The position numbers were made by a program, and so were the translations under genes. The notes beneath the pieces were generated by a model that saw only the letters and a list, made by a program, of their open reading frames with translations, was not told the DNA's origin and ran no database searches. Below are positions 1 to 64,000 of a DNA stretch of 64,000 bases, one piece after another; within the stretch, counting starts at the first letter, position 1, and every line of letters begins with the position of its first letter. Source of the stretch: Mytilus galloprovincialis (lineage: Eukaryota; Mollusca; Bivalvia; Mytilida; Mytilidae); contig NC_134847.1 in assembly GCF_965363235.1 (NCBI RefSeq), positions 47,805,305-47,869,304 on the forward strand, in the 5' to 3' direction.

Positions 1-1061
1 TGAGTGTAGGCCGGCAAGTTGGCGATGTACGATAAATGATGGTCGAATTGGTTGACGTGCATGGTATCGTCGTAATGGCAACGGGATTTGTAAACGGTGA
101 GTGCCACGCCGTCGTCACGTAGATGGTACACGTTGACGTTGATGCTAAAACAATGTTCGAAATATGCCATCTGGTGGAGCGGAAGTCCTTGAAAGTTCGT
201 CGAATCGAGTTGCTTGTCGGCTGCAAATTGGATCCATCGATCGAACAACGCTCTAGTGTGGGTTTCCAATCAGTCTGTCCGATGTCCGTGGTGCACGGCC
301 AGGCAACGAAAGGCGCACAGGTGGTCTTTGTATACGTGTTTTCCATTTCGAGTTTTATCTAAAGCCACGATGGATCTAGAATTCAGAATGTAGTCCGGTA
401 GCTTCACGGCGTTGCCCAGGGGATAGTTTAGGTAATAGAAGACGAATCGGACGTTGGTGACTAAATACGGTTTCCATTTCGTGTCGGGTCTCTGACGTAA
501 GATGTAGTCGGTGACGTTAAAACGTTTAAGACGTAATTTCAACCGGTTTAGATCTTGGCGTCTGGAGACGTAAATGGGTCTTTGAAAAAGACTTTCGTTC
601 TGAAATGGCCGGAAGTAACGGTATTCTCCGGTTTCCGTATGTCGTAATATCAAACCGAATTCCAAATTGAGACGAAAGGCGTGACCCTGGCGATCATAGA
701 GACGTTCAGCTTGCTCCATCAATTGGGGGACGGTGAAATCGTTGGTGAGTGGAACGTTATAAGTTGATGTCACGGAACTCTCGCTGTGATTCTCTAAGAT
801 GAGGGGTGCATTGGCCTCGTAAACGGTCTTCAAAGCTCCGTCTTCCTCCACTTCCCAGGGGGCTTCATCGTGGGTCCAAGGTCGAGATTGTAAACCTCCG
901 GCACCTGTCTGATAGTGGTGTTGCATACCGTGTAGGTACAACTGGCGTCGATTGTCAAATCGTGCAGTGCATCTCCGACATCGGAAGGTCCTCTCGTCCA
1001 TATCTGGTCTAGAACTAGGCCCAGGTTGAGGCGATCGAATGACCGAAGAAGTCTGAAACAA
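1..1061 (-). mobile_element. Polinton/Maverick-type DNA polymerase B fossil, N-terminal part
   Basis: A minus-strand coding block runs off the left edge. Its first part (about 970-1010) encodes a single C2H2 finger (FRCRRC, then HGMQHH). Next comes a region typical of the N-terminal half of protein-primed family B polymerases in Polinton/Maverick and adintovirus-like elements: LRHTETGEYRYFRPFQNE near 600-650, and KHVYKDHLCAFRCLAVHHG near 285-340. Below 270 the same homology continues with the HHLSYIANLPAY motif near 10-50, which in this family precedes the exonuclease and polymerase domains. Those domains would lie outside the window. I treat it as an old virus-like copy, partial here, with about one break visible. 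Family assignment is from remembered motifs; an adintovirus-type relative is the main alternative. No capsid, integrase or terminal repeats are visible in the window. Confidence 0.65.
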
Positions 1062-1836
1062 TAAATAAAAACCTAATAAAATGAGTTCACGTGTTGGTTT
1101 TCTTTATTACTCGGGTGACGCGTTGCCTAATCAAATGTGTTAGCTACACTTATTTCTATCAATCTTAACATATAGGAATAAAATATCATAACGAAATAAT
1201 TGATTGTTTATAGAAATAACGAATCTATAGATGTACGATCTTTATCTAATATAAATCGCTGCAGACGGTTTTATATCAACTTTCTTTTTAGAAAAACGTG
1301 AACTAATTATTTTGCCTTGTGAAACACGGTACATATTTTTAGATATTTTATTACAGTTTATTAAGGTGTTAACAGTTCTTTTAATTACAGAAATTAATCA
1401 TCACAAATCCATTAAGATACATTACACTTTATTGTAAAATAATATTGATGATGAAAGTGATTCCTTTGAGGATTTGATATAATTATCTCGCTGTGCACTT
1501 ATGTCCATCTGGTATGAATTTTAAAAGTGTGTGTGTAAGACTAACAATAAATAATTATTATTTACAGGAATATAATAAATGTCATTTATCATAACATTGC
1601 GATTTTAATAAATGAGAAACACACGCATCTCAAATAAAAGTAGGCTTCATTGAACAATAATTGTATTTAGCAGGAAAGTTCTATATATCTAATTAGTTAC
1701 TCGAGTTATCTTTGTTATAAATCAACAAAGATGTGAAATCCATCTCCAGACATATACACACTGATCAATGTATCACAAGATATGACTAATGCGATAAGTA
1801 TCGGTCAGTCTTCTAACATATGTGTGATTTTTCAAT
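1062..1836. other. AT-rich stretch without recognised feature
   Basis: No convincing coding potential, structured repeat or RNA gene was seen on either strand. Confidence 0.5.
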
Positions 1837-1843
1837 TATAAAA
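1837..1843 (+). promoter_or_regulatory. candidate TATA box
   Basis: TATAAAA lies 72 bp upstream of the ATG of the putative three-exon small gene. That would place a transcription start near 1867-1872 and a 5' leader of about 45 nt. The spacing is what one expects, but a TATA-like heptamer is common in DNA this AT-rich. Confidence 0.35.
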
Positions 1844-1914
1844 CATGTAAAAGGAAGCCAGTTTTATGATACAGCAAGACGTACACGCGTGCATTTCTTG
1901 TTGATTGGAATATA

Positions 1915-2449
1915 ATGAATACAAGCGACGTTCGGATAAAGTAAGTAAGTAAGTTTGTTTTCATTTATCATGTTTATGTATAATCTAATAATTTATTTGA
2001 TCATTTGTTTTAATTGCAACGCATATTATTCATATATTTACTTTTGTTATAAAAACTAATATAATGGCATGACGTTCAAATCTTGAGTTTCAAATATATA
2101 TATATAATTCGATTATATAAATCAATAGAATGACAGAACTATTTTTAACCTGATTTTAATATTTATTTCAGCTGTTTCTTATCACTATGTGTGGACGATG
2201 GGAATGTCCATTTACTAAACCCAGACGTTGATTTTCGAGTAAGTAATGTATTAAAATTAAAAAATTATATCGATTTATTAGTCAATACCGGACGGTATAA
2301 ATATTTTTATTATTTAAAGAAAGGGGGAAAGAAATGAAAGATTATATTTTTGGAATCCTTATTCATACGTTTATTTCACTCCCGATTCTTTTTAATAACA
2401 TTGCAATTTATATTTTCAGACAGACGGAGATAGACTGCCATATTTGTGA
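1915..2449 (+). CDS. possible three-exon gene for a 40-residue peptide
   Basis: Unrecognised gene, predicted from signals rather than homology. Coding exon 1 is 1915-1940 (ATG AAT ACA AGC...), followed by GTAAGT repeated three times in register (GTAAGTAAGTAAGT), so the donor could shift by 4 nt. Exon 2 is 2172-2238, preceded by TTTATTTCAG and followed by GTAAGT. Exon 3 is 2420-2449, preceded by TATTTTCAG and ending in TGA. Introns are 231 and 181 nt. The phases agree (2/1, then 0/0) and give 40 residues starting MNTSDVRIN and ending GDRLPYL, acidic in the middle, with two Cys and no signal peptide or membrane segment. A TATA box sits upstream and an AATAAA follows 50 nt after the stop. It could instead be a noncoding spliced RNA or chance. 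It runs opposite to the flanking zinc-finger and polymerase frames. Confidence 0.38.
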
Positions 2450-2499
2450 TGAACATTCAGATATCCTTGGAATATGCTAACCCGGTGTACTTCGGATTC

Positions 2500-2505
2500 A
2501 ATAAA
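2500..2505 (+). other. polyadenylation signal AATAAA
   Basis: AATAAA 51 nt after the stop codon of the putative small gene, followed directly by an A run and a TA run. It fits as the 3' end of that transcript. Confidence 0.35.
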
Positions 2506-2674
2506 AAAAAATATATATATATAATTGAATTATTTATTTGTGTGTTACGTTATGGATCGGACAAAATACTGGAACGTTAGGATACATATTCTCTTCAGTA
2601 AGTTTATTGAAATGGATGGAATCGAGTTTTCATATATATTTTCAGGGAAATTTTTAAATTATGAGGATATGTCG

Positions 2675-3061
2675 TCATTTGAATAATAATGGAAATGAAA
2701 ACAAAATGATTACCGATTGAGTACACTTCTGTTGGTGTTTCTGCATATTCGTTTTAGCCGCAAATTTCTTTTCACATTTGGTACACACGAACTTCTTGTC
2801 CGTGTGGATTAAATTCACATGTTCATTCACGTCTTTCTGGAGTTTAAAATTAGCGTCACAATATTTACACGTTATGACACATTTTCCACAATGTTCTACA
2901 AATTTGTCTTTTCTATTAAATTCCTTATCACATTTATTACATGAAAAGAAACTAGATCCGTGAATGGTGAATTTTTGTCTCTTCAGGTCGGATTGTCTTG
3001 AAAAAGTTTTCGAACATATGTCACACTGAAACTCCATCGTTGAAATGAAGATGTCGATCAT
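2675..3061 (-). CDS. small multi-zinc-finger protein
   Basis: The first ATG in the frame is at 3037 (MEFQCDICSKTF), giving 120 residues; the frame is open 24 nt further up. Four consecutive finger-like units fill it: CDIC..., CNKC...HCGKC, CKYC...H...H and CTKC...HQQKC, a mixture of C2H2 and C2HC spacing. The last 13 residues are hydrophobic and unlike a finger. A TATA box lies at 3145-3154 on the same strand, about 108 bp upstream of the ATG. The polymerase fossil at 1-1061 is on the same strand and also carries a finger, so both may come from one element, but the sequence does not settle this. A host zinc-finger gene fragment is the alternative. Confidence 0.5.
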   Translation of the reverse strand: MIDIFISTMEFQCDICSKTFSRQSDLKRQKFTIHGSSFFSCNKCDKEFNRKDKFVEHCGKCVITCKYCDANFKLQKDVNEHVNLIHTDKKFVCTKCEKKFAAKTNMQKHQQKCTQSVIILFSFPLLFK

Positions 3062-3144
3062 TTACGTCTTACATATACTCTGGTGTAACCGTTAGTTGTA
3101 TTTTCATTGGTTTGTATGAAAATTGTGTTTTGGTTGGCTGTTTA

Positions 3145-3154
3145 CCTTTTATAT
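3145..3154 (-). promoter_or_regulatory. TATA box of the zinc-finger ORF
   Basis: ATATAAAAGG on the minus strand, about 108 bp upstream of the zinc-finger ATG, implying a leader of roughly 80 nt. The surroundings are less AT-rich than the average of the window, which makes this match more credible. Confidence 0.45.
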
Positions 3155-3337
3155 CGGCGGAAAGTATCTCGACATATAAGGTGATCTAAGGAGAGAAATG
3201 AGTCACGCGGTGACCATGTAAATCCGAAGCGATGTGTCACACCTCCCATGTTCTGATCTTGCATCCTGATGATTCATGGTTGCGTCATGACCAAATATGA
3301 CCGGCGTCCTTCCGTCGTGACTCATCTTCCTTACTTC

Positions 3338-3410
3338 CGCTGACGTCATTAGGGCTAGTATATGCCCATATATCATATTGGGGGCGGGGCATGCGCATAT
3401 GACGTCAGCG
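3338..3410. promoter_or_regulatory. inverted CRE pair flanking a GC box
   Basis: CGCTGACGTCAT (3338-3349) and its exact inverse ATGACGTCAGCG (3399-3410) each hold a full consensus CRE, TGACGTCA. Between them lie TATGCCCATATATCATAT and a GC box (GGGGGCGGGGC, 3380-3390). Flanking TAGGGC and GCCCTAG extend the symmetry. The element is GC-rich within AT-rich DNA and lies about 190 bp upstream of the minus-strand TATA box at 3145. An upstream enhancer or bidirectional promoter is inferred; no transcription is shown. Confidence 0.45.
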
Positions 3411-3589
3411 CCCTAGCGCCCTGTGTTTTGAGGGTGCCTCAAACTGATCCGTCTCTACTACTATCCTGCCTTTTTTTTTAACTCAAAACTCCTGTCCTGC
3501 CTATTTTTTTCAAATTTCATCCTAGCCCCCCCCCCCCCATAAAAATCAAATGGTAGCTCCCTTAATAGCTGTACCTGCAACCGTTTATA

Positions 3590-3990
3590 TAGGAATGCAA
3601 GACCTTGTTCCTGAAAATGCTGGAAAATGCTGGTATATACACCACTGGGTCGATGCCACTGCTGGTGGACGTTTTGTCTCCGAGGGTTTCACCAGCCCAG
3701 TAGTCAACACTTCGGTATTGAAATGAATATCAATAATGTGGTCATTTTTATAAATTTCCTGTTTACAAAATTTTGAATTTTTCGAAAAACTAAGGATTTT
3801 CTTATCCCAGGCATAGATTACCTTAGCCGTATTTGGCACAACTTTTTGGAATTTTGGATCCTCAATGCTCTTCAACTTTGTACTTGTTTGGCTTTATAAA
3901 TATTTTGATATGAGCGTCACTGATGAGTCTTATATAGACGAAACGCGCGTCTGACGTACTAAATTATAATCGTGGTACCTTTGATAACTA
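3590..3990 (+). repeat. dispersed mussel repeat, copy 1 (GAGCGTCACTGATGAGTCT family)
   Basis: Contains GCGTCACTGATGAGTCTTAT then AGACGAAACGCGCGTCTG and a GATCCTCAATGCTCTTCAAC block. The same conserved 3' part recurs at 39280-39430 and 42920-43010. I recognise it as a very common mussel repeat of unclear class. The minus-strand 96-codon frame inside it is repeat-derived. Confidence 0.6.
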
Positions 3991-5156
3991 TGTATGAACT
4001 AGGAGAATCAAGATGTTTACTCCATATACAGTGGTTGTTGTTTGTTTACATTTATAACATTTGTTTTTCTTTATCGTCCTGTAGATAAATCAGTCGAAGT
4101 TTTCTTACTTGAACAGTTGTACAATTGTTCGATTCTTTAATAGCTTGCTATGAATTATGGGTTTGCTCGTTTTTGAATGTTGTATGATGACAAATAGTTG
4201 CCAACTTTAATGTCATTGGTTTCCGACTCATGGGCAATCATACTACATCTTTTTAATTTGATACAGTATAAACTTAACAAATTGGTCAAATTTCTTCAAA
4301 CTTTGTATAATAGTACACAACTAATCATTATAAAGCGAGGAAAAACTGCAGATTAGGGAGTAGATAGTTTTCATAATAGCTTGTCAAGATAGTAAACATT
4401 ATACAATTAGTTTCACTTTCAGTAGTCAAGTTTGATACAAACAGAAATGTGGGTGTCAATGAGAAGGAAGCCTTAAAACACAAAACATCTAAACTTTATA
4501 AAAAAAACTCAACCATGGAGGAGGTATCCTGACTCCTGACAGGCACATGTAAATCTAGCAGTGACATAACTTTACAAATATTTAGATATCTGTCAAACAG
4601 TATCACATTTGGTAGATCCAGAACATCTTTTTGTATATGACCAAACTAAGATTGAAGAGTGGTTTTAGGCTGAAGTTATCTTTAACATGTTTAAGGTTGA
4701 TGTTGAACAATTGCCTAAATCACTCAGCCAAACAATGTTTGTTGGCCAACATTCAAATAAAAAAATATCATGAGAAATAATATAGATATTATGGTATATG
4801 TATCTAGGTACTAAAATTTTGACACATTTCACAGACATTAAAAAAAATACATTCAGATGTAATCATTTTATTATAAAAAGAGAGACTTGGCTAACAAGGG
4901 GAAGAGAACACAATGAAAACAAAATTATAATAAAAGCATGTTTCCACAGCAAATTCCTCCACCTTAACATTATAAGTAAATCTAGAATAAAAGTCAAATT
5001 CAGATTTTAACATATATGACTTTTCGTAACTGACCACATAAACATTTAAATACACATAAATTCTTTTGCATATAAACAATATATATTTCATTTTTCATTC
5101 AAATATATCACATTCATCATTCTCCCAGATGCAGATCTAATTACACATATAAATAC
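3991..5156. other. gene-free stretch
   Basis: AT-rich. The segment near 4150-4250 (TGACAAATAGTTGCCAAC, GGGCAATCATACTACATC) resembles the end of a common bivalve short repeat; nothing else was recognised. Confidence 0.4.
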
Positions 5157-6449
5157 TAGAGGCTCTAAAGAGCCTGTGTCGCTCACCTTGGTCTATGTGC
5201 ATATTAAACAAAGGACACAAATGGATTCATGACAAAATTGTATTTTGGTGATGGTGATGTGTTTGAAGTTCTTACTTTACTGAACATTCTTGCTTCTTAC
5301 AATTATATCTATAATGAACTTTGCCCATTAGTAACAGAGAAAAATATTTGGTAAAAATTTACATAAATTTACCAAATTAATGAAAATTGTTAAAAATTGA
5401 CTATAAAGGGCAATAACTCCTTAAGGGGTCAATTGACCATTTAGGTCATGTGGACTTATTTGTAGATCTTACTTTGATGAACATTATCGCTGTTTACAGT
5501 TTATCGCTATCTATAATAGTATTCAAGATAATAACCAAAAACAGCAAAATTTCTTTAAAAATTACCAATTGGAGGGCAGCAACCCAACAACCGGTTGTCC
5601 AATTCATTTGAATATTTAAGGGCAGATATATATTGACTTGATTTACAATTTAACTCCTTGTCAGATTTCCTCTAAATGATTTGGGTTTCAGAGTTATAAG
5701 CAAAAAACTACATGTTACCCCTGTTCTATTTTTAGCCATGGTGGCCATCTTGGTTGGATGGCCAGGTCATCGGACACATTTTTCAAACAAGGTACCTCAA
5801 AGATGATTGTGGCCAAGTTTGAATTAATTTGGCCCAGTAGTTTCAGAGAAGATTTTTGTAAAAGATAACTAAGATTTACGAAAAATGGTTAAAAATTGAC
5901 TATAAAGGGCAATAACTCCTAAAGGGGTCAACTGACCATTTCGGTCATGTTGACTTATTTGTAAATCTTACTTTGATGAACATTATTGCTGTTTACAGTT
6001 TATCTCTATCTATAATAATATCAAGATAATAACCAAAAACAGCAAAATTTCCTCAAAATTACCAATTCAGGGGCAGCAACCAAACAAAGGGTTGACCGAT
6101 TCATCTGGAAATTTCAGGGCAGATAGATCTTGACCTGATAAACATATTTACCCCCTGTCAGATATCCTCTAAATGCTTTGGTTTTTGAGTTATAAGCCAA
6201 AAACTGCATTTTACCCCTATGTTCTATTTTTAGCCGTGGCGGCCATCTTGGTTGGTTGACCGGGTCACGCCACACATTTTTTAAACTATATAGCCCAATG
6301 ATGATTGTGGCCAAGTTTGGTTCAATTTGGCCCAGTAGTTTCAGAGGAGAAGATTTTTGTAAAAGTTAACGACGACGGACGAAAGACGACGACGCCGGAC
6401 GCAAAGTGATGGGAAAAGCTCACTTGGCCCTTCGGGCCAGGTGAGCTAA
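5157..6449 (+). repeat. CTAGAGGCTC...CCAGGTGAGCTAA element, copy 1 (two units)
   Basis: Starts with the hairpin AGGCTCTAAAGAGCCT and then GTCGCTCACCTTGGTC. Ends with the hairpin CTCACTTGGCCCTTCGGGCC followed by AGGTGAGCTAA. GCTCACCTTGG near the start and CCAGGTGAGC at the end are subterminal inverted repeats. Inside are two units of about 500 bp, each starting near AAAATTGACTATAAAGGGCA (about 5393 and 5894). The 3' hairpin plus CTAA recalls a Helitron end, but no rolling-circle replicase is present and the 5' end is not typical. Non-autonomous; class open. Confidence 0.6.
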
Positions 6450-8008
6450 TAAATGCATTAGAATAGAATTCTTTTACAACCTAAATATTGGGGGAACCAT
6501 AACTTAAGTACAAATTTCAGAAAGTTCACATAAAAAACGAACACGAGTCCTTTGTGTTAAGTTAATGTGACAACAACACAACTTTGTATTAAACAACTTC
6601 ATTTTTTTTGGCATGATTGTATGTCTAACTTTGATTTTTGGTATATATTTTCCTCTTGTTATATGCTGGTTAACTAGCCATTAGTCTAGGTAGGAATAAT
6701 TTGAATTAGGATTTAAAAAATTTCAAATTAAGAACCAACATGTTTTAAAAAAAATATCTATTTTTCTTAAAAGGAAAAAGATCAAATTTTTAAGTATTTA
6801 AGAATGTCTCATTGATAATTTTGTTCTTTCCTACCAGAAAGATCTTTTTTAATTAATCAAAGCCATCTTTGGCCCACCATTCCATTGATTTAAAATATGC
6901 ATGATCATTTAAAAATACTTGGATTAATTCTTGTTTTTCTAAAGCTGATAAGTATAAAGGATGAAAACTTCAACAAATCCTGTTTCTCAAACACATATAT
7001 TAAACAAAAAAAAATAATTCTGATGACAGAATAAATAAGAAAGCAAGAACAGTAAATACATAAAAACTGAGAAATGGTTTAAAATAAGAAAATTATCATG
7101 TGCACTTATAATTGAGAGTTAATGACACTCATTTAAAATACAAAATTTATTTTGATCTAAGAGCTAGCTCTATTAGAATACAAACAATAAAAATCAAAAT
7201 GTTGAGTTGATATAAATGAGTTGAACATACTTCTTATATTTATATACTAACCAACTTTTCACAATAATTAAACTTTGTAATAATTTAAATACATAATACA
7301 AAGTGATAATTTCTGAATTCACATATTATACTTTGGCACTATTATCACAACCACAAAATGTTTTATTTATACAATTTTTAACAATTTACAAATATATACA
7401 TTTTACTTTTCATTATCCTATAAAAACAAATGCATTTTGACATATACATATCAATTACATTTCAATGAATAAAACATATGAAATAAATACACCTACCCAT
7501 TAAAATTACATATAAGAAAGAAATCTATTATACCAAGTGAATCAAAGTGTGGGTAGGGAAGTTTATGACATATATTTTGATACTCTTATGTAGATTACTG
7601 TATTTAGATGTTTAAATCACTCAATTTTTAACCTTTAGATTTTCTAGACTTGACCATTTTTTTTACTTCCACAAAGTCAGACAGGGAAAAAAGCTTTTAA
7701 TAATTCTATTCTAAAAAAGAAAACAATTATTTTGATGTGACTATTTTTTTCTACCTTGAGTAGATTTTTTCATCAAAATGGTTGCACGAGAGAAAATTAT
7801 TGTAAATAACAAAAATTGTGATCTGCTTATAGAAAGAATTATTAAAGAAACATAAAAAAACCTTCTTGAAATGTATTTTAAAATATAACAGATAACTGAT
7901 TGTTTAATATAAAATGGATATCAAAAATGAACATAAAATAAAATGAAAGCACATTAACTTTTAAAATCTGATTATAACAAGTATAATTACATTGGTAAAT
8001 AAAAATAT
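6450..8008. other. AT-rich region downstream of ALKBH3, probably including its 3' UTR
   Basis: No coding potential was seen. Minus-strand AATAAA matches occur near 7147 and 7362 and could serve as ALKBH3 polyadenylation signals, but I cannot choose between them. Confidence 0.35.
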
Positions 8009-11000
8009 TCATTCAGGAATTATAACTCTGTATGTCAAATTAATTCTTGGACCTCTGTCATGATATTCTCTAGGAATTCTATGCTATAAAAAGAAAAAAG
8101 AAAACATTCAATAGAATAGCATACATCTGAGTGAGTTTAAAAGCTAACATTGTTTGTAATAATTCATATTTAAACAACAATTCCAGGTCATTTTAAATAA
8201 GAAACAAACAAGTTCCCAGAGACAGCATCTTTTTAATCTCAGGTTATAATTCAATTTTACAGTATATTTCCCCCCCATCTATAATATTTTTATACGACCG
8301 CAAAATTTGAAAAATTTTTCGTCGTATATTGCTATCACGTTGGCGTCGGCGTCGTCGTCGTCGTCGTCGTTGTCGGCGTCGTCGTCGTCGGCGTCGTTGT
8401 CGTCCGGCGTCCGAATACTTTTAGTTTTCGCACTCTAACTTTAGTAAAAGTGAATGGAAATCTATGAAATTTTAACACAAGGTTTATGACCACAAAAGGA
8501 AGGTTGGTATTGATTTTGGGAGTTTTGGTCCCAACATTTTAGGAATTAGGGGCCAAAAAGGGCCCAAATAAGCATTTTCTTGGTTTTCGCACTATAACTT
8601 TAGTTTAAGTGAATAGAAATCTATGAAATTTTGACACAAGGTTTATGACCACAAAAGGAAGGTTGGGATTGATTTTGGGGGTTTTGGTTCCAACAGTTCA
8701 GGAATTAAGGGCCAAAAAAGGGCCCAAATAAGCATTATTCTTGGTTTTCGCACAATAACTTTAGTATAAGTAAATAGAAATCAATGAAATTTTAGCACAA
8801 GGTTTATGACCACAAAAGGAAGGTTGGGATTGATTTTTGGAGTTGAGGTCACAACAGTTTATGAATTAGGGGCCAAAAAGGGGCCCTATTAAGCATTATT
8901 TTTGGTTTTTGCACCATAACTTTAGTATAAGTAAATAGAAATCTATGAAATTTAAACACAAGGTTTATGACCATAAAAGGAAGGTTGGGTTTGATTTTGG
9001 GAGTTTTGGTCCTTACAGTTTAGGAATAAGGGGCCCAAAGGGTCCAAAATTGAACTTTGTGTGATTTCATCAAAAATTGAATAATTGGGGTTCTTTGATA
9101 TGCCGAATCTAACTATGTATGTAGATTCTTAATTTTTGGTCCCGTTTTCAAATTGGTCTACATTAAGGTCCAAAGGGTCCAAAATTAAACTTAGTTTGAT
9201 TTTAACAAAAATTGAATCCTTGGGGTTCTTTGATATGCTGAATTTAAAAATGTACTTAGATTTTTAATTATTGGCCTAGTTTTCAAGTTGGTCCAAATGG
9301 GGGTCCAAAATTAAACTTTGTTTGATTTCTTCAAAAATTGAATAAATGGGTTCTTTGATATGCCAAATCTAACTGTGTATGTAGATTCTTAATTTTTGGT
9401 CCAGTTTTCAAATTGGTCTACATTAAGGTCCAAAGGGTCCAAATTAAACTAAGTTTGATTTTAACAAAAATTAAATTCTTGGGCTTATTTGATATGCTTT
9501 ATCTAAATATGTACTTTGATTTTTGATTATGGGCCCAGTTTTCAAGTTGGTCCAAATCAGGATTCCATATCAAGTATTGTGCAATAGCAAGAAATTTTCA
9601 ATTGCACAGTATTGCACAATAGCAAGAAATATCTAATTGCACAATATTGTGCAATAGCAATTAATTTTCAATTGAAGTTATCTTTCTTTGTATAGAATAG
9701 TAGTTGATAATATATGTTGGAAATTTGCCAGACATGACTATGATGTCATTTTCTATTTTTATTTGCCAATAACTTTATGTAAATAACTTCATTGGAAATT
9801 TGCCAATATAAAATGTTGCTGCTGAAGCTTTTTTTCCTTATCTTATCTAAAATGTTTTAGATAATGTATGTTGGAAATTTGCCAGACACGACTATGATGT
9901 CATTTTCTATTTTTATTTGCCAATAACTTTATGTTAATAACTTCATTGGAAATTTGCCAATATAAAATGTTGCTGATGAAGTTTTTTTTATTGTTTTATA
10001 CAATAAACAATGTATATTCACTTTTACTACCAACCAATCTTTACCATTCAGTGATAACAAGCACTTTATTTTACATTTTAATATTTTATGATGTATTTAA
10101 AAGAGTAGTTATTGTTGCAAACTCCATTAGAAATTTGAATTGATATCAGTTTTGGAAAAAGGGAAACGGGGATGTGAAAAAAGGGGGAGGGGGTTAAATT
10201 TTTCTCATTTCAGATTTCATAAATAAAAAGAAAATTTCTTCAAACATTATTTTGAGAGGATTAATATTCAACAGCATAGTGAATTGCTCAAAGGCAAAAA
10301 AAAACTTTTAAGTTCATTAGACCACATTCATTCTGTGTCAGAAACCTATGCTGTGTCAACTATTTAATTTTAGATTTAAATAAGAAGAAATCTTTAATTG
10401 ATTTGTAAAATCTTGACATTTGTTTTGTGTAAAAAAACCCATGTAATGTCAAAAATTTGATCACAATCCAAATTCAGAGCTGTATCACGCTTGAATGTTT
10501 TGTCCATACTTGCCCCAACTGTTCAGGGTTCGACCTCTGCGGTCGTATAAAGCTGCGCCCTGCGGAGCACCTGGTTTTAACATGATTTTACATGTGTTTG
10601 TATTTACTTTGTGTCTTTTAAATCTCAGGTTGAAATTCAATTTAACAATATAGTTTTTTTCAATCCATAATTAAAAATAAAATAACAGGATTTTACTTGT
10701 GTTTGTATTTACATTTTGGTTTTTCTTTTTAGTGTTTATACCTTTGTCACATTATTTGTAGATGACAAAATTATTAAATTTATTATTTCTTTTAATATGT
10801 ATTTCTGTATTGGCCTTTTTATTGGTAGGCGTTTTTGTTATAATTTTATTTCAGTTTTGCATCTGTAAATTGCATATTTCATATTTTTCTCATTGATTTG
10901 TTTTAAATACTATATAATAACTACCTAGAGTTTTTGCTTTGTTTATATAGGATGCTATATTAATTTTCATCATTATCATACTTATTTTTTGTGCAAACCT

Positions 11001-14000
11001 TTTCATGCACAAATACCAGTATTTAATACTGGAGATTAATTATTATTTGTTGGATACCAATTTACGTGGGTTTATGGGAATAGGTGAACCACTAATTTAA
11101 ATGTTAGTTTCTATTTCCTTGCACATAGACATTGGCAAAATCACAAAAATCAAATATCAACGAAATAACAAGTCTTTCTCAATCCACAAAAATCAATAAC
11201 AACGAAAAATAAGTGAATCCACAGTAATCTGTCACATATTTCCCCATGTACTTACTTGCCAGTCTGCCTGTGTTGCCCCTTCCATTATTAACAAAGAACC
11301 ATGAGTCAAAGGTATTTTGGCATGTTGCATATAGGTGTAGTCATCTGAACCCTATAACATAAAATAGACATACATTGTACTTTTTTTTAATACTTTTTTG
11401 TTATAGAAGAAACAATCGTACAGCATGATATTCAGTTAGCAGTCAATGGTATAATATAAATAAGTTATTCAGAGAAAATAACATCCATGTCTTATTACGA
11501 ATGCTTTCATTATAATATTTGTAAAGTAAAATTTAGCAAAAATAAATAAATTAACGAGAAGTTTTCTTTCAAGCAGTTAGATAAAATGTAGAAAGTATTA
11601 GCCTTCAAGAAGTTGTTAAACAAAGGGTAGTAGATCATTTCTACTCACCAATAAAATAAAATAGTACATATAACAATGTTTGTGAAATGAAACAAGACCA
11701 TCATTATAATCTAGAAACATATTAATTTCATACTTATCTCTATCAGAAATATACATACACTAGCAGGCTTCTTTCTCAGCTCAAAATTTCTGCTATCACC
11801 AAAGGATAAGGAAGCTATTGTTGGTTCAGGGCCTAATGACCGCTCATCGTCTGAATGCCAAGCCACTGAATCATGTCCATCACGGTACATATTAGCTAAC
11901 ATTGAATTAAATTGCAGTCCTGTTACTTCCTCTAATCTGTCCTTTAACATTTTCAAGGTTGAATGCCACTGAAATGAAGCAGAATATTTATTATTTCTCA
12001 GCATGTTTATCCCTGTGTTGCCTCTTTTCTTACTTTTTATTTATAAACATTTCATTTTCAATATATCAATCTTAATTTTTTAGGTGTTCTAACCATCAAA
12101 ACTTGATAGTTTTGGATTGATGCATCCTTAATGCCCAGTGGCAAGTATTACTTGGATAATAACTATATTTAACAATACAATAGGAAGTTTCCGTAAAGTA
12201 AGCTAACAGCAATGAATAAAAGGAACAAATTTTGACCACCACTGAAACATTAGGGTGTGGTGGATAGTGAAAGAAATCCCCTTGCAATAGGCCAATCATG
12301 TATACAGGGATGATTCCATGTGTTTTCAAATGGGTCCCTTGAACATCAAATTGGGAATTTTTATCCCAATTGGGATTTTTATCTATATATTTATATATAC
12401 TTTATAAGATATCTCATAAATTACATTAGATGTCTCGTAAAATATAGAAGATATCTAATTAACTATATAATATATCTAATGAACTATATAAGATATCTTA
12501 TAAAGTTGATGAGATATCTTGAAGTTAAATTAAATAGCAAAACGGCTTGCCATATTAACCACTGAAAAAAAATCATCCATTTGATATTTTTTCAACAGGT
12601 CATCTTTATAAATTTACCTTGATTCAAATGGATTATTGAACTGGCCAATTGTCGAATTCAGAAAAGCAATTACAAAAGTTTATTTACTTAATTGATAAGA
12701 TACTTAAGGCAATTGAACTAGTGAACCTTAAAAGTGTCTTAGATCATTTTTATTACTTTCTGAACAGTTCCATAATGATGACATCGTATTTTATGAATGG
12801 AGCTATCATCAACATTATTTTCAAACAAACTCAAACTTTTGTCTTTTGATGAAATAGACCAAAATATCAAATATTTTCTTTTACAAAACAAGTTTTTATC
12901 AATTTCTATAACAGCCCTGCTGAGCGATCTGCTTTTACGAGTTTGGCGCCCATTAAAATTATTCATCAATGTTATATCAAAATTTGAATTTGCTCTTTGC
13001 CGAGGTCTGCTTTGATAGCCATTTAGACACAAAGCATGTTTTGATCAACCTGCTGAGCGATCTAATTTTACGAGATCAAATACTCCCATAAAATTTTAAT
13101 CAATTGAATCCGGCTGCTAAAATTCATTATCACATGTTGACATAATTATTCGTTGTTAATAAGGTTTTCAATAAGGGCCTGTAATAAAATGCGATCGTAG
13201 TCAGCATTCTTAGTATCCGGATTTAAAAAAAACGTTTTGACAACAAGCTATGAAAAATTATAGTGACGGAAACTTTTCCAGTAAAACCGTTTTTTATTTT
13301 ATTTTCTTGCATTGGGAATTTGTATTCACAAACAATTTTTTGGGGCCGCTGGTTGATTTAAGGGTCGCTAAGCGGCCCTAAACTATATAGTGGAATCATT
13401 CCTGTGTATAGTTTGTATATAGGTTCTTTAAATGCAGAGAGCACAGTGCTCACATTATCAAGATATATGTTTATACAAGGGTGAATCTAAATACCTAGTC
13501 ATTCATGTCTGGGCATAAAATATTTTTCACAGCAAAAAATTAAAGTGACTATATTTTCAGAATTTTTGCAATTTTTATTCATGTGAAAAATGCTAAGAGA
13601 TACTAAGGTGTCACAAATTTAAATCTAGCACTATAAATTGTGACAGCATTATCTGTGTGCAGAATTTCCTGAATTTGCAATAAGTAAGTCACATTTGAAT
13701 CCATTGTCTAGCAAGAGCAATAATAAATGCACACAACATTTTCTGAATTTAAAGTCCTTGCAAAAAAATTAGAGAATGAGCGATATAAGCTTTATTCAAC
13801 ACTGTGAATTTAATCACAGAAATTAATTCTTACCTCAGCATTAGCTTCATGTCTCACACCTGAGTAAGAATAAGGAAAATCGCCGTACCAAGCTGTTAGT
13901 CGTGGCTGTAGAAATGACTCTCCATTTTTAAAATCAGACCTTTGTCGCCAAGGTACTTCATGATACAAGTCATTGTAAATTGTATCAGCCTCAGCAGGAT

Positions 14001-17000
14001 CCAGAAAATTTGGAAAGAATCTTATCCTGTTACATACATGAAGATATAAGTTTCACAAAAATTGTTCAACATGAATTGTAAGGTATGCAAGAACAAAACC
14101 TAAACTATTTTGTCAATTATTGTCTACCATTTCAATGAGGGGCCTGATGGAGGGGTCTCATCACGATTCATAAGTTGATTTTTATTGTCAATCATGATTC
14201 ACAGAAAATAAATTTCCATGATCACGGATAACGAAAATATATAAAAAAAAATCTGTAGAAAAACCGATCACGATAGCGAAAATGCGCCGATCGTGAAGAA
14301 CGAAAATAACCCATCAGGCCACTCTTCAATGATTCCTTTTTGGATTCTGTGTCAAAAGCAATTTTCTGATTTGGACCCAAACATGATTACATTTAAATCA
14401 AAGAACAGAGTTCCAATGTCTCCTGCACATATTTTATCTATCAAAGTTACAAGGGCAATAACTAAAAAAGCTATTGTTTGTTGTTCATTAAAACATATAT
14501 TGTGTTTAACTATATAGCTTGAAATCATACATGCAGACTCAGGGTTAATTATTATATAAAACTTTGTATTGCTGAATGATTTAAGCTTGATGGACAAAAA
14601 TGGAACAATAGGATATAATTTCTAATTTAATACATGTACATCCTTGGGAAAATATATATTTAGAGCACTGAAGCTCAGAAATTACTGTTTTCAGTAAGAT
14701 GATTTGTAATTCATTTGTTACAAATATTTGCTATTTTGAATTATATTTATATGTATTTATTTTTTGTGTATTTGATACTTCTGTCTGTTTTTGTCATGAT
14801 CGTATATTTTTGTAATCTATATTTAGTATATATTGATTATACATGTACCTATATGTTGTAAAACATTTGGTTAATAAAGAATTGAATTGTAAAAATATAT
14901 ATATATAGAAAATTGGTACCAATCAAATTCAGAAAATAAGAAACTGAACTTTTATTTCATTATGTATCATTTAACAGTAGGAGATAACTTTATGGGTCTG
15001 CTTCCTTCTGTTTAAATGAGGTTAAAAAGTACATAATATCTATAATATCGTGTATACCTTGATACTCCAGATGGTTCTGTACTTAGATCACATACACCAG
15101 CTTTCCTATAAATAGAAAATTCCAATTCATAACAATTATTTGTATTTACTACAGAATAATCCTCCCTTTTTAATGGACAATAAATCCAACATATCTCATC
15201 TATGTCTGAGGAACTAAATGGAGTACATGTCTCTCCATTTTTGTATTTTTTAACTTAAAAGTTTCAAATTTAAATTAAATTTTAAATTGACAATTCAAGA
15301 GTGGACTGCTAATGGCATAAATGTGGAAATGAGCTGTTGAGTAAAATGTATGTTATTGGTTGCACCTTCAGGTCACTTTAATTTGTATGTGTACCTGTAT
15401 GTGATATTGCCTCACACTATGACATACATTAACTATAATATTCAATTTTGTCTAAAAACTATACCATTTTTACCAATACATTCATTTTACCAATTAAAAA
15501 CTTTGGATATTTTTTTAGAATTTTTCAAATAAGGGTACCGTCAGTGTCTTTTTGTGCTAAATGTTTTACAATCTTAAAAAATAATGCATCTTTGGTCTTG
15601 CCATGATGGGTCAAGACAGATTTTCATGAGTCCAGGACTCATGCCAGTCATGAACACCAACTATTTACATGCATATTCCAATATAGTACAATGTGACTAT
15701 CTGTACTTACGTTATAACCTTTTCAACTGGCTTCTCTCTGACTTCCTGTTAATAAAAGAAATCACATCTAATTATTTAGTACAATATTCTTAATTTACAT
15801 GTATCATGTGTATCCTTCAATATCAATATGTCACAGCATTAATTTGCATTAAAACTAATATACCATTGTAAAGGCACTTTAAACAGGAGGCTGTCTAAAA
15901 TGCAGCAAGCAGGGTTTTAATTACATTAATAAGTGCCAATTTCAATCAATCAAACCATAACTCCTAAATGACAAATGTGAAAATTGTCAATACCACACTA
16001 GAACTCCATTTTGTCATCTGTAACAACATATAATAATGTAAAAAGCATTTGCCATACGGTTCAAAAGTTGAAATCATAAGGTACCTTTTTTAATCTGACA
16101 TTCAAAGACAGCTGTATCTCCTGAGTGACACAAAGTAAAAATCACTGTGTCAGAGGACAAAGATAAAATAATTAAGGGAATACCATTCTAACCAACTTGG
16201 AAGGCCATTTATGAATGATTCCAACAATAGAAATAAATTAGTCTTACATGGAGAAGATGTTACTGAGTCGTAAAACTTTTGTCTGATCCATTTGTCATTT
16301 GAAATGAACTTTGTTTCTTCATGTTCATAAGGGGACGAAGTCCCTTGCCATTTGAAATGAACTTTGTTTCTTCGTGTTCATAAGCATTATAAGGGGACAA
16401 AGTCCCTTGTCATTTGAAATGAACTATGTTTCTTCGTGTTCATAAGGGGACAGAGTCCCATATTACAGTAGAAAAATCAATAAAAAAAATAATGAAAAAA
16501 AAAACATCAAGAAAATTTCCCAAAATTTTCAATGTACATGTACTTATGAAATAAAAATCGTTAACTTTTTTTTGGGCATAACCTGTGAAAGGGCTAAGGT
16601 AATGCCTGCCTCATATTAGCTAATAGGGCTCTTCACGGTTAGTTCGGCCATATTGGATAGGGGCAGATTTTCATAACAGAGGTAAAAATGGTGTGTAAAA
16701 CAGAGCAGTTGCTTGGAAACATGCATAAGATTTCCCACACTTTCATACTATCTGCACCTCTTTCTAAAAAATCTGCCCCCTATATATATATATCCAATAT
16801 GGCAGAACTAACCATGAAGAACCCTATTCAACAGTAGCAAATGAGTAGATTTATGACATAACAAGTCAAGTTAATGTGTAATTGACAACTGCATCATCGA
16901 AATATAAAAAAAAGTTACGGAAAACTAGTCATTTCTCAAAAGTGCAAGTTATTATGGGGACGAAGTCCCCTATAACAGTAGAAAATTCAATAAAAAAAAA

Positions 17001-18243
17001 AAAAAAAATCGGGAAAATTTCCCGAATTTTTCATTGTACTAATGAACTCAAAATCGTTCAATTTTTTTTTTGTCGCGTTTTTGAATTTCCGGATCGGCGC
17101 AGAAATCTACTTCAGTTTCCGGTCTTGTTTACATGAGACTTTGAATAAAATGTATATTTATCAGTCTAAGAAAGGAACTAATACTAATTCATTAAAAAAA
17201 AAAATGTTTGTTATTAAAAAAACGTTACCTGATGACAGCGTTTTTTTGTTTACATTGAATATGACGTCATAACTTAAATAACGTCACAACTAATATCCCT
17301 AACAACAGAACCAAAATTGGAAACGTTGCGGTATTTCCGTTTCTCTTTTTAACAGTGTTGATTTTTAAAAAAAATAATCATAGACTTCGTCCCCATTCAC
17401 AGGTAATTCCTGCCTCATATCATGCATATTAGATAATCATGATATTATTATTAGATGTACTGGAAGAATTTTTTGTGACAAGACCAAAATCCTCTCATCA
17501 GAGCCTAACAATAAACCCTGCATTTCCCATAGAAATTATTATGGGGACGAAGTCCCCAATTACGGTTGAAAAATCAATAAAAAAAAAAAAAAAAAAAAAA
17601 TCGGGAAAATTTCCCAAATTTTTCATTCTACTAATGAACTCAAAATCGTTAATTTTTTTTTCAGATCTACTTCCTGTTCCGGTTTTCTCCGCTTTTGCGC
17701 AGATATCTGTCTTGTTTGCATGAGACTTTGAAAAAAATTTTATTTATCAGTCTAGTAAAATATAAGATTAGATCTCAATACAAATTCAATTTTAATAATG
17801 GTTTGATATGAAAAAACGTTACCTGATGAAAGCGTTTCTTTTGCTTACATCGAATATGACGTTATAACTTAAAGAACGTCACAGCTAATTCCCTAACAAC
17901 AGAAATCAAAATCACGAACTTTATGTACGGTATTTCGGTTTCTTTTATCAACATGATTGAATTAAAAAAATAATACATACAGACTTCGTCCCCATTCACA
18001 AGTTATGCCTGCCTCATATTATTGAATATAAAGTGTTATATATGTCCTCATTTTACATTTCGTTAATACCTCTTCAGATTCTTGGAACATAAATTTCTTT
18101 TCAGTATGTTGGACTTGATCAACATTTTTTCCAGTCCAAGCTGGAGCTTGAGGAACTTGGGGTTTGTTTCTGTCAGATCTGACATTTGATGGTGCAGCCC
18201 AACCACCTTGAACTCTGGATCGACGTTTGCGATCTGTATTCAT
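8009..18243 (-). CDS. ALKBH3: alpha-ketoglutarate-dependent dioxygenase AlkB homolog 3
   Basis: Seven coding exons with matching phases: 18070-18243, 15711-15745, 15058-15105, 13834-14026, 11759-11968, 11256-11351 and 8009-8083 (stop TGA 8009-8011). Together they give 276 aa, against 286 in human ALKBH3. The N-terminus (KRRSRVQGGWAAP) matches the human KRRRARVQGAWAAP. Core blocks are QPRLTAWYGDFPYSYS, FNSMLANMYRDGHDSVAWHS, IASLSFG, HGSLLIMEGATQADWQ and PRINLTYR. The iron ligands are visible as H188 and D190 (WHSDDE) and H253 (WQHR); 2-oxoglutarate contacts are R265 and R271. The enzyme family oxidatively removes 1-methyladenine and 3-methylcytosine from single-stranded DNA and RNA. Every exon has GT/AG borders. 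Introns hold several repeat families; a LINE ends about 220 bp upstream of the ATG. Confidence 0.93.
8287..10575 (+). repeat. TTTTTATACGACCGC element, copy 1 (in the last ALKBH3 intron)
   Basis: Begins TTTTTATACGACCGCAAAA and ends TGCGGTCGTATAAAGC plus a short GC-rich tail, so TTTATACGACCGCA and TGCGGTCGTATAAA are 14-bp inverted subterminal repeats. A (CGTCGT)n tract at about 8340-8400 is followed by about four units of 150 bp (GGTTTTCGCAC...), about four units of 130 bp (GGGTCCAAAATTAAAC...), three 35-bp units (CAATAGCAAGAAAT, about 9575-9675), and a duplicated 135-bp block (GTTGGAAATTTGCCAGACA at about 9716 and 9869). Non-autonomous element of unknown class, a familiar mussel repeat. Confidence 0.65.
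12350..12530 (+). repeat. AT-rich degenerate tandem (ATAAGATATCT-like)
   Basis: After the small hairpin GGGAATTTTTATCCC, words such as AAGATATCTCATAAATTAC, TAGATGTCTCGTAAAATA and AAGATATCTTATAAAG recur about every 34-36 bp. Lies in an ALKBH3 intron. Confidence 0.45.
14750..14895 (+). repeat. possible LINE 3' tail
   Basis: T-rich sequence ends with GGTTAATAAAGAATTGAATTG, the style of 3' end seen on truncated non-LTR retrotransposons of bivalves. Lies in an ALKBH3 intron. Confidence 0.3.
16443..16616 (+). repeat. GGGGACGAAGTC element, internally deleted copy
   Basis: Starts AAGGGGACAGAGTCCC and ends GTAATGCCTGCCTCATATTA like the full copies, but is only about 170 bp. Two further start fragments with GGGGACGAAGTCCC or GGGGACAAAGTCCC lie at 16330-16410, suggesting small tandem duplications of the 5' end. 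Confidence 0.5.
16956..17418 (+). repeat. GGGGACGAAGTC element, copy A
   Basis: TIR-like ends GGGGACGAAGTCCCC and GACTTCGTCCCC, followed by CAGGTAATTCCTGCCTCAT. Inside are an A run, TCGGGAAAATTTCCCGA (a palindrome) and TGACGTCA (a CRE consensus). MITE-like, in the first ALKBH3 intron. Confidence 0.6.
17543..18018 (+). repeat. GGGGACGAAGTC element, copy B
   Basis: Same layout and orientation as copy A, 125 bp after it. Ends GACTTCGTCCCCATTCACA then GCCTGCCTCATATT. It stops about 50 bp before the ALKBH3 exon 1 donor side (18070). Confidence 0.6.
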
Positions 18244-18318
18244 CTCGAATTGTAAGAAAAAAAATGAAAATATTTATAATTTTTGTGTTTATCTCATCAA
18301 CCGGATGTATCCATGGGC

Positions 18319-18329
18319 GCCGCCATTTT
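18319..18329 (-). promoter_or_regulatory. YY1-like site near the ALKBH3 start
   Basis: AAAATGGCGGC on the minus strand, 76-86 bp upstream of the ALKBH3 ATG. This motif commonly sits at or just after the start site of TATA-less housekeeping genes. An ETS-like ACCGGATG is nearby (18300-18307). The local GC island is tiny, because LINE sequence begins about 140 bp further up. Confidence 0.4.
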
Positions 18330-18756
18330 ATTTGCAGATGAAAGGGTTTATAAGAATTTACTGTTACAGAAACAAAATAAATTTAACTTAAACAAACTTA
18401 AATGTTAAAACTACAGCGCATCATAACCAACTAATGACATTTTGATGGTCTGGATGGGGACCTTTACTTTACTTTAGTCTGTACTGTTCCGCCTATATCA
18501 GACGACCCACTTTTCAGTGTGAATATCATACGTATATATATTGTCAGTTAATCCAATGCACTAGTATTGATTGTTTATACACATTAACCACCACCTCTAT
18601 TTACACACGAGAATAAATACATCCCATGAATATATACATGACCGAAACTGGAGCGCAAGTCATTGGACTCTAAAATGTTCGTTGCTCCATTTCAAATTAT
18701 CAATTGTCACATTTGCACACTTATTCATTAAGCTGTTTGATATTAATTTATTAGTA

Positions 18757-21700
18757 CTACCTCAATAAATTCGATCGCACCTGATGTAACTTAAAACATA
18801 GTCCTCTAGTAATACATTCCACTTTAAAAACATCGCCTCTGGACAGAAAATGAAATACACTGCAGTCTATAATTAACTGTAAAGTGTTGATTTCGGAACA
18901 AAATAGTTCATCATAAAGTTTAGTAGTTACAACATCTTTAATAAAAGTTTTTAGACTCTGTATAAAACTGTTTCTCACATTATCTAAACTACTGCATCTC
19001 AAGATAAAATGTAACCGGTTCTCATCCTCAATTCCACATAGCGGACAGATTGCACTAATTTGTCGTTTACTAAATTTAGACTTATCACATTGAAGAGTAT
19101 AGGTGTTACATGCTAACTTAGATTTGATACAAGCACGTAAGGTAGAGTAAGGTTCAGATCCACAAGTATTCCAAATAGAATGAATGCTTCCAAATTCAGC
19201 ATCAGTATAGTTTAAAAGGTTTAAAGATGATTTTTCTGACGCTTCAGATTTTAGTTTAGTTATCCAGTAGTAGTTTACTAAGGAGTTAACCAGTTTTTTC
19301 CATTTTGACTTTGAAGGAGGGTTGACAAGTAGATCATGAGGTGACGGCAGATCATATAATTCTGTAATTGTAACTACTTTACGAAACCAGCTGTTTGATG
19401 ACTCGGTTTTCATTGCAAGTTGACGGAATGCTAAGTCACGTTCGACAGAGTTATCATTATCAATAATGTTTCTAAAAATACCAAGGATTCTTTTGTGGAT
19501 TTCTGCTTCAATAGGAATTTGTCCAATTAATAGTAGAACTGCAGCATTTGCTGTACGGTCCGGTAAATGTTGAATACGTTTTAAAAGTTTCACAAAATAT
19601 ATTGTAAGATTACTAATGTCTGTTTTTGAAAGCAGTATGACCTCAAGTCCATATAAAAGCCTGGGAATCACGTAGCAGCGGATAAGATGAAGTGAAACCT
19701 TAGGGTTGACTCCGTTTAGTCCATAAAGTCCAGCACCCATCAGTGAGTAGACAGTCTGTCTGGCTAGTTGAATGCGACCAGGGACAACTTCTTTAGTGCC
19801 TAAACGGGAAAGTTTATCACGTTTAATACCGAGATGAACTGCGTTTTCCGGAGTATCCAAAATTTCACCGTTAATAGACCAATCGAAAGAGTCAGCACAT
19901 CTATAGTTTAATACACATGATTTTTGACTACTAATAAGATAACGATATTTATTAGCATGAAAAGTTTGTAAATCTAACATAGACTGTATTTCGTATGGAC
20001 AGTTTGAAACTAAGGTGACATCATCTGCGACTGTCGGAACTCCTACGTAGATTGAGCCAATATGAGAACCTAAACGATAGGTTTCGAGTGTAGTGAGAAG
20101 AGAGTTTATGAAAATCTTATAAGCGGTTGGGGACCAGACACCACCCTGTCGGACACCTTGAGATTCCAGGAATGTTCTGGACGTTTGTCCTTGCCATTTG
20201 ATATTAGAGTTCAGCCCATTATACCAGTCCTTAAAGAGAAGCCAATTGTCACCACAAAGTCCAGCTTTATTCATTTCACGAAGAAGACCATCATGCCAAA
20301 CTACATCGAAAGCACTTTTAGCATCAGTGAGTGCAATAATTAGTGGATTCCCATTCTCTTTAGCCTCAGTATGTAATTCAGTAAGAATAAGCGCAGCAAC
20401 AAGCGGTATTTCACCTTGAGTAAACCCTTTCTGTAACGGACTTTGTATATTGGAAATATTGTCCTTATTCCTGACAAGATGTAATTTTTCTGTTAATTTC
20501 CCAACGGGATTAGTAATAGTAATTTTCCTGTAGGAACCAGGATCCTCTTTCGGTTTCCCCTTTTTCTTGAAAACAGGACAAGCAAGTCCATTTTTAAATA
20601 CAGTTGGAATAATATGATTTGAAAATGAGAATGATATAATAGATGTTAAAACATAAGAGAGAGTTTTTCCACCAAATTTTAAATGTTCACAAGTTACTCT
20701 AGAGGCATCAGGTGCCTTTCCATTCTTAAGTGAATTAATAATGTGTACCACCTCCTTTTCTGAGACTGGGGCCAGAGTATCTCTATTATTAGTATAAGTA
20801 TCGGTCAAGGCTGCTATGTCCTGTTCCACAATAAGTTTATATGTATCATCAAAGTCCGGGTTATCGACCGGGGTAGCTAACTTTTCGTAATATGAAGCCC
20901 AGGTATCTAAAATTTCTTCCTCAGTATTTATTATTTTATTGTCATATTTTAAAATAGATGTCACAGAAGAGCGCAAGTTACGCTGGTTGTTAATTAAAGT
21001 ATAGAAATTTTTATCATTTCTGTCAGATAGCGACATAATTTCAGTAAATTTAGACTGTCTCTTAGCAGATTCTATTTTCCTTTGTTCTGATCTAAGTTTC
21101 TTTTTAAGTATTCTCATTTGTTGATAATGAATGCTTAGTTTATCTGATGTTCCCTCTTGTCTCCACATCCAATAATGATATTTACTACGGTTTAAAATTT
21201 CAGTCATATTCGGAGTCCAGCATCTATTATTTTTCCCACGTTTTCTACTTTTCGGAGGTTGGAGCGAATCGGCAGTTTGAGTAATTATCTCACAAGCAGA
21301 GAACACAAATTCATCAAAGTTTTCAATTGATAGATTATCTATTTCAGTTACTTTTGACTGTAAGTTTAATTCCAATAATCGCTGATATTCACATTTATCA
21401 ATCTTATTCCAGTTAATACGCTGCAAATGATTGTTTTTTGGAATAGCATTTGGTTTATCTGACGTTTTTGTTATAACTGATACCATTATCGGATCATGAG
21501 TAGAGGTGTTAGCTGATTCACGGCTATACGTACAGTATGTATTAATAATATCAAAATTCTGAATAAAATAGTCAATTTGTGACTCATCACGATTGTTAAA
21601 ATGATAAAATGTACTACGCTCAACACAGTTGTCAGGAATACGTAGATTATTATTACGTAGAAAGTTTTTAAAATCATTATCTCTAGGATGGTTCCTGAAA

Positions 21701-22173
21701 ATTGAGGCGTTCATATCACCACCAATTAAAATATTAGCAGAGTCTCTATATTTTGTGACAATTTCGATAAGTTCGTCTAATACAGAAAGATAGTCATCAC
21801 GACTATAATTAATACTACGAGAAGGTAAATATACAGAAATAATCACCAGAGGTACTTCAAAGTTCAAACGTATTGCGGCAATTCTATTACTTCCATCAGG
21901 TAGTTTCTCCAAATATGGACTATATTTATTGTTTACGCAAATTGCGACCCCAGCATGCGCACGTTTTCTATCAACTACATCATCAATAATTCCATCGTCA
22001 AAACACTTAATATGACAGTTAAAATCTATAAAATTAGAATACAAATTATCCTTCTCATGACTATAGAGCCAGTGCTCTTGAAGTAAGATGATATCTGATC
22101 TTTTAATAAGTTTATAAAGATACACTAAATTAGAGGTCAGTCCTTCAATGTTAAAAAATAAAATATTTAACAT
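18757..22173 (-). CDS. LINE ORF2: endonuclease/exonuclease/phosphatase-type endonuclease plus reverse transcriptase
   Basis: 1138 codons with no interruption, starting at an ATG just after the ORF1-like stop. The N-terminal APE-like endonuclease shows LLQEHW (E33), GGDMNAS (D153, N155), QIDYFI (D201) and STHDP (H226, D227). The reverse transcriptase spans about residues 480-800: NGKAPDAS, GSYRKITITNP, LQKGFTQG, LTDAKSAFDVVWHD (D617), GVRQGGVWSP and TVADD (D717, D718), a Val variant of the usual YADD or FADD box. A CCHC motif near the C-terminus (C1043, C1046, H1055, C1060) matches the family's terminal zinc finger. All catalytic residues I can check are present, so the copy may be recent. It nicks target DNA and copies its own RNA there. 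Jockey/CR1-like by resemblance. Confidence 0.88.
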   Translation of the reverse strand: MLNILFFNIEGLTSNLVYLYKLIKRSDIILLQEHWLYSHEKDNLYSNFIDFNCHIKCFDDGIIDDVVDRKRAHAGVAICVNNKYSPYLEKLPDGSNRIAAIRLNFEVPLVIISVYLPSRSINYSRDDYLSVLDELIEIVTKYRDSANILIGGDMNASIFRNHPRDNDFKNFLRNNNLRIPDNCVERSTFYHFNNRDESQIDYFIQNFDIINTYCTYSRESANTSTHDPIMVSVITKTSDKPNAIPKNNHLQRINWNKIDKCEYQRLLELNLQSKVTEIDNLSIENFDEFVFSACEIITQTADSLQPPKSRKRGKNNRCWTPNMTEILNRSKYHYWMWRQEGTSDKLSIHYQQMRILKKKLRSEQRKIESAKRQSKFTEIMSLSDRNDKNFYTLINNQRNLRSSVTSILKYDNKIINTEEEILDTWASYYEKLATPVDNPDFDDTYKLIVEQDIAALTDTYTNNRDTLAPVSEKEVVHIINSLKNGKAPDASRVTCEHLKFGGKTLSYVLTSIISFSFSNHIIPTVFKNGLACPVFKKKGKPKEDPGSYRKITITNPVGKLTEKLHLVRNKDNISNIQSPLQKGFTQGEIPLVAALILTELHTEAKENGNPLIIALTDAKSAFDVVWHDGLLREMNKAGLCGDNWLLFKDWYNGLNSNIKWQGQTSRTFLESQGVRQGGVWSPTAYKIFINSLLTTLETYRLGSHIGSIYVGVPTVADDVTLVSNCPYEIQSMLDLQTFHANKYRYLISSQKSCVLNYRCADSFDWSINGEILDTPENAVHLGIKRDKLSRLGTKEVVPGRIQLARQTVYSLMGAGLYGLNGVNPKVSLHLIRCYVIPRLLYGLEVILLSKTDISNLTIYFVKLLKRIQHLPDRTANAAVLLLIGQIPIEAEIHKRILGIFRNIIDNDNSVERDLAFRQLAMKTESSNSWFRKVVTITELYDLPSPHDLLVNPPSKSKWKKLVNSLVNYYWITKLKSEASEKSSLNLLNYTDAEFGSIHSIWNTCGSEPYSTLRACIKSKLACNTYTLQCDKSKFSKRQISAICPLCGIEDENRLHFILRCSSLDNVRNSFIQSLKTFIKDVVTTKLYDELFCSEINTLQLIIDCSVFHFLSRGDVFKVECITRGLCFKLHQVRSNLLR

Positions 22174-22181
22174 ATGTGTAG

Positions 22182-22590
22182 TTAAATTCTTGGCTGATTC
22201 GATAGGTGAGATTGTTGACTCTGATTCTGAAATCTCGGGATCACTTGGTATTGTCGAAGGACATTTGATTGACGAACATGATTCTGATTTCTCTGTCTTG
22301 TCGGAGGAGGGTGGTACATTGGTTTCTTTGGTGGAGAGTAGTTCATATGTGGCAGGTGTCTTTTCGGCGCACGAGTATGGCCTAAAAAAGGCGACTGTTC
22401 ATTATATGATATACTATGACTGGGCGATTGTTCATCTCCTGCCTCGTCATCGCGCATTTCAAGTTCAGAGTCAAATAAAATATTTGTACAAGAGTCATTT
22501 GAAGGATTCTCATACTTAAACTGGTCAGCAGTTTGGTAGTTAAACACTTTTTGTATTCCTTGAATTTCAAATGCACTTTTTTCAAAGGAA
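22182..22590 (-). CDS. LINE ORF1-like C-terminal frame
   Basis: Open on the minus strand from about 22590 with no clear ATG, ending 8 nt before the ORF2 ATG. The product is Gln/Asn/Pro/Ser-rich and looks disordered (for example NYSPPKKPMYHPPPTRQRNQ), with no zinc knuckle. The tight ORF1-ORF2 spacing suggests reinitiation or coupled translation, as in other two-ORF LINEs. Most of a normal ORF1 is absent, so I read this as 5' truncation. Confidence 0.45.
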
Positions 22591-22679
22591 ATGATTTAAC
22601 TATTAAAATTTACTCCTTGGTTTTGATTGTTATTGTCTTTCTATAAGAAGACGATTTCTTTATTGTGTACGTCGTTTAA

Positions 22680-23130
22680 TTCATAAACATTTTAGTCACG
22701 CCCAAGTTACCTTTCGATACAAGTCCAGAAATGACAAGTGCAAACAATTCAGAAGAGAAAACCTAAGTTATGTACAAATAATGAACGAAAAACAAATATG
22801 TAACACAGCAAAACAACAACAAACACTGAATTACAGGCTCTTGAACTTAATTGGGACAGGCACATACTGCACGGTTACATACAGAATGTGGCATGGTTAA
22901 ACATGCCAAGTTAGCGAGATCCCAACTACCCCTAACCTGGGACAGTGGCATTACAGAACAATATATATGAAAAAACTATAAAAAAAAAAAACAGTTGGAA
23001 AAAGCTGGCCCGTCTCATCTGATGGATACAAAAAGAAATACATCTAACAAAAACACTGAGTGGACGTGGCCGAGTACCGTTCGATGTTGGGATGTACAAG
23101 ACTTGTACATCCCAACAACAAAAAGACACT
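22680..23130 (+). repeat. dispersed mussel repeat with ACTGAATTACAGGCTC block, copy 1
   Basis: Holds AACACTGAATTACAGGCTC, GGGACAGGCACATAC and CCCCTAACCTGGGACAGTGG, a block that recurs at 27110-27160. A familiar mussel repeat with no coding frame. Confidence 0.5.
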
Positions 23131-23221
23131 AATTACAGATCTGAGGGTACTCAACAGTTACTGACAGATAGTTCAAAGCCAATACCAACAATTAAAATGG
23201 ACAGTTTCTCACGGTAGGAAA

Positions 23222-23263
23222 AACGGGGGTGGGGTGGGGTGGTGGTGGTGGTGGGGGGAGGAT
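23222..23263 (+). repeat. G-rich (GGGGT/GGT) tract
   Basis: GGGGGTGGGGTGGGGT followed by (GGT)n and GGGGGG. Four or more G runs of three or longer lie within 42 bp, so G-quadruplex formation on the plus strand is plausible. Confidence 0.7.
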
Positions 23264-26200
23264 TAACTTCTGTATTCATTCATTAATTGTTGAGGTCATT
23301 TTACTCTATTGTTTCTATTTTAGCCCCATTAAATCACTATTTTTTTTTTTTTTTTTATAGATTTGCCTATTTTTCTATTCTTTAATTGTTTTAGTCGTTT
23401 ATTCTGTACCTTTCGCCCACTATCATGGCTCTATTCTGTAAACCTCATACACACTTTCACAAATACATAGATTTGGCTTGGAAGTTTGGCTCAGATATCT
23501 CAGTAGTCACCTCGGTAGCTTACAATTATTTAAAAAAAAAAACAACGGCAACACATGACGTATATTTTCGCTTTGTTTCAGTGTCAACTGTGGCAATGAT
23601 TTTTGCCTATTTGCATTTTATATAATTACAAAATGAAACAGTCAACACGAGTAGACTCTTGTGTCTATTATGTAATTGCATACTTACAATTTATACTTAC
23701 ATTGGCACGGTCATTAAAAGAATACAAGAAAGGTAAAAATGAAATTAAAAAGAACTAACTTGAGTTTGATTTTGTAACCAAACGTTACTGAAATGATTGT
23801 TGTTTATTTAATTTTCAGTGGCAAATATTTCATGCATGTTCAGGACGAACTTTTTACTAATAACCTTTATTCTTTCTTAAATCTGAGATTACTATAACTA
23901 GTAGTCTCAGCTTAAATACAAAAAAAAAAAAAAAGATTCGTAAGTTTAACTATCTCCTATCTCAGTTTGAGTTTACACAATGTTAATCTCCAAGGATCGT
24001 GAATGCTTAGGGCTTGTAGATCAATGTTGAACATTAAAAAATATCAATCAAATGATTCAAATCGCTTTACAAGAAAAAAGAAAAAGAAAAAAGAAATAAA
24101 AAAATGAGAAGAAAAAAAGGAAAAGATGAATGACCAATGTATAAATACCTTAACGTATATAGCTTTTTTTTGAATGATTTGAATTCTTCCTTTAAAGTGA
24201 AATTTTCAACAAAAAAATGTTTGTATGCATAAAATGAAAGCATCTTAAATGCCTTTTAGAAACTTATGTATTTATTAGAGAGCCGTTTAGTAGTGGTTAC
24301 TAAAATTATACCCTTTGGGTAGTGCTCCACAATTAATGGAGGAATATACAAGAAACTGAACTGAACTTAATTTAGCTTTCTACATAATGACAGAAACTTA
24401 TTATATATGTTACTGATGATGTAATACTCATCCTCTCCCTTTATATAACCTGGTATCCTGGCCAATCTCAATCACGTATTTTGTCCTGTCACGTCTCACT
24501 TTTGACAAGTATTAATGCATGGACTGGATCTAAACTACTCTAACCAAGCAAGGAATTGTATATTTAAATATACAATTCCTTGAACAAAGTTACAGCAGTA
24601 TTTCGCCAGACCGCAACACACGAAAATGACAAGTATCTTCATAAAACTTGTGACTAGTTTTTAGCACATTTTCTCACGAACTTTCTCATTTTCCTTATAG
24701 ATAAAAGGAGATGTAGATTTCAACATCAACAATCATTTAAAAAATGAAAAGAAAGAAGATGTCAAGAGACCAATAAAAGCACAGGTCGACGAAATACCGA
24801 CAACAGACAATAATATGGTCAAGAGAAAAAGATTAAACACCGAACACAAATATCAATAAATTCAGTTCCTGAGCAATTCATATTATATCTATAATTGTAT
24901 GAGTTATAACATCTGTAAGGTATGCTGTGCTTTGCTTTATTTAATAAAAAAAAATGGTATTTAGTTATACTTTTAAATGTACCCTCAAGCTTCACAATCT
25001 GATTAGGTAATTAGATATTCTCGGGTTTTATCCATTTAAATTTCTTCTTTAGATTTTACCATGTTGGAATAAATAGCTGTAGGTTATTGAATAATTATAA
25101 GCAATTTTCTCTTTGATATCATCATATGATATACAAATAAAGAGATGTGACAAGATTGTCAATTAGACAACTACCCACCAGTGTCCAATTCACCTGGATG
25201 TAAGGAATCAAACTATACTTTAAGTTAAAGTTTAGCAATGAATATTATAGTATTAGAGTTATTTATTTACTAAATAATTTAGTATTAATATCATGATAGT
25301 TCATATTTACAGTTTAATATTTAACATAAACAATTTCATGGTACTAACAACAATTTAATTTTCAAATTTTAACAAAGAACATGTATAGATCATCTTACTA
25401 TGCAAATCCTTTCTTTCACAAAGCCATGAGGCAGATTTAGGGGATGGGGTATTCCTAATTTCTATTAGTATTATGGTCAAATCATATGTTTTCGTACATC
25501 ATATGAATTAGTACTATGCATGCTTTTCCAATGGAAGTTGTGACATCACAAATCATTCTGAATAGAACGAAAACCCACGAGACGAGGAAAATTATCTATA
25601 TGATACCTACATGTATCATATCAAATATGGTTTGTAATCATTTTGAGCATTAAATAAACATTGAATCTAGCAACAGTCTTAACTATTCCTGATAGACAAT
25701 GTTTTATGTACACTTCAGATTCATGAATGTTATTTTCTTTTTTCCTGTAGCACACTTTTTCTCTTCTTTGATCATGTTGATACTAAGGCTGAATAATAGA
25801 ATCTAAAAATAGTCAGACTCACTGTAGATATGATAGAGGGTGGTAATGGGGGTACCTTCATGACGAATTATGGTAAAAATTCTTGCCAAATGATGTTAAC
25901 AGTAATAATTGGTGCATGACGATAAAACATGCACTTTCTTTTAGACGATAGGAAAATGGAATGATTTTGACGAATCACGTTAATTTTTTTCCAAAAATAA
26001 CGGTAACAATAATTATTTGAGACCTCTGACGAATCACGATCAGGATATTTTGACAAAATACACAGTGAAATTTAAATCAATTTGATGCTAACAGTAGCAG
26101 AAAATGGACGTTTGACGCCTGACTGTAAAGGGCATTACTACCCTCATAATAGATCTCATTTGTTATATAACTATAAAGCAATGTACAAATGATGTAAGAT

Positions 26201-26635
26201 ACTTAAAGCCTATATACATATCATAGAATAAATTCATGTTTTCAATATTTTATCTAAATTTTCATTTTAAAAGTAATCAGGTAATCATAGTACAATTCGT
26301 AGTAATTGAAGCAATTTATTACATTTACCAAGTAATTGGAAAGTAATTAATGACTCCAAGTCTGCTCTGAGAATGGTTAATTGCTGCTTTGTAAATGTTC
26401 ATGATTTCACATCAGCACAAAGTGTCTATATTGCAATGATCTGAAGAAAAAGAAAAATGAAAATATGATGCACTGTTTAATTAAGTCCTTTTTGGTCTTT
26501 AAGGGATTTTTTGTTTCACTGTCTTTAGCACTGAGTTACGTGTAAAAAAAAAAGGAATACAGGCCTCTAACTTGTTGAGTATTACTATAAGAAAAAGATT
26601 TTTTGCTTGTTATAGATTCTGTAGTATAATATAAT
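23264..26635. other. gene-free stretch upstream of BORCS5
   Basis: AT-rich. It holds a perfect palindrome at 24549-24582 and simple A/T runs. A 5' UTR exon border is possible just before the BORCS5 ATG, since TTGTTATAG ends at 26615. Its partner exon was not found. Confidence 0.35.
24549..24582. repeat. 34-bp perfect palindrome
   Basis: CAAGGAATTGTATATTT followed by its exact reverse complement, with no loop. Could extrude as a cruciform; no matching element was recognised. Confidence 0.7.
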
Positions 26636-29600
26636 ATGGGATCTGACCAAAGTACGCAGCTTCCAGCAGGAGCCCCAGGAAGTAACCTGAAGTCACAAAG
26701 AGATGAAGAAATACCATATACATCATTTTCTATCAGTAAACCTATAGATGGAGGTTAGAATATATATATTTTATATGTTTTTCGATTATAACATAAGTGG
26801 TAATGAAACAATGATATTCAAGTAATATTCAAGCAAAATACAAGCAAAAACTAAATTCAAAATAAGAAGATTTGGTATGATTGCCTATGAGACAACTCTC
26901 CACCAGTAACCGAATGATGTAGAAGGTCATGAAGGTAGCAACTATAGGTCACTTCAACAATGAGCAAAACCTATATACCACAAAGAAAGCTATAATTTAA
27001 GGCCATGAAATGTAAATCCATTCAAATTAGAAAACTAACCACCTTATATAATTATGGGCAAGACAATAAACAAAACATAAACAACTGATAAATATAATAT
27101 ACAGCAAAAAAACGAGAACCACTGAATTACAGGCTCCTGTCCTGGGACAGTCATATACATTTACAGAAAATGGGTTGTGCACTAATTTTCCCAATTTTTA
27201 TGGTACTTTCAAATCCATTAGAGTTGTGATGTTATTAAACAATTTTTGTAATGGTTTTGTACATTATTATGATATTTTAAAACTGTTAAATGAGTGACAA
27301 GAATATGCTCAAACAAATGAAATTAAAATGACATTTTATAAATTTAATGCAAAAACTTTAAAAATAGCATGGTATATTTAAAAAAAAGATACCACAAGAA
27401 ATAACAGAAATTGCAAAATGTTTTGGACAGTAAAATAATAACTAAACAAACATTTGTGGACAGCTGTCTCATTGGCAATCATACCACATCTTCTTTTTAT
27501 ATATTCTTTCAAAAACTTAAATGTCAGTGAATTCACCAAAGACCATAAATCTCTCTATTTTCATTAATCTTTAATTTTTTCAACAGTCATGACAGTATAC
27601 TGTCCATTATAAGGATCTACTTTCAAAAATGACTTTGGTGAAATTAAACTAGAGGCTCTAAAGAGCCTGTGTCGCTCACCTTGGTCTATGTGAATATTAA
27701 ACAAAGGAAGCAGATGGATTCATGACAAAATTGTGTTTTGGTGATGGTAATGTGTTTGTACATCTTACTTTACTGAACATTCTTGCTGCTTACAATTATC
27801 TCTATCTATAATGAACTTGGCTCAGTAATTTCAGTGGAAAATGTTAGTTAAAATTTACAAATTTTATGAAAATTTTTAAAAATTGACTATAAAGGACAAT
27901 AACTCCTAAGTAGGGGTCAATTGACCATTTCCGTCATGTTGACTTATTTGTAGATCTTACTTTGCTGAACATTATTGATGTTTACAGTTTATCTCTATCT
28001 ATAATAATATTCAAGATACTGTAATAACCAAAAACAGCAAAATTTCCTTAAAATTACCAATTCAGGGGCAGCAACCCAACAACGGGTTGTCAGATTCGTC
28101 TGAAAATTTCAGGGCAGATAGAAATTGACCTGATAAACAATTTTAACCCTGTCAGATTTGCTCTAAAGGCTGCGGTTTCAGAGTTATAAGCCAAAATCTA
28201 CATTTCACCCCTATGTTCTATTTTTAGATAACTAAGATTTACGAAAAATGGTTAAAAATTGACTATAAAGGGCAATAACTCCTAAAGAGATCAACAGACC
28301 ATTTTGATCTTGTTGACTTATTTGTAGATCTTACTTTGCTGAACATTTTTGCTGTTTACAGTTTATCTCTATCTATAATAATATTCAAGATAATAACCAA
28401 AAACAGCAAAATTTCCTTAAAATTTCCAATTCAGGGGCAGTAACCTATCAATGGGTTGTCCAATTTATCTCAAAATTTCAGGGCAGATAGATCTTGACCT
28501 GATAAAAATTTTACCCGATGTCAGATTTGCTCTAAATGCTTTGGTTTTTGAGTGATAAGCCAAAAACTGCATTTTACCCCTATGTTCTATTTTTAGCCAT
28601 GGCGGCCATCTTGGTTGGTTGGCCGGGTCACCGGACACAATTTTTAAATTAGATACCCCAATGATGATTGTGGCCAAGTTTGGTTTAATTTGGCTCAGTA
28701 GTTTCAGAGGAGAAGGTTTTTGTTAAAGATGACTAAGATTTATGAAAAATGGTTAAAAATTGACTATAAAGGGCAATAACTCCTAAAGGGGTCTATTTGT
28801 AGATCTTACTTTACTGAACATTTTTGCTGTTTACAATTTATCTCTATCTATGATAATATTCAAGATAATAACCAAAAACAGCAAAATTTCCTTAAAATTT
28901 CCAATTCAGGGGCAGTAACCTATCAACGGGTTGTCCGATTCATTTGAAAATTACAGAGCAGATAGATTTTGACCTGATTAACAATTTTACCCCATGTCAG
29001 ATTTGCTCTAAATGCTTTGGTTTTTGAGTTATAAGCCAAAAACTGCATTTTACCCCTATGTTCTATTTTTAGCCATGGCGGCCATCTTGGTTGGTTGGCC
29101 GGGTCACCGGACACAATTGTTAAACTAGATACCCTAATAATGATTTTGGCCATGTTTGATTAAATTTGGCCCAGCAGTTTCAGAGGAGAAGATTTTTGTA
29201 AAAGTTAACGACGACGGATGACGCCAGACGCCGGACGCCAAGTGATGAGAAAAGCTCACTTGGCCCTTTGGGCCAGGTGAGCTAAAAAATCTATAATTTA
29301 GAAATTGATATAATAAATCAAAACAGCATTAGTTCAGGAACAACATAAGCTTAAAGTATTGATAGGTTACTGAGCTCCTTTTGGAAATAATTAATTATAA
29401 AATAATGGCAAGAAAAAGTTTGACTTTGCCTTTTACCTTATATTTAATTTTCATTGATATTATTTTGGCCGCAAATAAAAGGAAAAGAAATCAAGAATCT
29501 GCTTAAATTTTTGTAAAGGACCTTTTATGAGATATTGAAGTCTTTTTATATGAAAAGAAAAATGGGTGTTGTGGGGAAAATATTTACCCTGTATCATAGA

Positions 29601-32600
29601 AAAAAACCCAAGGAGTTCAAATATCTGACACAAATTCCTAAACCTCACCCCAGTGCATCCTTAATACTGAAGTATTTGAAATACAGAGTTCAGGGATATC
29701 TTTTATTTGTTTAACTTTTTTCATTTTCAACAGATTCACCCAGACAGTCACCACGAATACCAAACAAAAACAAACCCAAGGAAGAGAAAGAAACAAAAAA
29801 TCCAAAACATGATATTATTGTCGTCAAAGATGGCACTCAGTACGTCAAGGACCCTGATCCAGAACTGACAAAATTAAGCACAATACCAGTTTTCTATCCA
29901 ATAATGAGGGGTTCACTTAATATACCAGTAAGTTCTAGAGATGGAGATTTGCTAGATAAAATGGACCACCAGAAGTTACTAGACCTTTGTTTACGTTATC
30001 AGGAACATTTAAAACATTTATCAGAAGCAGTGGCATTTGACCAGAATGCTTTGTGTGTTAGGATTAAAGAGGTAAGTGACTTGTAATGTAAAATGGTTGT
30101 TGTAGATGCTGACTGTAAAATCAAGAATTTTTGCAATCTATAAAAATGAACAAACATGTGAGATGGGTTATTGCGATTTATGAAAAATGGACAAAAATGT
30201 TAGATTAATTATAGCATGCTGTGAGTTCAGTCATATTTGTGGTGTTTTCTAGATTTATTTTTTTGAATGTTTAGTTGGAAAGTTGGACGGATTCACATTA
30301 ATTGTAGTTCACAATTTTTTAGTTCTCACTCATTATTTGAATGCAGTACTAGGTGAAATTTGCAATTTCAACAGCACAATACTCCTCTTTAAGCATGTTT
30401 AAACTGATAGAATCATTTGTCCAAAGAATATATTGCACAAAAATGTAATACTAGATACAAGATGAGCAATGAAAGTCCCTGGTTACATTTAGTTTTCCTC
30501 TCAAAACATAGCATATTGATCTATTGTAATAAAAATTCATAATATCTAATAAAATTTGTAGATTTAGCTAACAAAGTTCTTACATTAGTATGAAGTAACA
30601 TTCTTTTATAGTGGAAAATTGTTTTAACATTAAATAAGCTACAATTAAAAATTGCTTGCTAGTCCCTCTGTAATTAATATTAGATAACTCTGGTTAATTC
30701 CCAATCAATCTATCATGAAGGGGAGATAAATACCTTGCCTTTAATTTATAGTCTTTTTCAAAAATAATGAACGGTTCTTTACATTGGTATGTAATCATTT
30801 TAAACATTTCAAATTTATGAAATTATATTCGTACATCAATGTTTTTGATGCAGCAATAACAAGAACTGAAATATATTGAATTATTACATTTTGTAATTAT
30901 TCAAAATTATATCAGAAACCTATACTTAATTATAAAATAATGAACCTGTTAAAGGTAGACAATACTCACATTACTTTTTGTTCAAATTGGCACATCAATA
31001 TAATTAATTAACTGTGCATTCGAGCTCCACCTTCAATGAAGATTCTAAATTATAAATATAACCAAAAGTTGTTAATCTATAAAATAGTGAAGACTAATGA
31101 AAGCTAACCCACTGCAAAAATTATTGCTTTGAAATTTTTTAAAACTTCTCAGGAAAATGCTCAAGCCACTTGACTTTCATAGCTCATAATTAACGTTTTT
31201 ATACGACTGCAAAAATTTTTATTTTTCGTCGTATATTGCTATCACGTTGGCGTCGTCGTCTGCGTTGTCGTCGTCCGAATACTTTTAGTTTTCGCACTCT
31301 AACTTTAGTAAAAGTGAATAGAAATCTATGAAATTTTAACACAAGGTTTATGACCACAAAAGGAAGGTTGGGATTGATTTTGGGAGTTTTGATCCAAAAA
31401 GTTTAGGAATTAGGGGCCAAAAAAGGGACCAAATAAGCATTATTCTTGGTTTTCGCACAATAACTTTACTTTAAGTAAATAGAAATCAATGAAATTTAAA
31501 CACAAGGTTTATGACCACAAAAGAAAGGTTGGTATTGATTTTGGGAGTTTAGGTCTGAACAGTTTAGGAATTAGGGGCCAAAAAGGGGCCCAAGTAAGCA
31601 TTATTCTTGGTTTTCGCACCATAACTTTAGTTTAAGTAAATAGAAATCTATGAAATTTAAACACAAGGTTTATGACCACTAAAGGAAGATTGGGTTTGAT
31701 TTTGGGAGTTTTGGTCCCAACAGTTTAGGAATAAGGGGCCCAAAGGGTCCAAAATTGAATTTAGTTTGATTTCATCAAAAATTGAATAATTGGGGTTCTT
31801 TGATATGCTGAATCTAACTGTGTATGTAGATTTTTAATTTTTGGTCCCGTTTTCAAATTGGTCTACATTAAGGTCCAAAGGGTCCAAAATTAAACTTAGT
31901 TTGATTTTGACAAAAATTGAATCCTTGGGGTTCTTTGATATGCTGAATCTAAAAATGTGCTTAGATTTTTGATTATTGGCCCAGTTTTCAAGTTGGTCCA
32001 AATCGGGTCCAAATTAAACTTTGTTTGATTTCATCAAAAATTGAATAATTGGGGTTCTTTGATATGCCAAATCTTACTGTGTATGTAGATTCTTAATTTT
32101 TAGTCCCGTTTTCAAATTGGTCTACATTAAAGTCCAAAGGGTCCAAAATTAAACTAAGTTTGATTTTAACAAAAATTGAATTCTTGAGCTTTTTTGATAT
32201 GCTGAATCTAAACATGTACTTAGATTTTTGATTATGGGCCCAGTTTTCAAGTTGGTTCAAATCAGGATCCAAAATTATTATATTAAGTATTGTGCAATAG
32301 CAAGAAATTTTCAATTGCACAGTATTCAGCAATAGCAAGAAATCTTCAATTGCACAGTGTTGTGCAATAGCAAGAAATTTTCAATTGCACAGTATTGTGC
32401 AATAGCAAGAAATCTTCAATTGCACAGTATTGTGCAATAGCAAATATTTTCAATTGCACAGTATTGCGCAATAGCAAGAAATATCTAATTGCACAATATT
32501 GTGCAATAGCAAGAAATTTTCAATTGATTGGAGTTATCTTTCTTTGTCCAGAATAGCAGTTGAATCAACTTAAATCATTGTTTTATACAATAGACAATGT

Positions 32601-35600
32601 ATATTCACTTTTATTACCAACTGATAAATTAAAACAATCTTTACCATTCAGTGATAACTAGCACCTTTTGTTACATTTTAATATTTTATGATGTATTTAA
32701 ATGAGTAGTTATTGTTGCAAACTCCATTAGAAATTTGAATTGAGATCAGTTTTGGAAAAAGGGAAAGGGGATGTGAAAAAAAAAAAAATGGGGGGGGGGG
32801 GGGGTAAATTTTTCTCATTTCAGATTTCATAAATAAAAAGAAAATTTCTTCAAACATTTTTTTGAGAGGATTAATATTCAACAGCATAGTGAATTGCTCA
32901 AAGGAAAAAAAAGTATTTTAAGTTCATTAGACCACATTCATTCTGTGTCAGAAACCTATGCTGTGTCAACTATTTAATCACTATCCAAATTTAGAGCTGA
33001 ATCCAGCTTGAATGTTGTGTCCATACTTGCCCCAACCGTTCAGGGTTCAACCTCTGCGGTCGTATAAAGCTGCACCCTGCGGAGCATCTGGTTACACAAT
33101 GTTTCAATAAAGTAGTTGAAGATTACTTGCTTCTCAAAGTGTAAGACGCAATAAAAATCCTATGCTTGCATCATCTTACCCAAATACAGATTTAATTAAG
33201 TCCTGAACATTTCGACATTTGTTTATTTACTATTATCAAAACCGTTTGGTTACCAAATCACAAGTTCCTGTTAAGATCCGACTAAATACCTATATACCAA
33301 TATCGTCAGGTAAATATGCTTCAAAACATATAGATTTTTGGAAAGATTAGAACTTGTTCTAAATCTTTCCTTAGGCACTGGCCTCCCTAACAACACGACA
33401 GGTTAGCAACTATTACTGCATGTATTCACACTGAAATATAGTTCCCTATAGTTCTCATGTATATGCACATGTCGGAAACACATATAAACCTTGAAAAATG
33501 GGTAAATTTTTGGAGCAGTTCATTCAAGAATGTATGTAATTAAGGTGCGTTGATGTGCAGGGTTTTTTTTAAGCATTTTGATTAGATAATTGAGACAGTA
33601 TTGATACAATACTAGTATGATTGACAACTGTCATTATCACCAAACAATCAGGGACAAGGTGGACCTTAAATTACAATGCCCCACCTCCTAAACTGTCAAT
33701 CAAATTGACCACATTACTTATCAACATCAGTGTTACATAATTGTACAGACCCAATAAACATCTCAATACACAAATATATGACCTCATAATTGAATACACA
33801 AATGTATATATATTAGATGTTTGATATAAGGATGATAGATTTATTTATTGCCTATTACTTTTGATCTACAAATGTACATTACATAAAGTGATTCTGTAAA
33901 TTATGTCTGAAAGATAAATGATAAAATAAGGATTAACACGATCTTTAAAAAAAATGAAATATAAATATTAATATGAATATATAAAAGGTATTCAAGTTAG
34001 GTCAATAATTTACTTGATAAATTTCCAATAATCATCTGTAATAAATCAACAATTAAGGTTAGTTCACTTTTTTTTTAATCAGAAATTGGCTTGAAACAGT
34101 TTTAAAATTTTAAAACTTTTGTTAATATAACAAACCATTTTTTATTACTTTATTCCCCATCAATCATTATGTCTTTTATTCATTTGAATTTTTTTCAGAA
34201 GTGAATATATATTTTTGCTATCAAGAAAAATCTGCATTTCAATAAAATAAGTTTTTTAATTTGTTTACGTTGAAAAAGTACATTTTTAATGCCCTGTGCT
34301 GAATAAATACTTTATAAATTGATCAAAAGGCACTCTACAACTTTTAATCTTTAATTTCATTTAACCTTTGTTTCAACTAACAAAATGCCCCAAAACAACA
34401 TTTTTAGATTATATTTGTTGACACTTTAAAGTTCTTAGCTGTTGGTCTAGAACTTATGTTTAACAAGGAATTGGTAACATTTACTAGAAGAATTTTTTTA
34501 ATTTTTGTCGAGCCTGCAACTTTTGTTGCAGAAAGCTCGACATAGGTATAGTGATCCGGCGGCGGCAGCGTTAGCTAACTTCTTAAAAGCTTTATATTTT
34601 AGAAGCTGGAAGACCTGGATGCTTCATACTTTGTATATAGATGCCTCATGTTACGAAGTTTCCGTCAGTCACATGTCCAATGTCCTTGACCTCATTTTCA
34701 TGGTTCAGTGACCACTTGAAAAAAAAGTTCAGATTTTTTGTAATGTTGAATTCTCTCTTATTATAAGTAATAGGATAACTATATTTGGTATGTGTGTACC
34801 TTGCAAGGTCTTCATGCCCGTCAGACAGTTTTCACTTGACCTCGACCTCATTTCATGGATCAGTGAACAAGGTTAAGTTTTGGTGGTCAACCAAAACTTA
34901 ACCTTGTTCACTGATCCAAAGGTGTACATGTCCAACTGGCAGGTGTCATCTGACCTTGACCTCATTTTCATGGTTCAGTGGTTATAGTTAAGTTTTTGTG
35001 TTTTGGTCTGTTTTTCTTACACTTTAGGCAATAGGTCTACTTTATTTGTTGTATGGAATGCTTGTAAGGTGTACATGTCTAGTGGGCAGATGTCATTTGA
35101 CCTTGACCTCATTTTCATGGTTCAGTGGTTATAGTTACGTTTTTGTGTTTTGGTCTGTTTTTCTTATACTTTATGCAATAGGTCTACTATATTTGTTGTA
35201 TGGAAATATTTTATGATCTATATGTCAGTCCTGCACGTTTTATTTGACCATGACCTTAATTTCATGGTTTATTGCACAGTGTTAAGTTTTTGTGTTTTGG
35301 TCTATTTTTCTTAAACTATAAGTAATAGGTCAACTATATTTAATGTATGGAAGCATTGTTAGCTGTACATGTCTCCCTGGCATGGTTCATCTGACCTTGA
35401 CCTCATTTGATGCTTCATGTGTCTTTGTTTAGCTATCTTGGTTAATGTTAAGTTTATGTGACAGTTGTAATAAAGCTTTATACTTAGGACTATCAACACA
35501 ATATCAATGAATAGTAAAGAAGGCGAGACATTTCAGTGTGTGCACTCTTGTTTTAAACATGTTCAAACAGGCAACATAATTTGGATAAGATATAAACTGC

Positions 35601-36147
35601 AGTTTAAATAAAATTGTGCAAATTAAGAGACCCATATTATTAAATTTGAGCTCATTTTATCTTCATACTGGAAAACACTTTTATTTCTGCTAGAACCCTG
35701 CTGTAAATGCAATTTTCAGCAATAGTGTTTTATAAATGTTCATTTGTTCCCACCATATCTTAATATGAAATTATTCAAACTACTCTTTCAAGCTTTCCAC
35801 AGGTGCTATCCAGCACTTTGATTTTTATATGTTTCCAATAAGATATTTATTTATTTTTTAAAGCTTTATAATGGTATCATTGTTTCATTTACTTATAGAA
35901 TATATTTCAATTTCAGATCGACTGTGCAATGCAAATGCTTCACAATTTAATGCAAGATAAACAGAAGAAATATCATAAATATGCTGAACAGTTCCAACGA
36001 GTTTCAGAGACAGTTACTACTCTCAATAAAATCAAAAGTTCCATGGACAATATCATTCCTAAAATGGAAAGTTTAAATCAGTTACTACCCCCTGATGATA
36101 GACTGGAACCATTTGATTTCAAGTCTACCCATGCTAGTCCCAAGTGA
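26636..36147 (+). CDS. BORCS5: BLOC-1-related complex subunit 5 (BORC subunit)
   Basis: Three coding exons: 26636-26753, 29734-30071 and 35917-36147 (stop TGA). Phases agree (split Asp codon, then phase 0), giving 228 aa against 196 in human. The N-terminus MGSDQSTQ matches human MGSEQSSE, keeping Gly2 for N-myristoylation, which anchors BORC to lysosomes. The conserved core spans exons 2 and 3: LLDLCLRYQEHL, SEAVAFDQNALCVRIKE, then DKQKKYHKYAEQFQRV and LPPDDRLEPF. It is mostly helical and probably coiled-coil. BORC recruits ARL8 to lysosomes and couples them to kinesin for outward movement. The linker in exon 2 is Lys/Pro-rich and longer than in vertebrates. Exon borders are GAG|GTTAGA, CAACAG|A, GAG|GTAAGT and TTTCAG|A; the first donor is weak. 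Introns of 3.0 and 5.8 kb are filled with repeats. Confidence 0.93.
26880..27200 (+). repeat. dispersed mussel repeat with ACTGAATTACAGGCTC block, copy 2
   Basis: Starts near GATTGCCTATGAGACAACTC and includes AACTATAGGTCACTTCAACA and CCACTGAATTACAGGCTCCT. It shares its end with 22820-22880. Lies in BORCS5 intron 1. Confidence 0.5.
27650..29285 (+). repeat. CTAGAGGCTC...CCAGGTGAGCTAA element, copy 2 (three units)
   Basis: Same ends and hairpins as the copy at 5157-6449, but the internal unit (AAAATTGACTATAAAGG...) occurs three times (about 27880, 28255, 28755). Lies in BORCS5 intron 1, same strand. Minus-strand frames containing MATIIIGVSNLKIVSGDPAN and similar are repeat shadows. Confidence 0.6.
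31195..33093 (+). repeat. TTTTTATACGAC element, copy 2 (in BORCS5 intron 2)
   Basis: Starts TTTTTATACGACTGCAAAAA and ends TGCGGTCGTATAAAGCTGCA, parallel to the copy at 8287-10575. It shares the CGTCGT tract, the 150-bp and 130-bp tandem units and the poly-G near 32790. It lacks the duplicated 135-bp block and has a longer 35-bp array. Confidence 0.65.
32287..32525 (+). repeat. 35-bp minisatellite, seven units
   Basis: The unit GTATTGTGCAATAGCAAGAA plus ATTTTCAATTGCACA is repeated seven times with few changes. TTGTGCAAT... and ...ATTGCACA make each junction palindromic. The sister element at 8287-10575 has only three units. Confidence 0.75.
34505..35557 (+). repeat. GTCGAGCCTGCAAC element
   Basis: Starts with the double hairpin GTCGAGCCTGCAAC / GTTGCAG / GCTCGAC and ends near AGGCGAGACATTTCAGTGTG. 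Inside are about four units of 165-180 bp containing TGACCTTGACCTCATTTTCA and GTTTTTGTGTTTTGGTCTG. A 62-bp hairpin (34857-34918, GGATCAGTGAACAAGG and its inverse) lies inside. Familiar mussel repeat, in BORCS5 intron 2; class unknown. Confidence 0.6.
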
Positions 36148-36595
36148 CTGGTTATTGTACAGAACTAATTTTGTGTACCCTTCAAAGAGATTGATTGGTA
36201 TACTATTGGTTGTTCTTTTAGAATATGTCATCTATATCTTCACCAGTCTTTAGTTGTTAAAATATCCCACAGTCTACTAGGAATAATAATTAATACTGAG
36301 ATATCCCATTTTATTTAACCATTATGATTTTTCTATCTAAGTTCAAAGTTAATTTTACTGAGGACTAGCTTAATATTAATTAAATGGTAATGGTGTCAGT
36401 TCAGAAAGGTATGTTCTATTAATTTTCACTTTTTCAATATGACTTGCTTATATTCTTTTGTTATTTTGCCAATTAAAAGAATGATTTCATTTTGCCTAAG
36501 ACTGTTCTGAAATAACTACATATGTGAGATGTACTTCATTATGTCTGTAATCATTTATTTTTTACACAACTGTAATATGTGGTTGTCTATTGTGC

Positions 36596-36601
36596 AATAA
36601 A
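36596..36601 (+). other. BORCS5 polyadenylation signal
   Basis: AATAAA 450 nt after the BORCS5 stop codon, with a T-rich and GT-containing stretch following. It is the first strong match downstream. Confidence 0.55.
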
Positions 36602-36779
36602 ACTAATTTATTTGTCATTTTTAGAGTTACTCATTTCACAATATTGCTTTCTGATAACTCCTTTCTTGAACTATTTGAATAGACTATAGATATGTCAACT
36701 AATTCTCCATTATTCTACCCTCCCTAAGAATGAAATAACATATACCGGTACATTTTTTTTTACATTTTGAACTTCTTCA

Positions 36780-38470
36780 ATAGAACTACGGAATGGAATG
36801 AAACCAAACAGTGCGTAATGTATCTCATGAAGTGCTGACCAAGTGATATTACTTTAAAGCTTATCCATCATCAAAGATGGCCGCCAGTGGGGAACTTCGT
36901 TTAAGATAGGAACCTATAGGAAATACATACAAATGTCTTCTTATAGAGAACCACTGAATGGAATGAATGGCATGAATGTTCCTTACGAGGTGTTGACCAA
37001 GTGTTGTAACTTTGAAGTCAATCCATCATCCAAGATTGCAGCCATTGATGGACATCCTTTAACATAGGACCCATGGGGGAAATACAAATGTCTTCTTTTA
37101 GAGAACCACTGAATGGAATGAATGAAATCAAACACGGCATGAATATTCTTTATGAGGTGCTGACCAATTGTTACTGCTTTGATAAATATCCATCATCCAA
37201 GAAGGTCGCCAGCAGGGGGAGTAAGTTTAACATATGACGCTATGGGAAATACATACAAATGCTTTCTACTAGAGAACCATTGAATAGAATTTTCTTAATG
37301 AGGCGCTTACCAAGTGTTGTGACTTTGTAGCAAATCCATCAACCAAATGTTTCGTTCTAGACAACCACTGAATATTCTTATATGACGAGCTTCATTCGCT
37401 TTATGAATAAACCCATGCTCTAAATCCAATAAAATTTATTTGCACATGCGTATATTGCCTACTACAGAACAATGAGTTTTATCAAATTGACATGCATTTA
37501 ATATATTTGATTAAATTAAAACATTTCCAACCTATTAAATGATGCACATGGTGTTACTAATTCATTTATAATGACTGTAATGTGTTGCACTTCGAAATTG
37601 ACATATTTGACCTAGATACGACAATCGTTCATACTGGCTGTTCAAAACTCCTAACTCTGAAAAATCACATTGCCAGTCGTTTGCTTGTTTACAAACAAAA
37701 AAGGGAGGATTATGGAAGAGCCTACACAAACGGTTTACAACTCTACACATCGGTCATAGAAATTACCTTAATTGTCCTACTCAGAATCGAAATAATTGAT
37801 GCAAGCTATACTTTATTTTAGTTTTATCATGGGTAGGCATTATATTCGTGTTATTTTAGCCCTCACTTACGCTCGTGCAAAAATAATCACGAATATAATG
37901 CATACCCTTGTTAAAATTACAATTAAGTATAGCTTGTATCAATTATTAATTAAATCCAAACATGGCATGAATGTTCCTTACGAGGTGTTGACCAAGTGTT
38001 GTTACTTTGTACTTGAACCATCATCCAAGATGGCCATCAGCATGAGACTTAGTTTAAATATAGGACCCTATGGGAAAATACATACAAATGCTTCTTCTAA
38101 AGGTGCATTGAATGGAATGAAACCAAACATGACATATATGTTCCTTATGAGGTGCCGATGAAGTGTTGCTACTTTCTTGCCGACTTACTGTTAAAAAAAG
38201 TAAAATCACAAAAATACTGAACTCCGGGGAAAATTCAATCAGAAAGTCCCTATTCATATTGCAAAATCAAATGACAAAACACACCAAACGAATGGATAAC
38301 AACTATCACATTCCTGACTTGGTACAGGCATTTTCAAATGTAGAAAATGGTGGAAAAAAGATGGTATTATTAGGGAAAATGTTATGATTTTTAATCTATA
38401 TTTACATGATTTCCAAAAAACTAAAGTAGATTAGGTGAGCGACATAGGGTCTTGAGAGCCTCTAGGTTTA
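36780..38470 (-). repeat. tandem-unit repeat (GGAATGAAACCAAAC family), interrupted
   Basis: Units of about 150-165 bp contain GAATGGAATGAAACCAAAC, GAGGTGCTGACCAAGTGTT and CCATCATCCAAGATGGCC. They recur near 36790, 36955, 37110, 37270, 37955 and 38105. Unrelated sequence with a small inverted pair (AAGCTATACTTTA near 37803 and TAAGTATAGCTTG near 37925) interrupts the array from about 37380 to 37950. The end at 38435-38468 (GGTGAGCGACATAGG...GAGAGCCTCTAG) is the inverse of the start of the CTAGAGGCTC elements, so this is a relative on the minus strand. Confidence 0.55.
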
Positions 38471-38525
38471 AATTTCTGTGACTTTTTTATCATAGTTTTG
38501 CAATACTGTTATATGTTGTTAGAAC

Positions 38526-39231
38526 TTAAGGTAGCACAATACAAAGATTTTTCATCCCAATCAGACACCTTTAAACTGATGTAATTCCACTCATCTTTCA
38601 CTAAATTTTATAAATGAGGTACCAAAAGAAAGAAGAAGGGTTAATCTTTCAAATTGTAATAATTTCATTATGACATAATTATTACATAATTAATTGTTAT
38701 GTAATTCGTTGTCATATTGTGATGTCCATACTTGAATGAATTTAGCTTCTTTCTTATTCCTTGCATCCCAAAATATTTTATAGATTCTCCAAAACTGTGT
38801 CTCAGATTTTTCCTATTGTATTGCATTTCATTCTCTCATAAATCTTCAATGAAGTTTGCAACATCAATTCACAAGAGACCACTAAATTCAATTGGGTATA
38901 AAATTTGTTCTATTGATGTTTTTGGAAATCTGAGACACAGTTTTGGAGGTCAAGCTGTGTTGTACAAGAATCTATAAAATATTTTGGGATGCTATGAAGA
39001 ACAAAGACGCTAAATTCATTCAAGTGTGGACATCACAATATAGCAACTAATTACATAATAATTAATTATGTAATAATTAAGTCTTAATAAAATTATCACA
39101 ATTTGAAAGATTAATCTTTCTTCTTTCTTTTGGTACCTCATTTTTAAAATATAAAGAAGGATGAAATGAACACCATCAGTTTAAAGTTGTCTGACTGGGA
39201 GTGAAAAAATCTTTGTATTGTGCTACCTTAA
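38526..39231. mobile_element. foldback MITE flanked by TTAA
   Basis: TTAA (38526-38529) then GGTAGCACAATACAAAGATT, and at the other end its inverse followed by TTAA (39228-39231). The two arms, about 300 bp each, are imperfect inverted copies (for example CAAAACTGTGTCTCAGATTT at 38792 against AAATCTGAGACACAGTTTTG at 38925), leaving a loop of about 100 bp. TTAA target duplication is characteristic of piggyBac-type elements, but the terminal bases are GGTAG rather than CCC. No transposase is present. Confidence 0.65.
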
Positions 39232-39269
39232 GAGTCAATGTCATTTTTGCTTTTCCACCTCATGAATAT

Positions 39270-39470
39270 ATTACTTTATATTCGGCAAAGCATTTAGGAT
39301 TTGTTGGTCCTAAATGCTCTTCAACTTCGTACTTATTTGGGCTTTTTAACTTTTTTAATAGAGCGTCAATGATGTGTCTTTTGTAGACAAAACACGCGGT
39401 TTCTATGTTGAGTTCTATGATATATAGCCTCGAGTATATAGCGTATTAACCTTGTTATCATTCCAAATTC
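39270..39470 (+). repeat. dispersed mussel repeat, copy 2 (GAGCGTCAATGATGTGTCT)
   Basis: Contains CTAAATGCTCTTCAACTTCG, GAGCGTCAATGATGTGTC and GTAGACAAAACACGCGG, the 3' part of the repeat at 3590-3990, clearly diverged. Confidence 0.5.
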
Positions 39471-39930
39471 AGACCTAAGATCAGTTGTCAATTTTTATCA
39501 ATTAGTGTCATTTTATGTTCGAGCAATTCAACATTTGATACAAAACGAGACATTAAGAAAATATGTAGAAGGGAGGATTTCCGACCGTTAGAATACGGAC
39601 CCTGTGTTGCTACAGTTGAGGAATTCCAGCAGACTGTGCCGTTGTTATTGTTTTATGGACTTCCATATGTAGCTTTGTTTTATGTAATTGACAGTGTATT
39701 GATTTAGTTTTAATTCAAAAATAGAATATAAAAAGTACAACCTGTGTATTTCTTATTTACTAGTATTAAAATCTTCCGCTAGTTCCCCGTTTTGTAAAAT
39801 TACAATACGTCAAACGTACTGGCAACATTGTTTTCGAATTAATAGGTAATTAAAAGCTACAATTGATTGTGATTTGTAGCCAGCACTTCTGTGCTGACAC
39901 GAATTATCATTGATATGATCATAATTATAT

Positions 39931-39972
39931 GGTGGCGAAGTCCCCTATACTGCTATAACAGTAAAAAAATCA

Positions 39973-40006
<34 letters not shown>

Positions 40007-40876
40007 GTTCAAATTTCCCCAAATTTTCGTTGTATTAATGAACTCAAAATCGTTCAAATTTTTTTGGTCGCTTTTTGTTAATTCCCGCAATGGCGCAGAA
40101 CGCAGAAATCTTCCCTCTTCCGGTTTCGTTGTCGTGAGACTCTGAGTAGTCTAGTAAAATATAGGAACTAAAGGAACACAATACCAATATTTCATTTTTA
40201 AAAATTCTTTGTCTTTGATATGAATTAACGTTACCCGATGCATTGCGTTTCTTTGTTTACATTGAACATGGCATCATTACTTAAGTAACGTCACAAGTTA
40301 GTAAAATCCAAAACAACAGAACCAAAATCGGAACATTACGGGTATTTCCGTTTATTTTTTTAAACAATATTTAATAATTCATACAGACTTCGTCCCCATT
40401 CACAGGTAATGCCTGTCCCTAATTACGGTAGAAAAAAAGAAAAAAAAAAAAAAAATGAAAAAATCGGGAAATTTCCCGAAATTTTCATTCTACTAATGAA
40501 TTCAAAATCGTCAACTTTTTTTCAGACTTTTTAAAATCCCCGCATCTGCGCAGAAATCTACTTTCTTTTTCGGTCTTGTTGGAATGAGACTTTGAATAAT
40601 ATATATTCATCAATTTACTGAAATATAAGGAAGGAACTCAATACTAAGTCATTTTTAATAATTGTTTGATATGAAAAAAAAACAACGTTACCTGATGAAA
40701 GCGTTTCTTTGTTTACATTGAATATGACGTCATGATTTAAATAACGTCACAGCTTGATCCATAACAACAGAACTAAAATCGTTAACGTTACGGTATTTCC
40801 GTTTCTTTTATAACATGTGATTTAAAAAAAAAATCATACAGACTTCGTCCCCATTCACATGTAATGCCTGCCTCAT
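39931..40876 (+). repeat. two tandem GGGGACGAAGTC elements (copies C and D)
   Basis: Copy C (39931-40415) begins GGTGGCGAAGTCCCC, has a 34-bp A run, and ends GACTTCGTCCCCATTCACAG. Copy D (about 40411-40876) begins at CCCTAATTACGGTAG and ends the same way. D keeps the TGACGTCA site. A further start fragment lies at 41331-41352 (ATTATGGGGACGAAGTCCCC). The plus-strand 84-codon frame here is repeat-derived. Confidence 0.6.
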
Positions 40877-41352
40877 GGCCCAAGACCACAATTAATGATT
40901 CCTGTTTTTCGTTGTCCACGAATATAGTTCCCTTTAATAATAGTGTATTTTTTCATTATTTTGTTTCTTTCCCTTTCTCATATATTTCTTAGCTTTTCTG
41001 GGGTGGAAATGAAAGAAGAGAGCTAAAATAAACTTTTGGATGTTTTATTTTAACTGATTTTGATATGGAAAGAGTGATTAGGCCAGGTGCAAAAAGGCGA
41101 TATTTATAGTTTTTGGAAAATCTTTTGACTTGTCCATAGGGGTATGGATGTGTATTGGCTGAATTTGTAAACTACAGAGGTGTAATCTTTCTGAATTTTG
41201 GATATTGTTGTGGACTAGAACTGTACTTTACACTCACAAAAAAATTCACAAAAAGATTAGGTGCATGTTTTTTAATGAAACAAAACGTTATTAAGAATTA
41301 ATAGAGAATTTAATTGTGGTCTGTGGCCATTATGGGGACGAAGTCCCCAATA

Positions 41353-42899
41353 ACAATAAAAATAAATTCTGATATCTTAATGAGTTTATTGATAAATGAA
41401 AGCTTAAAACTTACCTGCAAATCAATTGATTTTTTTAGAATGTTTTACCTGTCATGTACCAAGAAGGTTAAATATGTGACGTCACACATAACGTTGTAAT
41501 AAGTCAATACTACACATATTATCGATTTACTCAAAATAGGCATTTTGCGGTGCGGAGTTTGGGGACTGCATTGAATTTCATTTTTCAATATTTTGGAGGG
41601 ATTACTGCAGTTATCCATAGTGTTTATTTTTTAAAGTTTGTTCTAGCTATTTTATCCTGCTGTTTATCTTTTGTCAAAGAAAAAACATAGATATAGAGGA
41701 GCTTAAGCCTGTAACCAATACGTATGATATTTCGATCTTTAAAGATGTCCACATCCTTGGATTAGTAAACTTTAAAGCATAAACAAAATGTTTGAGAGAC
41801 ATATACTATAAAATATACCAATTATTTTTTTTATTTTTTTATGTAAAAAAATACATATTTAAACTTTAGAGCACAATGACAGTTGAACACGACGACACTG
41901 TTGTACTTTTAACATTCCTACAGTTTTGCGGGGAAATCCTTTATAGATCTATAAGCTTCAAAATGAAAATGTACGAGGAAATGACGTCTGAAAATGACGC
42001 AAAATTAATGAATGAGTTTATTTACATTGTGTTTGTTTAGTTAACGCATCAATGTAAATATAACGGAATTTGATGAGACTTGTCATCAAAGTGAGAGGAT
42101 TAGCGCTATAAAACCAGGTTTAATCCACCATTTTCTATATTTGAAAATGCCTGTACCAAGTCAGGAATATGACAGTTCTTGTCCACTGGTTTTTGATGCG
42201 TTTTTTTATTTGATTTTTTCATTGATATGTAAACGAGAATTGTACCACGTGATAGTACTTTGAACTGAACTGGCTTGATAGGCTTGATATCATTAAAATC
42301 TTTAAAACACGGATATTATAAGTTGCCCGTCACAGAGTCCTTATTTACAATCACTTTGATATTTCCGTAAAGTTGTCAGGCGGTCAAAATCAAAACAATG
42401 AACGCGAATTTAGTGAATTTTTCGTGCTTTCGTGAGTTTATTCTTCTTGAAATAGTGACATTTTAATTTTACGTGGGAACCTAGAGTTCAACGACTACAC
42501 ATACAAGGTTTGGACTTGCTTATTCTTTGGAAATTCAAGTTTCATATTTCACCCCGGCAACCTGTTTTTGTAATGACCTTGTAAGCCAATTTTTAACACG
42601 AAGTTTGCAAATTTGACGTTTCAGCCATTTTAGCCTGTATTTTACACTGCAATGATAAAAGCCTCTCGCTTCGATTTTTAAAATAGCTCAGGAACCTGTA
42701 TTTTTGCAACAACAGTCATTATGTTTCGTTTAAATGGTATATTGTTGTGTATATTCATTTTCTGCCCCGGCAACCTGTCTATCACTTAAATTAAAATTAA
42801 AACAGACATTTTTTCAAAATTCCCTATCATTTTGATGTAATTTCCGTGACCCGTATCCGATTTCTTTAGTATAATATTCAAATAAGCAAAGTGGCGTTG
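41353..42899. other. gene-free stretch
   Basis: No exon-like signal recognised. ATGCCTGTACCAAGTCAGGA (42148-42167) with following sequence is a familiar mussel repeat end; its inverse occurs near 38315-38335. Confidence 0.4.
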
Positions 42900-43012
42900 A
42901 TTTCTGGATATGTTCAACTTCTTTGGCTTTGAGCGTCACTGATGAGTCTTTTGTAGACGAAATGCGCGACTTGCGTCAATACAAAACTTAATCCTGGTAT
43001 CTATGATGAATT
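42900..43012 (+). repeat. dispersed mussel repeat, copy 3 (short)
   Basis: GAGCGTCACTGATGAGTCTT then GTAGACGAAATGCGCG and AATCCTGGTATCTATGATG, the 3' end of the repeat at 3590-3990. Confidence 0.55.
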
Positions 43013-43814
43013 TATTTGACACTGTTCGTTTCCTCAGGACAACTTTAGAATTTTGCCAAGGAAAGGTTTGAGGAAATGACGTTTGACACTACATGTTATG
43101 TTTAATTTGACATCGTCAGTGTCCTCAAAAATAAATTTCGATGAAGTGATATTTAACGATAAGATGAAATAACGTTTGAAACTATCAGTTCAATGGGATT
43201 TACATCATCAAATTATGTTTGACGATGTCAGAATTCCTGAGAAAAATAGCTTTTAAAGGGAAAAATCATGGGAAAAAACGTAGCAATTATTTCAACATCT
43301 TTTCCTTAAGAACAACCTCAACAAATTGGGCTGATGTGAAATGACCAACACGACGATTCCAGGTAGAGCGGGTGATATACATTGTATGTACGTACTTTAA
43401 TCGTTTTTTTCTAAAACAATTATTTGCCTTTGTGTTGTCGAGCTTTCTCAAACTTTAACATTGTACAACTGCTTTTAGCAATATTCGTTCGCGATTCTAG
43501 ATTTTGTTTCAGAAAACATTTCATTTAGAAATAGAAATTGTATCATTATATATAGATCCGTACTCGCCAAAAGTTTCTTGGTGTTAACAATTATGTACTA
43601 TTTTTCCTGAAAAATAAAATGACGAAAACTTTTATAGTCAGCTGTTTGAAAATTAAAAAAATGAAATAAAACTGTTTGTTTAAAGGGGAAACGGTTTCAA
43701 ACATGTTGCATAGTTTTTATCATATACCAAATACTTATGTTTATTGAGATATTGCAAAACAAAAACCAATCAGAACAAAACCGGAAGTTCTCACATAGAA
43801 AGTTTAGAAGACAC

Positions 43815-44048
43815 AATAAGGAGGCCCCTTATGGGGGTCCTAGTAATCACATAATCACCATTTTTTTGCCAATATAATCACATAATCATGAAATATTTTC
43901 TTATCTTTAGTAATCAAATAATCATAAACTAAAAATACAGTCCTAGGTAATCAAATAATCATGAAATATTTGGCTTAATAATCAAATAATCATTAAAAAA
44001 ACGGCCAAGTAATCACATAATCAAAAACCCCATGAGGGCCCTCAATAA
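43815..44048. repeat. TAATCA-rich element with inverted ends
   Basis: AATAAGGAGGCCCCTTATGG at the left and CCCCATGAGGGCCCTCAATA at the right are imperfect inverted repeats. In between, TAATCACATAATCA or TAATCAAATAATCA occurs seven times at irregular spacing with little else. MITE-like. Confidence 0.55.
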
Positions 44049-46310
44049 GAGAACGTTAGTTGAGATTGTTTAGACCATTGACAAACACGTGATGCTTTGT
44101 AATTGATTGACACAAAGGGTATGGCAAATCGTTTCTTTGTCCAATTGTAAAATATTCCATTACTGAACATTGATCAATATTTATACATATATAAACGAAT
44201 TGTGTATCCTTTTTACTAAATTGTCATTTGGTATGTAGATACTCTGACAGATGTTAATAATTGCCTTTACTACATATAAATAAGTAACATAAGATCCATT
44301 CCATTTGACTCCATTACTATTAGATTAAGGTGAGAAAAATACTTTTTTAATTCTTTTTTGTGTACACATAATAACACAAGGAATGAGAATTTCTAATTCA
44401 AATAAAATGTTTAAAATAAAACGAAACCGATTTATTTTATTATTGAACGTACTGTTTAAAATTGAGCCGGTTTTGATAAGGACTATACAAGTTGCATATA
44501 TCACAAGTACAGTACAGGTAAACATTTGTAGTGGGTTGCTTGATGTCCGACACACACACACACTGAATGTTCCAGTCGGATAATTGGGGTATACAAATAT
44601 TATTTTCGCTTTGTTGGTAACATATTTCATATTTACCATAGTATGTAGTTTCGTTATAAAATCATGTTCGAATGAATTCACTAATTTTACAAATTCGTTT
44701 GTGTTTATTTTCTTCCCAAACATATAAATGATTGCATCATCGATACTGCGACTGTACTATATGCACATTCAAATTATTATGACGTCAAAACAGAATCTTA
44801 ATGTTTTTTGTTGTTTTTTACAGGTTGTTTTTATGTATGATAATAAGCAAAATTGTTATCAATTGTCAAACCTAACAATAATTTTACAAAGTTTATAACT
44901 AATATATGTTACCCATTATATATTAGTGACTGCCAAGTGATTTGTTTTTCACTACACTATCAATATACGCTAGCGAATGAAGGCTTGTTTAAGTCAACAT
45001 ATAAAGTCAGGTTTGTGCAGTTGGTAGTGTGTTTCAGAGATTCAACATTGATTTTGGGAAGTAAGTTTATGGAATATTCATAGAATTCGCTATAAATTTT
45101 CGTTAGTTGAATTCCTGTTCAAACAGGAACACTTTTGATAGTTGATTGTATGAACGACCATATATTGTCTAAAATCAATAAACAGATCTGCAAGGAACAA
45201 CGGGATAAAACAAGGAAAAAAAATCTGTGTTCCAGTACAAAGGACAGATTTCTACAGTCTGGAATCGTTCGATAAATGCACATGGCTTGTTCTCATACAA
45301 GCAACATTTTTTGCTTATATACTTTCATTCTTAAGTTAAAACGTTCAATGAATGTTTCAATTGTTCGATCGGTATAGTGCAAATTTAATCTACAAAAACA
45401 AGCCAACATTCTGCTGTGTGCAGTGTTGATTATATAGAATTATTATTTTATGCGCAGTTCCCTGTAAAATGTTCTAGCATGATGTTAAACGGAAAAAATA
45501 TAGCTAAAATTTTCATTTTTCGTGCTAGGTACTATATTTCTTCAGAATATCGTGTTTACCTAAGCAGACATTGAAATGTTCACATATATTATTATTATTA
45601 TTTTCAGTGCTTATATAGCGCTAATCTAAATAAACATCTACTTTAAACCCTTTACAATGCATAAAAAAAAAACAATGATACAAGTACACATAAATATATA
45701 AACAAAATTAAAAAAAAAAAAAAAAACTATGTTTCAATGTTTCAATAAAATCAAAATAGAAACGAAATGTTATTGGCAGCCAATGAACATATTTTGTAAT
45801 TGGACTAACATGTTCGTTTTTCTTTTTCCTTGTTATTAATCATGGTACTTTTGTAGCTGTGTTTTGTACACGCCGTAATCGGTAGATTGCATTTGCGGGA
45901 AGTCCATATAGCAAAGGCATTCCCGACGTCACTAAAGAACAAACAAGTGCCTTTGCTGCATTCTCTGAAATGAATGGACGAATTCGACGATATTTCTGAT
46001 CTGATCATGTTGAATAACTGACGATTTTTTTGTCAAAAGTGAGGTGACAGTCTGAGAACTCTTTTACTCAGTGTTTCGGAGAGAAAATTATCATCTTATA
46101 TACACCCAATTGTTGAAAAATACATTGAATTTATTTACAATGACTTTAACATGTTTTATAAATATTTCTTCTTTTTTACTTTTTCTTAAATGTTTTTAAT
46201 AACAATGTACCTTCCATTTATAGAAGAATTATATGTATATTCATCCAGTCAGTAATGACACAAGCAGACATTCTGATAACATTGCTTGGAAACAAATCCA
46301 TTCGGAAATT
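44049..46310. other. gene-free stretch
   Basis: AT-rich. An (ATT)n run then GCTTATATAGCGCTAATC at 45587-45625 looks like a short dispersed repeat. The small hairpin TTCCTGTTCAAACAGGAA lies near 45112. No coding region supported. Confidence 0.4.
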
Positions 46311-46315
46311 AATAA

Positions 46316-46400
46316 AGTTCAGAAATAGAATCAGAACCGTGTAGTTTGAAACAAATGAAATTTTGTAATTGCTTGTGCTAAATAGGATTAAAAATCAGTC
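46316..46400 (+). repeat. copy of the repeat flanking the 62.3 kb palindrome
   Basis: GTTCAGAAATAGAATCAGAA, GTGTAGTTTGAAACAAATGA and TTTTGTAATTGCTTGTG match 62462-62530 closely, including the right arm end of the palindrome there. Confidence 0.55.
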
Positions 46401-47068
46401 ATATCTACAATGTGCAATTGTAGTGACAATTTCAATTGCAACTGTTATATTGTTTCTACTGATAGGTCTGGTGTTTTCTTCAATACAAACTCAAAGCTTA
46501 AAGCGGAACCGAGGGTTTAAAATATTCATAAAACATGATACAGAATTTTCGAAACAATTATTAAAACATTGTTGTGACGTCATTCTATTGTTTTACTCGT
46601 TCTTTATTTCAGTGATTAGACTATCATTTACCTGTAAGAAACCATTATGTTACCTTTAACGGTCCAATATTTTTAATAATATCCGTCATTTTTCTTAATA
46701 ATATTAGACAGCTAAAGGTAGCATAACTGATTCTTATTCTTCCTAACATCATTTTCAGCTGCAATTAAAATGAAAAGAAAGCAATAAAGTAATGTTCTTA
46801 ACGTTTTATAGATCATGCCGCAATACAAGGACCATTAACAACCTCAACCTTTATAATCCTGTGTACAAAGTGCGAATCTAGAATTTGCTTCATTAATTAT
46901 TGGACTACAATGGTTTTTTTTATTTTTTATAAATTAAGGTTCTTCGTCCTGAACATGCATGCCATATTTGCCACTGGACGTTTAGCAACCAATAATCAAT
47001 CTATCAATAAATTTAGGTTATTGCGTTGACTTACAATTTTTTTCAGTATGACATTATTGCTTACTTAT

Positions 47069-47160
47069 TAACCCGAATAATTCAGTCGTTATATTCCGCT
47101 TACTACATCCTCGCAAGTAGGAGAGATCGATTACGGGGAGGGACCGAATTATTCGGGTTA
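47069..47160. repeat. inverted repeat, 15-bp perfect arms
   Basis: TAACCCGAATAATTC (47069-47083) and GAATTATTCGGGTTA (47146-47160) with a 62-bp loop. TTACTTAT lies next to both arms. No element family recognised. Confidence 0.6.
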
Positions 47161-47558
47161 CTTACTTATGAATATAATTCAACACTTCGCTTATATACGA
47201 TTGTTAATATGGGACGCAGAATAAAGGTAGACATTACTGCATGTTATATGTCAAACAAATGAATCGCGTGTCCGATTCGCACTTTGTTCGTAGTGATCGT
47301 TTTATAAAAGAAAATAAGAAAGGAAATAAAGAGACAAAATTATGTTTCGGTAACATTAAAAAAAAAACAAAAAAAAAAACAAAAGGTAAATCAATACACA
47401 AATAAATGAATTAAGAGCGACACGATCTTTCAAAAAGAAAAAAGAAAAAGAAAAAAAGGTGGCCCTTGTGGTTACACAATAAGTCTCTTGAAAATTCAGA
47501 TGAACAACAAAAGAATATAACTGATTGCACGTTGTCATCTCTTTATTTGCTGATATTA

Positions 47559-48002
47559 ATTATATATTTGAAATAAAATCGACAGCGGTGCACTCGATAT
47601 GGTTGAAAGTAAACCTGTCTTTATATGATATTCTTTTTTTTTCTAATTCACCTAGTAATTAATAAAACCCGAGAAGAAACTAGAAACTAATAGGAATGGT
47701 ACATTTTGAAATATGATGTAAGTAAAACTTGCCATTATTAGCTGCTATAACTATATCTTCTTTGTATCATACTTAAATCGGATATATCTGATTATATATT
47801 TGAAATAAAATCGACAGCGGTGCACTCGATATGGTTGAAAGTGAACCTGTCTTTATATGATATTCTTTTTTTTTTCTAATTCACCTAGTAATTAATGAAA
47901 CCCGAGAAGAAACTAGAAACTAATAGGAATGGTACATTTGCCATTATTAGCTGCTATAACTATATCTTCTTTGTAATCCATACTGAAATCGGATATAACT
48001 GA
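47559..48002 (+). repeat. tandem duplication, unit about 230 bp
   Basis: The block starting ATTATATATTTGAAATAAAA and containing GACAGCGGTGCACTCGATAT occurs at 47559-47790 and again at 47791-48002. The copies are nearly identical except for a deletion of about 20 bp in the second. A young head-to-tail duplication with no coding content. Confidence 0.75.
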
Positions 48003-48210
48003 ATATTTGATTTTAATCCAAAGTTTGAAACAACAATAACTACATAACTTTCTTCGTTTTTTTGCATATAGAATATACTTTCATCACTTTATCCATTTTG
48101 AAACACAAAACGTATGTAAAAGTATTCGCGTAAAATATTTACAGTAGTCCGTGCGCACGCAAAAATCATGACACGCATACCCGATGTCTTATTCTTCATG
48201 TAGCAATACG

Positions 48211-48690
48211 ACGGTAGGTATAGTGTTCGGCTAGGATCGTGGTTTTTCGAGTAATTTGATCGGGATTTTTCGAGTGTGACCACTTTTTTTCGAGTGAATA
48301 TGAACAAAAATGTAAACAAACAGACTTCATCTCTAACAAGACGTGATATAAACGCCTGTGTTTAAAATACAAAGTTATAGCATGTATGATTGTATTTGAT
48401 ATAGAAAGACATTACTAACCCGACATTATTTTTCGTTAAAAAAGTAAAAATAAGCCTTAAAATGCTTTAATTCCAAAATACAGAATAAAGCCATTTTTAT
48501 ATAAATTACGCTGATAATGTTGAAGAAAATGCATACATAGAATCTATATATCCTTAGAAATACAGACACTTTACAAAAGTTTTTGTTTTTGCATTGAAAA
48601 CGACATTTTGAGACTAAATTCATTTGTTTATGTTCGGGTTTTTTCGAGAGCAGTCCGGGCTTTTTCGAGGGTGTCCAATTTTTTTCAAGT
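48211..48690 (+). repeat. TTTTTCGAGTG repeat, left copy
   Basis: Starts ACGGTAGGTATAGTGTTCGG, then GGTTTTTCGAGTAATTTG, GGGATTTTTCGAGTGTGACC and TTTTTTTCGAGTG. After about 330 bp of other sequence come TTCGGGTTTTTTCGAGAGCA and GGGCTTTTTCGAGGGTGTCC. A copy in opposite orientation lies at 51945-52262. Confidence 0.6.
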
Positions 48691-49988
48691 GATTGTACAA
48701 ATTACAAATAGTTAAAAATGATATATATGTCAGTGTATTTACGATTAAAAACCAAACAAAGTTTCAAATTAAGCATTTTTTCAGGCATGAACCAATGCAA
48801 TGCAATGAATATTCGTTCATTTAAATATATATTTTGCTGTTTGTCACATTTTATAACTTTCAAGTACAGTACATATTCGAGATGTCAACAATATAATGTA
48901 CGCATACATAATTTGAATTGAGACGTACATACAGATATTTGTATTTTTGATGAACTATTCATTTCATTGTTCATTGTTGTTTTTTATGCATAAAATCTAA
49001 TTCAAATGTTTTTGTCAGTTGGAATAAAAATCGAGCGGGTTAATTGTGTGCTGTTTGTTTTTTTTATTATTCATGTTTTTTTTTTGTTAGGGCGGAGATC
49101 AGGCCTCCATCAGTAGAAGTGTTTTATTACATTTTCCTGATTCTTCTTTGCTGTCCAATACTGAGGTTTCTTACTCCGTTTTTGTTAATAAACAGCAATG
49201 GTCGCATGATACACATGTCCCGTTTTCAAAGTTCATTTCTCTTATTCATGGTTGTGTCTTATTATCTATTTCTTGCATAAATAGAAATTTCTCGTATCAT
49301 CACTACACAGAGTGTGATATGAAAATACGAAAGTCTGCATTAATTTTGATCTGCTTGTGTCACAACACCAATTACTCCCTCCACTGTAGAACGTATGTAA
49401 AAGTAGCCTTACTCTGACACAAAATAGTGCTTTCGATGTCCTTGTTTACTTGTTTACTTAAACAAGGACCAACAAATATTCAAAAATCAAACTTTTGGTG
49501 AAATAGAAATATATTTAGACCATTTCGAACCAAAATTTACTTTTCTATGAGTTAGAATTAAAATTTGAGGATTATTGCGCTTAACGGTATACTAATTAAA
49601 GATTTCGAGAAAAAAACAGGGATTATTATTGGAGTACCTCTATTTGAAGGTCAGTTTTTTTCTTAGAAGGCTTTAGAGGTATTGGCATGTAGAAATATGA
49701 TACATGTACATATCAGGATATACCTGTTTTCTAGAAAGTTAAACTTTGTGTAAGATATTTTGAAAGCTGCGAAAAACAGATAGGGAATTCTAATTGGTGG
49801 TCTGACACCTTATACATCATCATAAGACGATATTACGGCATTTTCACTGGATATTCGTTAGGTCATTGATGACATTCAAATGTTACGACGATGTACATTT
49901 CGTGTGCAAAATGCTAGAACAATGATTCTCGGAATTTTTAGTTTAACGTAATTAAAGTTTTGGGCGTATTAAGACAACTAGGTTTAAT

Positions 49989-50134
49989 AACTTGTGAGAA
50001 TGGGATATCGCTTGATATCAACTCTCGTCATTTAATTCAAATAGTAATAATAAACTCGCTAAAGGCTCGTTTTTTATTTCATTGAAATTGAATAACTCGA
50101 GTTGATAAAAAGCGATATCTATTCCCACTCGTTA
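49989..50134. repeat. foldback repeat
   Basis: GAGAATGGGATATCGCTTGA...TCAACTC on the left pairs imperfectly with GAGTTGATAAAAAGCGATAT...CCCACTC on the right, with a loop of about 60 bp. Unknown class. Confidence 0.5.
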
Positions 50135-50207
50135 TGACACCTATAAATAATTTCTCAATGTCAAAAACTTAACTTTAACAGAAATCATCTCGTCTGAAAC
50201 TACTTGA

Positions 50208-50300
50208 CCAAGTTCATTATAGATAGAGATAACTGTAAACAGCAAGAAGAATTTTCAGTAAAATAAGATCTACAAACAAGTTACCATCACCAAAACAGAT
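50208..50300 (-). repeat. fragment of the CTAGAGGCTC element
   Basis: The inverse of the segment found at 27740-27830: TTCATTATAGATAGAGATAA, CAGCAAGAA and TTACCATCACCAAAACA. Only this short piece is present. Confidence 0.55.
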
Positions 50301-51330
50301 AAAAGAAGGACGAAAGATACCAAAAGACAGTCAAACTCATAAATCTAAAACAAACTGACAACGCCATGGCTAAAAATGAAAAAGACAAACAAACAACAGC
50401 ACACATGACACAACATAGAAAACTAAAGAATAAACAACACGAACCCCAACAAAAAACTAGGGGTGATCTCAGGTGCTCCGGAAGGGTAAGCAGATCCTGC
50501 TCCACATGTGGCACCCGTCGTGTTGCTTATGTGATAACAAATCCGGTAAATAGTCTTATTCGGTAGGTCACATTCATGAACGGGAAGGGGATTGTAGTTA
50601 CGACGTAAGGAACATATCCGATATCATTTGTGAAACGGTTATTCCATAACGGTCAACCAACTCGTGATGGCGTCCGTAAAATTTACGAAGGAATGATTTC
50701 AACTTCACCATTTGGAACTCTTGGTTTAAAAGCTTCCTTGTGAGCAGCAACCCTCTATCAAGAAAATCATGATAGGAAATGCAAGCACGGGAATATCGTA
50801 TTAATTGTTTTGTTTTCAGTCGACCCTCATTGTCAATTTCTAGATGTAAGTCAAGATATGAGGCCAACTTAACTGTATCTGTAGTATCCTTTATCTCTAG
50901 CTCGATTGGATTGATGCGTTCAACATAGTCACCAAATTTTGAATTAATTAGTGAAAGAACTTCATCTATATAGCGGAAAGTAGAGTTAAAGGATATTGCT
51001 TACTTCTTATCTTTCTTCCTAAGAAGTTCCTGGATGAAGTTAGCCTCATAATAATAAAGAAACAGGTCGGCAAGTAGAAGGGCACAGTTTGTTCCCATTG
51101 GAATGCCTACATTCTGTTGAAAAACACGTCCTCCGAACGTAACAAATATGTTGTCAATCAAGAAATCAAGCATCTTGATAATATCAGTTTCAGATAATTT
51201 TTTGTTTGAATCAGCGTGATCCTTTACAAAGTAGGATTTATCCATTTTGCCATTTATTCTATTATTGTCTTTAATGTTGAAGAATGCCCTCTGTTTGACA
51301 TGCACTGCAGCAAAAAGACTAAGGGGCTCT
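50301..51330 (-). mobile_element. reverse transcriptase remnant (IPMGTNC type, possibly Penelope-like)
   Basis: Two minus-strand coding pieces of one reverse transcriptase. 51000-51305 carries KMLDFLIDNIFVTFGG and FQQNVGIPMGTNCALLLADL, the fingers and palm region ahead of the YxDD box. 50598-50867 carries SYLDLHLEI, LIRYSRACISYHDF and KFYGRHHELVDRYGI, the C-terminal part. The stretch between them that would hold the catalytic YxDD box is not recognisable as coding, so the copy is dead. The downstream tail 50420-50590 (GGTGATCTCAGGTGCTCCGG) is familiar from many mussel copies. Penelope-like is my best guess; no GIY-YIG domain is visible. Confidence 0.6.
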
Positions 51331-51944
51331 TAAGAAACTCTATAATGTTAAAAAAAATTCCATAACTCGGAAATGTAAAATCAATAATTTCTAAAAAATC
51401 GAAAGGGATGCTAACTCAATAGACAATTCACCGAAGTTCCATTGGTTACAGCTTTTTTTTGTTTTCGTCAGACATACTGACGATGGACGAATAGACAACG
51501 GGGTACCATAATACGTCCCGTATAAAAACTCCATGGTTCATCACGAAATTTTTTTTTACATTGACAACAAAAGTACCAAAGTGGAAAGGGAATAATATAA
51601 GTTGCAATAACTTGTTTCCCAATCAACTATTTATAAATATGTTTAACCTAACAAAAGTACTTTGAAATGAAGTTAAAAAGATTATGATTCTCCTGCACTT
51701 TGTTCTAAATAACTTTTAAAAAGGATCTAATAATTTCTCTTTTAATACTGGAAAGTTGTGGTAGAACAATTTTCGAACAGAAAACTTGCATTAAATTAAA
51801 AAAGGTTAGTTTTGATCAATGCAGTATTATGTTTTTATGATTGATTTATTGAGAATAAGTAATAGTTTCATTCATTAAATTACCGGTATAAACTAGAAAA
51901 GTCATTTTTTAAAGTCTAGAATATCTTTTTCTTATTCAAATTTT

Positions 51945-52262
51945 CTGTTAAAAACCCGGACCATTTGTCATGACTAAAAACTCGGACGATTTCACAGTTG
52001 CTCTCGAAAAAACCCGGACAATAATAAACACTGAATTTTTGGTTTAAATACAAGGAAATTGTGCTTCTTTGTTGGTCAAACTATGTAATGTATTCAATAT
52101 AAGATCGGTAGTTTTGTAAAAAAAACTATTATAATTACGAAATAGCAGTTAATTGAAATTATCTCATTTGTTATCACTCGAAAAAGCCCGAACTACACTC
52201 GCAAAAAATGGACCGAATCACTCGAAAAACCTCGATCCTGACCGGACACTATACCTACCGTG
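51945..52262 (-). repeat. TTTTTCGAGTG repeat, right copy (inverted)
   Basis: On the minus strand: CACGGTAGGTATAGTGTCCG, GATCGAGGTTTTTCGAGTGA, GGGCTTTTTCGAGTGATAAC, then after about 140 bp GTCCGGGTTTTTTCGAGAGC and TCCGGGTTTTTAACAG. It mirrors 48211-48690 at both ends but differs in the middle. Confidence 0.6.
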
Positions 52263-52354
52263 AATACATGTTGATTAACTTCAGCTGTACTTTCTTTTTG
52301 TCTAATGTTTCACTTGAGCTACTGTTGAAAGGGGCTAACATGTAGGATAATATA

Positions 52355-52495
52355 TAAATAACACATAGCTGAGAGGGTGATAGAGCAGATTGTTACCCCG
52401 AGAAAACATTGTCAACTGAGGCGAAGCCGAGGTTGACAATGTCTTTTCGAGGGGTAACAATCTGCTCTATCACCCTCTCAGATATGTGTTATTTA
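52355..52495. repeat. long hairpin, about 63-bp arms
   Basis: TAAATAACACATAGCTGAGA...GAGGGTGATAGAGCAGATTG...TTGTCAAC pairs almost perfectly with its inverse ending ATATGTGTTATTTA. The loop is the short GC-rich TGAGGCGAAGCCGAG. Confidence 0.75.
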
Positions 52496-52582
52496 CTTTA
52501 TTATACTGAATGTTCTGTTATTAATGTCGATTAAATTTAAAATTCAAAGTAATAAACTATTACATCTTGTACATAACCATCC

Positions 52583-52800
52583 GTATTTAATAAAGCGCAC
52601 ACTTGATCAAACGTCTCCGTGAAGGGTAATAGAGTATTTGACATAAGATAAGAGTTGTATTTAATAAAGCGCACACTTGATCAAGCGTCTCTGTGAAGGG
52701 TGATAGAGTATTTGTCATAGGATAGAGTCGTGTTTAATAAAGCGCACACTTGATCAAGCGTCTCCATGAAGGGTAACACAGTAAATTGACACCCTCGTAT
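52583..52800 (+). repeat. 74-bp tandem repeat, three units
   Basis: Units start GTATTTAATAAAGCGCACAC at 52583, 52657 and 52730 and contain TTGATCAAGCGTCTCCGTGA and GGGTAATAGAGTATTTG. Confidence 0.75.
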
Positions 52801-52904
52801 TAGCCAATCAAAATCTGGCATTTTGACATGAAGTATAATAAATTATAATGTTAAGTAAGCTTATAAACAAAATAATTTTCACACCTGATAAAAATAAATC
52901 TTTG

Positions 52905-52937
<33 letters not shown>

Positions 52938-52965
52938 CTTTTTGACATGTTAAACAATGTTTTAA

Positions 52966-53039
52966 GTAAGATATAAGCCTCTAACAGTCCATTCTTTAAA
53001 ATATTGAACAGCATGGACTGTTATCGGCTTTTATCTTAC
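52966..53039. repeat. hairpin, 27-bp arms
   Basis: GTAAGATATAAGCCTCTAAC plus AGTCCAT pairs with ATGGACTGTTATCGGCTTTT plus ATCTTAC. The loop is about 20 bp and AT-rich. A T run of about 26 lies just upstream (52911-52936). Confidence 0.7.
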
Positions 53040-53103
53040 CTCCTATACATTTCTAGGAATATGATTGGTTAAAAGCGTCCGCTCGGAGATGGTGTATATT
53101 TGA

Positions 53104-53316
53104 TATTAGGTTAGTAGGGAGGCGGGGCTTATATCATACACGGTAAGTAATGGAGTTACGTCCCTTTATATTCCATATTAGGTAAGAAGGGAGGAAGGCT
53201 TATTTCATACACGGTAAGTAGTGGAGTTATGTCCCTGTATATTCCATATTAGGTAAGAAGGGAGGCGAGGCTTATTTCATACACGGTTAGTAGTGGTGTT
53301 GCGTTCCTTTATAAAA
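53104..53316 (+). repeat. 71-bp tandem repeat, three units
   Basis: ATATTAGGTTAGTAGGGAGG, ATATTAGGTAAGAAGGGAGG and a third near-identical start occur at 53104, 53175 and 53246. Each unit contains TCATACACGGTAAGTA. Confidence 0.75.
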
Positions 53317-53547
53317 ACAAAAAGGTACTGAGAAAAATCTTAAAGGTTCAACAGACGAAGAAATTGATGATTTAGATTGAAATGAATTCATAAAACACAT
53401 TTAAACCTATCAAGTTGTTATTGCTGGCGTCTGTTTATGTAGGATCAATGAAAGTAGTTTCTTAATGCTAACAGTACTGAAAACTTGCTCATTTTGATAG
53501 GTCACTAGTTTAAATTTCACACTAAAGATAGTCGGTAAGATAAATTC

Positions 53548-53685
53548 GTTACATAGTGTGCTAGTGACCTAATACGGTATATATGGGGTCAGTAAATTCC
53601 ATATGGGGATTCGAACTTCGCTCTCACCCCATATGGAATTTACTGACCCCATATGCCGTATTAGGTCACTAGCACACTATGTAAC
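53548..53685. repeat. long hairpin, about 60-bp arms
   Basis: GTTACATAGTGTGCTAGTGA...CCATATGGGG and its inverse CCCCATATGG...TCACTAGCACACTATGTAAC. The loop holds GATTCGAACTTCGCTCTCA. Nearly perfect pairing. Confidence 0.75.
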
Positions 53686-55363
53686 TAAAAATATCCTTTA
53701 CAGAACATATTCACACCTTTGAATAACATCACACAATTATCCTTCTCATTGTAATATACAAATCCAGACAGTAATTCACTTTTTATAATCAATGTCATCT
53801 TCTTCAAAAGAGGAAATATAAATCATTTATAATTGTCATTTCAATGAAACAGCACTGATATAGTTTTGCGAGGACAAAAAGGTTAAATTGTTCAAGATTT
53901 TTTTTCTGCTTTAGGCAAATTCAAATACTTATATATCTTTAATATCTTGATTATCAAAAGCACACAACGTTATATAAATTCATTTATGTTTTGATAACTA
54001 TAAAACTAACTCAAGGAATATGAAAAGTGCGATCTTTCAATATCAGATACTTACATTTTATTGATTAATGTACATGAATTGTTTTTTCCCGAAAAGGTCC
54101 GTTGCTTTATACATGTAAATGAGACGTCCATATTTTCATTGAGAAAAAAAAGCAACATTGGCTCTCGGGTCTGGTTTAAAAAAACTGATTAAAAATTATT
54201 TACCTCCACCATTGCTTCTTTTTCTTTTTTTTTTGTTGTTTTGTTACATATATGTACTATTATAAACTTCCAAATGTTTTTTAATTCGCTAGTTCATCAA
54301 CCAGTAGGCTGTTTTCTTCAGGCCTCAGGCCTCACGGGATTGCACACTTCATTATTGAAAATATCTAGAGTTTACTTTCATAATTATTCTACAATGGACA
54401 ATGGAAAGTCATAAACATACTTGCAGTTTTTACTGCGGATACACTCAGATCAGCACGTAGTTTATTTCTGTTGTGTGGACGTTCACGTTCACTGTGTGCT
54501 TTGTTAGATGCATTTCTATTGCATCCATATGCATTAAGCCTTTTTATTGTTTGGTCTTTTGTTGTACTGTTACACCACTGTCCGAGGCTAGGATTAGGAG
54601 GGGGTGCCGACAACAAACTTGTTTAACCAACCACTCTTTGTGGTTGCCAGTACAAGTCAAGAACCTGTAAATCAGTGGTTGTCGTTTGTTTGTCGTGAAA
54701 CACATTTGGTTGTTCGTTCATTAATTTGTACATACATTAGGCCGTAAGTTTTACATTTGCAATTTCGAAAGATATAAGAAAATGTGATATGAGTGCCAAG
54801 TCACAATTTGTAAAAGTAAACCATGATAGGTCGAAGAACGGTCTTCAACACGGAGCATTGGCTCACACCATGCACACCAAACAGCAAACTATAAAGGGTT
54901 CCAAAATGACTAGTGTAAAACAATATAAACGGCAAAACTGAAGCCTTTTATAGCTTAATATATACATGATATACGGTATAGACATTGCGCATTTTGACCT
55001 ATAATTGTTAATTTTCTGTGTCATTTGTTTTATTGTGGAGAGTTGTCAATTATACCACATCTGCCTATCTTTATAAAGCATTGTGCATGGAAAACCATGT
55101 ACATGTACTATGAAAATTAGAAGAAAAAAAAAACTTATTTTCTATTGGACAAGTATGGTTGAGTACTGTGGATATTTCGTTGGATACCAATTTTCTCGGG
55201 TTTCGTGGGTACGGTTGAACCACGAATGCGAAGGTTCATTGAATAAGAATATTTCTGTAGGTTTTTTATGCAGAGATAACAAAACTACGAAATCAAATAT
55301 CCATGAAAGGCAAATGTTCCTTAATCCACGAAAATGGATACCCATGAAAATTAATGAATCCAC

Positions 55364-55368
55364 AGTAT
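55364..55368. repeat. left target-site duplication AGTAT
   Basis: AGTAT directly precedes the left terminal repeat and recurs at 57257-57261 directly after the right one. Five bases is a normal duplication length for LTR elements. Confidence 0.65.
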
Positions 55369-55783
55369 TATAGCCAGACTATTTGCTGGGTATTAAAATG
55401 AAGATTCAAGTCGGTATAAAGTTTAACAATTTAATAAACGATCCAACAAGAATATAAACGATGTTACAATATTGAGTCCGGTGTTTACGGTTTAAGAACC
55501 TATCCAAAACTGAATATAAATTATTTTTAAGAAGTATATAAAACAGAATAATTTAGAAATACATGTAACAACGGATTAGGCAATTATTGTCCATTGTTCA
55601 GATAATCTGCTAAAACCTGTCTTTGACACGTAGATACGAAGTCCATTATCGGATTAGTGGATCAGTTTAAACCAAAGATAATTGTGTGGGAATATTTGAG
55701 CTAAAAATGACAATTGAAAGATATAGTAATTAAAGTCAGAAAGATGATAGTCCAAATAATTAGCATGCTTTTCGTCCGGTCAT
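55369..55783 (-). repeat. 3' terminal repeat of the gag-only element
   Basis: 415 bp, nearly identical to 56837-57256. Starts TATAGCCAGACTATTTGCTG and ends CATGCTTTTCGTCCGGTCAT in plus-strand reading. Confidence 0.8.
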
Positions 55784-55833
55784 ATTTGCCTCTCTCGTCC
55801 AGAATCACGTCCACGGGATTTGAATTTTCATAA

Positions 55834-56814
55834 CTAATATCTTCTTCCACGGTATTGATAGTTACGCCTGTTTTGATGATAATTTCCTGAATTTGTTCGA
55901 TTGTTGTTTTTTAATTGTTCTAGTTCATGTTCGTAACTTTTGCAAATTGCCTTTAAATCAAGTTCACTTTTTCTAACTACATTGTAAATTTTTGAAACAT
56001 CACTACAATGTAATTTCCAATTTTCTTTTTCTTCTTTTATCTCAGTGATATAGTCTGTTATTTTGTCGTGTCCTTTCTCATATCTTTGTACGGTGTTCTC
56101 CAGTTCGATAATTTTAGCGTCTCGAATTTTAATTGTTTCTCGAAGATTCTGAGTATTTTCTAGTTCTCTTGTCAATTCCATTAATGTAGACGTATGGATG
56201 AAATTTTCGTCTTCCAATTGGGTTTTTAAAGTTTCAATTTGGTCCCTTAGAAAACAATCACTATTGATAGTTGAAATGAAGCCAGCATTCCCGGTTTTGT
56301 TAAATGGAAGTTCCTGAAGTGTCCGTTTTCGATCAAAATAATCTTGAAGTCTTTTAGAATCTCTTTCCTTTTTCTTAATTGATTTCTTATTGTTACAATT
56401 TTCCTTTTGTGTCGAAATTGAAACAATTTTAAGTTCATTCTTATGAATTTTATCTCGGCCAACACGAGTGAAGCACTGTCGAGCAAAATGTCCTGGTTTT
56501 TGACATTTGAAGCATTTTGAATTACTAGCGGCACACAAACTCTTGTTGGTATGTTGCTTTCCACATTTTCCACACATTCTGATAAACTCTCTTCTTTCTG
56601 GATTAACTCGATACGGCATATAATTCCACATCCATGCTGGTCTTAAGGAATATCCGTAATAATCCATTGTATTGATATTACTGTCCAAATATAGTTCGTC
56701 CGAAATATAATAATTCTGGGGTAAGCTAGTCACTTGTCTGTAACTTGTCCTTGGGGAAATTTTGCTTGGCTGCGGAGGTAACGGAATCTTGTGTTGATCT
56801 ATAAAAGATAACAC
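55834..56814 (-). CDS. gag-like protein: zinc knuckles plus coiled coil
   Basis: Open for 326 codons between the two terminal repeats. Residues 81-94 (CGKCGKQHTNKSLC) and 101-114 (CFKCQKPGHFARQC) form a double knuckle like the nucleocapsid part of Ty3/Gypsy-type Gag. A Lys-rich stretch follows (143-165), then a long predicted coiled coil (about 188-302, rich in Glu, Leu and Lys). The end is an Arg/Asn/Tyr-rich basic tail (NRRNYQYRGRRY) that could bind RNA. No capsid domain is recognisable. The first ATG is at residue 50. It may package or multimerise on the element's RNA; this is inferred. The order knuckle then coiled coil is unusual for Gag. Confidence 0.65.
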   Translation of the reverse strand: MLSFIDQHKIPLPPQPSKISPRTSYRQVTSLPQNYYISDELYLDSNINTMDYYGYSLRPAWMWNYMPYRVNPERREFIRMCGKCGKQHTNKSLCAASNSKCFKCQKPGHFARQCFTRVGRDKIHKNELKIVSISTQKENCNNKKSIKKKERDSKRLQDYFDRKRTLQELPFNKTGNAGFISTINSDCFLRDQIETLKTQLEDENFIHTSTLMELTRELENTQNLRETIKIRDAKIIELENTVQRYEKGHDKITDYITEIKEEKENWKLHCSDVSKIYNVVRKSELDLKAICKSYEHELEQLKNNNRTNSGNYHQNRRNYQYRGRRY

Positions 56815-56836
56815 TCACGAGTCTCTAAACACCATG

Positions 56837-57256
56837 TATAGCCAGACTATTTGCTGGGTATTAAAATGAAGATTCAAGTCGGTATAAAGTTTAACAATTT
56901 AATAAACGATCCAAAAAGAATATAAACGATGTTACAATATTGAGTCCGGTGTTTACGGTTTAAGAACCTATCCAAAACTGAATATAAATTATTTTTAAGA
57001 AGTATATAAAACAGAATAATTTAGAAATACATGTAACAACGGATTAGGCAATTATTGTCCATTGTTCAGGTAATCTGCTAAAACCTGTCTTTGACACGTA
57101 GATACGAAGTCCATTATCGGATTAGTGGAAACATACAGTTTAAACCAAAGATAATTGTGTGGGAATATTTAAGCTAAAAATGAAAATTGAAAGATATTGT
57201 AATTAAAGTCAGAAAGATGATAGTCCAAATAATTAGCATGCTTTTCGTCCGGTCAT
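56837..57256 (-). repeat. 5' terminal repeat of the gag-only element
   Basis: 420 bp, nearly identical to 55369-55783. On the minus strand it is followed by CATGGTGTTTAGAGACTCG, where a primer-binding site would lie; I could not match it to a specific tRNA. Confidence 0.8.
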
Positions 57257-57261
57257 AGTAT

Positions 57262-59389
57262 ATTGTAAAAAAGGCAAGTGTCAAGATTGTGATCTCATTT
57301 AGTTTGCCATGTATTAACCATACCTTATATTAAGTTTTTATCGCAAGATGCGATTGGCAGAAATAAAAAATCATGACATTAATAGCTGAATTTTAAAATC
57401 ACAACATTTTATTGCTATATATATGAAATCACAATTTTCTGTTGTTTCAAATAATAACATTGTTAAATACGACATTTGTTTTTTTTTTTCAAATCCGGCT
57501 ACTCATCAGTTTAAATGTAGGAACAATTGTTCTGTGGATGTGTTTGAATCCTTGTTTGTCAGCAGAAAAAAAACTTCTGTCTGTGATAAAGTATATTCCA
57601 AACGATATATCACAATTGTTTAAATTTTATTGTTGGAACAAGTTAAATGATTTTTATAGTCTATAAAGTTATTCTAATTTTTAGAGAGGCGGAAAAATAC
57701 TCGTTAGTTGTAGAAAAACTGAAAAAGCACAATGTCAACTTATAAATTAGAGTATTCGAAAAGATACTACAACTGGCAAACAAAGGAGTAATATTTCCAA
57801 ATGCAACATGAGAAAAATATCCTGCCCATCTGAATGCTTTATGGGTATACATGAAGTTGCGAACATAATAGCTGCAGCATTGTCCCTCTCACGACCTCCA
57901 GTCGAATAATACAAATATATATCATTTTACTGCTGCGTTCACTTATGTTTCTATGGACCATTTAAGGAATGCCTTTTAAAATACTGGATCCAGATATGTA
58001 TCCATTTGAATCCAACAAATATACATTCTATGTGATTGATGTTATTCATTAAAAATATTTTAATGAATAGAATTTAACAAAAAGATATAAACCAGAACGT
58101 TATGTTTGATATCATAAACAAAAAAATGTTTTTGTTTTTTACAGAACCAACAAAAAATTAAAAAAAAAAAAAAAAAAACCCAAATCAGAACACAACTCAG
58201 AACGTTGTGTTTGAAATCGGTATTCCCTTAACAAAGGTTCATTCTATCTTCATGGTTTTATATAGTCCTTTGGATGAAATTTATCGATGTTTTATTTGTA
58301 ACTTGCATTTTTTTTTGTGTTTTTGTTTTATTGTTTTGTCATAAATGAAGACATTTTTCTTTTTATCATTTGACTGGCTTTATAGTTGGTCATGTTGATG
58401 CCTTCATTTCTATTAATTAAACTAAACTTTTGTCAGCATTTTGTCTTGTCAAGTTGCAACACTGCAATTAATACAAATGATATGCAACTGACTTTGAAGA
58501 AAATGAAGGAGATAATAATGAATAAAACATTTGTCTTTATAATTATCTTTTAGACGGTAAGTTTAAAACTACTATTACTTGTCCAATTATAAACTGTTCA
58601 TAAATAAGTTAATACTTATGAAATTTATTATGTAGCCCATTGTATTGCAATAGTGAACGCAAAGTAGCATTAACACGAATTTTTGCACATTGACATCAGA
58701 GGTTTTACGTCATTACGTTTTATATCAGGAAAGCTGTTACATATCCAATTACAAGCATTTTAGAAAAGCTTTTATTCCAAAAATTTGCCATTACCTACTT
58801 ATGAATTTTAGCAAGGAAACCAAAGCTACAACGACAATTTATATGGACTTGATATCCGTTCATCGAATCCTATAATGATCAGATGACCAAAACGAGAAAA
58901 AAGGCTAGTTCGATCGTCTGTTAATAATCGAAATGATTTAAACAACAATATTTTACAACAATTAGCAACCATATAATATCTTTATTAATGATATTTACTG
59001 AATAATATTTTTGAAATTTTGAAAATGTGTACACCGTGCAGTCAATAATTCAATATTTAATGTGTCATATTTACAATCATACGATGTATCAATGTAACTG
59101 CGAAAGCAAAGTAGCATTTGATATCCAAAAGCAGTGTTTTACTTTTGTTTGGTTTCTTGTCACGTGATCATTCTCAAAGCTACTATGTATTCTATTCATA
59201 CAACACATTGTAGTGTTTCATAAAAACATATTGTTTATTATCTTAGCGCAGGTATTAATATACCTTCGAATTGTCAGCTACCACATGACAAAAGAACGAT
59301 TCGTATGCGAAAGCAAATTTACAGAACTAACATTGTTGGGTTGATGTTTAGGCGAGTTATATATATATATCTATATATGTTAGCGGCAA
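57262..59389. other. gene-free stretch
   Basis: AT-rich with poly-A and poly-T runs (for example 58155-58178). No exon, repeat family or RNA gene was recognised. Confidence 0.4.
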
Positions 59390-59560
59390 TAAGTGAAATT
59401 AGGCATTAAGCTTAAATCCTAGGCAATGAGCTAACGCCTAGGCATTAAGTTATTGCCTGAAATTTTCAGGCATTAAGTTTATTACCTAAAATTTGGTGAT
59501 GATTATTCATCCTATTGCCGAACATGATTTTAGGCAATAAGTGAAATCTGGAATTTATGT
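59390..59560. repeat. AGGCAATAA/AGGCATTAAG palindromic array
   Basis: GGCAATAAGTGAAATTAGGC, CCTAGGCAATGAGCTAACGC, CTAGGCATTAAGTTATTGCC and CAGGCATTAAGTTTATTACC alternate the words AGGCAWTAAG and TTATTGCCT, so several small hairpins are possible. May be the terminal region of the element whose integrase fragment lies at 61560. Confidence 0.5.
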
Positions 59561-59876
59561 GTTTTAAGTGATAATTTTTTTGAAATAAAGTCTTTTCTTA
59601 AATATTTTCCTAATATGTTTATCTGACAAATCTTCAAATTTTATTACTTTTCTTATTTAAACAGAATTAACTCATACTTTTTTGTGGAAGTACAAAAAAT
59701 AAAAAAGATTTAAAAAAGTGTTTGTATCCCATTAAAAAGGGGAGATTCTACATAATCCTAATAATAACTATTTGAAAATATTTACACTTCACTGGTCAAG
59801 CTGGTTTGAACTTGTCAAAAGTAGACAAAATTAAGATATGATTTTTTGCTCATATCATTTTTGGATAAGTAAATTT

Positions 59877-61388
59877 CAAGGCCGTAGCTACCCTTGAGGG
59901 AAGTGAGGCAATTGCCTCACTAAAATTTTGACACTGATTTTTTTTTTATATATAATTTATAGTCATTTGTTGTTCTGTCTCAACCTTAATTTCTATAACT
60001 TGTCATCTTTCCTTTTAAACTATTCTTCCTGGATATAACTCCGCATCTCAACGGGTGATGTTTCTCGATTACACTAACCTAGTAACGATAATCATTCTGG
60101 ATCTCTAGTTAAAAATAGGCTCTTGCAGAAAAAAGAAAAGCGACACTGAAGGTAAGAATAAATAATTCTAGTAGTTTTTTGTGAACAGAGTCTGAGTATT
60201 GCATATAACTTCATTAGGATAAGTAGACTGACAAATCAAGTACTGGTCTTCGGAAGGGGCAATCCTGTCTGCGTATTAATTTCATGAACTTTAATCTTTC
60301 TTTTTACAGATAAATGAAATATAAATAATATGAAACATGAATGCATGGATTAGCTTTCATCCATGATGATGTTTCTTTAACCTTAAAAATTGAAAGAATA
60401 TTCCATATTCGAATTTGATATTATTGAGGAATGGTAGAACCTTTAACACAGGATTTTGTCTTTACTTATTCGGGACTACGGAATTTCGTTTCTTTATATT
60501 CGGGGTTTCGGAATCGGACACCCCCAACCCCTAACCCCTAAATTTTATAGATTCTGGAACTAAAATACCACCAACTATTTCCAGAAATAATTTGAAATTA
60601 CGGAACTACATGTAAACGTCAAAAACTCCATTCCAATTCCCCTGTATCATATATACTTACTCTATAGATAGAATCATATACATGTATCTTATCTCATTCT
60701 ATTCCTAGTTTGTCTACTCTTTGTCAGCATAAAAGCGAGTTTAATATTTTGTAACTGCGACTGTATGATGGTGCTTTCAGGAAAGCTTAATTCCCTTTTG
60801 CAAACAAAACTGTTACTACCGATGCTGCTACCGAATTGCTGATGAAGAAGGAATTAGAAGAAGACATTGATCATTGTGTTGATGATAATGTGCTACCTTT
60901 AGAAACACAGACTGCCCTGAAACGATTGAAATCTTGGAAAAGAGCATGCATGACTGGCGAGAGATTGTGCGGTCTTGCCATGCTCCATGTTCATCGCGAT
61001 AAGGATATCAGCAGACCAAATTATGATTCTGAAACGATTTGACTGAACCGGCAATAGAAAAATTTGGCAAACTCTACTGAATCGATGTTTGTTCCATGTT
61101 CTAGCAGCAGACTCAAATCAGTGATATCTGGATGATTATCTTACATATAAATTTAAATAAAGTTGTTAAAAATTAGGTGTTAGTAATTAAAAGTCTTAAA
61201 ATATGAAAAATTTCTATAAAAAGTGTCCAAATTCAAAACATTATCAAACTCTCTAGAAATGCCTAGAATGCAGGATTTTGCACCATTCATTTCATACCCT
61301 CCAGAAAAAAATTTCGCCTCGCTTCGACTCGCTTCGCTCGGCTCAATTATTTTGCCTCACTAAAATAAGATGCCTAGTTACGGCCTTG
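59877..61388 (+). mobile_element. hAT-family DNA transposon derivative
   Basis: Terminal inverted repeats CAAGGCCGTAGCTA (59877-59890) and TAGTTACGGCCTTG (61375-61388, one mismatch), with subterminal TTGCCTCACTAAAAT in opposite orientation on both sides. GTGAGGCAATTGCCTCAC near 59904 is itself a palindrome. The interior keeps only the C-terminal transposase piece, so the copy is an internally deleted, non-autonomous hAT. A clean 8-bp target duplication is not visible; only AATTT is shared by the flanks. Confidence 0.65.
60780..61041 (+). pseudogene. hAT transposase C-terminal fragment
   Basis: The frame to the TGA at 61039-61041 encodes ALKRLKSWKRACMTGERLCG then LAMLHVHRD, the conserved end of the hAT dimerisation domain (compare ALKRLKTYLRSTMGQERL...ALLHIHRD in ZMYM1-like and other hAT proteins). 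The upstream part (KELEEDIDHCVDDNVLP) does not match the usual ERSFS block, so it is partial. The DDE core and BED finger are absent. Confidence 0.6.
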
Positions 61389-61559
61389 AATTTTCTTTGT
61401 TAAAATATTTGTTAAATACCCTAAACTATCTTGTCTTTTTCATTTCTTTATCGGAATTATTTGCATTAAGTGACACCATGCCTATTAAAGAAATCTTTGA
61501 GGTCTAAATTAAACTTTTGAAATCATCAGAAAACGAAAGACTACAATTTAAGAAGGTAT

Positions 61560-61890
61560 GACAATTTTAACATTGGTGGTTTTGAGAGGTATGCAACTAA
61601 AGTCATCGAGAATTCAACTCTAAACAAAGGCATTGGACGGTCCCCCTATGAAGCCTTATTTGGTCAATGTGCAACAATTGAATTAACATCAGAAACCAAA
61701 ATTCCGAAAGAAATATTGGTGACCTTAGAAAAGGAAGAGGACTTACTTAAACTCCAAACAGAGTCTTTAACTGATCAACCTGTAACTGTAAATAAAAAGA
61801 AAATATTGTCGATGCCTCCGATATACCAGAATATATTGCAGAACCAAATGTGGAACCTTCTACTTCAATTACTGATGAAACGCAAAAGGT
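61560..61890 (+). pseudogene. KRBA2-like integrase fragment
   Basis: Encodes STLNKGIGRSPYEALFGQCA and then LTSETKIPKEILVTLEKEED, matching the C-terminal end of the integrase core in KRAB-A domain-containing protein 2-like proteins (SPYEALFG, then a conserved P-E motif). These derive from GIN/Ginger-type or retroelement integrases. The similarity is to the tail only; the catalytic DDE part is not seen. The block ends at a GTAAGT (61889-61894), which looks like a splice donor. I treat it as an element remnant, partial. Confidence 0.55.
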
Positions 61891-62280
61891 AAGTTGAAAA
61901 TAGTATTCAGAAATATTTAAAAAAAAAAACAACAACAAAAAAACGACTCTTTAATCCTGGCAGGAGCTTGAACTAAAGTATAACAGTACTTCCATGTAAT
62001 GTATACCAGATTAACCACAGGAATGATATTCGGAGCTTAAGAAAAAACTGTCTGCTTACTAAGAGGTAACAGTTTTTGTTGAAGGCCGTATGGTTACCTA
62101 TAGGTCTTATCTTATATACTATTCTGTCTTGTCCTATTGACAAGCATACCACACCTTCGAATTTTTAAATTGAGTGTTAAGTCAAACGATCATTGTGAAC
62201 AAAAAACGTTATTACCACAGAACTGTAACTAAATTTTAAAAACTGATTTATTCCAGTCCGGCTTTATAAATATTTATAAT

Positions 62281-62488
62281 TACACAGTTCTGATTTTATT
62301 TCTGAATACGATTGTTAACATTAATTATTCGTTATGGATTCTAATGAGCTAAGTTACCAATTGATGCGTATATAATTATATATACATTTGTAATTATATA
62401 CGCATCAATTGGTAACTTAACTCATTAGAATCCATAACGAATAATTAATGTTAACAATCGTATTCAGAAATAAAATCAGAACTGTGTA
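62281..62488. repeat. 208-bp near-perfect palindrome
   Basis: Arms of about 98 bp (TACACAGTTCTGATTTTATT... and its inverse) with one mismatch seen by eye and a loop of about 12 bp (TATATACATTTG). The right arm continues into a dispersed repeat (AACTGTGTAGTTTG..., also at 46316-46400), so the left arm looks like an inverted duplication of the repeat's end. Confidence 0.8.
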
Positions 62489-63469
62489 GTTTGCCACAAA
62501 TGAAATTTTGTAGTTAATTGCTTGTGTTAAAAGAATTCAAATCAGTAGTTTTATCGTTCATTATTTTGTTCATAAATCAAGGCATTATTTTTCTCGTTTG
62601 ATTTTTTTTACATTTGTCATTTCAGACCTTTAATAGATGACTATACGGTAGAGGCTAACAGTGACCTACAGGTATTAATTTCTGTGTCATTTTATTGCTA
62701 ATGGAGAGTTGTGTCATTCGCAATCTTACCACATCTTGTTTTATAGCATTTTGTATTACATATCATTGTAAAGTGCAAATCAAGCCATGCAATATGAAAA
62801 TAACAAGGGAAAAAATTCAATAAGACGAGAAAGGGCTTAGTATATTATAAACAACAAAATTATCAACGTTGTTATCTGATTAAAGGTTGCCATGTATGAA
62901 CCATTACCTAAACGAAGTGAGTAGAAAAGCTAGATTTAAAATCACGATTTTCTATTTCCTAAAATTTGAAATTCAAACCTTCTCCTATTTCAAACTGAAA
63001 TACTGCTATAACACGACATTCTGTTGGCTTGAACCATGGGTTATCATCAGATGAAATGTAAGAAAAAATGTTCTGTGGAGATGTTTGAATTCTTGTTTTT
63101 TTAGCAGGAAAAACTTCTGTCTATACTTGCATGAATTAAGTTTATTCAAGACAATTGATTTTTTTTGTTGAAAAGTGTATAGATGACTTTGATAATGTGG
63201 TAGGTTATTTAAATAAAAGAGAGCCAGACGAGCATTTATACTCATAAGTTTTGTTTCTCTGTAAAATAATGTAACTATTGAATAAAATTCAGTACTTTAA
63301 AATTGGCTGATAGTTATACACATTGCTTTCGTTTTTGTCCTTTCAAAGGGACAACCATTTGATGGCCTGTGCGGGGATAAGGATCTCTAAATATACGATA
63401 TGACACTACAACATAGCATATTCTACGCGAGTCCATTTATAGATATATTTTGTACGTAAAATAAAAACA

Positions 63470-64000
63470 AAGGATAAGATAAAATTGAGAATTGAAATGG
63501 GGAATGTGTTAAAGACACAACAACCAGACCAAAGAGCAGAAAACAACAGAAAACCACCAATGGGGTCTTCAACACAGAGAGAAAATTCCCACCCGGAAGC
63601 AGGTTTCAGCAGGCCCCTATACAATATGTGTACTAGTTCAATGAAAATAGACTTTACACCAAACTCTAACCCATATTATGAACTAAAATTAAAAACATAC
63701 AAGACTCAAAAAGTCCAGAGGCTCCTATCTTAGAAAGGCGCAAAAATGTCGCGGGTTTAAACATGTTTTGTGAGATCTCTACCCTCTCCATGTACATGGA
63801 GCCAATGTAGAATAAACAGATACACATCAATACACACAGTAAAAGTCAGTTTATTAGAAGTCCTAGTCCTATATCAGAAGAGATATTAAAAGAAACTAAG
63901 CAAAAATGACACTGATTTATAAATAAACAAGGGACAACCATCAGCTTCTTACATGCCAGCGCCAGACCTCAATCAAACTGATTGAAGGCTTATGTCTTCA
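63470..64000 (+). repeat. dispersed mussel repeat (GGGGAATGTGTTAAAGACAC family), runs off the right edge
   Basis: Begins near AATTGAGAATTGAAATGGGG and contains CCAAAGAGCAGAAAACAACA, CCACCAATGGGGTCTTCAAC, GGCTCCTATCTTAGAAAGGC and CAGACCTCAATCAAACTGAT. I recognise this as one of the commonest mussel repeats. The 82-codon frame inside it is not a gene. Confidence 0.6.

Follow-up and report, generated by a model that had tools for sequence, protein, structure and literature searches.

HeT-A of Drosophila is a gag-only retroelement that depends on the reverse transcriptase of another element, and it is a non-LTR, telomeric element. Among elements with long terminal repeats (LTRs), plant TR-GAG elements were reportedly described by Chaparro et al. 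in 2015. TR-GAG elements have two LTRs and a single Gag-type frame without pol (PMC8704663, PMC6022998), one of them transposed without most of the needed proteins, the mobile Arabidopsis TR-GAG has a similar and potentially autonomous relative (PMC8704663), and the Inpactor rule for the class accepts only a GAG, or a GAG plus protease, domain (PMC6022998). Descriptions from animals include the bivalve element biv-TRIM, with 202–218 bp repeats, a 77–80 bp interior, solo LTRs, tandem arrays and no known partner (PMC6934838), and ta-TRIM of taeniid cestodes, with no pol, a leucine-tRNA primer site, 4–5 bp duplications and an interior of about 590 bp that has no frame longer than 120 codons (PMC4558846). 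Also described are the bivalve retrotransposon Steamer, which is 4.5–4.9 kb long with LTRs of 153–219 bp starting TGTAACA, one gag-pol frame and the primer site TGGTGTCAGAAG (PMC8905726), and a gag-only mammalian gene (PMC9367772).

We analyzed a 64,000-nucleotide stretch of Mytilus galloprovincialis DNA (the window), which contains a 1.89-kb element on its minus strand (55365–57261, on contig C10 of the 1.38-Gb genome). Like a plant TR-GAG, this element has two LTRs, a single frame and no pol; unlike a TR-GAG, it carries a coiled coil after its zinc knuckles, and no full-length relative was seen among the matches scored or read. Plant TR-GAG elements are defined by a GAG domain, whereas the mussel protein has no GAG or capsid match in Pfam, which is a weak test. 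By analogy, the mussel element is one that would work like a plant TR-GAG but that falls outside the GAG-domain rule. It differs from biv-TRIM in that the mussel elements have LTRs of about 416–640 bp and interiors of 1.0–1.2 kb with a protein gene, and from TRIMs in general, which are small and without coding domains, in that the mussel families carry open frames of 277–348 aa (nine frames read, the window's and those of eight relatives). ta-TRIM and the mussel element are both animal elements without pol, but only the mussel interior has a long frame. HeT-A is likewise a gag-only retroelement, but a non-LTR one. As to Gypsy-type elements, a gag-pol-like frame in the same genome has similar knuckles; Steamer's TGGTGTCAGAAG is close to the primer site of a decayed relative of the mussel element, while its LTR size, LTR start and gag-pol frame differ. 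No described animal counterpart was found among the matches listed from the open-licence PMC literature.

Our preferred reading, to which we assign a probability of about 0.7, is that the mussel element is a non-autonomous LTR retrotransposon that is moved in trans and supplies its own RNA-binding, oligomerising protein.

The features of the window element are collected in Table 1. As the preliminary description had it, the element is bounded by near-identical direct terminal repeats, which differ by 6 substitutions and one gap across 416 aligned bases, and the 1,052-bp interior contains a single frame, on the minus strand, with a coiled coil and what proved to be two zinc knuckles. The polypurine-like tract described earlier is a purine-rich stretch before the 3′ LTR, identified by position and composition, and closely similar variants of GACGAGAGAGGCAAA are present in other copies. 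The perfect 5-bp target duplication that had been proposed was corrected to 4 bp (GTAT, given on the plus strand), the fifth matching base being the LTR's own end base. Termini of TG...CA are usual for LTR retrotransposons, though not universal, and the window's family (family A) ends in TAT...ATA instead.

Table 1. Features of the window element, with positions in the window
Feature	Positions	Strand	Basis
Left 4-bp target-site duplication (GTAT)	55365..55368	.	Sequence and family-wide duplications
3′ LTR, 416 bp, sense ends TATGACC...GGCTATA	55369..55784	-	Terminal direct repeat
Purine-rich tract preceding the 3′ LTR, sense GACGAGAGAGGCAAA	55785..55799	-	Position and composition only
Probable coding region, starting at the first ATG (277 aa and a stop codon)	55834..56667	-	Frame and alignment of relatives
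Leader: 2-nt spacer, primer-site-like TGGTGTTTAGAGACTCG, possible small stem-loop	56767..56836	-	
5′ LTR, 421 bp	56837..57257	-	Terminal direct repeat
Right 4-bp target-site duplication (GTAT)	57258..57261	.	Sequence and family-wide duplications

The sequence TGGTGTTTAGAGACTCG begins two bases after the 5′ LTR, a position typical of a primer site. It matched no tRNA in a comparison made without the host tRNA set, and ARAGORN found 0 tRNA genes in 20 loci, a result that is uninformative for the primer match. In a decayed relative of the window's family (L072), the primer site is TGGTGTCAGAGA, near Steamer's leucine-tRNA site; judged by sequence, the primer may be a leucine tRNA, and the window's family differs from the decayed relative at that site. 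A TGG-type start just past the LTR and a purine-rich tract occur in families A, B and C. The stem-loop after the primer site was folded as well by 29 of 200 shuffled sequences in family A, 5 of 200 in B and 198 of 200 in C, and hairpins preceding the purine tract were equalled by 3 of 200 shuffles in B, 3 of 200 in C and 196 of 200 in A. Only family B thus outdoes its shuffles in the stem-loop, and only B and C do in the hairpins. In families B and C, 8-bp hairpins with different stems lie directly before the purine tract (L053:1500-1565 and L051:109-175). The possibility of a ribozyme, as in a retrozyme, was examined with Rfam at E up to 5 across 54800–57800 and rejected: both matches fell far below the gathering scores and neither was a ribozyme. 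Elsewhere in the window are an intact 1138-aa frame on the minus strand (18757–22173) that by eye resembles a LINE-type endonuclease plus reverse transcriptase, a 263-aa frame on the minus strand (270–1061) with a C2H2-like motif near its start, and two occurrences, about 23 kb apart, of the same tandem-repeat cluster (8424–9674 and 31288–32526; units of 161, 135 and 35 bp in the same order).

We determined whether the structure recurs by searching the genome with the LTR and the interior of the window element. The LTR has at least 41 matches genome-wide (40 of 91 candidates scored), one of them only 67 bp long, and the interior has 15, of which 11 are full length including the window's own; the others of full length are 92.5–98% identical to it. 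We conclude from these counts that the element belongs to a repeated family and is not a chance arrangement. Two or more LTRs were found at 10 places holding 11 interiors, with LTR starts 1459–1479 bp apart; one place reads LTR-interior-LTR-interior-LTR. The structure is thus not confined to this locus. We read the window and 20 other loci, leaving out seven family-A LTR matches on C1 (24.4–29.7 Mb) and C4:75549475. Three of these 21 loci were dropped (L048 for want of an LTR end, L038 and L046 because they adjoin interior sequence), and the rest gave 18 insertions with both ends read (10 with paired LTRs and 8 solo LTRs). A perfect 4-bp target duplication flanks 16 of the 18, and the remaining two match at 3 of 4 positions. 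A 5-bp reading, which takes in one LTR end base, also fits many copies, the window's included; we take the duplication as 4 bp because the 5-bp reading fails in three copies whose 4-bp duplication is perfect. The check on a family that had been proposed beforehand therefore had a positive outcome: several copies share the short interior but carry different target duplications. A cluster on C1 (28.47–29.66 Mb), perhaps a duplicated segment, has six LTR copies within 1.2 Mb, on both strands and with about 90% likeness to those of the window.

LTRs are more similar within a copy than between copies. After bases of flanking DNA were trimmed off the LTR alignment, the mean within-copy difference was 3.0 in nine two-LTR copies, versus 11.4 when partners were shuffled (permutation P = 5e-5, 20,000 shuffles). 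The ten multi-LTR places contain 21 LTRs; for 18 of these the closest sequence is strictly their own partner, for two there is a tie, and for one an LTR of another copy is closer. Paired LTRs differ by 0 to 7 substitutions per ~420 bases in the window's family, and by 0 (one copy of family C) and 1 (one copy of family B) across ~640 bases. The best reading of these sequences is that both LTRs of a copy came from one template, as reverse transcription gives; gene conversion could add to the likeness. Given the within-copy likeness, recent reverse transcription in trans is also the best reading of what had earlier been put forward as recent mobilisation in trans.

The frame has 326 codons when read from a GTG at 56814 on the minus strand. 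Related proteins mostly align from about residue 50, which is the first ATG, and the protein is therefore probably 277 aa long. It consists of two zinc knuckles, a conserved basic segment (KS..RD..R with LPF), a long coiled coil and an arginine-rich tail. The sole Pfam match above the cut-off was to a zinc knuckle (E = 2e-6), and no capsid or GAG model was found in the window protein at E up to 1. Across eight proteins searched at E = 0.01, zf-CCHC was matched in five, and the families listed included no capsid/GAG, protease, reverse transcriptase or integrase model. This lack of a capsid match is weak evidence, because in the gag-pol-like frame Pfam likewise failed to recognise the knuckles or any capsid. 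The stronger argument is one of space. The capsid normally sits ahead of the knuckles in Gag, and here the first knuckle comes after only 31 residues, which leaves no room for a normal capsid. The term Gag in the preliminary description consequently holds for the nucleocapsid-type knuckles but finds no counterpart in a recognised capsid. A structure model from the single sequence (mean pLDDT 58) has one helix, at residues 137–273, and does not model the knuckle region with confidence.

A much less favored origin for the frame, that a host coiled-coil CCHC gene was captured between LTRs, is very improbable: no capsid was recognised and the matches along the coiled coil in the PDB are weak and to unrelated, general coiled-coil proteins, but the knuckles best match retroviral nucleocapsids and a Gag polyprotein (with one cellular protein, retinoblastoma-binding protein 6, also among the PDB matches), and the minority of the 83 protein matches that were read revealed no host gene.

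We then compared the window protein with the rest of the genome, where those 83 rows correspond to 78 loci after merging pieces. Beyond the window's family there are dozens of protein matches at ~28–43% identity, many in frames of 260–400 aa, and several of the related loci are in tandem at a spacing of 1.4–1.8 kb. Eight open frames, belonging to families B to F, were read. Protein identity between families is 26–38%, and an alignment of eight proteins (the window's and seven others) has 18 invariant columns; common to all eight are an M[DEN] start, the knuckle cysteines and histidine, KS..RD..R with PF, and a long C-terminal part. A coiled coil after the knuckles, singled out at first as an oddity, is thus a common property of the related families. 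An IMG/VR scan returned no relative.

For families B and C the LTR layout comes from sequence read at the edges of the LTRs, and for family D from the spacing of LTRs and from tandem units. In family B the LTRs measure ~640 bp and the interior ~1,023 bp; the flanks of B show no duplication, and its ends fit TG...CA, less certainly. Family C has 638-bp LTRs, a 1,196-bp interior, TG...CA ends and a 4-bp duplication (GAAC). The query for D was the sequence separating two genes in a tandem array, which leaves its exact LTR ends unfixed. Queries with these LTRs (candidates scored: B, 40 of 102; C, 40 of 59; D, 37 of 37) gave at least 41 rows for A, at least 41 for B, at least 46 for C and 41 for D. 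Neighbouring LTRs on the same strand lie 1.2–2.1 kb apart, start to start, in 33 cases, and 31 of these 33 pairs enclose such a gene; conversely, of the 78 protein loci, 31 lie within pairs at this distance from the A–D queries. The sequences accordingly point to at least six families with a common protein architecture, with the LTR layout seen in four (A–D). Head-to-tail arrays occur at C2:55444153-55449639, C13:8461882-8466116, C11:19308336-19312641, C8:93452282-93456353 and C8:32263184-32266556, and two units read in the C2 array are 99.9% identical.

We evaluated selection on the frame within and between families. Two members of family E differ at 63.9 of 161 synonymous and 61.1 of 679 non-synonymous sites (dN/dS 0.17), and two of family B at 7 of 161 and 8 of 694 (dN/dS 0.26), while synonymous sites are saturated or nearly so between families. 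In the window's family, dN/dS is 0.47–1.65 against the window copy and 0.48–0.70 when the most diverged copy (L037) is compared with the other copies, and 6 of 11 interiors, among them that of the window, have a frame open from its ATG. Any selection acting on the protein is therefore weak or unseen in the window's family. Decay mostly after insertion would give this dN/dS pattern, which by itself shows no selection.

The search for a pol-bearing partner bears on the strongest alternative, namely that these copies arose recently by internal deletion from ordinary gag-pol elements of the same family and that the frame is what remains of gag. Deletion is the usual origin of such non-autonomous elements. 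A full pol region in most copies with window-type LTRs would have spoken against the preliminary description; among the matches scored or read, no such copy bears pol. Five LTR pairs on the same strand are 2.1–15 kb apart with no LTR between. The widest, C12:16695638/16699943 (4.3 kb) and C10:52946325/52953002 (6.7 kb), were rejected as partners: read only next to their LTRs, they look like duplicated solo LTRs because no primer-site start follows the upstream LTR. At a spacing of about 2.5 kb, two LTR pairs contain part of the knuckle and coiled-coil gene, and a 3.3-kb pair rests on a 33-bp piece. Three matches to LTR ends (C8:74712877, C3:21730889 and C3:93874632) were dismissed as partners, with a longest frame of 126 codons in 1.7 kb, as was C1:112925426, a decayed relative with no frame above 79 codons in the 1.0 kb read.

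A gag-pol-like frame of 467 codons does exist in the genome (C6:101865745). In Pfam it has matches to protease and, slightly below the cut-off, one to reverse transcriptase, and it matches the window protein at residues 65–137 (36% over 73 aa). This resemblance of the knuckles favors a gag remnant, and the LTR candidates were scored in part (40 of 91 for A, 40 of 102 for B and 40 of 59 for C), which leaves that explanation some room. However, the longest frame matched by the window protein is 467 aa, and the 467- and 435-aa frames match residues 64–138 only, that is, the knuckles. Moreover, four LTR families (A–D) have the same short layout with no pol-bearing sister seen, and the protein is widely diverged yet open in the eight relatives read. 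We consider recent deletion from gag-pol elements unlikely on this evidence.

Somewhat less probable still is that the elements are miniature ones (TRIMs) in which the frame is incidental, and LTRs, primer site and purine tract suffice for movement. They are shorter than 2 kb and form tandem arrays and solo LTRs, as does biv-TRIM (PMC6934838), and the frame is broken in 5 of 11 interiors of the window's family. An incidental frame would not readily account for a protein architecture that persists between families with saturated or nearly saturated synonymous sites, nor for the gene's presence in 31 of 33 short LTR pairs.

A non-autonomous element moved in trans by means of its own protein could operate as follows. 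The element's RNA would start in the 5′ LTR and serve as the mRNA of one nucleocapsid-like protein. To judge by its domains, this protein would bind the element's own RNA through the two zinc knuckles and basic stretches, and would oligomerise through the long coiled coil, which may stand in for the missing capsid. Packaging of the element's RNA would occur in cis. The anatomy is that of an LTR retrotransposon without enzymes of its own, so that reverse transcriptase and integrase would have to be supplied in trans; the particle would recruit them from another LTR retrotransposon, and these foreign enzymes would make the cDNA and insert it with a 4-bp target duplication.

The usual view of non-autonomous LTR elements is that they are deletion products that do not last long. 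Here, diverged families that have one protein architecture in common, and in which no pol was seen, suggest instead a lasting parasitic lineage in an animal. In its fullest form, which we put forward tentatively and at somewhat less than even odds, this would be an animal lineage of LTR parasites with many families and no pol of its own, in which the capsid of Gag has been replaced by a coiled coil, so that the RNA-packaging protein would be a novel type of Gag made of nucleocapsid and coiled coil, and the enzymes of unrelated LTR elements are borrowed. A Gag without a normal capsid raises the question of which part of Gag packages RNA and recruits a foreign reverse transcriptase, and the young copies make this testable in living mussels.
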